In this document: positions 1 to 46,327 of the stretch, one piece after another
How positions within the stretch are numbered: the stretch's first letter is position 1
Layout of the letters: every line of letters starts with the position of its first letter
NCBI GenBank assembly: GCA_903844155.1
Contig: CAIMSU010000154.1
Coordinates: 1 to 46,327, forward strand
Direction: 5' to 3'
Source of the DNA: an uncultured Pseudomonadota bacterium
GTDB taxonomy: Bacteria; Myxococcota_A; UBA796; SXON01
DNA length: 46,327 nucleotides
Notes under the pieces: generated by a model
Told to the model about the DNA's origin: nothing
Seen by the model: only the letters and a program-made list of their open reading frames with translations
Database searches by the model: none
Position numbers and translations under genes: made by a program

Positions 1-366
1 CCCACTCGCGGCCGCCCTTTGCGGGCGTCCTCCGTGGGCGGGCTACGCCGCCTGAACGCCTTGTCGGCGTTCGCCGTCGCAGTGCTCCGGCCGGCGGCTC
101 CGCGTCGGGCGCGGACGCCCGACCGCGCCAGCCTCGGCGCTGAATTCCCGCAGTTCCAAGGCCACGAACCCCGCCAGCCGGCGAATACGCCGCCTGTCAC
201 GGTTCGTGCGGGGAGCGGCGGGCTGGGGGCCAATCCGGTTCCCCATTTGTGCAATTTCAGGGGGATACAGACGCTATGTTTGCCGAGCGCACGGATTGGC
301 CCCCGCCGCTGCGCTGCCTGGTGTTGGCCCTGGGGCGGTGCCCTGCGACCCTGGGCATCGTCGACC
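1..366. other. Gene-poor left edge with inverted repeats
   Basis: No reading frame here looks like a protein; the open frames are GC-driven and low in complexity. The stretch lies downstream of the minus-strand operon that ends at 367 and may contain its 3' end. Short GC-rich stem-loops are visible: a 7-bp stem at 54-60/66-72, an 8-bp stem at 104-111/116-123, and a 13-bp inverted repeat listed separately. No T-run typical of an intrinsic terminator follows any of them. Confidence 0.5.
225..304. repeat. 80-bp element bounded by perfect 13-bp inverted repeats
   Basis: GGGGGCCAATCCG at 225-237 is matched exactly by its reverse complement at 292-304. Between the arms a second complementary pair, TCCCC at 240-244 and GGGGA at 261-265, could form a nested hairpin. 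The segment between the arms is less GC-rich than its surroundings. It could be a structured RNA, a non-autonomous mobile element (MITE-like) or a protein-binding site. No flanking target-site duplication was found. Confidence 0.6.
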
Positions 367-1770
367 CTACCGCCCGAACAGCTTCGCGAAGAACCCCTTC
401 GCCGCGTTCTCCTTCTCGGCCCGCATCCCACGGAGCCGCTTGAGCTCGGCGAGCGCATCCGGGTTGGACGGGTTGATCTTCAGCGTCTGAATGAACGCCT
501 GCTGCGCCCCGTCGAGATCCCCGCGCGCCTGCCGCATGCGGGCGACAAGCAGGCGCGCCCAGTCGGTCCCCGTGCGGGCCGCGACCTCCTCCAGCTCACG
601 CACCGCCTCATCGACCGCGGGCGAGGTCTTGCCCGGGTTGAGCCGGATCACACAATAGGCCGCGTACGCTCGGACCTGGGTGTGCAGCGGGTCTGCGGCA
701 AGGGCCTGCTTGAGAAGCTCATGCGCCTGCGGGAAGCGCTGGCGGGCGATGTCGAGCTGCGCGAGCGTCAGGAGCCGCTCGGCCTCGAACACCGCCTGGA
801 GCTGCGCGTCCGCCTTCTCCTCGTCGCTCAGCTCCCCCATGATGACGCGACGGGTGTACGCGTCGCGCTTCTTGGGATCACTCAAGACCTCCCAGGCGCC
901 CCGCACGATCTCAAAAAGCTGCTCCGTCTTGGCCTTCGCCTCGGGCGATGCCTGCCCCCACTGGTCGGGATGGAGGCGGGCCGCGAGGGACACGTAGGCG
1001 CGCCGCATCGTCTCTGGCGGGTCTTGCCATTCGACACCGAGGACCTCAAAATGGTTCTGGGCCGCGACGATCCGCGCGTCGTCGATGAGGTCCGTCGCCT
1101 CGTCGGGGTCGAATTGCTCCTCGGTTCGCTCGGCGGACGCCTGGAAGAACCCGGAGGGGCGGTCGCCTCGCCCGCCTTGTCCGAGAATCTTGGGCAGGAC
1201 GGCGGGGTCGGAGTTCGTCTCGATCGCGCCGACCGCGTGGGCCACGGCGAGGGCGGAGCTCACGACGGAGGGGTTTTCGGGCGCGAAGTCGATGACGTCG
1301 TCCGTCGATCGCGAGCCGTCGAGCGCCGTGAGGTACGCGGTCAACGCGGGCGCCCAGGGCACGCCGCCAAGTCGTGAACCGGCGCCGGGGACCGCCCTGG
1401 GAAACGCGTCCATCGGGACGGCGGGAAGGCCGTGGGCAACCTCCCAGAGGGCGAGCGCGACGGGGACGGGTTCGCGAGTGGCGGGCTCGCTCGCGGGATG
1501 GCCGAGGACGGCGCCGTCGCGCTCGGCGAGCAGACCGAGGAGCCGCGTCTGACGCGTGGCAGCGATGAGGTCGGCGGCCACTCCCTGCTCGACGAGCCGC
1601 TCGACGCTCTCGCTCTTCAGGTTCGACTGGACCATGGTGATCTGGCCGGCCTCCAGAAAAACGATTCGCCGGCGCTTGCCGTCCTGCCATTCGATCGCCC
1701 CGGTGACGTTGGACCCCAGCCAACGGCTGAGCACCTCCAGGAACGCGTTGCCGGCGCTGTTCACAGCCAT
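367..1770 (-). CDS. PATAN (DUF4388)/J-domain/TPR protein
   Basis: A 467-residue cytoplasmic protein in three parts. Residues 1-85 resemble a PATAN/DUF4388 domain, an adaptor module common in myxobacterial signalling proteins. Residues 236-308 form a J domain with an intact HPD motif (267-269, in LHPDQW) followed by a typical VLSDPKKRDAY helix, so stimulation of a DnaK/Hsp70 ATPase is plausible. Residues 320-445 are TPR-like helices for protein contacts. The ATG at 1770 overlaps the end of the upstream gene by 10 nt, so the two are translationally coupled and share architecture. The C-terminus is basic (KGFFAKLFGR). The domain calls are firm; the client and pathway are unknown. A role in a signalling or motility complex is inferred from similar domain combinations only. 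Confidence 0.85.
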   Translation of the reverse strand: MAVNSAGNAFLEVLSRWLGSNVTGAIEWQDGKRRRIVFLEAGQITMVQSNLKSESVERLVEQGVAADLIAATRQTRLLGLLAERDGAVLGHPASEPATREPVPVALALWEVAHGLPAVPMDAFPRAVPGAGSRLGGVPWAPALTAYLTALDGSRSTDDVIDFAPENPSVVSSALAVAHAVGAIETNSDPAVLPKILGQGGRGDRPSGFFQASAERTEEQFDPDEATDLIDDARIVAAQNHFEVLGVEWQDPPETMRRAYVSLAARLHPDQWGQASPEAKAKTEQLFEIVRGAWEVLSDPKKRDAYTRRVIMGELSDEEKADAQLQAVFEAERLLTLAQLDIARQRFPQAHELLKQALAADPLHTQVRAYAAYCVIRLNPGKTSPAVDEAVRELEEVAARTGTDWARLLVARMRQARGDLDGAQQAFIQTLKINPSNPDALAELKRLRGMRAEKENAAKGFFAKLFGR

Positions 1771-3614
1771 TTCACAGCCTCCGCACCGGCGGAGCCCGAC
1801 GGTCGGGCGATGAGCGCCCTCAACCCTGCCGCGGCGCGACCGGACTCGGGATTATGCAGGAGGGCAGAGCGGAAACATGCACGTGCCTCGTCGGCCTGGT
1901 CGGGGCGACGGGCGAGCATCTCCCCGAGGTAGACCAGCGCAAGCTCACACGCCGGGTCCGTACGCAGCGCCATCCGCAGCGCGTCCTCTCCCGCGGTCGG
2001 GTCCTCGGGGCACGCGAGCGACCGTGCCCGACCGAGCAGCGCGAGCACCTCCGGGTCGTCCTGCTCGGCCCGGGCAAGCGCAGCGCCGAACACCGGAAGC
2101 GCGGAGGCGGGATGACCCGAAACGAGCAGGTGACGCCCGTGCTCGGCCAGATCGTCCGGGTGCGAGGTGTCGGGCGGAACGTAGCTCCGGGGCCCGCTGC
2201 GCAGCTGCAGACCACGGAGTCGGCCGTCGTACACTGCCCGTCGCGCCGGGTCGGCGAGGACGCGCGCTGCTTCCTGCACGCGGAGCTGGATCTCCCGCAA
2301 GCGTTGGCGGCTTGGACCATCGAGGGCGTTCGCGGTGGCGCGTTCGATCAGGCGGGTGACACGGTCGAGCGCGCCCGCGATCTCGCGTTCTCCCGCTTGC
2401 GGCCCGATCCCGAGCACGGCGTAGTGGCTCGCGTCCGCCATCAGCCGGTGCTCGGCGACAAGCGCGGCGAGCGAATCCTCGCGGGCATCCTCCTCCGTCT
2501 GCGGCATCCCGCTGTCGACCGCGAGCCGGAGCAGCCCATAAGCATACATCAACCCGAGCAGGCGCTCCGCGGCCGCGCCCTCGGCCAGCAGCTCGGACAT
2601 GGACGCGCCGCTGCCGAGCATGCCCCTGACCCGTCGCAGGGTGCGCTGGGGGTCGAGGTGGTCCCACAGCTCCGGGGTGAACGACGGCGCCGTCGCCCTG
2701 GCCGCCCGGAATCCGGTGCCCGGCAGGACCTCCGAGACGCCGCCGAGCCGCCACTCGATCGCGATCGGGTGCACCTCGAACCCGGCAAAGCCGAGGTTCG
2801 GCGTGGGGATGAGGCGCCAACGCCCTGCCGTCGCCCGCCCGGCGCCGATCACCCGCTGGAGCACCTGTTCGCGGAGCGCTCGCTCTACGCTGACGCGGTC
2901 CAGCATCCCACCCTGAACAAGCCGCTCGCCGAGCGTGAGCGCGATCGCGGCGCCTGGTTCGCCCGGTTGCACCAAAGCATCCACGCGATCCCGAGCCACC
3001 ATCCCCAGCTCGGCCAGGATTGCGCCGAAGCTTGTGCTGAGGTCCGAGGAGCGTGCCGCCGCCGGGTAGCCCTGTTGCAGGTACACGCGCACTGCGAGGC
3101 CCTGCTCCGAGTGCACCTCCAGCGCGCCGGTGAAGTGCTCTCGCCAAAGCCGGCGTAGCAACTCGGGGAGCCAGCCGGCGCTGACGGGTCCCCTTTCGGT
3201 TGCGGAGGCCAGAGCGAGCGGCGGCGAGGTGGCCGAGCGATCCCCCGGGTCGCCCCGACGCCCGACGAGACCGCGCAGCAGCTCGTGCACGACCGCCGGC
3301 GTTGTCGGCTTGGCGACGAACGCGTCCGCGCCGGCCGCGAGCGCCGCCGATTCGGCGTCTGCCCGGGCGGAGGCGACGACGAGCGGCATGGTGGCTGCGT
3401 GCGGTTGAAGTCGGATCTGGGCGCACACCGCCAGGCCGTCCAGCCCCGGAAGGACGAGGTCGGCCAGGACGGCGTCCGGGGGGTCGTCCAACACCGCTCG
3501 CAATGCTGCGACCCCGTCCGCCTCGACCCGGACGGTCCAACCCAATGCCCGGAGCGCATCGCCGAGGACGGCGGCGGCGACCGGGTCATCTTCAAGCAGC
3601 AGCAGGGACGGCAC
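1761..3614 (-). CDS. Receiver/PATAN/degenerate J-domain/TPR regulator
   Basis: A 617-residue protein from a GTG at 3614, chosen because it places [10 protein letters not shown] at the N-terminus exactly where receiver domains begin; the frame is open further upstream but that extension has low complexity. Residues 3-120 are a receiver with acidic pocket E8-D10, phosphoacceptor D52 and K102. Residues 147-290 resemble PATAN/DUF4388. Residues 397-467 look like a J domain (HYAVLGIG at the start, [12 protein letters not shown] at the end), but the HPD tripeptide is absent. Residues 485-600 are TPR-like. Phosphorylation presumably controls the PATAN/TPR scaffold, since no DNA-binding or enzymatic output domain is seen. 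It is the upstream partner of the HPD-containing protein at 367-1770, with which it overlaps by 10 nt. The cognate kinase is not evident. Confidence 0.82.
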
Positions 3615-3841
3615 GCGGTCTCCGGAGCCCGGAGGATATCGCGGTCCGGGGGCCGTTGCCGAGGCTCCGAAAGTACGCAAGGCGGAAGTACCTGAATTCA
3701 CGCGGATACCGTTACGGAGTGCCAGCAGCGTCGGCCTGGGCTGCCGCGACGTTCGGCGGCGTCGAAAATCCTGCGGGCTCCGCGGCTCCCCGGACAATTT
3801 CTGGCAGGGCCGCGTGCTACCTTCGACGAAACGGAGTCATC

Positions 3842-4450
3842 ATGGTCAACAAGGTCATCCTCATCGGCAGGCTCGGGCAGGACCCGGAGGTGCGTTCAAC
3901 CGCGGGCGGGCAGACCGTCGCGAAGCTCAATCTGGCGACCAGCGAAAAGTTCAAGGACAAAGATGGGAATTTGCAGGAGCGGACGGAGTGGCATCGCATC
4001 GTGGTGTGGGGCCGGACCGCCGAAATCGTCCAGCAATACTGCAAGAAGGGCAAGCAGCTCTACATCGAAGGCCGGCTGCAGACGCAGAAGTGGCAGGACA
4101 AAGAAGGGAAGGACCGGTACACCACCGAGATCGTGGCCGACACCGTGAAGTTCCTCGGTGGGGGCGAGGGTGGCGGCGGCGGCGGTGAGGAGGGCGGCGG
4201 TCGCGGCGGCGGCGGTGGCGGCTACGGCGGAGGCGGTCAAGGTGGCGGAGGAGGCCAGGGCGGCGGCCGAGGGAACTACGGCGGCGGTGGCGCTCCACGC
4301 GGGAATTACGGCGGCGGTGACCGGGGCGGACCGTCGGGTGGCGGCGATCGCGGCGGGCCCGCGGGTGGCGGCGATCGCGGCGGGCCGGGTGGGGCCGGCG
4401 GCGGGTTTGACGACGGGCCGATGCCAGGTGATGACGACATCCCGTTCTAG
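3842..4450 (+). CDS. ssb: Single-stranded DNA-binding protein SSB
   Basis: A 202-residue SSB. Residues 1-106 are the OB fold with the family signature [16 protein letters not shown] at the start, then [10 protein letters not shown] and YIEGRLQT. Residues 107-190 form a very glycine-rich linker containing three consecutive GGGDRGGP units, and the protein ends in the acidic tip DDDIPF that recruits replication and repair partners. It binds single-stranded DNA, normally as a tetramer, in replication, repair and recombination. The ATG at 3842 is preceded by ACGGAG at suitable spacing; the frame continues far upstream but without SSB similarity. It is divergent from the receiver gene at 3614 across 227 bp and convergent with the small gene ending at 4458. 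Confidence 0.97.
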
Positions 4451-4457
4451 CGGACCC

Positions 4458-4733
4458 CTACTTCGCCTGCGCCTCGACCTGTTCGCGCAAATCCTCGGTC
4501 ACGAAGTCCAGAAGCGTCGTTGAGAGCTCGATGATCTGCTGGTGAGTGAAGTGTTCCGAGCGGAGGTGCCGGTAGAAGCTGCGGGCGACGGACCGGTTGC
4601 GGTTCTTCAGGAGCTCGTCTTCGGTGCGGGTCGTCGGCGGGAGGGTCACGTGCACAAGGGCCTCAAGGGTTCGGTGGGGGAGTAGCAAGCCGCGTGCCGT
4701 CAAGAGTTCCCGCGGTCGGCTACGCAGAATCAA
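4458..4733 (-). CDS. Small hypothetical helical protein
   Basis: A short protein of up to 91 residues (TTG at 4733), rich in charged residues, ending LLDFVTEDLREQVEAQAK. The C-terminal two thirds (NRSVARSFYRHLRSEHFTHQ onward) have the balanced composition of a real, probably all-helical protein. The first 25 residues are basic and less convincing; a GTG at 4655 with a GAGG upstream would give 65 residues and is an equally good start. It lies 62 bp downstream of the Rossmann protein on the same strand and probably shares its operon. I recognise no family and do not assign a function. Confidence 0.6.
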   Translation of the reverse strand: MILRSRPRELLTARGLLLPHRTLEALVHVTLPPTTRTEDELLKNRNRSVARSFYRHLRSEHFTHQQIIELSTTLLDFVTEDLREQVEAQAK

Positions 4734-4801
4734 GCACTTGCGATTCCGACTGCGTAGTCAGAGCCGCGATCGGGGTGCGCGGGGTGCGTAAGCGACTACG
4801 C
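4720..4801 (-). promoter_or_regulatory. Three complementary arms that could form alternative hairpins
   Basis: CTACGCA (4720-4726), TGCGTAGTC (4751-4759) and GACTACGC (4794-4801) are mutually complementary. The middle arm can pair with either outer arm but not both. On the minus-strand mRNA the first arm contains the TAG stop of the upstream gene, and the third lies just inside the 91-residue reading of the small gene. A ribosome terminating on the first arm would leave arms two and three free to pair around the TTG start. This is inference from complementarity alone. Confidence 0.3.
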
Positions 4802-5440
4802 GCCGCCGATGCCAAATCGGCGGCGAACGCCCCAACGCGCGTCGTCCCAGTCGTCCCCGGGCGGGTCCGGTGGGACCGGGCCGCCTCGCCGCCAACTGGG
4901 GGTGCAGGCTCCGCGCTCGCGCTGGGCGAGGGCGTTGGCGAACGCGCTGCGGTCGAGGAGGGCGGGGCCGCGCACGCGCGTGACCGGGCCGAGGTCCGGG
5001 TCGAGGGCCACACGGGCGACGTCTTCGGCCCAGATCCACCTGCGCTCCGGGAGGTCGCGCGGGATGTGACCGGCCTGCCCGCGGCGCATCGCGTCCAGGA
5101 CGGGCTGGATCGAGCGCTCGTGCAGATCCCAGGCGGGGCCGCAGACGACGGAGGGCGTTCCGGCCACCCCCAGCGGCCCGACCACGACGACCCTGGCGCC
5201 GGGCGGCAGCAGTCCGGTGAGCGCGGCGACGTCGCTGGCCCCCACACAGAGGATGAGACGAGCGGCCCGCGCCCATTCGCTGCGCACGGGGTCCCGGCCG
5301 AGTTCAAAACGCACCCACAGCCCTGCGTGCTGACGTTGGGTGCGCGAAGCGACGATCACCGAGCGGGTCCGGGCCGCCACCCGGGCCACGGCGGCGCCGA
5401 GCACGCCCCCGCCGATCACCACAACGCCGGCCTCAGCCAA
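4796..5440 (-). CDS. Rossmann-fold NAD(P)-binding protein, epimerase/reductase-like
   Basis: A 214-residue protein starting with VVVIGGGVLGAAVARVAA, a dinucleotide-binding glycine motif at the N-terminus. The middle has short beta-alpha units typical of SDR-extended or atypical epimerase-like proteins, but no YxxxK catalytic pair is visible, so dehydrogenase activity cannot be assigned. The start is TTG at 5440, overlapping the end of the PHP gene by 8 nt; a GTG a few codons later would also keep the glycine motif. The C-terminus (from about residue 180) is Pro/Gly-rich and probably disordered. Its position behind a PHP phosphoesterase suggests shared nucleotide- or cofactor-related metabolism, but that is a guess. 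Confidence 0.72.
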   Translation of the reverse strand: MAEAGVVVIGGGVLGAAVARVAARTRSVIVASRTQRQHAGLWVRFELGRDPVRSEWARAARLILCVGASDVAALTGLLPPGARVVVVGPLGVAGTPSVVCGPAWDLHERSIQPVLDAMRRGQAGHIPRDLPERRWIWAEDVARVALDPDLGPVTRVRGPALLDRSAFANALAQRERGACTPSWRRGGPVPPDPPGDDWDDARWGVRRRFGIGGA

Positions 5441-6251
5441 GCGCGGCCAGCCACCGGTCGGCGTGCTCGCCCGAGAGCGCGAAGTGCCCGAAGTCGTCGG
5501 TCCAACCGTGCCAATCGCTCCCGCCGGTGATCAGGAGCTTGTGTTTGGCCGCGAGGCGCTTCAACCCGTTGCCCGTCGGCTTGTCCGTGCGCGGGCGGAT
5601 CGCCTCGAGCGCCTGCAGGCCCGCGGCCGCGAAGGTCGTCACGTGGAGTTGAGCGGCGTTGAGCGGCGGGTGGGCCCACGAGGTGAAGCCGCCGGCGGCC
5701 CGCGCGATGGCAATCGCGTCGGTGTAGGCGAGATCGCAGATCGGGACGATGCGCGGATCCTTGAGGAGCGTGTAGCACTCCTGCCAGGTGTGGGTGGCAC
5801 CGGCGGCGTCCGGGTGCGCCATGAGCGCCGAGGCGAGGTGGTGACGGGTCAGCGCCCTGCGCCCCGCCAGGGCCTCGGCTGGCGCGCGGTCAGGCAGGCC
5901 GAGCGTGGTGCAGCTCGCGTCGAATCGTCGGGCGCGGAAGCGGGCGCGCTCAGCGCAGAAGTCGGCGAAGCCAGAGGGCATCTCGCCCGGGAAGTAGACG
6001 AGGAGGTGATACTCGACGCCCTCATGGGCGCCGGTGATCTCGGCACCGTGGATCAGGCGCAGGGGGCGCGCTGGCTTTCCGGGGGCGTCCGGCCGGTCGA
6101 CGAGACCGCAGGGCAGCACGGGCGCCAGGTCGTGGTCCGTGAGCGCCAGCACGTCCAGGTTGCCGGCGAGCGCTCGCGCCAGCACGTCCGACGCCGGATA
6201 TCGACCATCGGACGCGGCGGAGTGGCAGTGCAGGTCGAGGCGCGCGGACAT
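5433..6251 (-). CDS. PHP-domain phosphoesterase (YciV/RNase AM-like)
   Basis: A 272-residue PHP-domain protein. The metal-binding motifs are all present and in order: DLHCHSAASDG near the N-terminus, ALTDHD at about 38, GAEIT at about 70, SWAHPP in the second half and GSDWHGW near the C-terminus. Proteins of this size and motif set act as 3',5'-nucleoside bisphosphate phosphatases or 5'-3' exonucleases on short RNAs using a three-metal centre; the exact substrate cannot be read from sequence. ATG at 6251 is preferred; a TTG one codon earlier is possible. It is the first gene of a three-gene minus-strand unit and is divergent from the molybdopterin gene at 6368. Confidence 0.88.
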   Translation of the reverse strand: MSARLDLHCHSAASDGRYPASDVLARALAGNLDVLALTDHDLAPVLPCGLVDRPDAPGKPARPLRLIHGAEITGAHEGVEYHLLVYFPGEMPSGFADFCAERARFRARRFDASCTTLGLPDRAPAEALAGRRALTRHHLASALMAHPDAAGATHTWQECYTLLKDPRIVPICDLAYTDAIAIARAAGGFTSWAHPPLNAAQLHVTTFAAAGLQALEAIRPRTDKPTGNGLKRLAAKHKLLITGGSDWHGWTDDFGHFALSGEHADRWLAALG

Positions 6252-6367
6252 CAAAAGGGGCTATGCGATGCTGCGGCGGTAGTCGAGGACGTCAGACCCG
6301 CAACAAACAGCGCATGGCGCGCCGCCCGCGGTGGGAATGGCTCCTCGACTTCGCTACACTCCCGCGC

Positions 6368-8356
6368 ATGCCGCCGAGCGCACCCGAGACCCCGACCTGG
6401 ACCCGAAGCGACGCCCACTTTCAGCCTGTCCTGGCGCGGGTGGAGGGCGGGGCCGTGACCAGCGTGAGCGCAGTCATCCCAGGCGCGCCGCCGGCAACGT
6501 TGCCAGCATCGCGGGCGAGGTTGCTGCGACCGCAAAAGCGGGTGGGCGCCCGCCTCGAAGACGTCTCCTGGGAGGCGGCGATCCGGGAGATCGGCGACCG
6601 GATGCGGGCGATCCGCGCGCAAGGCGGCGAGACGGCCACCCTCGCTGGGGCCCGGATCGCGACCGACAGCAGCGCTGTGGTGCGGATCCTCGCGACCCAG
6701 ATGGCGCTCGGCGCGGCGAGCCTGCACACGCACCTGGCGGACCATGGCGGGCCGATGGTGCGGGCGTCGGAGCTGGTGGTGGGTCACCCGGTCCTGCTCC
6801 AGGCCGACGTTGCGCGTGCACACTATGCCGTGCTGATGGGGTCGAACCAGTCGACGGCGGGCTGGGGACCGTTGCAAGTGGCTCCGGGCATGGAGCGCGA
6901 GCTGGCCCAGGCCCGCAAGGTCAAGAGCAACAAGCTCATCGCAGTCGACGCGCGCCGGCCGGCCCTCGCGCAAGGTGCTGATCAGCACCTCCCTATTCGT
7001 CCGGGCACCGATCTCTACTTCCTGCTCGGGATGTCGCGGCACATCCTCGACAATGGCTGGCGCGACGTCCAATACACGGACGACTGGACCCTCGGTCTCG
7101 CCGAATTTACCGCGGCGCTCGCCCCGTGGACGGTCGACCGCTGCGCCGACCTCTGCGGGGTACCGGCGGGCGATCTCGGTGGCATCGCGCTGAAGTTCAG
7201 CCGGGCGGCCATGGCCGTCGCCCACCTTTCGCCGCAGGCTCTGCGCGGCCCGAACGCCACGCTGACCGCGTGGGCGTCGCTCGTCCTTCACGCGCTGACC
7301 GCCAACCTGCTGCGTCCCGGCGGGCTTTACGAGAACCGCGGGACGGGCCCGGCCTCAGCGCTCATGGCCGAGTTCGGGAGCGCGAAGGCGCCCGATCTCT
7401 GCGGGCGGCCCATGTTGCTCGCGCAGGCCAGCGCGCATCTGCTGCCGGAACGGATCCTCACCCCGGGTCACGCCCAGGTGAAAGGCCTGCTCTGCCTCGC
7501 GGCCGACCCGCGCAGAGAGCTGTGCGGCAGCCGCGTCGACGACGCCCTGCGCGCGCTCGATCTGCTTGTCGTCGTCGACACCAGCGCCTCCGCCACCTCG
7601 ATGCTGGCGCACTTCGTCCTCCCCACGCTCACGCCGCTCGAGCGCGATGACGTCCATCTCCTCGACACCGTCGTCCTCCCCCGGCGGGAGGTGTCGTGGA
7701 CCCCGGCGCTCGTCGCTGCGCCCGGGGAGGCCCGGTCGACCGACCAGATCGTTCGCGACCTCGCTCGGACCCAGCGCCCCTCGCTGAAGAGCCCCTTCGG
7801 TGCGCACGTCCGGCTCCGCGCCGCCCTGGTCGCCCGCGGCGAGACGTCCACCTGGGTGGACCGCGCCCTCGCCAGCACGCCTGCGCACTCGCTCGCGGCC
7901 CTCCGCAGCGCACCCTGGGACGGCGGCGACGTCGACCGCGCGACCTGGCGACTCGGGTTCGACGACAACCGGTTCCGGCTCTTCCCCGAGCCGATTGCGC
8001 GTGCGCTCGCCGACCTCACGCCGACGACCGCCTCGCCCGGTCAGACCCATTGGCTGGTGTCTTCGGCGAGCCGCGACGCCTGGCTGTCCGCCGTCGACCG
8101 TCCCGTCGACGCAGACCCGGGCGCCACGCTGCACCCCGACGCCGGTTTTGCCGAAGGTGAGCGGGTCACCGTGCGCACGAGCGCCGGGGCTGTCACCGCG
8201 ACGGTTCATCTCGACGCCAGCCTTCGTCCCGACACCGTCGATCTGCCCGCTGGCTACGCCGTGGACGTGGCACGGGTGGTCCCCGAGGACATGCTCGACA
8301 GTTTTGTCGGCACGCCCGCGTGGGACGGGCTCGGCTGCACGCTCTCACGGGGGTGA
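6368..8356 (+). CDS. Molybdopterin-oxidoreductase-like protein lacking Fe-S ligands
   Basis: A 662-residue protein of the formate dehydrogenase/DMSO reductase superfamily. Recognisable segments include an AVLMGSNQS-type cofactor loop, LIAVDARRPALAQGADQHLPI followed by RPGTDLYFLLGM, LLVVVDTSASATSMLAHFVL, and a C-terminal DPGATLHPDAGFAEGERV region resembling the molybdopterin dinucleotide-binding domain. The usual N-terminal CxxCxxxC cluster motif is missing, and no Cys, SeC or Ser stands clearly at the molybdenum-ligand position. ATG at 6368 is used because preceding codons (from 6263) show no similarity. It may be a redox enzyme with an atypical centre, a subunit needing a partner, or a non-redox derivative. 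No electron-transfer subunit is adjacent. Confidence 0.8.
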   Translation: MPPSAPETPTWTRSDAHFQPVLARVEGGAVTSVSAVIPGAPPATLPASRARLLRPQKRVGARLEDVSWEAAIREIGDRMRAIRAQGGETATLAGARIATDSSAVVRILATQMALGAASLHTHLADHGGPMVRASELVVGHPVLLQADVARAHYAVLMGSNQSTAGWGPLQVAPGMERELAQARKVKSNKLIAVDARRPALAQGADQHLPIRPGTDLYFLLGMSRHILDNGWRDVQYTDDWTLGLAEFTAALAPWTVDRCADLCGVPAGDLGGIALKFSRAAMAVAHLSPQALRGPNATLTAWASLVLHALTANLLRPGGLYENRGTGPASALMAEFGSAKAPDLCGRPMLLAQASAHLLPERILTPGHAQVKGLLCLAADPRRELCGSRVDDALRALDLLVVVDTSASATSMLAHFVLPTLTPLERDDVHLLDTVVLPRREVSWTPALVAAPGEARSTDQIVRDLARTQRPSLKSPFGAHVRLRAALVARGETSTWVDRALASTPAHSLAALRSAPWDGGDVDRATWRLGFDDNRFRLFPEPIARALADLTPTTASPGQTHWLVSSASRDAWLSAVDRPVDADPGATLHPDAGFAEGERVTVRTSAGAVTATVHLDASLRPDTVDLPAGYAVDVARVVPEDMLDSFVGTPAWDGLGCTLSRG

Positions 8357-8383
8357 CGGCGCTGCGCCGGATACACTCTGCAG

Positions 8384-11300
8384 ATGGTGCAACCCCCCCG
8401 CTGGGCGCTCCCCGCCTTTGCTGGGGCATGCATACTCGCAGCGCTGGTAACTGACGGCGTCGGCCTCCCCGCTGGGGTCGGGTGCCCCATCAGCCTGGTG
8501 AGCGGTGTTGCGCTGGCGGGGCTCGTCCATGGGGGCGGGTCGCTCTGGCCGGCCGTGTGGATCGGGAGCTTTGCGGCGGGGTTCGTTCACGACCCCACCC
8601 CGAACGGCGCTGGCGTTGCCGCGGCGATGGCCTGCGGTGCGGCTTTTCAGGCGCTCGTGGGAGCGCGGCTGTCGCGCCCCCTCTGCGACGAGGGCGGGCT
8701 CCCGGTTCGCGAGCCGGACATCGCGCGGTTCCTGCTGCTTGCGGGGCCGCTGGCCTGCGTGCTCGCGCCAACGGTTGGCGCCATTCTCCGTAGCCTCTAC
8801 GGCCATGAGCCGGAGCTCCAGATCCAGGCCGCGTGGCTCGAGCGTTGGACGCGCGACACGCTCGGCGTTCTGCTGGTGGCCCCGGTGTTGCTGGCGCTGC
8901 TGGCGCCGCACGGGCGCGCTCGGCTGGTCACGGTCACCCGGCTCGGGCTGCCGCTGGGCATCACCGCAGTGCTGCTTGGAGCAGGCCACATCGGGTTCGA
9001 TCGGCTCGAGAAGGGCTGGAAGAACGACGACACCAAGGCGCTGATGGAGCAGGTCGCCGTGAGCGAGTTTCGACCGGTAGAGGCGACGCTCTCGTCGCTG
9101 GGGTCGATCGACTGGTTGGCGTCGGCGTCGCCCGACTTGACGCGGTCGGAGTTCGACAGCTTTACCAGCCACATCCTACGGTTACCGGGTGTCGCGGCGG
9201 TCGCCTGGGCGCCCCGGGTGCCAGCGTCGGAGGTCGCGCAATTCGAGGCCCAAGAGCGCGCAGAGGGTGGACCCGGGTATCGGGTCCACGAGCGGACCGC
9301 CGATCAGCGCGTCGTCCCAGTCGCGGGCCGGACGACGTACTTCCCCGTTCGGTTCGTGACGGCGGGGTCTGGCGACGAGGTCTCCCTCGGGTTTGATTGC
9401 GCGTCCGTTGCCGAACGCGCCAAGGCGATCGAGTCCGCGCGCGACACCGGCAAGGCCACCGCAGGCGGGGTGGTCACGGTGATGGGGACCGGCAAGCCGG
9501 GCCTGCTCGTGTTCCTCCCCGTGTACGGACCGACGTTCGACCCGTCGTGGGCCACCGAGGAGGTCCGCCGGTCGGACTTCCGAGGCGTGGTCGTGGGGGT
9601 GTTCGAGGCGGCGGGCGTGCTGAGCCCGGTCGCCGAGCGCGCGGCGCGGGAGCACCTGCTCTACTCGGTCTCGGACGTCTCGCCGGACACCACGGTGCGC
9701 CTCCTGGCCGGAACGTTGGAGGCTGGGGCGCAGGACTGGTGGAGCGACATCGATTTTGCCGGGAGAACCTGGCGACTCCAGATGGCTCCCGGGGAGCAGG
9801 CCTGGGTTGCGGGAGCCAGCCCCGATGCGCGTGCGTTGCTGCTGGGGTCCGTGTTGGCGGGGTTCCTCATCGCGTTTGCGGCCCTGGGAGCGGCGGGGCG
9901 GCTCACGGTCACTGCGCGGGAGGTGGCAGCGCGCACGGAGGACCTGGAGCGCGAGCTCCGTGGTCGACGCGAGGCGGAGGCAGCGCTGCGGGCGAGCGAG
10001 ACCCGGTACCGCCGATTCATCGACGACTCGCCCTGCGGCGTCTTTGTCGGTCAGAACGGGCGTTTTGTGTTCGCGAACCCGAGGGCCGCGCAGATGTTCG
10101 GCGCCGCCGGCGGGGCGGACCTCGTTGGCCGTGAGATCGCCTCACTCGCCCACCCCAGCCAGATCGACCGCCTGCGCTCCCGGATGGCCGTCGCCCGTCC
10201 CGACGGCGTCCCCTCAGCGCTCCTGGAGATGAAGTGGGTCCGGCTCGACGGCACCACGTTCTACGGGGAGTCGAGCGCCGTCCGGTACGAACACGACGAC
10301 CAGCCCGGCGCGCTGGTCGTCATCCAGGACGTCACCGGGCGGAAGGTGGCGGAGGAGGAGCGGGATCGCTTCTTCACGCTCTCGCTCGATCTGCTCTGCC
10401 TGCTCTCCTCGGAGGGGGTGTTCACGCGCGTGAGCCCCGCGTTTGAGCGCACGCTGGACTGGCCGGAGACCGACCTGCTCGGCCACCCGCTGCTGGAATT
10501 CGTCCACCCGGACGATCTGGACGCGACGACGACGGCGCTCCACCGGCTCACGCACGGCAAGGCGGTCGACGGCTTCCAGTGTCGGTGCCGTTCGCGAGGG
10601 AGTACCTGGGTCTGGCTGGCGTGGAAGGCCGCGGTGGATGAGACGGGGGCGATCTTCGCGATCGCCCGGGACATGACGGCGGAGCACGTCGCTGCGGCGG
10701 CGCTGGTGGAGGTCAATGCCAGCCTGGAGTGGCGCGTCGAGGAGCGCACGGCGGCGCTGGCCGACAGTCTCCAGTTCAACCGCGCGACGCTGGACGCCCT
10801 CGGCGCGCACGTGGCGGTCCTCAATGGTGACGGCGTGATCGTCACGACGAACCGCAACTGGCGTGAATTCGCCGATTCGAACGGCGTGGAATGGCGCTCG
10901 GTCAGCGACGGCGTGAGCTACCTGGACGCCTGCGACCGGGCGGCCGAGTCGGGCGACCCGACCGCCCCGCTCGTCGCCGAGGCGATCCGCGCGATGATCC
11001 TTCACGGGCGCCATCCAAGCCAGCATGGCGGCGCGCTCACGAACGGCCGGCAGGCCGATCGCGAGGAGTGGCTCCACGAGTACGAGTGCTCCTTCCCGTC
11101 CGAAAAGCGGTGGTTCTACTGCCGGATCACCCGGTTCGAGGCGGGCGGCGAGGTGCAGATCGTGGTCGCCCACGAGAACATCACCGCGATGAGGCGCGCC
11201 CAGGACAACATGATCCGCGCGCGGCGGCGGTTCACGACCCTTTTTGAGTTCGCGCCAGACGCCATCGTGCTCACCGATCAGAACGAGATCATCGTCGGGG

Positions 11301-14104
11301 TGAACCAGCGGACCGAGGCGATCTTCGGGTGGCCGCGCGAGGAGCTGATCGGCCAGCCGGTCGAGTTGCTCATGCCCGAAGCGGCGCGGAAACGGCACGT
11401 GCCGCTGCGCGACGCCTACATCGTCGACGGAAAGCCTCGGGTCATGGCTGGGAATCAACCCACGCTGCGCGGGCAGCGCCGCGACGGTACCTCCTTCCCG
11501 GTCGAGATCAGCCTGTCCCCGATGGACTCCGAGGACGGGCCCCTCGTGGCCGCCTCCGTGCGCGACGTGACGACCCGGCGACAGGCCGAGCAGGCGATCC
11601 ACGAGGCACTGGCCACGCTCGACGCGTCGGAAGACGGCGCGTTCATCTTCGACCCGCAAACGCTCGTGTTCAGCTTCGTGAACGGCGGCGCGGTCCGGCA
11701 GCTCGGGTACACGCGCGAGGAGCTGCTGACGATGCGGGTCGTCGACATCGCGCCTTTGCTTCAGGAGGAGCGGCTGCGAGAGGCGTTGGCCCCCCTCGTC
11801 GCCCGCGAGGTGGACTCGCTCCGGTTGACGACGCGCAACCGGCGTCGCGATGGGCACGAGATCCCGGTCGAGGTGAACGTGCAGTACGCCACGCCCGCCG
11901 GCGCCAAGGGGCGTTGCATCGCCATTGTCCGCGATGTCACCGAACGCGAGCTGACGCTCACCCGGTTGCAGGCGGCGTCGGACGAGCTGACGGCCGCCAA
12001 CGCGAAGATCGTGGAGGAACGGGAGGGCCTGGCGCAACGGGTCATCGAGCGCACCGCGGAGCTTCAGGCCGCGAAGATCGACGCCGAGCTGGCCAATCGC
12101 GCAAAGTCCGCTTTCCTCGCCACGATGAGTCACGAGATTCGAACGCCGATGAACGGAGTCATCGGGATGATCGAGGTGCTCGCGCAGAGCGACCTGCGCG
12201 AGCGTCAGGCCGATGCGGTGCGCACGATCAAGGAGTCGGCGGGCACGCTCCTGCGCATCATCGACGACATCCTGGACTTCTCGAAGATCGAGGCGGGGCG
12301 GATGGAGCTGGAGCGCACCATCGTCAGCCTCGCCGACGTCGTCGAGGGCATCTGCGCGACGCTGGCGCCTGTAGCCGCCAAGCGAGGGTTGCGGCTGATG
12401 GTCTTCCTGGCGCCGGACGTGCCGGATCGGGTCTGGTCGGACCAGACGCGGCTGCGGCAGATCCTCTTCAACCTCGTCGGCAACGCGATCAAGTTCGGGA
12501 TGTCACCGAACGCCGGCGCCGGTCCGCGGGAGAGCGCGCCGGGCGTCGAGCCGAGAGACACCGTGTCCGTTCGGGTGGAGCGCGTCCGGTCCGAGGACCC
12601 CACCGGCCCCCTTCAGGTCAGCTTCCGGGTGACCGACACGGGCATCGGCATGTCGCCCGAGACAATTGCGTTGTTGTTCCAACCGTTCACCCAGGGCGAG
12701 CTCTCCACCACCCGTCGCTTCGGCGGTACAGGGCTCGGGCTCGTGATCTGCGAGCGCCTCGTCGATCTGATGAGCGGGACGATCACGGTGCAGAGCGAGC
12801 TTGGCGTGGGCTCGACCTTCACCGTGCAGCTCCCGTTCGAGGCTGGCCCGGGTCCCGAGCGCGGCTGGACCCCTGATCTGCGAGGCCTGGACTGCATCCT
12901 GCTCGGTCGGCTGGAGCACGTCCATCGGGCCGACATGCGCGTCTACCTCGAATTCGCGGGGGCGAGGGTGTACGACGTCACCACGGTCGCCGAGGCCGTC
13001 GCGCTGGCCGCAACGCTGCCTTCGCCCCTCGTCATTCAACGAGCGGGCCGCGATCGCATACCGCCCGAGCCGCTCCATGAGGCGTTTGCAGGCAATCCGC
13101 ACGTCCGCCACGTCATCCTCGCTGCGGCCGGCCAGCAGACATTGTCGGGGCCGCTCCTCGACCAGGTCACCCTGCAGGGCGGCGACCTGCGTCGGCAAGC
13201 GCTGCTTCGCGCGGTCGCGGTCGCTGCAGGTCGCGCCTCCCCCGAGGTTGTCCATCCCGTCAGCTCCGAGCGCCGCCCGGTTCGCCGGGTGCCCGCGCCC
13301 AATGTGGCGGGTGCCCGTGCGCAGGGTCGGTTGATCCTGATCGCCGAGGACGACGACATCAACAAGAAGGTCATCGTGCAGCAGTTGGCGCTGATCGGGC
13401 TCGCGGCGGAGGTCGCCGGGAATGGCGTGGAGGCGTTGCGGTTGTGGCGCCAGAGCCGGTATGCGCTCCTGTTGACCGACCTTCACATGCCCGAGATGGA
13501 TGGGTACGAGCTGGCGTCCGCGATTCGCGCGGAGGAGGGCCCGGATCGGCCCAGGATGCCGATCCTGGCGCTGACCGCGAACGCCTTGCGGGGCGAGGCG
13601 ATTCGGGCGCGCGAGGCGGGCATGGACGAGTACCTGACCAAGCCGCTGCAGCTCGACCTGCTGCGGGCCGCGCTCGAGCGGTGGCTGCCGGCGGCCCCGA
13701 ACCTGATGGCGTCCGTGATGCCGCGCGAGGCCGTCAGCACGATGACCCGGTCGCCGCCGCTGAACGTGGCGGTGCTGTGGGAGCTTGTCGGCGATGATCC
13801 AGCGGTGCTCCGCGAGATGCTGGAGGAGTACCTGACCTCGACGCGGCGGCTGGCGGCGGAGATGCGGGTTGCGCATGCCGAGCCGGACGTCCTTCGCCTG
13901 GCGGCGGCCGCCCACAAGCTCAAGTCGTCGTCGCGCGCGGTCGGCGCGCTCGCGCTCGGTGACCTCTGCGCCGACGTCGAGAACGCCTGCCGATCCGGGG
14001 ACACGATGGTGCTTGGCGAACGGGTCGCGGACTTCGAGAAGGTGCTCGCCGAGGTGGAATCAGCCGTGGCACGCGCGCTGGCGGGGGCTACACTGGGGGG
14101 ATGA
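8384..14104 (+). CDS. Giant MASE1/CHASE/multi-PAS hybrid histidine kinase
   Basis: A 1,906-residue membrane sensor kinase. In order: MASE1-like multi-pass segment (about 1-200); periplasmic CHASE domain (about 225-460, with LPGVAAVAWAPRVPASE); a transmembrane helix (484-505); five PAS-like modules (about 541-655, 660-765, 793-940, 945-1066, 1072-1188); a coiled-coil linker; HisKA with H1250 in SHEIRTP; HATPase (LFNLVGNAIKF near 1360, DTGIGM near 1417, GTGLGL near 1449); a receiver-like region without recognisable phosphoacceptor (about 1500-1600); a true receiver (about 1647-1765, D1699 in TDLHMPEMDG); and an HPt domain with H1844 (AHKLKSSSRAVG). This is a complete His-Asp-His phosphorelay in one chain. 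Its stop overlaps the start of the receiver-EAL gene by 4 nt (ATGA), making that protein the likely terminal acceptor. Confidence 0.95.
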   Translation: MVQPPRWALPAFAGACILAALVTDGVGLPAGVGCPISLVSGVALAGLVHGGGSLWPAVWIGSFAAGFVHDPTPNGAGVAAAMACGAAFQALVGARLSRPLCDEGGLPVREPDIARFLLLAGPLACVLAPTVGAILRSLYGHEPELQIQAAWLERWTRDTLGVLLVAPVLLALLAPHGRARLVTVTRLGLPLGITAVLLGAGHIGFDRLEKGWKNDDTKALMEQVAVSEFRPVEATLSSLGSIDWLASASPDLTRSEFDSFTSHILRLPGVAAVAWAPRVPASEVAQFEAQERAEGGPGYRVHERTADQRVVPVAGRTTYFPVRFVTAGSGDEVSLGFDCASVAERAKAIESARDTGKATAGGVVTVMGTGKPGLLVFLPVYGPTFDPSWATEEVRRSDFRGVVVGVFEAAGVLSPVAERAAREHLLYSVSDVSPDTTVRLLAGTLEAGAQDWWSDIDFAGRTWRLQMAPGEQAWVAGASPDARALLLGSVLAGFLIAFAALGAAGRLTVTAREVAARTEDLERELRGRREAEAALRASETRYRRFIDDSPCGVFVGQNGRFVFANPRAAQMFGAAGGADLVGREIASLAHPSQIDRLRSRMAVARPDGVPSALLEMKWVRLDGTTFYGESSAVRYEHDDQPGALVVIQDVTGRKVAEEERDRFFTLSLDLLCLLSSEGVFTRVSPAFERTLDWPETDLLGHPLLEFVHPDDLDATTTALHRLTHGKAVDGFQCRCRSRGSTWVWLAWKAAVDETGAIFAIARDMTAEHVAAAALVEVNASLEWRVEERTAALADSLQFNRATLDALGAHVAVLNGDGVIVTTNRNWREFADSNGVEWRSVSDGVSYLDACDRAAESGDPTAPLVAEAIRAMILHGRHPSQHGGALTNGRQADREEWLHEYECSFPSEKRWFYCRITRFEAGGEVQIVVAHENITAMRRAQDNMIRARRRFTTLFEFAPDAIVLTDQNEIIVGVNQRTEAIFGWPREELIGQPVELLMPEAARKRHVPLRDAYIVDGKPRVMAGNQPTLRGQRRDGTSFPVEISLSPMDSEDGPLVAASVRDVTTRRQAEQAIHEALATLDASEDGAFIFDPQTLVFSFVNGGAVRQLGYTREELLTMRVVDIAPLLQEERLREALAPLVAREVDSLRLTTRNRRRDGHEIPVEVNVQYATPAGAKGRCIAIVRDVTERELTLTRLQAASDELTAANAKIVEEREGLAQRVIERTAELQAAKIDAELANRAKSAFLATMSHEIRTPMNGVIGMIEVLAQSDLRERQADAVRTIKESAGTLLRIIDDILDFSKIEAGRMELERTIVSLADVVEGICATLAPVAAKRGLRLMVFLAPDVPDRVWSDQTRLRQILFNLVGNAIKFGMSPNAGAGPRESAPGVEPRDTVSVRVERVRSEDPTGPLQVSFRVTDTGIGMSPETIALLFQPFTQGELSTTRRFGGTGLGLVICERLVDLMSGTITVQSELGVGSTFTVQLPFEAGPGPERGWTPDLRGLDCILLGRLEHVHRADMRVYLEFAGARVYDVTTVAEAVALAATLPSPLVIQRAGRDRIPPEPLHEAFAGNPHVRHVILAAAGQQTLSGPLLDQVTLQGGDLRRQALLRAVAVAAGRASPEVVHPVSSERRPVRRVPAPNVAGARAQGRLILIAEDDDINKKVIVQQLALIGLAAEVAGNGVEALRLWRQSRYALLLTDLHMPEMDGYELASAIRAEEGPDRPRMPILALTANALRGEAIRAREAGMDEYLTKPLQLDLLRAALERWLPAAPNLMASVMPREAVSTMTRSPPLNVAVLWELVGDDPAVLREMLEEYLTSTRRLAAEMRVAHAEPDVLRLAAAAHKLKSSSRAVGALALGDLCADVENACRSGDTMVLGERVADFEKVLAEVESAVARALAGATLGG

Positions 14105-15285
14105 AGATCCTGCTGATCGACGACGAGCCGTTCGTCCTGAAGCTGCAGGCGAGGCAGTTGGCCAACCTCGGGTACGCGGACGTCTCCGTTTGCGAGAGCG
14201 CGCGCGAGGCGTTGGCGCGGATCGCGGCGGATCCGCTGTGCTACGAGCTCGTGATCACCGACCTCCAGATGCCCGAGATGGACGGGGTCGAGTTCGTTCG
14301 CGAGCTTGGCCGCATGGAGTTCTGCGGGGGCGTGGTGCTCGTGAGCGGCGAGGACTCGCGGGTGCTGCAGACGGCGGAGCGGCTCGCAAAGGCGCACAAG
14401 CTGAACGTGCTTGGGGCCCTGCAGAAGCCCGTGCAGCGCGGCTCGCTTGAGACCGTGCTCCAGGGCGTCGTCGAGCGCATCGCCACCCGCGCCCGCCCGG
14501 GTAGGGAGCGGACGGCCGACGAGCTCCGCGAGGCGATCGAGGCGGGCCACCTCGTGAACCACTACCAGCCGAAAGTGGCGATCGGGAGCTCCGATATTGT
14601 CGGCATCGAGACGCTGGTACGCTGGATGCACCCCACGGACGGCCTGATCTACCCGGACCGGTTCATCCAGGTGGCGGAAGACAACGGCCTCATCGACGCG
14701 CTCACGCGGTCTGTGCTCACCATGGCGCTGCGTCAGGCGCGCGAGTGGGAGGATGCCGGGATGCACCTGCACGTCGCCGTGAACATCTCGATGGACAACC
14801 TTGGCGCCCTCGAGTTTCCGGACTTCGTCGCCGGTGCCGCGAAGGAAGCGGGGGTTGCTCCAGCGTCATTGGTGCTCGAAGTGACCGAGAGCCGCCTGAT
14901 GAAGAACGTGCTCGTTCCGCTGGACATCCTCACGCGCTTGCGGTTGAAGCGCGTCTCCTTGTCCATCGACGATTTTGGCACCGGGCACTCGTCCCTCAAG
15001 CAGCTCCGCGACATCCCCTTCGACGAGCTGAAGATCGACGGCGGCTTCGTCCACGGCGCCGGGCAGGACGCCGGACTGGCCGCGATCTTCGAGGCCAGCC
15101 TCTCCATGGCCAAGCACCTCGGGATGCGCGTCGTCGCGGAGGGCGTGGAGGACCGCGCGGACTGGGATTTCCTCGCCAAGACGGGGTGCGACGTGGCGCA
15201 AGGCTACTTCATCTGCAAGCCGCAGAAGGCAGCGGACCTGCCGGGCTGGATCGCCGCGTGGAAGGCCCGCGGTGGGCCGGGCTGA
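14101..15285 (+). CDS. Receiver-EAL response regulator, c-di-GMP phosphodiesterase
   Basis: A 394-residue two-domain regulator. Residues 1-125 are a receiver (acidic D7-D8, phosphoacceptor D54 in TDLQMPEMDG, K109). Residues 135-390 are an EAL domain. The signature reads ETL rather than EAL (E170), but catalytic positions are kept: E170, N228 in VAVNIS, E260 in LEVTES, D290-D291 in DDFGTG, K311 in LKIDGG, E347 and E350 in AEGVE, and Q367 in QGYF. It should hydrolyse c-di-GMP to pGpG when switched by phosphorylation. It starts inside the stop of the hybrid kinase (ATGA), so the pair is co-translated and the HPt of the kinase probably phosphorylates D54. Confidence 0.95.
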   Translation: MKILLIDDEPFVLKLQARQLANLGYADVSVCESAREALARIAADPLCYELVITDLQMPEMDGVEFVRELGRMEFCGGVVLVSGEDSRVLQTAERLAKAHKLNVLGALQKPVQRGSLETVLQGVVERIATRARPGRERTADELREAIEAGHLVNHYQPKVAIGSSDIVGIETLVRWMHPTDGLIYPDRFIQVAEDNGLIDALTRSVLTMALRQAREWEDAGMHLHVAVNISMDNLGALEFPDFVAGAAKEAGVAPASLVLEVTESRLMKNVLVPLDILTRLRLKRVSLSIDDFGTGHSSLKQLRDIPFDELKIDGGFVHGAGQDAGLAAIFEASLSMAKHLGMRVVAEGVEDRADWDFLAKTGCDVAQGYFICKPQKAADLPGWIAAWKARGGPG

Positions 15286-15338
15286 CCGGCCGATCCGACC
15301 TGTCGCGCTGCTCGTACCCCCGCATCCCGGTGAATTCC

Positions 15339-16214
15339 ATGCTCCTCCTCCTCGCCCTCTCCGCCTGCTCCAAGCCCGCCGCCGACGACTCGGCCGCCTC
15401 CGCCGGCCCGACCGCCACCCTCCTCGCCGCCGGCACCAACCTCGCCGACGCCGCCCCTTCGCCAGACGGCTCGACCATCTACTACACCGGCCCCGGCGGG
15501 ACGACGCTCATGGCGGTCCGCGCCGATGGCACCGCCGCGGGCTCCTCCAACGCGGTGTTCCTCGGCGCCCGTGGCCTCGTCGTCGACCCGAACGACGGGA
15601 CCCTCTACGTCGCCGATCCCGTCGCCGTCGGCATGTCCAGCATCGGCACGGACCTCGGCTCGCCGCGCACCATCCCGGGCACCGAGAACTACGCGGCGAA
15701 CGCCATGGACATCATCGGTGGCACGCTCTACCTGACTGGCTGGCTGATGGACATGTCGACGGGCGACCAGGTCCCGCAGTCGACGGGCGCGTGGTCGGTG
15801 CCGGTGGCGGGTGGCGACGTGAGCACGATCGCGGCCTCGGTCCCGTCGCAGGATCCCTCCGGCATCGCGGTCGCGAGCGACGGATCGGTCTACGTGGCTG
15901 GTTCGGGCGACAACGGGGGCACGGTGTGGGAGGTGTCGACGGGCACGGCGAACGTGGTCGTGGACGGGCTGACGCTCGGAAACCCGGCCGGCATCGCGCT
16001 CAATCCCGACGAGTCGGCGCTGCTCATCTCCGCGCTTGACGCCTCCGGACACGCCGAGGTGGTCATCGTCTCGCTCGCCGACGGGTCGACGACGACATGG
16101 AACGGGACGATCGGGGCGAACACGGCGGCGGGCGGGCTGCACCGGGCCGCGGGGGACAGCACGCAGTACGCGTGGTGCGGCGTGAACGCGGGGGTGTATC
16201 ACGTCGGCTTCTAG
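15339..16214 (+). CDS. Lipoprotein with beta-propeller (NHL-like) repeats
   Basis: A 291-residue predicted lipoprotein. The N-terminus MLLLLALSAC ends in a lipobox with Cys10; the signal is very short and lacks a basic n-region, so an upstream GTG at 15330 (three more residues) may be the real start. The rest consists of repeated units of the form 'DPNDGTLYVAD', 'IAVASDGSVYVAG', 'IALNPDESALLISA', typical of NHL/SMP-30-like beta-propellers. It probably sits on the outer membrane facing the periplasm or the surface. It follows the receiver-EAL gene by 53 bp on the same strand and ends in a 4-nt CTAG overlap with the convergent glycosyltransferase. Ligand unknown. Confidence 0.82.
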   Translation: MLLLLALSACSKPAADDSAASAGPTATLLAAGTNLADAAPSPDGSTIYYTGPGGTTLMAVRADGTAAGSSNAVFLGARGLVVDPNDGTLYVADPVAVGMSSIGTDLGSPRTIPGTENYAANAMDIIGGTLYLTGWLMDMSTGDQVPQSTGAWSVPVAGGDVSTIAASVPSQDPSGIAVASDGSVYVAGSGDNGGTVWEVSTGTANVVVDGLTLGNPAGIALNPDESALLISALDASGHAEVVIVSLADGSTTTWNGTIGANTAAGGLHRAAGDSTQYAWCGVNAGVYHVGF

Positions 16215-17257
16215 GCGTCCGAGGCGGCTTCCTTGAGCAACTCAAACGCCCGCGAGTAGCTTTGCCGGGTGGTGTACCGCTCGGCGATGGCGCGGCACGT
16301 CGCCCCGAGATCGCTGTCGATGCCGCCCTGGCCGATCCGAACCCAGGCCTTGGCCAGCGCGTCGACGCCGTCGGCCACCATCCACCGCTCCGGCAGGATC
16401 TCGGCGGCGCCGTTCCACGACGTCGTCAGCACCGGCACGCCGCAGGCCATGGCCTCCAGGCACACGTTCGCGAAGGGGTCGTAGCGGGTTGGCAGGACGA
16501 GCACGTCTGCGGCTTGCAGCGCGCGCTCCGGGTCGGGGATGGACCCCAAAAAATGGACGTTTGGAGACCGCTTTGCTTGCCCCTTGCCGACAACGAGCAG
16601 TCGCCACCCGTCCGGCATGGCGGCGATCGCGTCGGCGAGGCCCTTGCGGTGAAAGCCGTTGCCGACAAACACTGCCAGCGGGCCCTGCGCCCGGTAGTGC
16701 GCCCGGATGTCCGCGCGCTTGCCGAGATCCGGCCGGAACCGCTCAAGATCCACGCCGTTGTAGACGACCTCGACGCGCTCGGCGCCGTAGTCCTCCCGGA
16801 GGCCGCGCTCGCCAAGCCTGGAGTTGGCGATGCAGATGCGGGCCGAGCGAACCGCCCGACGGTCCAACGCCGTCTCCAGCCAATCGGCCGGCGATAACCG
16901 GCGTCGAATCGGGTGTTCTCGCCGTAGTGACGCCGCGTGCGAGCCGCCCCCCGCGCGGTAGAGCTGGTGCCCGCCGGTGCGGCCAAAACCCATCACCGCG
17001 TCCCAGCTCTCCGCCTCGATCGCGCGCTTTGCGGCGAACCACAGGCTCGGCAGCTTGAGGAACGGCGTCGGGCGCAGCATGGAGAGGTGCACGAAGCGGA
17101 CGGCGCCGTCCAGCTCCGCGCGCAGGTCGGGCCGCACCTCGTTGGCGAGCACGGCGGGCTCGTGCCCCTCCGCGAGCAGCCAGCGGACGAAGCCGACGAG
17201 GTAGCGCTCCGTGCCACCGTTCGTGGTGAACCGGCGATGGACGAGGGCAATCTTCAC
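16211..17257 (-). CDS. GT4-family glycosyltransferase (WaaG-like)
   Basis: A 348-residue GT-B glycosyltransferase. The N-terminal half begins MKIALVHRRFTTNGGTERYL, the start of WaaG-like LPS core transferases, and contains IANSRLGERGLRE and VVYNGVDLERFRP. The C-terminal half has FVGNGFHRKGLADAI, a nucleotide-sugar phosphate-contact region, and the E-x7-E-type segment PFANVCLEAMACGVPVL. It should transfer a hexose from an activated sugar to a lipid-linked or LPS core acceptor at the inner face of the inner membrane. The start is GTG at 17257, overlapping the GT2 stop by 4 nt (GTGA). The third gene of a coupled envelope operon; its stop overlaps the convergent lipoprotein stop. Confidence 0.9.
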   Translation of the reverse strand: MKIALVHRRFTTNGGTERYLVGFVRWLLAEGHEPAVLANEVRPDLRAELDGAVRFVHLSMLRPTPFLKLPSLWFAAKRAIEAESWDAVMGFGRTGGHQLYRAGGGSHAASLRREHPIRRRLSPADWLETALDRRAVRSARICIANSRLGERGLREDYGAERVEVVYNGVDLERFRPDLGKRADIRAHYRAQGPLAVFVGNGFHRKGLADAIAAMPDGWRLLVVGKGQAKRSPNVHFLGSIPDPERALQAADVLVLPTRYDPFANVCLEAMACGVPVLTTSWNGAAEILPERWMVADGVDALAKAWVRIGQGGIDSDLGATCRAIAERYTTRQSYSRAFELLKEAASDA

Positions 17258-18033
17258 GCGGCGGCTCCGTCGCGCGATGGCGTGATGGGCGTAGGGATGA
17301 TGCCGTGGGCCCGCCCGTATTTGACAAGCACGTAGATCGCGCCGAGCGCGGCGACCACGAGCCCCGGCGCGCCGTCCCGAAAGCCAAGCTCAAGGATGTA
17401 CGCCCGAAAGAATGCCCATGTCGGCCGGACGAGGAGGTCGACGATGGCGAGGCCAGGGCGGACGCTGCGGGCGGCGGTTGCGGTGTAGCGGTCGATGGTC
17501 GCGAGGTGCTCGCCGAGGGTACGGTAGGGGGCGTGGTGCAGATCGGCGTGGAGCGCGCTGACCGCGCCGTTCTCCAGGCGGTCGTGGGGGTCGTCGCCGG
17601 TCCAGCGGGCGCCGGCGCGACGGGCGAGGCGGACGCGGCGGTCGGGGTACCAGCGCCCGTGCGAGAGCTCGTGACCGAGCCAGTGGTTGCGCCGGGGCAT
17701 CGAGGCGGACGACGCCGTGGGTGTTGCGACAAAGGCCAGGATCTCGGCGGATAGCTCGGGCGTGACCCACTCGTCTGCGTCGATGGAGAGCACCCACTCG
17801 CCGGCAGAGGCGTCCAGCGCGCGGTTTTTCTGGGCGACGTGCCCGGGCCAGTCCGTCCTCAGCACGCGCGCCCCGAGCGCCTCGGCCTTCTCGACCGTCC
17901 CATCGGTGCTCCCGGAGTCCAGCACGACGACCTCGTCGCAGAACGCCAGCGACCGGACGGCGCGCTCGATCCGGTCGGCCTCGTCGCGCGCGATGATGCA
18001 GCCCGAGAGCCGGGGCGGGGTTGGAGCGGTCAC
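17254..18033 (-). CDS. GT2-family glycosyltransferase (WaaE/KdtX-like)
   Basis: A 259-residue GT-A enzyme from a GTG at 18033, which sits in a GTGA overlap with the upstream stop; the open frame continues upstream into that gene but has no GT2 similarity. LSGCIIARDEADRIERAVRS begins the nucleotide-binding fold, followed by VVVLDSGSTDGT (39-44) and the metal-binding DxD (DAD, 85-87) in SIDADEW. NHWLGHELSHGRWYPDRRVRL is the acceptor region typical of LPS core beta-1,4-glucosyltransferases of the WaaE/KdtX group. A hydrophobic C-terminal segment (AIVDLLVRPTWAFFRAYIL) likely associates with the membrane. It lies between a metallophosphoesterase and a GT4 in a tightly coupled operon. The sugar donor is uncertain. 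Confidence 0.9.
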   Translation of the reverse strand: MTAPTPPRLSGCIIARDEADRIERAVRSLAFCDEVVVLDSGSTDGTVEKAEALGARVLRTDWPGHVAQKNRALDASAGEWVLSIDADEWVTPELSAEILAFVATPTASSASMPRRNHWLGHELSHGRWYPDRRVRLARRAGARWTGDDPHDRLENGAVSALHADLHHAPYRTLGEHLATIDRYTATAARSVRPGLAIVDLLVRPTWAFFRAYILELGFRDGAPGLVVAALGAIYVLVKYGRAHGIIPTPITPSRDGAAA

Positions 18034-19046
18034 GAGGTCGCGCCCCGTCGCCGCTTGAGTTCGCCCTTCCGGAAGCGCAGCCACCCGAGGTACTCGTTGC
18101 GCCACCAGCGCTCAAAATGGAGATCCTCCAGCTCTCCCGCCAGCACCGGCCCGTACAGCTCATCGCCGTACACCCGCCCGGTGACCTGGTCCCGCACCGT
18201 CAGCATGCCGTCCACCAGCCGCGTCACCTGGGTCTGGGTGAACGTCCAGGACCCGGTGTTCACGTAGCGCACCCCGCCCCGGACGACGTTTCCGGGCATG
18301 TGCGCGTGGCCGCAGACCACCGCCTCCGCACCCATCGCGCGCCCGTACGCGAACGCCGGCGCTGTCAGGCTCATCGGGTCGCCCGCCTCGCCCCGCACCC
18401 AGTAGTCCATGTACTGCTGCGAACGATCCGCCATTTTACGCAGGCCGACGCGCCGGAGCACGTGGTTTCGCAGAGCCGTCGCCTGCCAGAACCGGTAGCC
18501 GAGCCAGAACGTGAGCCGGTTCGGGAGGGAGTAGAACTCGTGCAGCGGGATGCGCAGCCAGACGCCGAACGCGCGCTCGACGCCGTGGTGCGCGCGGGTC
18601 ATCAGGGCCTGCCCCTTGACATCCGGCCCGATGAACGGGTCGAACTGGTGGCCGTGCTGGATGGCGACGCCGTCGATCCACAGGCGCTCGACCACCTCCC
18701 AGCGCAGAAAATCCCGGTAGACGCGCAGGTCGTGGTCGTGGTTGCCGGTGATGTAGATGACGCGGGCGCGGGTTGCGAGGTCGGCGATGGCGCGCAGCAG
18801 CGGGCCGTGCGCCTTGAGCACGGGCGTCATGTCGTGGGCCTGAAGCAGGTCGATGGCATCGCCGTTGATGACGAGCAGGCCGTTTTCGCGCGCGACCTCG
18901 TCGAGCACCTCCATCAACAGGGCGTCCTTGCCCATGAACGCGTCGCTGGCGGAGCCATCGCCGAGGTGCAGGTCGGAGACGATGGTGACGGGCCGGTCGC
19001 GCGTGAGGCGCAGCTCGGGGACGTCAGTGGCGGGGGGAGGCGGCAA
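18030..19046 (-). CDS. Calcineurin-like metallophosphoesterase (LpxH-like)
   Basis: A 338-residue metallophosphoesterase with the five family blocks: SDLHLGDG (24-31), NGDAIDL (61-67), GNHDHD (101-106), HGHQFD (131-136) and CGHAHMP near 250. This set binds two metals. The order and spacing resemble UDP-2,3-diacylglucosamine hydrolases (LpxH) and related uncharacterised esterases, but the protein is longer than LpxH (about 240), with a helical insert between blocks four and five. Together with the two glycosyltransferases, a role in lipid A or surface polysaccharide precursor metabolism is plausible. The only in-frame start compatible with the N-terminus is TTG at 19046; an AAGGAT lies about 12 nt before it. 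First gene of the envelope operon. Confidence 0.85.
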   Translation of the reverse strand: MPPPPATDVPELRLTRDRPVTIVSDLHLGDGSASDAFMGKDALLMEVLDEVARENGLLVINGDAIDLLQAHDMTPVLKAHGPLLRAIADLATRARVIYITGNHDHDLRVYRDFLRWEVVERLWIDGVAIQHGHQFDPFIGPDVKGQALMTRAHHGVERAFGVWLRIPLHEFYSLPNRLTFWLGYRFWQATALRNHVLRRVGLRKMADRSQQYMDYWVRGEAGDPMSLTAPAFAYGRAMGAEAVVCGHAHMPGNVVRGGVRYVNTGSWTFTQTQVTRLVDGMLTVRDQVTGRVYGDELYGPVLAGELEDLHFERWWRNEYLGWLRFRKGELKRRRGATS

Positions 19047-19391
19047 GGGCGGGTACTATCCTTCGTCCCGTCAGACATGCCTCAGATGTCGCGAATCCAA
19101 GCGTGACGTGGGTCAAAAGTCGCCGCGACCTCCCGCTGGTCCCCCGGACGACGGTGGTTGGGGCGTGATGCGCGCCAGCGTCGGCCTTCCACGGCAGATT
19201 ATCCAGGTTCTATGGTCAACCCGGAGCACGTCTTGCGCGCGCGGACGCCGAGGACGGGTTGCATCGCAGCCCCGTAGGCACCCTCAGCGACATTTGGCGG
19301 CGGTCTGGATCCGTTTGGCGACATTTGAGGTGCGTCTGCAGTCGCGAGGGCGCCGTGAACCTCACCGCGAAGTTCTTGATAGGCCGCGCCT
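19047..19391. other. Intergenic region between divergent lpxH-like and engB genes
   Basis: No gene is convincing in this 345-bp stretch. It separates divergent transcription units and must hold both promoters, though no confident -35/-10 pair could be picked. Two near-copies of GCGACATTTG occur at about 19287 and 19321, spaced about 34 bp, within a segment flanked by CCTCA and TGAGG; they could be a regulator site. This is inference from repetition only. Confidence 0.35.
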
Positions 19392-19994
19392 ATGAAGCCC
19401 GCGTCCAACCCCACCGTCCCGAAAACTGCGCGCTTCCTCGGCTCATTCCCGGGCGAATTGCCCGCGCCCTCCCTCCCGGAGGTCGCGTTCGCCGGGCGTT
19501 CGAACGTCGGCAAGTCGTCGGGGATCAACGCCATCGTCGGGCAGAAGGGGCTGTGCCGGACCTCGGGAACGCCGGGCCGCACGCAGGCGATCAACCTCTT
19601 TGACGTCGACGAGCGCTGGATCGCGGCTGACCTTCCCGGGTACGGCTACGCGAAGGTGAGCAAGGCCGATCGCGCGAGCTGGAAGACGATGGTGGCGGAG
19701 TATTTCGGGCACCGCGAAACGCTCAAGCTGGTCATCACGTTCGTCGACGCGCGCATCGACCCGCAGCCCATCGATACCGTGCTCATCGAGAGCCTCCGCG
19801 AGTACGGCCTGCCGATGGCGATCCTGGCGACGAAGATCGACGGCATTCCGCGTGCGAAGCGCCCCGCCGCCATCGCCGCGCTCGGCGCTGCCCACCACGT
19901 CGACCCGGCCAGGATCCTGCCATTCTCGGCGCACGAGGGGATTGGGTTGGACGAGGTGAGGCAGCTTTTGTATGCGGTGACGCGCGAGAAGTAG
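19392..19994 (+). CDS. engB: Ribosome biogenesis GTPase EngB/YsxC
   Basis: A 200-residue TRAFAC-class GTPase of the EngB (YsxC/YihA) family, of normal length. Motifs: P-loop GRSNVGKSS (35-43), the switch threonine within SGTPGRTQAINLF, G3 DLPGYGYA (80-87), G4 TKID (147-150) and G5 SA (179-180). EngB is needed for late assembly of the large ribosomal subunit and is essential in many bacteria. The residue after KSS is Gly where most relatives have Leu (KSSLIN), a mild deviation. ATG at 19392 gives a normal EngB N-terminus. It stands alone, divergent from the envelope operon. Confidence 0.96.
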   Translation: MKPASNPTVPKTARFLGSFPGELPAPSLPEVAFAGRSNVGKSSGINAIVGQKGLCRTSGTPGRTQAINLFDVDERWIAADLPGYGYAKVSKADRASWKTMVAEYFGHRETLKLVITFVDARIDPQPIDTVLIESLREYGLPMAILATKIDGIPRAKRPAAIAALGAAHHVDPARILPFSAHEGIGLDEVRQLLYAVTREK

Positions 19995-20011
19995 CGCCCA
20001 CGGTTGGCGTG
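19995..20011 (+). terminator. Weak stem-loop after engB
   Basis: CCCACG at 19995-20000 pairs with CGTGGG at 20006-20011 around a 5-nt loop, one nucleotide after the engB stop codon. A 3-T run follows 6 nt later, which is poor for an intrinsic terminator. It may slow or end engB transcription, but the evidence is only the stem. Confidence 0.25.
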
Positions 20012-20090
20012 GGAGCGGGGTTTCCGGCCTGCTCTGGGCGGCTCGCTACCCCGGGGATCGCGTCCAGGCGGCCGCGGTGGAACGCCGCAC

Positions 20091-20141
20091 AACTCGGGGG
20101 CGCCGTCGTGTGGCTGACCTGGCGGCGCTTAACTCGGGGGC
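20091..20141. repeat. Pair of AACTCGGGGGC direct repeats
   Basis: The 11-mer AACTCGGGGGC occurs at 20091-20101 and again at 20131-20141, 40 bp apart, each preceded by a short CGC-rich segment. The repeats lie in the 159-bp gap between the convergent engB and lipoprotein genes. Purpose unknown. Confidence 0.4.
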
Positions 20142-20153
20142 CATTGCGGACGC

Positions 20154-20657
20154 TCAGTCCGTGACCGTCACGGTCACCGTGTCCGGGACGGACCATCGGG
20201 CGCCGTCGTAGACCGCCAGGGACCACACATACGGCCCGCTGTCGTAGGCCGTGAACGTGGGATTTGCGGCGCTCGCATCAGACAGGTCGATGGTTGCTGT
20301 TGTGGAGCGACTCGGCTTGGCCTGGAGTGTCCACTGGAACTGGTACGGGCCGCACCCGGACCGCCCCGCGCCTTCCAGCTCGACCACCGCGCCCAGCGCC
20401 GCGGTCTGATCCGGGCCCGCGTCGGCAACGGGGGCGTCCCTGCACCCGCTGTCCTCGCTGTCGGTGTCGGCCGCGGTGGCCGTGTCGGCTTCGGTGTCGC
20501 TGTCGGCTGCAGTGTCCGTGTCGACGGCAGTGTCGGCCCCGAGAGCATCGAGCCCGTGCGCGCCGACACCAGCGCCGGGTTGGGTGCAAGCGAGCAGAAC
20601 GGCCAAGGGGAGGAGGGTCACGCTCCCGAGTGTACGTCGGAACCCGGCCCGCGGCAC
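20154..20657 (-). CDS. Small lipoprotein with Asp/Thr linker and Ig-like (PKD-type) domain
   Basis: A predicted 167-residue lipoprotein. From a GTG at 20657 the N-terminus is VPRAGFRRTLGSVTLLPLAV followed by LLAC, a basic n-region, hydrophobic stretch and lipobox. A GTG at 20621 has a better ribosome site (GGGAG) but leaves no basic residues; the start is therefore uncertain. After the lipidated Cys comes a linker of alternating Asp and Thr (TDTAADSDTEADTATAADTD), then about 90 residues resembling a PKD/Ig-like beta-sandwich (VADAGPDQTAALGAVVELEG, then YVWSLAVYDGARW, ending VTVTVTD). It is likely a surface-exposed, outer-membrane anchored protein. Function unknown. Confidence 0.78.
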   Translation of the reverse strand: MPRAGFRRTLGSVTLLPLAVLLACTQPGAGVGAHGLDALGADTAVDTDTAADSDTEADTATAADTDSEDSGCRDAPVADAGPDQTAALGAVVELEGAGRSGCGPYQFQWTLQAKPSRSTTATIDLSDASAANPTFTAYDSGPYVWSLAVYDGARWSVPDTVTVTVTD

Positions 20658-20797
20658 GACACACGCCGCATCGACCACGATCCGGCTGTCCGCCGCATCC
20701 GATCCCGGGGTTGCCCCCCTTCGGCGGCCCCGGCGTCCCCCTCTGGCGCGACGCGGCTCCTTTGCCCTCGTCCCCGTCTTCCACCCCCTGACCTACC

Positions 20798-22813
20798 TCA
20801 CGGACACAACGTATCCGCATAGATGTCCACGTTGTTGTCCTCATCGCACTCGCTCACCGCGCCGAGCCCGGTGCCATCATCATCGACGACGGCGGTGAAC
20901 CCGAGCTTGCCGATCTGCGCGGGCAGGACGTTGAAGGTCATGCCGTCGATCCGCTGGCCCATCGGGACCGCGGGGAGGGTCTGCGTGCCGATGAGCGACT
21001 CGGTGCCATCCGCGTTGTTGGCGTAGAGCGACACGTACACACCCGCGCTCACGTCCGCGCCGCCGACGTTCTCGATCTGCACGCCGACCTCGGCCGGTCC
21101 GTAGATGCAATCGACGACGCAGATGTCCGTGATGCTGGCGAGGAGATCGGGCGAGGACGGATCGTCCGTCGCCACGCGCGCGCGGTAGACGTTGTACTTT
21201 GTCCAGTACGGATCGGGGTTTTGTGGGACGCTGCTGTCCTCGCCGATGTTGGTGATGGCAAAGTCGTGGATGCCCCAGCTCGTGCCTGCGGCCGGCCAGC
21301 CGACGCCGTTGTTCTCGAACACCGCGAGCGCACCCCAGGCCGCGCCGTAGTTGCTCGCGATGGCGATCTCGGCATGCCCGTCGTGGTCCATGTCGGCGAC
21401 GCTCGGGTACTCGAACACGGTCCCCGACTTGTGGTCGGTGTTCCGGTACAGGTTGGTGCCGGTGGTCCCGTCGAAGATGTTGAAGGAGATCTGGTCCGCG
21501 TACAGGACCTCCAGCGCGCCGTCGTTGTTGACGTCAAAGCCGGAACATCCCGCGAGACCGGAGCTGTCATCGATGGGGACGGCCCAGTCGGCGGTCCCGT
21601 CGAGCTCGTACATGACGAGCGTGGCGGACGAGGCCCACGCGACCTCCGTCGACCCGTCGCCGTGGAAGTCGCCGGCGCAGGGCGGGCCGGGCTGCGATGT
21701 GGCGCCGTAGCTCTTGCTGAAGATCTTGGTGCCGTCCGTGTCCCAGAGCGTCCAGTTCTTGCCGACAAAGCCGATCTCGGCGTCGTCGTCCGAGTCCGCG
21801 TTGATGATGACGGGCCAGAAGCCGTAGGTGCCGACCTCGCCGGTGCTCCAGAGCACAGTGCCGTCGCTGTCGTAGGCGGTGCCGGTCATGAAGATCTCTT
21901 GATCCCCGTCGTTGTCGACGTCCGCGACCGCGGCGATGCGGTACGGGTTGGAGACCGAGGCGTTGAGGCTGAACTCAAACGCGCCGCTCGGGCCGTCGAG
22001 GATCTCATCGTCCGCGATGACCTCGGGAACGCCGTTCTCGTCGAGGTCCGCGGTGCTGACGAGCGGGTAGGAGGTCGACGACGGCGCCCGGGTCCCGGTC
22101 CACTTGAGTGAGCCGTCCTCACCGTTCAGCGCGATGGGCTTGGTCGCCGCGTTGTACCCGACGACGTCCGGCTTGCCGTCATTGTCGATGTCCGCGATGA
22201 TGACGCCGCAGGTCGTACAGCTCCCCTTGTACGCCCACTCCTCGGTGCCATCCGCGCCGTTCAACGCCACGATGTAGCCGCTTGACCCGCCAAAAACGTT
22301 GATGACGACGTCCGAGTTGTCGTTGTCGTCGATGACACCGTCGCCGTTGTCGTCGTTCAGCTCGCCGATGACGGGCTGGGCGTAGGAATTGGACGCCGAT
22401 GCGTCCTCGGACGGCGCGCGAAACGTCCATTTCTCCTTGACATTCCACGGGTCCGGGACCTCGTCGCCCGAGGATGAGCTGGTCGTCCCTTCACAGGCCG
22501 GGTCGATGGTGACCGCGCCGACGCTGTTGAATTGGAGCGCCGGGCACGTGCCGTCGAGGCAGTCCGCGCGCCCGTTGCCGTCTGCGTCGGGAAAGCCTTC
22601 GTCGACCTGCCCATCGCCGTCGTTGTCGATGCCGTCGCAGATCTCGGTCGCGGTCGCGGTGTCACCGACCTGGACGCCGGTGTCCCAGGTCACGCTGGAG
22701 TCGAAGCCGGCGGGCTGGTTGTCCTTCCCCGAGACGTGATTTTCAAGCGTGCAGCCGGCGAGCGACGTGCCCGCGAGCAGCACCAGGACCGGGGATGAGG
22801 CGACGATTCGCAT
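20798..22813 (-). CDS. FG-GAP repeat lipoprotein with MopE-like motif and CARDB-like tail
   Basis: A 671-residue predicted surface lipoprotein. MRIVASSPVLVLLAGTSLAG followed by Cys21 is a clear lipoprotein signal. ATG at 22813 is preferred over one at 22831 because GGAG lies 9 nt upstream. Residues about 55-75 carry CDGIDNDGDGQVDEGF, a MopE-type metal-binding motif common in deltaproteobacterial surface proteins. The body has repeated DxDxDG calcium-type loops within FG-GAP/integrin-like propeller blades (for example ADIDNDGKPDVVG, ADVDNDGDQEIF, VADMDHDGHAEIAIA). The last 120 residues (VGVQIENVGGADVSAGVYVS) resemble a CARDB adhesion domain. It follows the Asp-rich vWA lipoprotein by 17 bp in the same operon. 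Adhesion or matrix binding is likely. Confidence 0.88.
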   Translation of the reverse strand: MRIVASSPVLVLLAGTSLAGCTLENHVSGKDNQPAGFDSSVTWDTGVQVGDTATATEICDGIDNDGDGQVDEGFPDADGNGRADCLDGTCPALQFNSVGAVTIDPACEGTTSSSSGDEVPDPWNVKEKWTFRAPSEDASASNSYAQPVIGELNDDNGDGVIDDNDNSDVVINVFGGSSGYIVALNGADGTEEWAYKGSCTTCGVIIADIDNDGKPDVVGYNAATKPIALNGEDGSLKWTGTRAPSSTSYPLVSTADLDENGVPEVIADDEILDGPSGAFEFSLNASVSNPYRIAAVADVDNDGDQEIFMTGTAYDSDGTVLWSTGEVGTYGFWPVIINADSDDDAEIGFVGKNWTLWDTDGTKIFSKSYGATSQPGPPCAGDFHGDGSTEVAWASSATLVMYELDGTADWAVPIDDSSGLAGCSGFDVNNDGALEVLYADQISFNIFDGTTGTNLYRNTDHKSGTVFEYPSVADMDHDGHAEIAIASNYGAAWGALAVFENNGVGWPAAGTSWGIHDFAITNIGEDSSVPQNPDPYWTKYNVYRARVATDDPSSPDLLASITDICVVDCIYGPAEVGVQIENVGGADVSAGVYVSLYANNADGTESLIGTQTLPAVPMGQRIDGMTFNVLPAQIGKLGFTAVVDDDGTGLGAVSECDEDNNVDIYADTLCP

Positions 22814-22830
22814 GGTGCTGCTCCGGAGCA

Positions 22831-24861
22831 TTAGTGGGTGGTGCCGGGCACGACCACGATGATCTGCTTGCGCGCGACCTCGATGGTGTCATCGCCGAGC
22901 ACGACGAGGTCGAGGGCGTAGGACTGGTCCGAGGTCGTCGCGGCGACGGTGCCGCGGAACGTGAGGGTGAACGTCAGGACCTTGCCGGTGTCCGAGGTGC
23001 CGAGCCCCGAGTAGTGGTCCGGGTCGATGCTCTGGACGAAGCCGTAGGGGTCGTTCTCGACGTGCAGGGTGACCTCGGAGAACTTGATCGCGGCCACCAA
23101 CTGCTGGATCGCCGTGACCAGCTCGGTCCGGAACGTGTCACTGGAGCCGGACCACTCGGTCACGACCTCCTCGTCCGCGACGCCATCGCCATTCAGGTCG
23201 GCGAGTGAGTTGGTGTCGTCGGAGATCTGCAGCATCTGCGGCTTCGGCAGCGTGCCGTTGACGGAAACGCCGACAAACTTCGCCCCGAGGTCCGTGAACG
23301 CGGCGACGGCGTCGGCCTCCGTCGCGTCCAGCGGGCAGCCGCCGGGAGACCCGTAGCCGGCGCTGGGGTCGCGCATGTAGTTGTCCGTCGCTTCCACGAT
23401 GACGGGCAGGCTGTAGTCGCGGAAGCCCATGCCGCCCTTGGTGCCGCCGTCCACCGTCGTGGCGTCGTACCACTCGCCGCCACGCCCGCCGAACGGATCC
23501 AGGTCGGGGTTCGTCGCGTCTGCCGTGAAGGGCAGGACGTCCGTGTCGGCATTGTAGGTGCCGTCGCAGTTCTGGTCGTAGCCCATGCCGGAGGCGGCCA
23601 TGTGGATGCCGGCCATCGCGCTCTCGGGGCCGTCGCTGCCGCTGTGCGTGGTCATCGCGTTGAAGGCGTCCTGCACCTTCGTCAGGTCGGAAGTGACTTG
23701 CTGGCGCAGGTAGTACGGCTTGTCGATCCCGACGCTGCCGTAGGGCGAGAAGGCATAGTCGTCGTGCCCGCCGACGGCGTACTCCGCGTCCGGGAGCGTG
23801 GCGGAGAGATCGGTCACGATCTGCGAGAACTCCGACTGCATCGCGGTGAGCGTGCCGCCCATGGAGCAGGTGCTGTCGGTGACGAACCCGATGTCGCCGC
23901 GCTCCAGGATCAGCGTGAAGTCGAACGCCGTCTCCACCTCGGTGCGCTCGGGCACCTCCACGTAGATGCCGTCGACGACGCTGGTGGGGTCGAGCGGATC
24001 GGTGCCCGCCGTGACCTCGCCGCCGTCCGAGAAGCCGTCGCCGTCCGTGTCCGGGTCGTAGGGGTCCGTCCCCAGCGTGACTTCGGCGGAGTCGGAGAGG
24101 CCGTCGCCATCGGAGTCGCTGTCGGAGCTGTCAGGGTGCCCGTCGCCATCCGTGTCGCGAGGCGCCACCGTCGGGTCGCCGTTCGTGCCACCCTCCTCGG
24201 AGTCGGGGATGCCGTCGTTGTCGGAGTCCAGGTCGAGGTAGTCGGGGATGCCGTCGCCGTCCGTGTCGATGGGAACGGCGGAGAAGGGGCCGATGCCGGA
24301 CTCGAACTTGTCGCCGATGCCGTCGCCGTCGGAGTCGATGTCCATGTAGTTGGGGATGCCGTCGCCGTCCGTGTCCGGGTTCTCGCAGGCGCTGCCGATC
24401 TCCTGCACGTCGGAGATGCCGTCGCCATCGTTGTCGAAGTCCCGGAAGTCCTGGATACCGTCGCCGTCCGTGTCGACTGCGCCGCCGTCGCTGCGGCCGG
24501 CCTCCGTCGCATCGTCGATGCAGTTGTTGTCCGAGTCGAGGTCGAGGAAATCGGGCGTGCCGTCGCCGTCGGAGTCGACGGGGAGCGTGAGGGGGTCGGT
24601 GTCGCCGGCCTCTACGGCGTCGCGGATGGTGTCGCCATCGGCGTCCTTGTCCTGATCGTTCGGGAGGCCGTCGCCATCGGCGTCGTCCGTGCCTTCCTGG
24701 AAGTCGAGGATGCTGTCGCCGTCCTGATCGCTCTGGACTACGGGTCCAGAGTCGGCGTTGGTGACGCCGGAGTCGTCGCCCGTCGAAGACTTCGAGGAGC
24801 AGCTCACCGCACCGAGGGCGAGCGTGAGGGAAAGGAAGGGGGTGAGCACGTAAAGGCGCAT
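22831..24861 (-). CDS. Lipoprotein with thrombospondin type-3-like repeats and vWA-like domain
   Basis: A 676-residue predicted lipoprotein. [20 protein letters not shown] followed by Cys21 is the lipoprotein signal, with GAGG upstream of the ATG. Residues 42-295 are about ten Asp-rich calcium-binding units of the type DTDGDGIPD and DSDGDGIGD, as in thrombospondin type-3 repeats. From about 325 the sequence [20 protein letters not shown] starts a von Willebrand A-like domain with a DxTxS MIDAS-like motif (D-S-T-C-S). The C-terminal part contains further Asp/Gly loops ([12 protein letters not shown]). The combination suggests a calcium-stabilised surface stalk bearing a ligand-binding head, possibly an adhesin. 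First gene of a pair with the FG-GAP lipoprotein. Confidence 0.88.
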
Positions 24862-25234
24862 GGCGACCTCGGGAAGGCAAACGGACGACGGTAGAACGAC
24901 GGATGGGCGGTCCGGACGCGGCTAGCCCGGAGTGGGACGATACCTCAGATTACGACGGCATGTCACGAGGTGTGACGTCCCGTGACGTGATTCTCACGCG
25001 GCCTCGGAGGTGCCGGCGCGTTCGCGACGGTCGTGGTGGACGAGTTCATCGAGCATGCGGCTGGCCGTCGCTCACCGGGGGGTGAAACCCGCGGCCGGCC
25101 CGGGGGTAGCCGCGCCCAACGCGGCGGAGGGGGGTGCCGGGCAGGCGCTCCCCTCCGAAAAGACGGTAACGCTTCGATCTGAACGCGATCGGCCGAGGGT
25201 CGGCACACCCAGTTTCTTGATACGCGGGGCGAGC
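24862..25234. other. Intergenic region upstream of lipoprotein operon and tRNA-Arg
   Basis: No convincing gene lies in these 373 bp. The region must carry the minus-strand lipoprotein promoter and the plus-strand tRNA promoter. A group of GTGACGT repeats is listed separately. An inverted repeat of CGGAGGGG (25125-25132) and CCCCTCCG (25150-25157) with a 17-nt loop precedes the tRNA but has no T-run, so it is not a standard terminator. Confidence 0.4.
24963..24990. promoter_or_regulatory. Repeated GTGACGT/TCACG motifs upstream of vWA lipoprotein
   Basis: GTGACGT occurs at 24972-24978 and 24982-24988, ten base pairs apart (one helical turn), with TCACG in the opposite orientation at 24963-24967. 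The group lies about 100 bp upstream of the lipoprotein start at 24861. Helical phasing and the mixed orientation fit a binding site for a dimeric regulator. No regulator is assigned. Confidence 0.35.
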
Positions 25235-25308
25235 GTCTCCGTAGCTCAACTGGATAGAGCAACAGCCTTCGAAGCTGTGGGTTCCGTGTTCGAATCACGG
25301 CGGGGGCA
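25235..25308 (+). tRNA. tRNA-Arg (anticodon UCG)
   Basis: A 74-nt cloverleaf reads cleanly. Acceptor stem GTCTCCG pairs with CGGGGGC, including two U-G pairs. D stem GCTC/GAGC, anticodon stem ACAGC/GCTGT with loop CTTCGAA, a 5-nt variable loop, T stem CCGTG/CACGG with loop TTCGAAT, and discriminator A. The anticodon is UCG (positions 34-36), which decodes CGA and, by wobble, CGG as arginine. CCA is not encoded. It is followed after 34 bp by the first MBL-fold gene on the same strand. Confidence 0.97.
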
Positions 25309-25342
25309 CTCTTAGAACCTACCTTATTTCCGGTGAAAGTCC

Positions 25343-26743
25343 ATGCGCGTGACCCTCCTCGGCCACGCCACCGTGCTCGTGGAGGTCGGTGGCGCGAATG
25401 TGCTGATCGACCCGGTGCTTCAGGATCCCTTCGGTGAGGGCATGCTCGTCGCCTGCCCCGCGCGACGCGTGACCGGACTCCCGAGGATCGACCTCATCAT
25501 CCTCACCGGCGGTCGGCCCGACCACGTCGACGTGCCGTCGCTGGCACGCCTGTCCCCCGATGCCACGGTCATCTGCCCAAAGGACAGCCGGATCCTCTAC
25601 ATTCTCGACCGGCTTGGATTCCGCAAGGTCCGGCCGACGGAGCCCTCCTCGGTCATCCGAATCGCGGCGGGTGTGGAGGTTGTGACTACCCAATCAGCGC
25701 GCAAGGCGCCGGAGTTCGGCGTCCTCGTCAAGGACGCGACCGGGACCTTCTGGGATCCGGTGTCCACGGCGCTCTCTCGCCCGATCATCGACCCGGTGCT
25801 CGCACGGTTCGGGCCGATCGACCTGCTGCTGGCTGGCTACGCGTACCCGGAGTTCGGGTACTTCGGCGTGCAACGCGCCGGATTTCCCGGGCCGTTCCTG
25901 CGCGCTGCTGTCGACGCGGCGGCTCACGTTGCGCCCCGACTGATCGTGCCCGGCTCGGCCGGATTCCGGTTCGCGGAGCCATTCGCATGGACAAACGCCT
26001 TCATTTTCCCGATCTCCCCGCAACGGTTCGTCGCCGACCTCGGGCGCATCGCGCCGGCGCTGGCGACCGCAACGGGCAATCCAGGCGACGTGTTCGAGGT
26101 CGGGCACGGGCGCGTCGAACGGCGGCCCGGGGCCTCGCCCTTCGTCGCCATGACGGCCGATGATACCGAGCGCATCGTTTACGACCCGTCCGCGGAGGTT
26201 CCCGCGTTGTCCGACCCGAATTGTGACGGCTACGCTGCCGCGGTCCTGGAGCAGCAGGTCGCGGCGACGTTCGCGGAACTGACGGCGTTCCTCTGTACGT
26301 CTTACGAGGCGGATCCTGCAATCGCGGAACAGCGGCGCGCGGGCGGCAGCTACGGCCTGGGCGTGGTTTTTCCGGACGGGCACGAGCGGTGGCTGCGCGT
26401 AGGTTTTGACGGATCAACACCGGTGATCGCGCAGGGCGAGGGGCCCATCCGCGGCGCTCTACGGACGACCCGGATTGCGGCCTCGGTGCTCACGGCGCGG
26501 GCGCGCTACGAGCGCGGCTACCCCTACCCGGGCGGGCTCACGCGCATCACGCGCATCAACCCCGCGCGCCTCGTCGATGGAAAGGTGGCAATTGAACCCA
26601 AGGAACCGCCAGAGCTGCTCATGCATTGGATCCGGGTGAAGCCGCCCGGGTGGGGCGTGCACGGAAAGCAGGTGCTCGACTTCCAGATCGCGGCAGCGCT
26701 GGCCCAGCCCTCGCCGGCGCCGCTCGTCGGAGGGGCGCGATGA
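25343..26743 (+). CDS. MBL-fold protein with degenerate metal site, paralogue 1
   Basis: A 466-residue protein of the metallo-beta-lactamase fold. MRVTLLGHATVLVEVGGANV opens the fold in the UlaG-like manner. The main metal motif, H-x-H-x-D-H in the paralogue, reads GGRPDH here (56-61): the first two histidines are Gly and Arg, while Asp60 and His61 remain. Catalysis is therefore doubtful. The second half (from about 200) is a conserved extension shared with the next gene, including VPGSAGFRFAEPF and VVFPDGHERWLRVGF. Its ATG has a GGTGA upstream. It overlaps the paralogue's start by 4 nt (ATGA). It may be a regulatory or scaffolding partner of the intact paralogue. Substrate unknown. Confidence 0.85.
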   Translation: MRVTLLGHATVLVEVGGANVLIDPVLQDPFGEGMLVACPARRVTGLPRIDLIILTGGRPDHVDVPSLARLSPDATVICPKDSRILYILDRLGFRKVRPTEPSSVIRIAAGVEVVTTQSARKAPEFGVLVKDATGTFWDPVSTALSRPIIDPVLARFGPIDLLLAGYAYPEFGYFGVQRAGFPGPFLRAAVDAAAHVAPRLIVPGSAGFRFAEPFAWTNAFIFPISPQRFVADLGRIAPALATATGNPGDVFEVGHGRVERRPGASPFVAMTADDTERIVYDPSAEVPALSDPNCDGYAAAVLEQQVAATFAELTAFLCTSYEADPAIAEQRRAGGSYGLGVVFPDGHERWLRVGFDGSTPVIAQGEGPIRGALRTTRIAASVLTARARYERGYPYPGGLTRITRINPARLVDGKVAIEPKEPPELLMHWIRVKPPGWGVHGKQVLDFQIAAALAQPSPAPLVGGAR

Positions 26744-28134
26744 AGGTGACGCTGCTTGGCCATGCCTCCATGCTCGTTGAGATGGACGGGCGGAACGTGC
26801 TGGTGGATCCTGTGTTTCAGGATCCCTTCTCCGACGGCGCCGTGGCGGCCTGCCCGGCCCGCGAGGTCTACCCGGACCGATTCCCCCGCCTGGACGCCGT
26901 CTTCCTCTCCCATCTACACCTCGACCACTTTGACGTGCGGTCGCTGGTCCAGCTCCCGCGCACCCTGCCGTTCCTGTGTCCCGAAGACCCGGCCATCGTG
27001 TATGGACTGAACAAGCTCGGCTTTATGAACATCCGGATGCTGGCGCCAGACACGAGGGTCGACCTTGGGAACGGCTGCGAGCTGCTCACCACCCTATCGA
27101 GCACCGACGTGATCGAGGTCGGCGTCGTGTTTCGGGACCGGTCCGGCACGTTCTGGAATGAGGTGGACAGCGTCGTCGTCCCGGCGACGATCCGCAGGGT
27201 CCAGGCGGCAATGGGCCACGTCGATCTGCTGTTTTCCGGGTACGCCGCCCAGAACGTGCGGTTCTTCGAGACCATGCGCGCGGGCTACCCCCTGGATATC
27301 GCGACGGCGAACCTGGCGAACGTCAAGATGGTCGGGCCAACGCTCGTAGTCCCGGGCTCAGCGGGGTACCGGTTTGCCGGGTTGCTGGAGTGGGCAAACC
27401 CGTTCCTCTTCCCGGTCTCCCGGCAGGCGTTTCTTGAGGATCTCGCTCGGGTAGCGCCCGAAGTGCCCGCCGCGCTCGCGAACCCTGGCGACGTGTTTGA
27501 GCTCGCTGCCGGCAGGGTCACCCGCCAGCCGGCCGCGTCGACGTATGCGAGGATGATCGAGGATGACACGTGGCGCGTGGCTTTTGACGCGTCCGCACCT
27601 GTCCCTCGCCTGACCGATCCCAACCCGCTCGGGTACAGCCCGGAGCTGATCGACAAGCAGGTCACCGACTGCTTTGACGGCGTGGAGCGGCTCGTGCGGG
27701 CGGTCTACACGGGCGACCGCGTCGACGCGCTGATCGACGGGTACCGGCGGACCGGGTTCAGCTATTCGGTGGGCGTAATCTACCCCGACGGGCACGAGCG
27801 CTGGCTTTACATCGCGTTTGAGCCGGCCGCCCCAAGGGTAGTCAGGGCAACGACGCCGATCCGGGGGGCGATCGCCTCGCACCGGGTCGCCGCCTCGATG
27901 TTGACTGCGCGCGCCCGATATGAGCGCGGGTACCTGTACTATCGCGGGTTCTTTCGCTTGACCCAGACATTCCTGGGAACGCGCGTGGAGGCCGGCAGCG
28001 TCTTCCACGAGTCGGACGAGCCCGACGATCTGCTCGGGTACTACCTGGCGAACAAGGCGCCCGGGGCCGAGCGGGCGGCCGAGGCGAGGCTCGACTTCCA
28101 GATCGAGAGTCTGCGACGGGAGGGGACGGGCTAG
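26740..28134 (+). CDS. MBL-fold hydrolase with intact metal motif, paralogue 2
   Basis: A 464-residue paralogue of the preceding protein, starting MKVTLLGHASMLVEMDGRNV at an ATG that overlaps the previous stop (ATGA). The metal motif SHLHLDHFD is intact (H58, H60, D62, H63). The order of segments is the same throughout: LLFSGYAAQN, VPGSAGYRFAGLLEWANPF, VGVIYPDGHERWLYIAF, LTARARYERGYLYYRG. The long C-terminal half is not a standard MBL accessory domain that I can name. A hydrolase or lactonase acting on a phosphate or lactone substrate is possible from the superfamily but not shown. The 3' end overlaps the convergent rlmE stop in CTAG. Confidence 0.87.
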   Translation: MKVTLLGHASMLVEMDGRNVLVDPVFQDPFSDGAVAACPAREVYPDRFPRLDAVFLSHLHLDHFDVRSLVQLPRTLPFLCPEDPAIVYGLNKLGFMNIRMLAPDTRVDLGNGCELLTTLSSTDVIEVGVVFRDRSGTFWNEVDSVVVPATIRRVQAAMGHVDLLFSGYAAQNVRFFETMRAGYPLDIATANLANVKMVGPTLVVPGSAGYRFAGLLEWANPFLFPVSRQAFLEDLARVAPEVPAALANPGDVFELAAGRVTRQPAASTYARMIEDDTWRVAFDASAPVPRLTDPNPLGYSPELIDKQVTDCFDGVERLVRAVYTGDRVDALIDGYRRTGFSYSVGVIYPDGHERWLYIAFEPAAPRVVRATTPIRGAIASHRVAASMLTARARYERGYLYYRGFFRLTQTFLGTRVEAGSVFHESDEPDDLLGYYLANKAPGAERAAEARLDFQIESLRREGTG

Positions 28135-28718
28135 GAGACCTGGGCCTTCAGCCCGCGCCCTGCCACGAAGAACTCCACGCTGTTGTCGCGCGTCGCCTCG
28201 GGTTTCAGCCGTTTGAACTCGGTGAAGCTGGTCTGCACCATGCGGACGTAGGCGGGCGCGTCACCCCCGTCGAACACCTTGGCGACGAACGCGCCTTTTG
28301 GTGTCAGCACCGCCCTTGCCAGCTCCAGCGCGCGCGTCGCCAGCTCGATCTGCCGGCAGTGGTCCGTGAACCGGTTTCCCGTGGTGTTGGGGGCCATGTC
28401 GCTGACGACGAGGTCGATCGGCCCCCCGGCCGCCTCGCGCAGTTGCTCTGCCGTGACCTCCAGCGCGGAGGCGACGATCCACGTCCCACCTGACAGATCT
28501 GGCGCCTTGAGGTCAACGCCGACGACCCGGACGTCCCGCTCGATGAGCCATTTTGACCAGCTCCCCGGAAAGCAGCCAAGGTCGACGGCGATGCCGCCGG
28601 AGCGTGGGACCACGGGAAAACGCTGGTGGATCTCCTCCAGTTTGAAGACCGAACGCGCGGCGTAGCCCTCCTCCTTGGCCTTGCGGGACCAGTGATCGGG
28701 GCGTTTGTAGTTCGCCAT
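28131..28718 (-). CDS. rlmE: 23S rRNA 2'-O-methyltransferase RlmE (FtsJ)
   Basis: A 195-residue SAM-dependent methyltransferase of the RlmE/FtsJ family. The catalytic K-D-K-E tetrad is visible: K26 (SVFKL), D107 (SDMAPN), K147 (VAKVFDGG), E182 (SVEFFVAGRG). The SAM-binding motif is AVDLGCFPGSWSKWL (44-58). It 2'-O-methylates the uridine at position 2552 (E. coli numbering) in helix 92 of 23S rRNA, in the peptidyl-transferase centre, late in large-subunit assembly. Length is normal (E. coli about 209). ATG at 28718 is in frame with the conserved N-terminus RPDHWSRKAKEEGY. It lies 25 bp downstream of pepA on the same strand. Confidence 0.95.
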   Translation of the reverse strand: MANYKRPDHWSRKAKEEGYAARSVFKLEEIHQRFPVVPRSGGIAVDLGCFPGSWSKWLIERDVRVVGVDLKAPDLSGGTWIVASALEVTAEQLREAAGGPIDLVVSDMAPNTTGNRFTDHCRQIELATRALELARAVLTPKGAFVAKVFDGGDAPAYVRMVQTSFTEFKRLKPEATRDNSVEFFVAGRGLKAQVS

Positions 28719-28743
28719 GGCGCGCTCGACCGGCCCCTCCGGC

Positions 28744-30198
28744 CTACTCGCCCAGCCGCTCGATCCACCGCGTGAGCGTGCGCACCATCGTGCCCGTCCC
28801 GCCAGCGACGTAATGCATCAGCGGCGCGTCCATGAACGCGGGCCCGGCGATGTCGACGTGCGCCCACTTGTCGCAGGTCACGAACTCGGAGAGGAACAAC
28901 GCGGCGGTGATGCTGCCGGCGGCGCGCCCGCCGACGTTCTTGAGATCGCCCCAGTCGGCCTTCAACTTGTCCTTGTAGAGGTCCGGGAGGGGCATGCGCC
29001 AGACGGCCTCGTGGGCGCCGGTGGCGGCGGTCTGGAGCTGGCCGTTGAGCTCGTCCGAGCGGGTGTAGAGCGCCGAATACCAGTCGCCGAGCGCGATGAC
29101 AGCGGCGCCGGTGAGCGTGGCGAGGTCGATGATGGCGTCGGGCTTGAGCTGGCTCGCGTAGGTGAGGCAGTCGGCGAGGACGAGGCGACCTTCGGCGTCC
29201 GTGTTGTGCACCTCCACGGTCTTGCCGTTGTACATCTTGAGAATGTCGCCGAGCTTGTAGCTGGTACCGCTGGGCATGTTCTCGACGGCGCCGAAGATGA
29301 CGTCCACCCGAACGTTTGGCTGGATCGCGGCGAGCGCCTTGAGCGTGCCGATGACCGCGGCGGCGCCTGCCATGTCGCACCGCATGGTGAGCATGCCGTC
29401 GTTGGGCTTGAGCGAGAGGCCGCCGGAGTCGAACGTGACGCCCTTGCCGATCAGCGCGACGTGGGCCTTTGCGGGGCCTGCGGGCTGGTAGATCGCGTGG
29501 ACGAAGCGGGCGGGACGGGCCGACCCCTGGCCAACGCCCGTGATGCCGCCCATGCCCTTCGCCTTGATTTTGACCTCGTCCCAGACCTCCACCGTGATGC
29601 GGTCATTCGCCAGGTTCTCCGCGGCACGTGCCAGCGATTCGGGGTAGCATTCGGCCGGCTGCTCGTTCACGAGGTCCCGGGCCAGGATCTGACCAGCAAT
29701 GCCCGCCTCCGCGAGCGCGACGGCCCGCGGGTCATCACCGGCGCCAAGCAACGTGACCGTGTCCATCGGCGCCTTGCGGCTGGCTTCGGCCTTGTACTTG
29801 TCAAACCGGTAGTTTCCCTCGGCCAACGCCTCCAGGGCGCCGCGGGTGGCGGCGTCCGAGACCGCGCCGAGCGCCAGGCCGATGTGCTTTGCGCCACGCT
29901 TGCGGGCCTCGTTCCCCGCCGTCCCCGCCGCCCGCGCTACCTCGGTGTCCGACCCGGCGCCGACCCCGACCAGCAGCACGCGTTTTGCAGCGACCCGCCC
30001 GAGACCAGGAACGCTCGCTGACTGGCCGGCCTTGCCGGTGAACTCGTCGTCGACGAGCACCTGCGCCAGCGCGCCGTTGTAGTGCTGCGCGTCGTCGAGC
30101 GCGGCGATCGCGCCGGCCACGCCACCAACAGGGACGAGCACGACGAGCAGGTCGGCGGTGAGGGCGGAGGCAGGGGAGCTCGAGTAGACGTGACGCAT
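28744..30198 (-). CDS. pepA: Leucyl aminopeptidase (M17 family)
   Basis: A 484-residue M17 cytosolic aminopeptidase, normal in length. ATG at 30198 is used; the upstream open frame has no similarity. The dinuclear-metal residues are in place: K252 and D257 in GKGVTFDSGG, D275 in RCDMAGAAA, and D334/E336 in the signature NTDAEGRL (332-339) with R338. The C-terminal part contains GDWYSALYTRSDELNGQ and YVAGGTGTMVRTL, typical of the family. It trims N-terminal residues from peptides in the cytoplasm. Transcribed with rlmE (25 bp apart) and 38 bp downstream of the kinase-like gene. Confidence 0.95.
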   Translation of the reverse strand: MRHVYSSSPASALTADLLVVLVPVGGVAGAIAALDDAQHYNGALAQVLVDDEFTGKAGQSASVPGLGRVAAKRVLLVGVGAGSDTEVARAAGTAGNEARKRGAKHIGLALGAVSDAATRGALEALAEGNYRFDKYKAEASRKAPMDTVTLLGAGDDPRAVALAEAGIAGQILARDLVNEQPAECYPESLARAAENLANDRITVEVWDEVKIKAKGMGGITGVGQGSARPARFVHAIYQPAGPAKAHVALIGKGVTFDSGGLSLKPNDGMLTMRCDMAGAAAVIGTLKALAAIQPNVRVDVIFGAVENMPSGTSYKLGDILKMYNGKTVEVHNTDAEGRLVLADCLTYASQLKPDAIIDLATLTGAAVIALGDWYSALYTRSDELNGQLQTAATGAHEAVWRMPLPDLYKDKLKADWGDLKNVGGRAAGSITAALFLSEFVTCDKWAHVDIAGPAFMDAPLMHYVAGGTGTMVRTLTRWIERLGE

Positions 30199-30236
30199 TC
30201 GGGGCCTTGGAAATGGGGAAAGGACGAGGCGGCGGC

Positions 30237-32294
30237 CTAATGGAAGAAGAAGACGGCCGCGATCAGGAGGACGACGACCACGGAGAGGCCGCCGACGACG
30301 AGCACATACTGGTCGGACTTGGCCTGCTCCCATGCCCGCGCGAGCGCGGAGGGCTCGCCGGGCGCCGCGGGGAGGCCGTCGCCCTGTTCCTCGTCATCAA
30401 GGTCCTGCACCGGCGCGGTCATCGGATCGGAATTCCAGCCAGCGAGCGGGCGAATCGGGACGTCGTCGTCCTCGGGCTCCGGCGGCGGCGCTTGGCGCGT
30501 AGGCGGGAGGCTGGGGAGCCGAACGACCGGAGCGGGGCGGGCGACGGGAGGCGGCGGGACGTCGTCCTCCTCCTCCAGGTCGTCGTCCGGAACGAGGGTG
30601 AGCGACTGGACGCGGCGAGGGGGCGGGTCGGGGAGAGCCGGGCCTGGCGCAGGCGGGGACGCTGCCACCGTCGCGGTCTTCGGCAGCGGCACAGGGGCAG
30701 GCGCCAGAATCGGGCGGGGCAGGACGGGCGAGGGCGGGGCGGCCGGTACGTTCACAACGGGGCGCGGCGGCTCAATGCGAAGCTGCTCGTTGGCAAAGTC
30801 GAGACGCGGGGCGGCGACTCCGGGTTGGGTTTCGCGGCCGCTCTGCGGACGGGCAGGAACGGGCTCACGTGCGGGGAGGGGCGCCGGTGCCGCGGGCGAT
30901 GGGGCGGGCGCGGGTGCGAGCGATTGCGGGCGGACAACCGTCACAGAGGGCTGCTCACGGCCGAATTCGATGGCGGCGGGCGGCGGCGCGGGCTGCTCGG
31001 GCGGGATCCAGCCGGGGGCGGGGCGGACGAGGAATTCGACCTCCGCGGTCGCCGGTGGCTGGCCGGAATCGCGGATCGCCAATGCGAGGCGGGCCTTGAA
31101 GTTTCCGGGGTACAACCCTTCGATCTTGAACTGGAACCGGTAGCGCCCGGTGGGGTGGCGCTCAGACGTGTAGCTCAGCGGCAGGTCCTTGAGCCGCTCG
31201 CCGGAGAGCGCGTCGAAAACCGCGATGCCTACACCGATTTCCTCGTTCCCCTCGACCCCGGCGGACGCTGCCGCCAGGCAACTGAACGAGACCATCTCGT
31301 CGGTCGTGAACCAGGGCTTGGACGCCGGGCGATCGAGCATCACCTTGCCGACGGACTGCACCTGCGGTCGGATGAGCTGCAGGATCTCCTCGAGCCGGCC
31401 GTGCAGATCCTCGGACTTCGGGAACCGGAACGGCGGCGACGGGGACTGCTCGCGGGAGAGCGCCCGGGACATCAGGATGGCGACGCGCTCTGCCAGGCGG
31501 GCGTGGAAGCGCGGGTTGGAGTCCTCCGTCTTCATCCGGTCGATCACGCGGTCGCGGACGGCCTGGATCGCGCTCTTGTCGAGGCCCTGCCGGGGCGGGT
31601 TCGGAAGCGGCTCGCCGGCGAGGACGCCCTCCCAGAGCATCATCGCGATGGCCCAGGAGTCGCAGCCGGGGTTGATCTGGACGTCTGCAGCGGGGGTGCC
31701 CGCCGACCCGGGGCTGGACTCCGAGATCTCAGGCGGGAACGCTGCGGTATGCGAGGGCGAGGCCGCGAGCATCCGGGTGAGGTTGCGCGGCACGGAGGAG
31801 GTGACCGCGTCGGTCAGAAAAAGTCCGCCGGACTCAGAGATCAGCACGTTCTTCGACCGGAGGTTCCCATGAACGCCGTGGGGGAGCTGGCGGACCAGCT
31901 TCGCGACTGAGAGGAGCGTCTCGACGAGATCCGAGAGGGGCATGCCCTCCGCGATCCTGGACTCCAGCGTGCTCGGGAAATGAGGCAGGATGTAGCCGGT
32001 GTTGTCCGCCGACAGCGACGCGCGGGCCTCAAGCCGCGGCAGGAACGGCTGCTCGGCGTCCCCGTAGAGGCGGGCCTGCTCGAGCACGGCCGCTCGGCTC
32101 GCCGAGATGACGATGTCCGCGAAGGGAAACTCCCCGCGAAAGTCCTCAGCCGTAAGCGGCGCTTTGAGGACGAACATGGCGTCGTCGAACTCACGGCGAA
32201 CGAGAAAGCTCTTTCCCCACAAGCCCCGCCCGAGCCCCGCCCCGACCTGCCAAGCGGTGCCCTGCGTGTCGCGGATGGTGTCGCCGGTTTTCAT
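30237..32294 (-). CDS. Tail-anchored kinase-like protein, HRD motif lost (probable pseudokinase)
   Basis: A 685-residue protein. Residues 13-290 resemble a Ser/Thr protein kinase: glycine loop GAGLGRGLWGKSF (18-30), putative ATP-binding Lys in FVLKAP (K44), catalytic-loop equivalent HGNLRSKN (142-149) where the HRD Asp is Asn144, DFG equivalent TDAV (D162), and CDSWAIAMMLWEG as subdomain IX. The Asn in place of the catalytic Asp implies weak or no phosphotransfer. Residues 340-450 may be a beta-sandwich; about 450-660 is Pro/Ala-rich and disordered; residues 663-684 (LVVGGLSVVVVLLIAAVFFF) are a C-terminal transmembrane helix, so the domain faces the cytoplasm as a tail-anchored protein. ATG at 32294 chosen. 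Divergent from lnt across 59 bp. Confidence 0.83.
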   Translation of the reverse strand: MKTGDTIRDTQGTAWQVGAGLGRGLWGKSFLVRREFDDAMFVLKAPLTAEDFRGEFPFADIVISASRAAVLEQARLYGDAEQPFLPRLEARASLSADNTGYILPHFPSTLESRIAEGMPLSDLVETLLSVAKLVRQLPHGVHGNLRSKNVLISESGGLFLTDAVTSSVPRNLTRMLAASPSHTAAFPPEISESSPGSAGTPAADVQINPGCDSWAIAMMLWEGVLAGEPLPNPPRQGLDKSAIQAVRDRVIDRMKTEDSNPRFHARLAERVAILMSRALSREQSPSPPFRFPKSEDLHGRLEEILQLIRPQVQSVGKVMLDRPASKPWFTTDEMVSFSCLAAASAGVEGNEEIGVGIAVFDALSGERLKDLPLSYTSERHPTGRYRFQFKIEGLYPGNFKARLALAIRDSGQPPATAEVEFLVRPAPGWIPPEQPAPPPAAIEFGREQPSVTVVRPQSLAPAPAPSPAAPAPLPAREPVPARPQSGRETQPGVAAPRLDFANEQLRIEPPRPVVNVPAAPPSPVLPRPILAPAPVPLPKTATVAASPPAPGPALPDPPPRRVQSLTLVPDDDLEEEDDVPPPPVARPAPVVRLPSLPPTRQAPPPEPEDDDVPIRPLAGWNSDPMTAPVQDLDDEEQGDGLPAAPGEPSALARAWEQAKSDQYVLVVGGLSVVVVLLIAAVFFFH

Positions 32295-32353
32295 CGCCGT
32301 GGGTCCCGGGGGAGTTCGCGGAGCGAAGGGAAGGCAGCTAAGTAACGCGGCGA

Positions 32354-33910
32354 ATGACTCCCTGGCAGCGAACCCTGGCACGCCGATCGATGGCGATCGC
32401 GTCGGCGCTGGTGCTCAACCTCGTCTCGCCGCCGGTGAACCTGGAATGGCTGCACTGGGTGGCCTTCGTGCCCCTGTTCGTCGCCGTCCACGACCTTGAT
32501 CGGAAGGCGGCGTTTCGGCTCGGGTATCTCTGCGGATTCACGGCGGTCCTGACGCTCTTCCACTGGCTCGCGCTCACCATCCACGTCTTTGGTGAGCTCC
32601 CGCTCGTTCTCGCCATCGCCATCCTCGCGCTGTTCGCCTCGGTCTTCGGGCTCCCGTACGGCCTGATGATCCAGTTTCTTCCGGCGATGCGTCGGCGGTT
32701 CGGTGCGTGGTGGATCCCGCTGTTCGCGTGCGTGTGGGTCATGGCCGAGCGGCTCCAGCCCGCCTTGTTCCCGTACTACCAGGGGGTCGGCCAGTACCGG
32801 TCGCCCTGGGTCTGGCAGCTCGCGAGCGTTTTTGGGAGCATGGGCGTCAGCTTTCTGGTGATCGGCGTCAACGCGTGCGTAACCGAGCTGGTGCTGACGC
32901 GCGGGCGGGTGTGGAAGCCGATGGCGGTCTTCGCGACCCTGTTCCTCGCCAACCTTGGTTTTGGCGCTCGCCGCCATGCGAACCTGGCGCTCGGGGATGC
33001 GTCCGCGCGGGACTTTCGGGTCAGCCTCCTGCAGGAGGGCGTGACGATGCAGACGCGCCTCTACGATCGCGGCGAGGTCGTGGTGAAGAGCTGGTTTGAC
33101 ATCACGCACAAGGTCGTCGCGCAGCATCCCGAGCTGGTGGTCTGGCCGGAGGGGGCATTCTTCTACAACCCCACCGACCCGGAGCTGGAGCCGTACCTCG
33201 CCAAGCTGGCGAAGAACGGGAACTTCGCGATCCTGATGGGTGCGGGCACGCACGATGAGCACGAGGACGGCACCCGCACGGACTGGAATTCCGCCTACAT
33301 GTTCGACCACACCGGCACGATCGTAGGTCGGTACGACAAGCTCTACCCGCTGCCGTTTGGCGAGTACATGCCCTGGCCGACAACGTACCTCCGCCAGTTC
33401 ATCGCCAGCGTGGGCGACTTCCGGGCGGGCACGCAGCTCCACGTTTTCGAGGTTGACGGCGTCAAGTTCTCGACGCCGATATGCTACGAGGCCATCCTCG
33501 ACGGGCTCATGCGCGACATGGGGACGGGGGCGGACCTCTACATCAACATCACGAACGATGCGTGGTTTGGCGACACTGCTGCGCCCCATCAGCACGCCAT
33601 GCTCGCCGCCGCCCAGGCGATGGAGAACGGGCGTCCGATGGTGCGTATCGCGTATACGGGCATCTCGATGGTCGTGATGCCGAACGGCGACATCACCCAC
33701 TACTCAAAGCCCTACACCGAGGTCGCGGAGGTCGCCGACGTGCCGATCAATCCCGTCGAGACGATCTATCGGCAGGGCGGCTGGATTTTCCCCTGGCTCT
33801 GTGCGGCGGTCGGCGCCGGTGCCCTCGCCCAGCTCTGGCTGGACGCGCGCCGAATGCCCCTCGCGGTGCCAGAACGGGCCGCTGTCACACCTGCGCCCCC
33901 TTCCGCGTAG
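32354..33910 (+). CDS. lnt: Apolipoprotein N-acyltransferase Lnt
   Basis: A 518-residue inner-membrane enzyme. The first 205 residues contain several hydrophobic segments (for example VLAIAILALFASVFGLPYGL) forming the membrane part; the rest is a nitrilase-fold domain in the periplasm. The catalytic triad is E266 (VVWPEGAF), K329 (GRYDKLYPLPFGEYMP) and C377 (TPICYEAI). Lnt transfers an acyl chain from phosphatidylethanolamine to the N-terminal Cys of lipoproteins, the last maturation step. The ATG at 32354 precedes a basic N-terminus. It lies 12 bp upstream of the ECF sigma gene, so it is probably the head of the operon with sigma, membrane protein and caspase, linking lipoprotein maturation with envelope regulation. 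Confidence 0.94.
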   Translation: MTPWQRTLARRSMAIASALVLNLVSPPVNLEWLHWVAFVPLFVAVHDLDRKAAFRLGYLCGFTAVLTLFHWLALTIHVFGELPLVLAIAILALFASVFGLPYGLMIQFLPAMRRRFGAWWIPLFACVWVMAERLQPALFPYYQGVGQYRSPWVWQLASVFGSMGVSFLVIGVNACVTELVLTRGRVWKPMAVFATLFLANLGFGARRHANLALGDASARDFRVSLLQEGVTMQTRLYDRGEVVVKSWFDITHKVVAQHPELVVWPEGAFFYNPTDPELEPYLAKLAKNGNFAILMGAGTHDEHEDGTRTDWNSAYMFDHTGTIVGRYDKLYPLPFGEYMPWPTTYLRQFIASVGDFRAGTQLHVFEVDGVKFSTPICYEAILDGLMRDMGTGADLYINITNDAWFGDTAAPHQHAMLAAAQAMENGRPMVRIAYTGISMVVMPNGDITHYSKPYTEVAEVADVPINPVETIYRQGGWIFPWLCAAVGAGALAQLWLDARRMPLAVPERAAVTPAPPSA

Positions 33911-33922
33911 TGGCTTTGGAGC

Positions 33923-34462
33923 GTGCGGGTGCCACAAGGCGTCACTGACCCCACCGATGAGGAGCTGATGGAGCAGGTGCAGGCCGGCAACGAACCCGCG
34001 TTCAACGCGCTGTTCGAGCGACACCGCGCCCCGCTCTATGGGTTCGTGCTGCGCATGACGCGCGAGGAGGCGGCCGCCGAGGACTGCTTCCAGGACGCCT
34101 TCCTGTCGGTGCATCGGGCGCGGTCGACGTGGTCGCGCGCCGCCGGGACGTTTCGTTCCTGGCTCTTCCGGATCGCCGCCAACGCGGTGCGGGATCACCA
34201 GCGTCGGCAGTTTCGCCGCCCGTTGTTGTTGACGGGGGAGGACCTGCCGCTGCCCATTCGCGACTGGCCGGAGGAGCGCATCGAGCTTGAACGCGCGCTG
34301 GCGCAGCTCGCCCCACACTTGCGGGAGGCGTTCCTGCTCGGCGCCATGCACGGGATGGACCACGTGGAATTGGCGGAGGCGCTGGAGATCTCGCCGGACA
34401 ATGCGCGCGCCCGCCTTTCTCGGGCGCGGGTCCAGCTCCGGCAGATCCTGGGGGGCTCGTGA
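33923..34462 (+). CDS. ECF-type RNA polymerase sigma factor
   Basis: A 179-residue group 4 sigma factor. Region 2 spans about 26-98 (FNALFERHRAPLYGFVLRMT, then EDCFQDAFLSVHRARSTW and FRSWLFRIAANAVRDHQRR), for core binding and -10 recognition. Region 4 spans about 118-176 with the helix-turn-helix ELAEALEISPDNARARLSR. No domain is added. The start is GTG at 33923, with GGAG 4 nt upstream. It overlaps the next gene by 4 nt (GTGA), which is usual for a sigma and its cognate membrane anti-sigma. The operon lnt/sigma/membrane protein/caspase suggests an envelope-stress or cell-fate regulon. Confidence 0.93.
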   Translation: MRVPQGVTDPTDEELMEQVQAGNEPAFNALFERHRAPLYGFVLRMTREEAAAEDCFQDAFLSVHRARSTWSRAAGTFRSWLFRIAANAVRDHQRRQFRRPLLLTGEDLPLPIRDWPEERIELERALAQLAPHLREAFLLGAMHGMDHVELAEALEISPDNARARLSRARVQLRQILGGS

Positions 34463-35142
34463 CCCCAGCGGACCGTCGCCGCGCGCTCAGCCTCGTCGAG
34501 GACGATGCTTTTGACGCGGCCTTTGGTCGGCTCGACCTCCCGGGTCGTGACGCCGCGCATTGGCGCCTCCTCGCAGACGCCGTCGCCGAGGATCGGCACG
34601 GGTCCGGCGCCGTCGCCGCGCTTCCGCCGCTCGCGATCGCGCCCCCCGCTCGCCTCGTCGCCCCGCGGGTTTCCCGCCCGCACCGCTGGCTGCGGCCGGC
34701 TGCGGTGGCGTCGGGGCTCGCGTTCGCGGCGGTCGTGCTTTTTGCCGTTCATACGCCCGATCACGGGGATCCGGCGTTGCTCGTCCCCAAGGGCGTTGGC
34801 GTTGGCGTGGTGCTTCAGGCGCCGCTCGATCTGGCTGTGGCCGTGAAAACGCCCGCGGGGACAGCGCGCCTCGACCCCAACACCGCGTACGATGTGGGCG
34901 ATACACTCGTGTTTCAGGTCACCCTCCCTACACCCGCCACCGTTGAGCTCCGCCGGTCCGCCGGCGCGGGCGATGGGGTGGTGCTCTGGCGCGGTGACCT
35001 CGCGGCGGGCCAGCAAACCATTCCCGCGGGCTACGCGCTCGATCCCGGCGATGGAACTGCCCGTTTCGTCGTGACCGCGACCACTGTGGACGGGCCCGCC
35101 GTCGGCACGGTTACCGTCCTCGCTCCCCGGGCTTCCCCATGA
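34459..35142 (+). CDS. Single-pass membrane protein, candidate anti-sigma factor
   Basis: A 227-residue protein whose GTG at 34459 overlaps the sigma stop (GTGA). Residues 1-50 are cytoplasmic and helical (RRALSLVEDDAFDAAFGRLD), residues 77-98 (WLRPAAVASGLAFAAVVLFA) form one transmembrane helix, and the rest is a periplasmic region with beta-rich segments (LVFQVTLPTPATVELRRS) resembling an Ig-like or DUF4384-type module. Position and topology match anti-sigma factors, but no HxxxCxxC zinc motif is present, so this is inference. Alternatively it may tether the caspase. Its last codons overlap the caspase start (ATGA). Confidence 0.68.
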   Translation: MTPADRRRALSLVEDDAFDAAFGRLDLPGRDAAHWRLLADAVAEDRHGSGAVAALPPLAIAPPARLVAPRVSRPHRWLRPAAVASGLAFAAVVLFAVHTPDHGDPALLVPKGVGVGVVLQAPLDLAVAVKTPAGTARLDPNTAYDVGDTLVFQVTLPTPATVELRRSAGAGDGVVLWRGDLAAGQQTIPAGYALDPGDGTARFVVTATTVDGPAVGTVTVLAPRASP

Positions 35143-36773
35143 CCACGCGATCGAACCTGTTTCGGGCTGTAGTCGTGGTTGCAGGCGTAGTGTTTGTCGC
35201 GCCTGCCGCACGCGCCGCGGTCGTGCCCGTCGACAGCGCCACGGAGACCAGCGCCCAGAAGGCACTCGCACCGCGGCGAATCGCGCTCCTGATCGGTGTG
35301 CAGGACTACGCGGACCCGGCGCTGGCGGGCCTGAAGTACCCGGACAAGGACGCGGAGGACCTCGGCGCCGTGCTGCAAAGCCCCACTCTCGGCGGCTTTG
35401 ACCAGGTTTTTGTCGTCCACGGCGAGGCAGCGACCACGTCCGCCGCCATTACCCACGCGTTTGAGGTCGCGACCGCCAACCTCGGCCGGGAAGACACCTT
35501 CGTCCTGTATCTTTCCGGCCACGGAACGCTCACGCTGGACCCGCTGGGCAGCCGCCTCTGGTTCCTGCCCTCCGATGCGAAGGTCGACTCGCCGGAGACG
35601 ACCGGCCTCGCCGTCGCCGATCTGGAAAAACTCGTTGACAACCTGCCGTCCCGCCGGCGCGTCCTCATCCTCGATACGTGCCACAACGGGCGCGGGCGCT
35701 CGACGATCGGCTCCGCGACGTCGCAACTGCTGACAGGCATGCGCGGCGAGATCCCCGCGCCGCGTGATGTCCGGGACGTCTCCGAGTCCGAGGCGAGGCT
35801 CTACGCCGCGCAGTACTACCAGCCCGCGATGGAGGATTCGACGCTGGGAAACGGCGTCTACACGCACTTTCTCATCGAGGCGCTCACGACCGGCAATGCC
35901 GACCTCGACGGCGACGGCTTGGTGGACGTTGCCGAGGCCCACGAGTACGCGCGCGACAAGACGATCGCGTGGACGCAGGGAGTACAGGTTCCCCGTGCCG
36001 AATACAAGATCGTCGGCCGGGAGGACATCTACCTTAGCGGCTCCTCGACCCTGCGCGGTCGAGCCGAGCGCGCGCTCGTCAGCGCCACGGACACGTTGCT
36101 GCATCAAGCGACGCTGCTCGTGAACGGCACGCCGCGCGGCGTACTCCCGGGCTTATACGCCGTCGATCCGGGCGCCGAGCACATCCAGGTGCAGACCACC
36201 GACGGCCACCCGGTCCTCGACGAGCACGTGACCGTGAAAGCCGGCGAGACCTTGTCGGTCGAGGCTCTGTTGCGCCGCAAGCGGTCGGGCTGGGAGGTGC
36301 TCGGTGGAGCCGATGTGGCTGGAATGACCGGGTTTTCGCCGCTCGCGCCGTCCGCGGAGCTCGTGTGGGTGCGCCCGGGCGCGTTCACGACCGCGCGCCT
36401 GCGGCCCGACCTGCACCTTGGCGGCAGCGCGGTGAACGGGCTCATCGACGGTGAGCCGATGCTGACGGGCGACGGTTGGGCCGGCGCGACGCTCGCGTGG
36501 AACCCGGGCGCGCTTTATCTTGGACCAAGCGTCGATCTTCGCGTTCCCTTCCGCACGCTCGCACCGACGGCCGCGCTTCCCGATGGCTGGCACGAGGCCG
36601 GCGTCGCTGGAACGGGCGGCCTGACGCTCGGTGTCAGCGTGCCGACGCGGTGGATTGTAGGCGGCGAAAGCCACCTTGCGCTGCGCGCCGACGGCTGGGG
36701 TGGCGGGATGCCGTACCTTGGCGCGTGGACGCCCATCTGGGGCGTGGGCGTGAGGGTGGGCGTGGGCGGGTAG
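35139..36773 (+). CDS. Exported caspase-like (C14) protease with PEGA-like and C-terminal beta-rich region
   Basis: A 544-residue protein. Residues 1-26 (MTTRSNLFRAVVVVAGVVFV then APAARA) are a Sec signal peptide, so the caspase fold is exported. Residues 44-300 form a caspase-like domain: RIALLIGVQDYADPALAGL, then catalytic H128 in LYLSGHGT and C181 in LDTCHNGRG. Between them a DGDGLVD loop at 257-263 suggests a calcium site. Residues 318-378 resemble a PEGA domain (LLVNGTPRGVLPGLYAVDPG). Residues 385-544 are beta-rich with alternating aromatic and Gly residues and end GVGVRVGVGG, possibly a small barrel or surface-contact region. Start ATG at 35139 overlaps the membrane-protein stop (ATGA). 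Caspase-like proteases in bacteria are often tied to cell death or proteolytic activation; a periplasmic one beside an ECF sigma is unusual. Confidence 0.87.
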   Translation: MTTRSNLFRAVVVVAGVVFVAPAARAAVVPVDSATETSAQKALAPRRIALLIGVQDYADPALAGLKYPDKDAEDLGAVLQSPTLGGFDQVFVVHGEAATTSAAITHAFEVATANLGREDTFVLYLSGHGTLTLDPLGSRLWFLPSDAKVDSPETTGLAVADLEKLVDNLPSRRRVLILDTCHNGRGRSTIGSATSQLLTGMRGEIPAPRDVRDVSESEARLYAAQYYQPAMEDSTLGNGVYTHFLIEALTTGNADLDGDGLVDVAEAHEYARDKTIAWTQGVQVPRAEYKIVGREDIYLSGSSTLRGRAERALVSATDTLLHQATLLVNGTPRGVLPGLYAVDPGAEHIQVQTTDGHPVLDEHVTVKAGETLSVEALLRRKRSGWEVLGGADVAGMTGFSPLAPSAELVWVRPGAFTTARLRPDLHLGGSAVNGLIDGEPMLTGDGWAGATLAWNPGALYLGPSVDLRVPFRTLAPTAALPDGWHEAGVAGTGGLTLGVSVPTRWIVGGESHLALRADGWGGGMPYLGAWTPIWGVGVRVGVGG

Positions 36774-36872
36774 GGCCAGCGTTGGAATCGGCGCAGGATC
36801 AAAGCGGCGTTCCATGGCGGATCGGGATCGGCGCGGGGCCGCGTATGCGGGCCCTACCGAGCGAGCCGCCCA

Positions 36873-38705
36873 TCAAGGACCGAGAGACCCGACCCAGGCC
36901 TCGACCTGCTGCCGAAGGACCGGGAGGGTGACCGAGCCCTGCGCGAGGACGACGTCGTGGAACGTCTTCAAATCGAACTTCGGGCCGAGCTTTTGTTCGG
37001 CTTCGTGGCGGAGCTTCCAGATCTCGATCTGGCCAATCTTGTACGCGCAGGCCTGCCCGGGCCACGTGATGTAGCGGTCGACCTCGTTCGCAATGTTGTT
37101 GGGAGCGAGCGCTGTGTTGTCCAACATGAACTCTTGGGCCTGCTCACGGGTCCAACCCTGTGCGTGGATGCCTGTGTCAACGACGAGGCGGGTGGCGCGC
37201 CAGGCGTCGAAGGAGAGCATGCCCATGCGGTCGAGATCGCCCGTGTAAAGGCCCATTTCGTCCGCGAGTCGCTCGGTGTACAGCGCCCAGCCCTCGGTGA
37301 ACGCGGTGTTCTCCAGGTTCTTGCGAAAAGCGGGCATCTCCGGGAGCTCTTGCGCGATGGCGATCTGCAGGTGGTGACCGGGAATGGACTCGTGCCAGGT
37401 CAGCACCTCCATCTCGAAGCGGGCGCGCGTGGTCGGGCTGGAGAGGTTGATGCGGAATTCACCTCCTCGCTCGGCCGCTTCACCCGGAGCGCCGGGGACC
37501 ATCGGGTTGTAGTACGCGATGTAGGTGTAGGGCGCTTCGTAGTCGGGGATGGGCTTTACAGTGCAGCTCGCTTTCGGGAGTCGGCCGAAGAAGCGGGGGA
37601 TGGCGGCTGTGGATCGGGCGAGGCAGGACTCGGCGGCGGCCTGGATCTCGGCGCCGGTCGTGAAGTACAGCGACGGGTCGGTGCGCAGGCGCTTGAGTAG
37701 GGAGGGCAGGTCGGTGGTGCCGAAAAGATTCTTGCCGAGTGTCAGCATCTCGGCGTGGATGCTGGCGAGGGCGTCGAGGCCGGTCTGGTGGACGTCGGCG
37801 GGGTCGAGTGGGAGCGTGGTCTCGGAGCGGATCAGGGCTTTGTAGCAGGCGTCTCCGTCGGGGAGGTAGAGCAGGCCGGCGTGGGATTCAGGGCGCGCGG
37901 CGGGGAGCTCCTCGTTCACCAGGAAGTCGCGAAAGCGGGCGTAGGCGGCGCGAAGCTCGGGGATGGCAGTGTCGACGCCGAGGTGGAGGGCGGCGCGGTC
38001 GGCGTCGGACCAGTCCGGGTGAGGGGCGCGACCGGGGGCGGCGACGCTCCATCCGTCATTCGCAAGCTCCAACTGGTCATTCACCTGCTTCAAGGCCAGC
38101 CGAGCCGAGGCTTCGGTAGGGGTGCGACCGGCGGCGATGCCGGCACGAAGATTGGCGATGGCACCATCGAGGTAAACGGGCGAGGCGTGGAGCCGGGCGA
38201 GGTAGTTCTGGGCGTCCTGCGGCGTCTTGATGTCCATCGCCTCTGCGAGCCCGTTGATGTCGACGATGGGGCTGGAGCGCGCCGAGAGCTCCCACTGCTC
38301 CGTGTGACAGATGTCAGTGGCCTCGTCGGTCTCGAGCTTTTCCGTGAAGAGCGCGAATGTCAGGCGATCGGACTCGGTCGCGGGCGTTGTGAGCGTGAGG
38401 GCGTGGGCGCGCGCGAGGAAGCCCGTGCGAGCGGCGATGGCCCTTGTATTGGCCTCGGGCCCGGTCGCCGGCATCAGACTGTCATAGCGATGATCGCCGA
38501 GGGAGGTTGCCCAGGTTGGCGAGCGGCGCATCGCGTCCTCCCACTGGTCGTTGAGTAGGCTACGCAAGCCCAGGTCGGCCACACCGGCGACGGCCGCCGG
38601 GTTCACGTAGGTGTGCAGCGGATTGGCGACGGGTTGGTCGGGCACGGACACCTCGGTCGTCGGGCGAGCCTCGGCGTGCAGGCAAAGGAACAGGAGAGCG
38701 AGCAT
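36873..38705 (-). CDS. DUF885 family secreted metallo-protein
   Basis: A 610-residue protein of the DUF885 family. A signal peptide is likely at 1-14 (MLALLFLCLHAEARP), though it lacks basic residues. Family motifs are HESIPGHH (438-445) and TEGWALYTE (470-478); the His/Glu residues fit a metal site like that of M3/M32-type metallopeptidases, and members are annotated as carboxypeptidases, though I do not assign a reaction. The region RGGEFRINLSSPTTRARFEM (413-432) is also conserved in the family. ATG at 38705 has no good ribosome site. Immediately upstream is the 35-bp hairpin at 38750-38822. Confidence 0.88.
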   Translation of the reverse strand: MLALLFLCLHAEARPTTEVSVPDQPVANPLHTYVNPAAVAGVADLGLRSLLNDQWEDAMRRSPTWATSLGDHRYDSLMPATGPEANTRAIAARTGFLARAHALTLTTPATESDRLTFALFTEKLETDEATDICHTEQWELSARSSPIVDINGLAEAMDIKTPQDAQNYLARLHASPVYLDGAIANLRAGIAAGRTPTEASARLALKQVNDQLELANDGWSVAAPGRAPHPDWSDADRAALHLGVDTAIPELRAAYARFRDFLVNEELPAARPESHAGLLYLPDGDACYKALIRSETTLPLDPADVHQTGLDALASIHAEMLTLGKNLFGTTDLPSLLKRLRTDPSLYFTTGAEIQAAAESCLARSTAAIPRFFGRLPKASCTVKPIPDYEAPYTYIAYYNPMVPGAPGEAAERGGEFRINLSSPTTRARFEMEVLTWHESIPGHHLQIAIAQELPEMPAFRKNLENTAFTEGWALYTERLADEMGLYTGDLDRMGMLSFDAWRATRLVVDTGIHAQGWTREQAQEFMLDNTALAPNNIANEVDRYITWPGQACAYKIGQIEIWKLRHEAEQKLGPKFDLKTFHDVVLAQGSVTLPVLRQQVEAWVGSLGP

Positions 38706-38749
38706 GGGGGCGGGCTATCCGATTGCTCCCCGAGCGCTCGATAACGGTA

Positions 38750-38822
38750 TCTACCACAATTGCGGAGAGCATTTCTGGTACATCGAAGATGTACCAGAAA
38801 TGCTCTCTGCAGTTGTGGTAGA
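38750..38822 (+). repeat. 35-bp near-perfect hairpin with 3-nt loop
   Basis: The segment 38750-38784 is complementary to 38788-38822 around the 3-nt loop GAA (38785-38787). In plus-strand RNA all 35 pairs form, counting two G-U pairs: U38760 with G38812 and G38764 with U38808. In minus-strand RNA those two become A-C mismatches. The hairpin starts 45 bp before the DUF885 start codon and ends 3 bp before the stop of the upstream MaoC gene. It is not followed by a T-run on either strand, so it does not resemble an intrinsic terminator. Because the repeat is palindromic, both strands encode near-identical peptides, and neither should be taken as a gene. It may be an RNA element, processing site or mobile palindrome. 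Confidence 0.85.
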
Positions 38823-38825
38823 CCT

Positions 38826-39662
38826 TCAGGTCAGGGTACCCTGGAGGGCGAGCCGCCCGCCGTCGCGCACGAAAAAGGTCTGCCCAAGTGGACCGGACGT
38901 GCTCGAAAAAATGGGCGTGGAAGGAAGGAAGAGCGGCGCGAGAAACCGGGCCTCCACGGTCAGCCGGCCGTTCGGCGGGACGCGGGCGGCCTCCAGCTCC
39001 GCGAGACACCGCGCGAGCGTCCACCACCCATGGATGATCGCGCCTTCGAAGCCAAAAAGGCGTGCCATCCAACCATACTGGTGGATCGGGTTGACGTCGC
39101 CGCTCACGCGGGCGTAGCGACGGCCGAGGTCGGCGGGGAGGGTCCAGGTCGCCGTGTGCTCGGCGCGAGGGTCAGCGTTTTCGGTCATTCGCGCGCCTCG
39201 TTCCGTACCGGCGCTGGGCAGGCGGGGCAGGTCACGCGAGAGGATGGTGGTGACCCCGTGCCAGACGTCGTCGGCGCCGGCCGAAATGAGCGTGTGAAGG
39301 TCGAATTCCCCGCCCCTTCGCCCCGCGCGGCTCCCCTCGACCCAGACCCGGCCCGAGAGCGCCTCGCTCGCCCTGATGGCGCGGTCCTGCGTGATCTGCT
39401 GGCGTACGTGCACGATCCCGAGGAGCCCAACGGGGAAGGCCGGCGCCGTGAGCACCGCGAGCTGCAGGCCCCGGCACAGCAGGTCCGGGAAGCAGGGCGG
39501 CAGGGTGTCCAGGTCCGGGAACCCGCAGACGGTCCGATACCCCGCGAGGTCTCCCGGCGGTAATTGGGCAGCAGAGGCCTCGATTCGGGGGATTCCGGCT
39601 GTGCGCGTGCGTTTGAACACCGTGCGCCAGAGCGGGACGTGCGGCGGGCTGTCGAACTGCAT
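38826..39662 (-). CDS. MaoC-like hot-dog fold dehydratase
   Basis: A 278-residue protein with a double hot-dog arrangement. The N-terminal half is a diverged hot-dog; the C-terminal half has the hydratase motif SGDVNPIHQYGWMARLFGF (187-205) and GAIIHGWW (208-215), placing D189 and H194 as likely catalytic residues of the R-specific enoyl-CoA hydratase group. It should hydrate a trans-2-enoyl-CoA, or act on a similar thioester, in the cytoplasm. ATG at 39662. It is divergent from the outer-membrane barrel gene across 43 bp. Its stop lies directly next to the 35-bp hairpin. Confidence 0.85.
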   Translation of the reverse strand: MQFDSPPHVPLWRTVFKRTRTAGIPRIEASAAQLPPGDLAGYRTVCGFPDLDTLPPCFPDLLCRGLQLAVLTAPAFPVGLLGIVHVRQQITQDRAIRASEALSGRVWVEGSRAGRRGGEFDLHTLISAGADDVWHGVTTILSRDLPRLPSAGTERGARMTENADPRAEHTATWTLPADLGRRYARVSGDVNPIHQYGWMARLFGFEGAIIHGWWTLARCLAELEAARVPPNGRLTVEARFLAPLFLPSTPIFSSTSGPLGQTFFVRDGGRLALQGTLT

Positions 39663-39705
39663 TCTGGTGTGCGCGGGTTATCCCCCGCGGCCCGTTGGAG
39701 CCTCT

Positions 39706-41037
39706 TTGTTCACGCTGCTTCCCTTCGTCCTCGCCGCATCCGCGCCCGCTCACGCAACTGAGCTGGTTTGGGAAGGGTTTTACCGCGCCCGGGGCGAACT
39801 TTTCAACTCGCTTTCGCTCTCGAATTCCAATTCCCTGGCCGAAGGCACGTCCAACGACATCACGGACCGGTTCTCCCTACGCCCCTCCTGGCTGATCAGC
39901 GATCACGTGGCGTTGCATGGGCAGCTTGACCTGTTCCCGTACACGCTCTGGGGCAAGACCACGGCGGACACGACGGACCCCGTGACCGGGGCACAGACGG
40001 CGCGCGCCGACTCGGACGGCGTTGGGACTGAAAGTGACAGCATCCTGGCGGTCCGGGCGTGGGGCGAGGCGATCACGCCATATGGCAGGTTCGCGATGGG
40101 TCGTATGCCGATGGAGTGGGGAAGCGGAATCCTCTGGAACGCGGGCAACACGCCGGACTCCCAACACAGCGACACAGCGAATCGCGTCCAGTGGACGGAC
40201 ACCTTCTCGCAGGTGTTCGTGCTCGCCGCCTGGGATCAGCAGTACGAGGGCTTCCTGAACGCGCCGGACGACATGCAGTCGTTGAGCTTCGCGGTCGGGT
40301 ACCGCAGCGAGACCGCGGGCTTCGGGCTCCTCAACAACTACAAATACCAGCCGGCGATGGCGTGGAACGCGTACACTGGGGACGTGTGGGGCTTCGCGAA
40401 GATCGGTCCGTTGCACACCGAGCTGGAGGCCGTCGGCAAGTTCGGCGGAGGCAACCTGGAGACCGGCGCCAACGACATCACGGAGATGGAGCTCGGCGGG
40501 ATGATCAACGCGGGCCTCGACAACGAAAAGTTCGGCGGCGAAGCCGAGCTTGGTGCGGCGTCTGGCGATGCGGACCCCACCGACAAGAAGATCCACACGT
40601 TCACGTTTGACCCGAACCACGACGTGGGGCTGATGCTGTTCGAAAAGCCGCTCCCGAGCCTCGCGTCCAAGGTGCCCAACGACACCAACGCCGGCCAGGA
40701 CTACGGCGCGGTGCTCACCGGAAACGGCATCTCCAACGCGATCTATTTCCATCCGTCGTTCCACTACAACCTGATGCCCAACCTGCAGGCCAAGGTCTCC
40801 TGGGTCACGGCCACGCTCGCGAAGGGCGCGAGCCCCGACACGGACAACCGGCACGGCTACGGCAACGAGTTCGACCTGTCCCTCCGTTACGACCCGTACC
40901 CCCACGTCTGGTTCCGCGGCACGGCCGGCGTGATGCTCCCAGGCAAATTCTACAGCAAGTACACCGACAAAACCCTCGGTGGGGGCTTTGACCAGCCCGC
41001 GGTCGGGGGCCAGCTCGTCGGGACGGTGGAGTTCTGA
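39706..41037 (+). CDS. Outer-membrane beta-barrel protein of unknown function
   Basis: A 443-residue exported protein. The TTG at 39706 is preferred: GGAG lies 5 nt upstream, and it yields the short signal peptide FTLLPFVLAASAPAHA; a GTG at 39667 is possible. The mature part is built of amphipathic beta strands ending in aromatic residues, with final residues VGTVEF typical of barrel proteins assembled by the BAM complex. Asp/Asn/Gly-rich loops (TTADTTDPVTGAQTARADSD) are likely surface-exposed. It overlaps dapA by 1 nt (TGATG). I do not recognise the family. A porin-like or surface role is likely. Confidence 0.8.
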   Translation: MFTLLPFVLAASAPAHATELVWEGFYRARGELFNSLSLSNSNSLAEGTSNDITDRFSLRPSWLISDHVALHGQLDLFPYTLWGKTTADTTDPVTGAQTARADSDGVGTESDSILAVRAWGEAITPYGRFAMGRMPMEWGSGILWNAGNTPDSQHSDTANRVQWTDTFSQVFVLAAWDQQYEGFLNAPDDMQSLSFAVGYRSETAGFGLLNNYKYQPAMAWNAYTGDVWGFAKIGPLHTELEAVGKFGGGNLETGANDITEMELGGMINAGLDNEKFGGEAELGAASGDADPTDKKIHTFTFDPNHDVGLMLFEKPLPSLASKVPNDTNAGQDYGAVLTGNGISNAIYFHPSFHYNLMPNLQAKVSWVTATLAKGASPDTDNRHGYGNEFDLSLRYDPYPHVWFRGTAGVMLPGKFYSKYTDKTLGGGFDQPAVGGQLVGTVEF

Positions 41038-41930
41038 TGGCCCCGCCTCGTGGGGTGATGACGGCGCTCGTCACCCCCTTGGACGCGGCGGGTGAGGTGG
41101 ATCTGGTCGCCTGGGTGCGCTTGTGCGAACGCCAGGTGGCGGCCGGTGTGCACGGGCTCGTCGTCGCCGGGACGACCGGGGAATCGCCGACCCTGGACGA
41201 AAACGAGCGAGCAGCTCTGCTCGCGAGCGCGCGCGGGGTAGCCAATGGGCGCGCGCATGTGTGCATGGGCGTCGGGACCAACGACACACGGTCGACGGTT
41301 CACAACACGCGTGCTGCATTGGAGCAAGGGGCGGACTCGGGTTTGCTGGTCCTGCCCTACTACAACAAGCCGACGCCCGCTGGTCTGCGCGAGCACGTGC
41401 GGGCTGCAGTGAGTGTCGGCCTTCCGCTGATTGTGTACCATGTGCCCGGTCGCACGGGTCAGCGTCTGTCGCCCGACCTGCTCGCCGAGCTCTGCGCGAT
41501 CCGCGGCGTTGTCGGGTGCAAAGAGGCTACGGGCGACGTCGTCTACGATCAGGACTTCATGCTCGCCCTGCACCGCCGCGCCGCAGCGCCGGACATGCAC
41601 GGAAATGGTGGTTGCGCCATGCTTTCGGGCGACGACTACACCTGGATGCCGCTGCTCTCGGTCGGCGGCGCCGGAGTCATCTCGGTGCTCTCCAACATAG
41701 CGCCGGCGCGCACCGTGGCAGTGTGGGACGCCTGGCAACGGGGCGACGCCGTCGAGGCGCGTCGAGAACACGCGGCGCTCTACCCGCTCGTCCAGTGGCT
41801 TTTCGCCGAGTCGAACCCGGTTCCGGCCAAGATGGCGCTCTCGGCGATGGGGCTCTGCGGGTCGACGCTGCGGCTGCCGCTGACGGAGGGGAGCTTGCCT
41901 CCTGCCGGGTTGCTCGACGGGATGGCGTAG
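41037..41930 (+). CDS. dapA: 4-hydroxy-tetrahydrodipicolinate synthase
   Basis: A 297-residue class I aldolase-fold enzyme. Signature segments include GTTGESPTL (T46-T47), YYNKPTPAGL (Y108-Y109), YHVPGRTG (Y134, R139) and the Schiff-base lysine K162 in CKEATGD. It condenses pyruvate with aspartate semialdehyde, the first committed step of lysine and meso-diaminopimelate synthesis. Length is normal. The ATG at 41037 shares one base with the preceding TGA. dapB follows 5 bp downstream, so the pair is one pathway unit. Confidence 0.96.
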   Translation: MAPPRGVMTALVTPLDAAGEVDLVAWVRLCERQVAAGVHGLVVAGTTGESPTLDENERAALLASARGVANGRAHVCMGVGTNDTRSTVHNTRAALEQGADSGLLVLPYYNKPTPAGLREHVRAAVSVGLPLIVYHVPGRTGQRLSPDLLAELCAIRGVVGCKEATGDVVYDQDFMLALHRRAAAPDMHGNGGCAMLSGDDYTWMPLLSVGGAGVISVLSNIAPARTVAVWDAWQRGDAVEARREHAALYPLVQWLFAESNPVPAKMALSAMGLCGSTLRLPLTEGSLPPAGLLDGMA

Positions 41931-41935
41931 GCGCC

Positions 41936-42586
41936 GTGCTCCGGGTCGGCGTCAGCGGGGCGACGGGCCGGATGGGTCGGCTGGTGTGCGCCGAGATCGA
42001 GGCGGCCGATGATCTGCGTCTGAGCTGGGCGATCGGGCGGCGCGGCCTCGTCGACGAGGCGGACGTGATCATCGACTTCTCGACGCCCGAGGGGTTCGCG
42101 CAGGTGCTTGCGGGGGCGAGGTGTCCGGTGGTCAGCGGGACGACGGGGATGGCCGTGCCGACGGATCCGCCGGTTGCGCTGGTGCATGCTGCCAACTTCT
42201 CGCTCGGGGTCGCGGTGCTGGCGCGCCTCGTGGCCGACGCCCACGCAGCCTTGCCAACCTACGACGTCGAGGTGGTCGAGCTGCATCACAACCAGAAGCG
42301 CGACGCGCCGAGCGGGACGGCGCTGCGGCTGGTCGAAGGGCTCGGGAGCGTGCGCAACGGTCATGACGGCTTGCGCGCGCGAGGGGAGGTCGCGATCCAC
42401 TCCGTTCGCGGCGGCGACATCGTCGGCGAGCACACCGTGTACCTGTGCGGGCCCGGCGAGCGGCTTCAGTTGGGGCACGTCGCCACGCATCGCGGGCTGT
42501 TCGCGAGCGGTGCGGTGACGGCTGCGCGCTGGATCGTCGGAAAGCCGCGCGGGCTCTACACGATCGAGGACGTGCTCTATCGCTGA
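41936..42586 (+). CDS. dapB: 4-hydroxy-tetrahydrodipicolinate reductase
   Basis: A 216-residue NAD(P)H-dependent reductase from GTG at 41936. The N-terminus VLRVGVSGATGRMGRLV has the dinucleotide motif; DFSTPEG (47-53) and SGTTG (67-71) contact cofactor; the substrate motif HHNQKRDAPSGTA (117-129) is typical. It reduces 4-hydroxy-tetrahydrodipicolinate to tetrahydrodipicolinate after DapA. The protein is shorter than E. coli DapB (273), as in several bacteria, mainly through a compact cofactor domain. Stop at 42586. A 5-bp inverted repeat (42584-42588/42596-42600) lies across its stop and the convergent neighbour's stop. Confidence 0.94.
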   Translation: MLRVGVSGATGRMGRLVCAEIEAADDLRLSWAIGRRGLVDEADVIIDFSTPEGFAQVLAGARCPVVSGTTGMAVPTDPPVALVHAANFSLGVAVLARLVADAHAALPTYDVEVVELHHNQKRDAPSGTALRLVEGLGSVRNGHDGLRARGEVAIHSVRGGDIVGEHTVYLCGPGERLQLGHVATHRGLFASGAVTAARWIVGKPRGLYTIEDVLYR

Positions 42587-42597
42587 GCGCGCGTGGC

Positions 42598-44400
42598 TCA
42601 GGGCACGCCGAAGCCTGCCGCCCAGACGATGTCCGCGCCCTTCTTGACCCACACCAGGTCGGCTTTTACCGGGGTTGGACCCCCCTCCTCGATCCGGTAC
42701 TCGGTGCCCTGGCCCTCCAACTCAACCGCCACCTTCGTCCCCACGGCCACTTTCCCAGCCTGCCATGCCGGGATCTGGACGGGCCGGTAGGTGTCGTTCA
42801 CCGTGACATTCATGCTCCCGAGGCACTTCCAATCGTACCAGAACTTCCCGAACTCATCGATGCGCGCGATGTGTGAGTAGTCGGCTGAGCAGTTTGTCGG
42901 CACGCTTTCGGTGCCTGAGCGCTTGGGGAAGGAGACGGTGGTGACATCGCCCACGGTGGAGATGCCGGCGACGGTCTCTTCGTAACTGTACGGCTTGTCC
43001 GGCGCTTTGTCGGAGACGCGCAGCCAGGTGCGGGCGGCGTCGGGCTCAAACGCGAACGAAAGGCGCGCCTGTTGCGCTTCGGGCGGAAGGCGCTCGCCTG
43101 CGCTCCCGGCCCCTGCGACAAACATGCCGTCTGTCCGGTTCTCGGCGCGAAGCGCGTCGTCAAACCCCCGGTGCCAGCGCGTCACCCGCTCGACACCCGC
43201 GAGGGCATCCTTCGCCACCATGTCGCCATAGCCGGGAAATCCTGTTTGTCCGCGGCAAAGCGCGTAGGCCTCCAGCAGACCCACGCCGACCGGCTCCCGC
43301 AACACCTGCCAGAGCGCGTCGCCCTTTCCGAGCGCGGCGCCGTTCGCGACGCTGTCCTTGAGATACGACTGCATCTCGCCCCCGAATTTGTCCGCGCACC
43401 CGTCTGCGAAGCCCGGGCCGCCCCGGAGCTGCTCCACCCAGACATCGACGTCGTCCAGCGTCGGCCCCCACTTGGCCAGCATTGGCACGTACCTCGCGCT
43501 GACCTGCGCGACCGTCGCGTCGTACAAGTGCTTCGTCGCCGGCCAGCCCTTCTCGAACGTCGCGAATCCGGTCGAGAGCTTGTCGAGCTTTGCCTTTGAT
43601 TCTTCGGCTTTCACCTCGTAGTCGAGGCGGACGTAGTCGCTCACACCCTCGTTCTTGAGTTGGGTGTCGAGCGCCGCATGACTGTAGCGGGCGGCGACGT
43701 CCTCGCAGGTCTTCCAGTCCCAGTACGCCCCGTTTGTTGAGCGCCCGTCGCCGGATTGCGGCATTCCTCCGGCGCACTGGATGACGACGCCGGCGGCGAT
43801 CACCCACTCGTTCACCGCGGGTGTGGCGACGTCGAGGCCATCAAGCAGGTTTGCCGTGGCCTTCGCCGGGTTCATCCCCCCACAGAGCGCGTACTGGCGC
43901 GCGAGGTGCGCGGGGTCCTCGGTGTGCCAGGCGTCGCCGTTGGGACAGGACGCGGCCTGCTGTGGGTCGGATCGCGCGTGATCGGCCTCCAGCGAGTGCC
44001 AGGCGGCCTCTGTCTCGGGTGAGACGCCGGTGTCTGCGAGCCAGGCGCCCCGGACGGTCTGAAAGGCGGTCTGGACGTAGTCGAGCTCCGGGTACGCGCA
44101 CGCGAGGCCCCACAGGAACGTCAGTTTTTCATCGGCGTCGGGGACGTGGCCGGCGGCCTGGTCGTTGACGTAGTCCTCCACCCCCTGCCTGGACGGGTTG
44201 ACGATGCTTGGCTGGCGATTGTCGTCGTAGGCGGCCGAGTAGTAGCCGAATCCGCCGCCGTTCATGTCGCTCTGCGTCGAGAAGCGCCGGGAGAGGGCCT
44301 CCTGCGTGGGGCAGGCGACGAGATCGCCGGTTCGTTCGGGGAGCTTCGGGAGCCGGGGGGTGGACGCGAGGGCGGACGAAGCAAGCAGGCCGAGGAGCAC
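42598..44400 (-). CDS. Large secreted protein of unknown function
   Basis: A 600-residue protein starting at GTG 44400 with a short signal-like segment (MLLGLLASSALASTP). The rest has no motif I recognise. Composition is balanced, with scattered Cys residues (for example CPTQE, LACAYPE, CPNGD, YALCGGM, IQCAGG) that could form disulphides, and a YYSAAYDDNRQPS segment near 55. The C-terminal 150 residues are beta-rich (YEETVAGISTVGDVTTVSF). It lies 75 bp downstream of the patatin-like gene on the same strand. It is probably exported to the periplasm or beyond. No function is assigned. Confidence 0.75.
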   Translation of the reverse strand: MLLGLLASSALASTPRLPKLPERTGDLVACPTQEALSRRFSTQSDMNGGGFGYYSAAYDDNRQPSIVNPSRQGVEDYVNDQAAGHVPDADEKLTFLWGLACAYPELDYVQTAFQTVRGAWLADTGVSPETEAAWHSLEADHARSDPQQAASCPNGDAWHTEDPAHLARQYALCGGMNPAKATANLLDGLDVATPAVNEWVIAAGVVIQCAGGMPQSGDGRSTNGAYWDWKTCEDVAARYSHAALDTQLKNEGVSDYVRLDYEVKAEESKAKLDKLSTGFATFEKGWPATKHLYDATVAQVSARYVPMLAKWGPTLDDVDVWVEQLRGGPGFADGCADKFGGEMQSYLKDSVANGAALGKGDALWQVLREPVGVGLLEAYALCRGQTGFPGYGDMVAKDALAGVERVTRWHRGFDDALRAENRTDGMFVAGAGSAGERLPPEAQQARLSFAFEPDAARTWLRVSDKAPDKPYSYEETVAGISTVGDVTTVSFPKRSGTESVPTNCSADYSHIARIDEFGKFWYDWKCLGSMNVTVNDTYRPVQIPAWQAGKVAVGTKVAVELEGQGTEYRIEEGGPTPVKADLVWVKKGADIVWAAGFGVP

Positions 44401-44475
44401 AGGACACCGGTGGATTCCGGCCGCTAACGTGGCGCGGCGGGTTCGCGGACGGGTCGGCGGTACTCGCCCGCGCCG

Positions 44476-45894
44476 TTACGCCCGCGGCAATTCCCGGATC
44501 GGATTGCACATCCGCTCGATGAACGGCATGTGCGGGGCCATCTCCTCCATCGTCCAGCGCATCGCCTCCGTGACGTCGGGCAGGGCGGGGACGAGGTTCA
44601 GCGGGCTCAAGACGCGCTGCATCGGAAAGTACAGGTTCGCGTAGGGGATGTTGCGCTGTACGTTCGGACGCACGATCTGCTGGATCGGGTAGAAAAGCGG
44701 GTACCGCAGCCGGGGCGAGAAGCAGTCGAGCGCGAGCACAAACGCGTTTCGACGTCCAATTCGACCGTTCTGCACTTCGTTCCAGGCAGGTCGGACCGGG
44801 AGGTTGTTGACGAGGCCGCCCTCAGACAGCCGCGTGATGCCGTAGCGCGAGTAGAGGTCGTCCAGCAGCGCTTTCATCCGGCGGTCGTCGCGGAGGACGT
44901 CGTAGTGGATGAGCCCCGGGATCGAGGCGGAGAATCCGGCCGCATCGAGGATGTCGGCGGCGTAGGTGGCGGGGTCACCACCGAAGACGACCTCGCGCAG
45001 CGCGTCGGGGGTCGACATGAAGTCCCGGAAGATCGTGGCGATCTGTGCGAACTGCCGCATCCGGCCAACACCGTTTCCAAGCGCGCCGGGCGACACCGCG
45101 TCGTCCATGAAGTGCTCGTAGTACTTCATGTCGTATTTGAACGCCTCGATTCCGATGCCCGTCGCCACGACGAGGAGCGGGATTTCGAGGTCCTGGAACG
45201 TCAGCGGCCGGCCGTCGGGCGTCTGGAACAGGCTGCCGATGGCGGCGCGAAGGTACAGGCGCAAGGTCGCCGGGATGCCATAGCGGCTCTCCGTCTCGAG
45301 CACGCGAAAAACGTTGTCCCACCCCAGTCTTTTGGAGGCCTCGATCAGCGGCACGCCGTCGTAGACGCGCCTCCGTGCCCGGAAGAGGCTCATCAGCGCG
45401 CCGATGGAGGTGCCCGCGATCAGCTCGGGCTGGAGGCCGCGACGGTGCAACAGAGTCCACGCCCCCGCGTAGCCGTACCCGCTCCCGCCGCCCCCGCTGC
45501 ACGCGACGACGAGCTGGCGGGTGCACACCTCGGCGTGCAGGCTATCCGGGTCCAACGCCGAGTTCTGGTAGATGCGCCGCTCCTGGTCGCGGACTTCGCG
45601 CAGCAGCTCGGGGGCGCTGCGCATCGCGTGCCAGAGGTCGTCATGCTCCAAAAGTCCAGGGGAGAGCTTCTCAATCACCTGCCGGCCGAGGGTGCGGAGG
45701 CGATCGGAGACGTCGACGTCCACGCCGTGCGCGTTCCGAACCTGGTGCATCTTCGCGAACCGGATGACATAGCGCAGCGCATCCACCGCGTCATCGTGCA
45801 ATTCGCCCGGTCGGTCCAGCGCAAGCTTGACGAGGGCGCTCTCGAGATCCTCGAACGGCTGCCGCTGGTCGTGCAGGTGCGCGAGGTCGGTCAC
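44476..45894 (-). CDS. Patatin-like phospholipase domain protein with Asp-to-Glu substitution
   Basis: A 472-residue protein from the GTG at 45894; the open frame continues upstream to 46026 but that part is Arg/Ser/Pro-rich and overlaps the repeats, so it is left out. Patatin motifs: glycine-rich oxyanion segment SGGGGSGYGYAG near 135, nucleophile S163 in GTSIG, and the second block SEGGLVNNLPV where E358 stands in the usual Asp position of D-G-G. Ser nucleophile kept, Asp to Glu: activity uncertain. The rest includes a helical N-terminus (about 1-130) and conserved C-terminal strands. Patatins are acyl hydrolases of phospholipids, sometimes effectors. Start position uncertain. No signal peptide seen. 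Confidence 0.83.
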   Translation of the reverse strand: MTDLAHLHDQRQPFEDLESALVKLALDRPGELHDDAVDALRYVIRFAKMHQVRNAHGVDVDVSDRLRTLGRQVIEKLSPGLLEHDDLWHAMRSAPELLREVRDQERRIYQNSALDPDSLHAEVCTRQLVVACSGGGGSGYGYAGAWTLLHRRGLQPELIAGTSIGALMSLFRARRRVYDGVPLIEASKRLGWDNVFRVLETESRYGIPATLRLYLRAAIGSLFQTPDGRPLTFQDLEIPLLVVATGIGIEAFKYDMKYYEHFMDDAVSPGALGNGVGRMRQFAQIATIFRDFMSTPDALREVVFGGDPATYAADILDAAGFSASIPGLIHYDVLRDDRRMKALLDDLYSRYGITRLSEGGLVNNLPVRPAWNEVQNGRIGRRNAFVLALDCFSPRLRYPLFYPIQQIVRPNVQRNIPYANLYFPMQRVLSPLNLVPALPDVTEAMRWTMEEMAPHMPFIERMCNPIRELPRA

Positions 45895-46016
45895 GAGGGC
45901 GTGATCATCGGGGGTGGCTTTGTAACGTGACGGTGGGCGGTCACGCCGCCAGCGGCGCTGCGGGCTCGACCGCGAGTGAGAGGGTCGGTGGAGCCAGGAG
46001 CCTCCCCATCGCCGGG

Positions 46017-46060
46017 CAGCCATCACCGGCCGCTTCGGTCCGGTGATGGCTGTTTATTCT
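46017..46060 (+). terminator. Terminator-like hairpin, repeat copy 1
   Basis: A 13-bp perfect stem (46017-46029 with 46040-46052), 10-nt loop, then a T-rich tail TTTATTCT. The structure is well formed for Rho-independent termination in the rightward direction. No known rightward gene precedes it within the window, so it would terminate a small transcript or a divergent promoter's RNA. The T tail is on the plus strand only. Confidence 0.55.
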
Positions 46061-46135
46061 CGTCGCGCCTTGGCTTTCGAGCAACTGCGCGTGTTCGTGA
46101 CCTCGCTTGACGTGTCCACTCCTGCGCGCGAATCG
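46017..46135 (+). repeat. 119-bp repeat, copy 1
   Basis: Copy 1 of a block found again, base for base, at 46209-46327. It begins with a 13-bp inverted repeat, CAGCCATCACCGG at 46017-46029 and CCGGTGATGGCTG at 46040-46052, with a 10-nt loop. TTTATTCT follows at 46053-46060, giving the form of an intrinsic terminator for plus-strand transcripts. The remaining 75 bp have no obvious structure. Copies are separated by a 73-bp non-repeated spacer. Confidence 0.95.
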
Positions 46136-46162
46136 GCGAGCGCGACCGCTGCTGACCGCGTC

Positions 46163-46200
46163 GAAGGCGCGCTTCGTGCGGGGCACGAAGTCGCGCCTTC
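46163..46200 (+). repeat. 17-bp hairpin between repeat copies
   Basis: GAAGGCGCG (46163-46171) plus CTTCGTGC (46172-46179) pair with GCACGAAG (46183-46190) and CGCGCCTTC (46192-46200) around the 3-nt loop GGG, with one bulged T at 46191. It lies in the spacer between the two 119-bp copies. TCCTT follows. With the downstream terminator-like stem it could form a two-hairpin RNA. Confidence 0.75.
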
Positions 46201-46208
46201 TCCTTGGC

Positions 46209-46327
46209 CAGCCATCACCGGCCGCTTCGGTCCGGTGATGGCTGTTTATTCTCGTCGCGCCTTGGCTTTCGAGCAACTGCGCGTGTTCGTGACCTCGCTT
46301 GACGTGTCCACTCCTGCGCGCGAATCG
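46209..46327 (+). repeat. 119-bp repeat, copy 2 (cut by window end)
   Basis: Identical to 46017-46135 over all 119 visible bases. Its inverted repeat lies at 46209-46221 and 46232-46244 with T-rich tail from 46245. The copy ends exactly at the window edge, so the repeat unit may be longer, and more copies may follow. Confidence 0.95.

Follow-up and report, generated by a model that had tools for sequence, protein, structure and literature searches.

To our knowledge, little has been established about what bacterial caspase homologues cleave in nature. A 2012 survey found four of the five Myxococcus xanthus metacaspases in operons with sigma-70 genes, reported further sigma-70/metacaspase operons in Anaeromyxobacter, Haliangium, Sorangium, Ralstonia, and Fibrobacter, and left many metacaspase operons without a function (Asplund-Samuelsson et al., 2012; PMC3501461). 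The locus that we describe resembles these operons in that a caspase homologue and a sigma-70 gene lie in one predicted operon that is repeated within the genome. Given that precedent, the statement in the original prediction that this was "not a system I can name" does not hold. The text of the 2012 paper (PMC3501461), with which we compare our locus by description only, mentions neither an anti-sigma partner nor an outer-membrane barrel, and neither a promoter nor a cleavage site.

The locus also shares features with other systems. Like SigmaE-RseA-DegS/RseP, it combines an ECF sigma factor with a candidate one-transmembrane (TM) anti-sigma factor carrying a predicted periplasmic domain, a candidate periplasmic site-1 cleavage position near the membrane, and a site-2 protease candidate in the genome. 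However, the site-1 protease of the SigmaE system is an inner-membrane serine protease, while the candidate here is an outer-membrane caspase encoded in the same operon. As in FecA-FecR-FecI, an outer-membrane protein, an inner-membrane anti-sigma factor, and an ECF sigma would form one unit, but the outer-membrane protein of that system is a TonB-dependent receptor rather than an eight-stranded barrel with a protease domain. Since no TonB-dependent receptor is part of the conserved unit, the locus falls outside the FecA-FecR-FecI type. With the MALT1 paracaspase and metacaspases, the protein shares a caspase fold and an expected basic P1 residue, but it is bacterial and, by prediction, exported and membrane-anchored, has low sequence identity to them, and lacks adaptor domains. 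Among reported peptides, MALT1 prefers LVPR and tolerates only Gly at P1′ (PMC6207715); the candidate site in sister species, LVPR-G, matches this preferred peptide, and the site in our sequence is LVPK-G.

In our literature search, which covered only a minority of subscription papers, no publication connected bacterial caspases with anti-sigma factors or with outer-membrane barrels. We found no description of the barrel, the anti-sigma assignment, the promoter, or the shared site; the sigma-70/metacaspase operon pairing has been known since 2012.

A sigma factor, a membrane protein, and a caspase form the conserved unit

Within the window (the whole 46,327-nucleotide stretch of DNA analyzed), the features are as follows.

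32354..33910, + strand: lnt, apolipoprotein N-acyltransferase (TIGR00546); not counted as a functional part of the cassette
33883..33910, + strand: predicted ECF promoter, TGTCACA-N16-CGTAG (motif match, spacer conservation)
33929..34462, + strand: ECF sigma factor gene, GTG start (Sigma70_r2, Sigma70_r4_2)
34459..35142, + strand: gene for the putative membrane anti-sigma factor (structure model, zf-HC2 relatives, [KR]-G linker)
35139..36773, + strand: exported caspase gene (Pfam, orthologue alignment, structure model)

All four genes of the coupled order proposed earlier are present, with 4-nt overlaps between the sigma and membrane protein genes and between the membrane protein and caspase genes. 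The identity of lnt is secure (TIGR00546, 248 bits against a cut-off of 133; NCBIfam). The sigma gene could start at 33923 or 33929, and the GTG at 33929, which has GGAG 7 nt upstream (33918-33921), appears the better start. With this start, the gap between lnt and sigma is 18 bp; the close linkage noted earlier stands, but not the spacing of 12 bp.

The order lnt, sigma, membrane protein, caspase was found in 25 genomes including the window's, spanning four families (19 genomes of the window's family and six of families f4, f5, and f6), with protein identities of roughly 40-87%. In four further genomes, the cassette region is interrupted by contig ends. Judged from these genomes, the conservation of gene order is far beyond chance, and its presence in 24 related genomes removes the concern that the linkage might be confined to one. 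Caspase orthologues (49-79% identity) are found across the window's family; elsewhere in the order, parts of other families have them. Trios of more distant paralogues (roughly 30-42% identity) are also found in the order and class. Their genes, for a sigma, a membrane protein, and a caspase, mostly overlap or nearly so, and a genome can hold up to three sets; lnt is never present. Since the trio recurs without lnt, gene order indicates that the functional unit is the sigma/anti-sigma/caspase trio. Thus, the four-gene order is kept in relatives as anticipated, but the conserved unit is smaller.

Synteny also accounts for the position of lnt. In most sister genera, the order is dnaK (divergent), groES, groEL, a crotonase-type gene (ech), lnt, sigma, anti-sigma, caspase, and a lipoprotein gene whose product has HYDIN-type Ig and vWA-like parts (the latter judged by eye). 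groEL, the crotonase-type gene, and lnt occur together in many cassette-free genomes, and lnt follows groEL or the crotonase-type gene without the cassette at six loci (L131, L132, L135, L139, L140, and L143). Conversely, genome G057 (L109) has the trio, with lnt on another contig after groESL. G013 belongs to the genus of G009 and G011; there, lnt lies tail to tail with the next gene, gene968, and the four-gene block is absent. lnt and the trio have been relocated as one block in the window's genus, where the closest relative of the lipoprotein lies 3′ of dnaK-dnaJ. As lnt is present without the cassette and absent from paralogous trios, we rejected it as a functional partner. It is, on this synteny, an ancestral groESL-ech-lnt neighbor that carries the cassette promoter in its last codons, and the tie to lipoprotein acylation suggested by the original prediction is not supported.

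Several neighboring genes were noted in passing. In the window's own genome, a HYDIN-type Ig/vWA-like lipoprotein gene lies 18 bp after dnaK-dnaJ (L155, 3718-5232; G000:C323). Divergent to lnt in the window, positions 30237-32294 encode a degenerate kinase-like domain protein with a C-terminal TM; this gene and an adjacent leucyl aminopeptidase gene are conserved beside the cassette in the window's genus only. At L123 (G016), tandem lnt genes (1784-3301 and 3384-4937), about 41% and 53% identical to the window's, precede the cassette.

The sigma factor and a predicted autoregulatory promoter

The sigma protein matches Sigma70_r2 (1.5e-16) and Sigma70_r4_2 (3e-12) in Pfam. As it is short, with regions 2 and 4 only, and has an ECF-type promoter upstream, it belongs to the ECF sigma factors, and the earlier assignment is borne out by Pfam and NCBIfam profiles. 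Every lnt-linked cassette with sufficient contig has the sigma gene immediately 5′ of that for the anti-sigma.

TGTCACA or CGTCACA, a spacer, and CGTA were found 5′ of sigma in 33 loci (about 27 distinct). The spacer was exactly 16 bp in 32 of the 33, including loci where lnt is absent or more distant. In the window, the pattern has one match against 0.01 expected, and the promoter is inside the end of lnt, whose stop codon, TAG (33908-33910), falls within the -10 element. Where lnt is more distant (L107, L110, and L128) or not adjacent (L109), the motif is still found upstream of sigma; it is absent from the cassette-free L131. The motif is most simply read as autoregulation of the operon by its own sigma. 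A search of the 8.1 Mb genome for further targets gave five matches to the strict pattern, about the number that we estimate by chance from base composition. None of the other four is upstream of a gene in the right orientation, and we claim no further target.

The -35 sequence TGTCACA and the 16-bp spacer are also found in ECF41 promoters, although the -10 element of those promoters is CGTC rather than CGTA (PMC3426412). ECF41 sigma factors are defined by a large C-terminal extension (PMC3426412), which is regulatory. Since the sigma factors here are 177-179 amino acids long (177 in the window), with region 4 ending at residue 172 and no such extension, we rejected ECF41 membership. In place of the extension, the cassette encodes a membrane anti-sigma candidate.

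The caspase carries a predicted outer-membrane barrel

The caspase consists of a signal peptide (residues about 1-26), a caspase domain (45-296), a PEGA-like region (325-366), and a barrel (379-544). The match to Peptidase_C14 in Pfam is clear (8e-14; 52.3 bits against a cut-off of 21.4), while the score of 104.4 bits against EACC1-associated caspases (NF047832) is under the curated cut-off of 140 and places the protein outside that family. Many of the features proposed at the outset held up: the H128/C181 dyad is invariant in the orthologue alignment, the EF-hand-like loop D255-D263 (the calcium-type loop) is conserved, and orthologues with a complete start carry an N-terminal signal-like sequence. 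The predicted export stands, and the refuting possibility of a cytoplasmic protein made from an alternative start was not borne out. The PEGA-like assignment, also proposed earlier, is plausible but below the Pfam threshold (E 0.2-0.3 in relatives).

The C-terminal region, described at first as beta-rich, is beta but appears in the structure model as an eight-stranded outer-membrane barrel. Residues 379-544, with pLDDT about 85, form eight long strands (384-543); the caspase domain of the same model, built on nine sequences, has low confidence (mostly pLDDT 30-79). By VIA, the barrel resembles OmpA, NspA, and OmpW (Z 15-17), with the closest similarity to NspA (Z 16.9; 146 residues, 2.9 A) and OmpA (Z 16.4; 152 residues, 2.5 A), and the closest solved fold to the caspase region is MALT1 (Z 12.2). 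Thus, by prediction, the protein has both the signal sequence and the C-terminal eight-strand fold of this class of outer-membrane proteins. Known eight-stranded barrels have both termini facing the periplasm. Because of the signal sequence and C-terminal barrel, the caspase appears to be an outer-membrane-anchored protease, and because both termini of such barrels face the periplasm, we infer that the protease domain is periplasmic. Of the two locations first considered, the periplasm is expected and surface exposure is unlikely, since a domain preceding an eight-stranded barrel should be on the periplasmic side. From kinship to MALT1 and metacaspases and from the conserved [KR]-G described below, a preference for basic P1 residues is expected.

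Many paralogous caspases end in typical barrel signals (for example, GLELGF), and several have lipobox signal sequences. Barrels in the paralogous clades are inferred from length and terminal residues only, and profile comparison of barrels across clades was weak. At L075, L076, L081, L085, L086, and L092, class-level paralogous caspases have both lipobox-type signal sequences and barrel-like terminal strands; these may be both lipidated and barrel-anchored.

The middle protein resembles a one-TM anti-sigma factor

The structure model of the middle protein has three short N-terminal helices (residues 3-47), a TM (from about residue 76 to 96-98), a disordered linker, and an Ig-like sandwich (120-223), the last predicted with confidence. 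The window protein has no Pfam domain. HX3CX2C zinc fingers are present at the N-terminus of homologues encoded at the corresponding place in other cassettes (L074, L088, L089, L091, L093, L096, L099, L110, and L128), and Pfam zf-HC2 was detected in 3 of 22 homologues (best 3.6e-6). The window protein lacks the HX3CX2C motif and has no cysteine at all. It has the general features of one-TM anti-sigma factors: a gene directly after that of an ECF sigma, a helical cytoplasmic part, one TM, and an outer domain. Since its relatives carry zf-HC2 zinc fingers, it is best read as an anti-sigma factor with a decayed zinc site that would bind and inhibit the sigma, in agreement with the role first suggested. 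Foldseek returned nothing better than 2e-3 for this protein, and VIA only generic Ig/FnIII folds (Z near 8-9), so we call the outer domain Ig-like and nothing more. DUF4384, a single weak match for that domain (0.048), was rejected.

A basic-Gly site is shared by the anti-sigma and caspase linkers

Alignment of 22 diverse anti-sigmas revealed a single invariant residue, G112, usually preceded by Lys or Arg. It falls within the disordered linker, 11-15 residues beyond the outer end of the TM. The window site is LVPK111-G112. Under automatic labels, with small errors left in the counts (L094 has GVKG if the TM is placed correctly, and L067 ends at a contig end), a [KR]-G pair follows the TM within 40 residues in 48 of the 57 anti-sigmas, while 1000 shuffles gave a mean of 23 and a maximum of 36. 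Within +8 to +20, [KR]-G occurs in 43/57 anti-sigmas compared to 16/67 other one-TM proteins of the same loci, which served as the control because the caspase-free zinc-finger anti-sigmas formed too small and heterogeneous a set. This difference (Fisher 1e-8) is uncorrected for kinship, and since orthologues are not independent, the site statistics overstate confidence. In the orthologous clade, all 27 anti-sigmas have [KR]-G in this interval. The site supports the earlier proposal that the protease could cleave the anti-sigma at a basic residue.

A similar site is present in the caspase. R202-G203, in the intersubunit linker, is invariant in orthologues; this linker is where caspases undergo self-processing. 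The two partners mostly have the same residue type (R/R in the DTCHNG clade and K/K in the ATCHSG clade), and both proteins of the zinc-finger clade have Lys-Gly, although this matching rests on about six clades. The orthologous clade has Arg-Gly in both proteins with two exceptions on the anti-sigma side, L110 and the window (K/R). The cassettes L195 and L200, found later by a looser search, have K-G in both proteins. However, about ten anti-sigmas of the more distant paralogues lack [KR]-G, and most of the DACF/DACY clade has no such site in the caspase linker; the mechanism may thus be of limited generality.

A model for caspase-dependent sigma release

A model that accommodates these observations is that the inner-membrane anti-sigma holds the ECF sigma, while the exported caspase, held in the outer membrane through its C-terminal barrel, would extend its protease domain into the periplasm. 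On a signal in the periplasm or at the outer membrane, the caspase would become active, probably with self-cleavage at R202-G203. It would then cut the flexible linker of the anti-sigma after K111, close to the outer face of the inner membrane, and a site-2 protease, for which the window's genome contains a candidate, would complete release of the sigma. The freed sigma would then transcribe its own operon from TGTCACA-N16-CGTA, giving more caspase and positive feedback. We give a probability of roughly 0.5 to this reading, a self-contained envelope-to-transcription switch that assigns to the caspase the site-1 cleavage of its own putative anti-sigma. The narrower claim, of an autoregulated sigma, anti-sigma, and outer-membrane caspase, is quite likely. 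The broadest form, in which outer-membrane-anchored caspases are dedicated site-1 proteases of their own anti-sigmas, with a MALT1-like basic-Gly site that co-evolves with the caspase processing site, in a new trans-envelope switch spread through Myxococcota, is tentative, and we lean slightly against it.

The chief rival is that the caspase is output only, such that a conventional site-1 protease frees the sigma and the induced caspase acts on other envelope proteins in remodeling, cell death, defense, or predation. This would explain a caspase gene in the sigma operon behind a sigma-type promoter; expansion to as many as three paralogues per genome suits effectors, and one large paralogue clade lacks the caspase-linker site. 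We nonetheless find it unlikely, as it explains the operon but not the sites: it accounts neither for the basic-Gly in every orthologous anti-sigma linker (27/27) nor for an anti-sigma residue type that tracks that of the caspase linker. Those same sites, with the operon pairing and a barrel that would put the caspase within reach across the periplasm, could instead mean that the anti-sigma linker is an inhibitor, its basic-Gly loop occupying the active site of the caspase like a pseudo-substrate and linking both membranes until a signal separates them. Nothing specific favors inhibition over cleavage, however, and an invariant P1′ Gly in a disordered linker resembles a cleavable site, making this improbable.

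Least credible is the first proposal, that the system senses or serves lipoprotein acylation with lnt as a functional member. lnt is directly upstream in the 25 genomes and, in the window's genus, was relocated along with the cassette, and a lipoprotein gene is 3′ of the caspase in most sister genera. Against this, lnt keeps its place after groEL or the crotonase-type gene where there is no cassette, paralogous trios do without it, the L109 cassette retains its promoter without it, and the promoter separates sigma from lnt.

If the caspase is the site-1 protease, caspase-type proteolysis would control transcription across the bacterial envelope. The conserved Lys/Arg-Gly site would give a concrete, testable role to a bacterial caspase class of largely unknown function, as the locus names a candidate substrate, a likely cut site, a compartment, and an output promoter, all testable with small constructs.

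Additional caspase sets in related genomes

The window's own genome contains a second, divergent cassette-like set (L104, 5792-8972; G000:C198), consisting of an upstream 211-aa gene (candidate sigma), a gene for a one-TM protein whose helix is followed by HLKG, and one for a caspase whose linker contains RRKG. It also encodes a pseudo-caspase that has lost both catalytic residues (VGEG, DAAHEG; L105, 6982-8076; G000:C109), with matches of similar length in G001 and G002. At L075 (1301-7462; G267:C102), two complete sigma/anti-sigma/caspase sets lie in direct tandem; one anti-sigma has LTPRG after the TM, and the other has no basic-Gly site.
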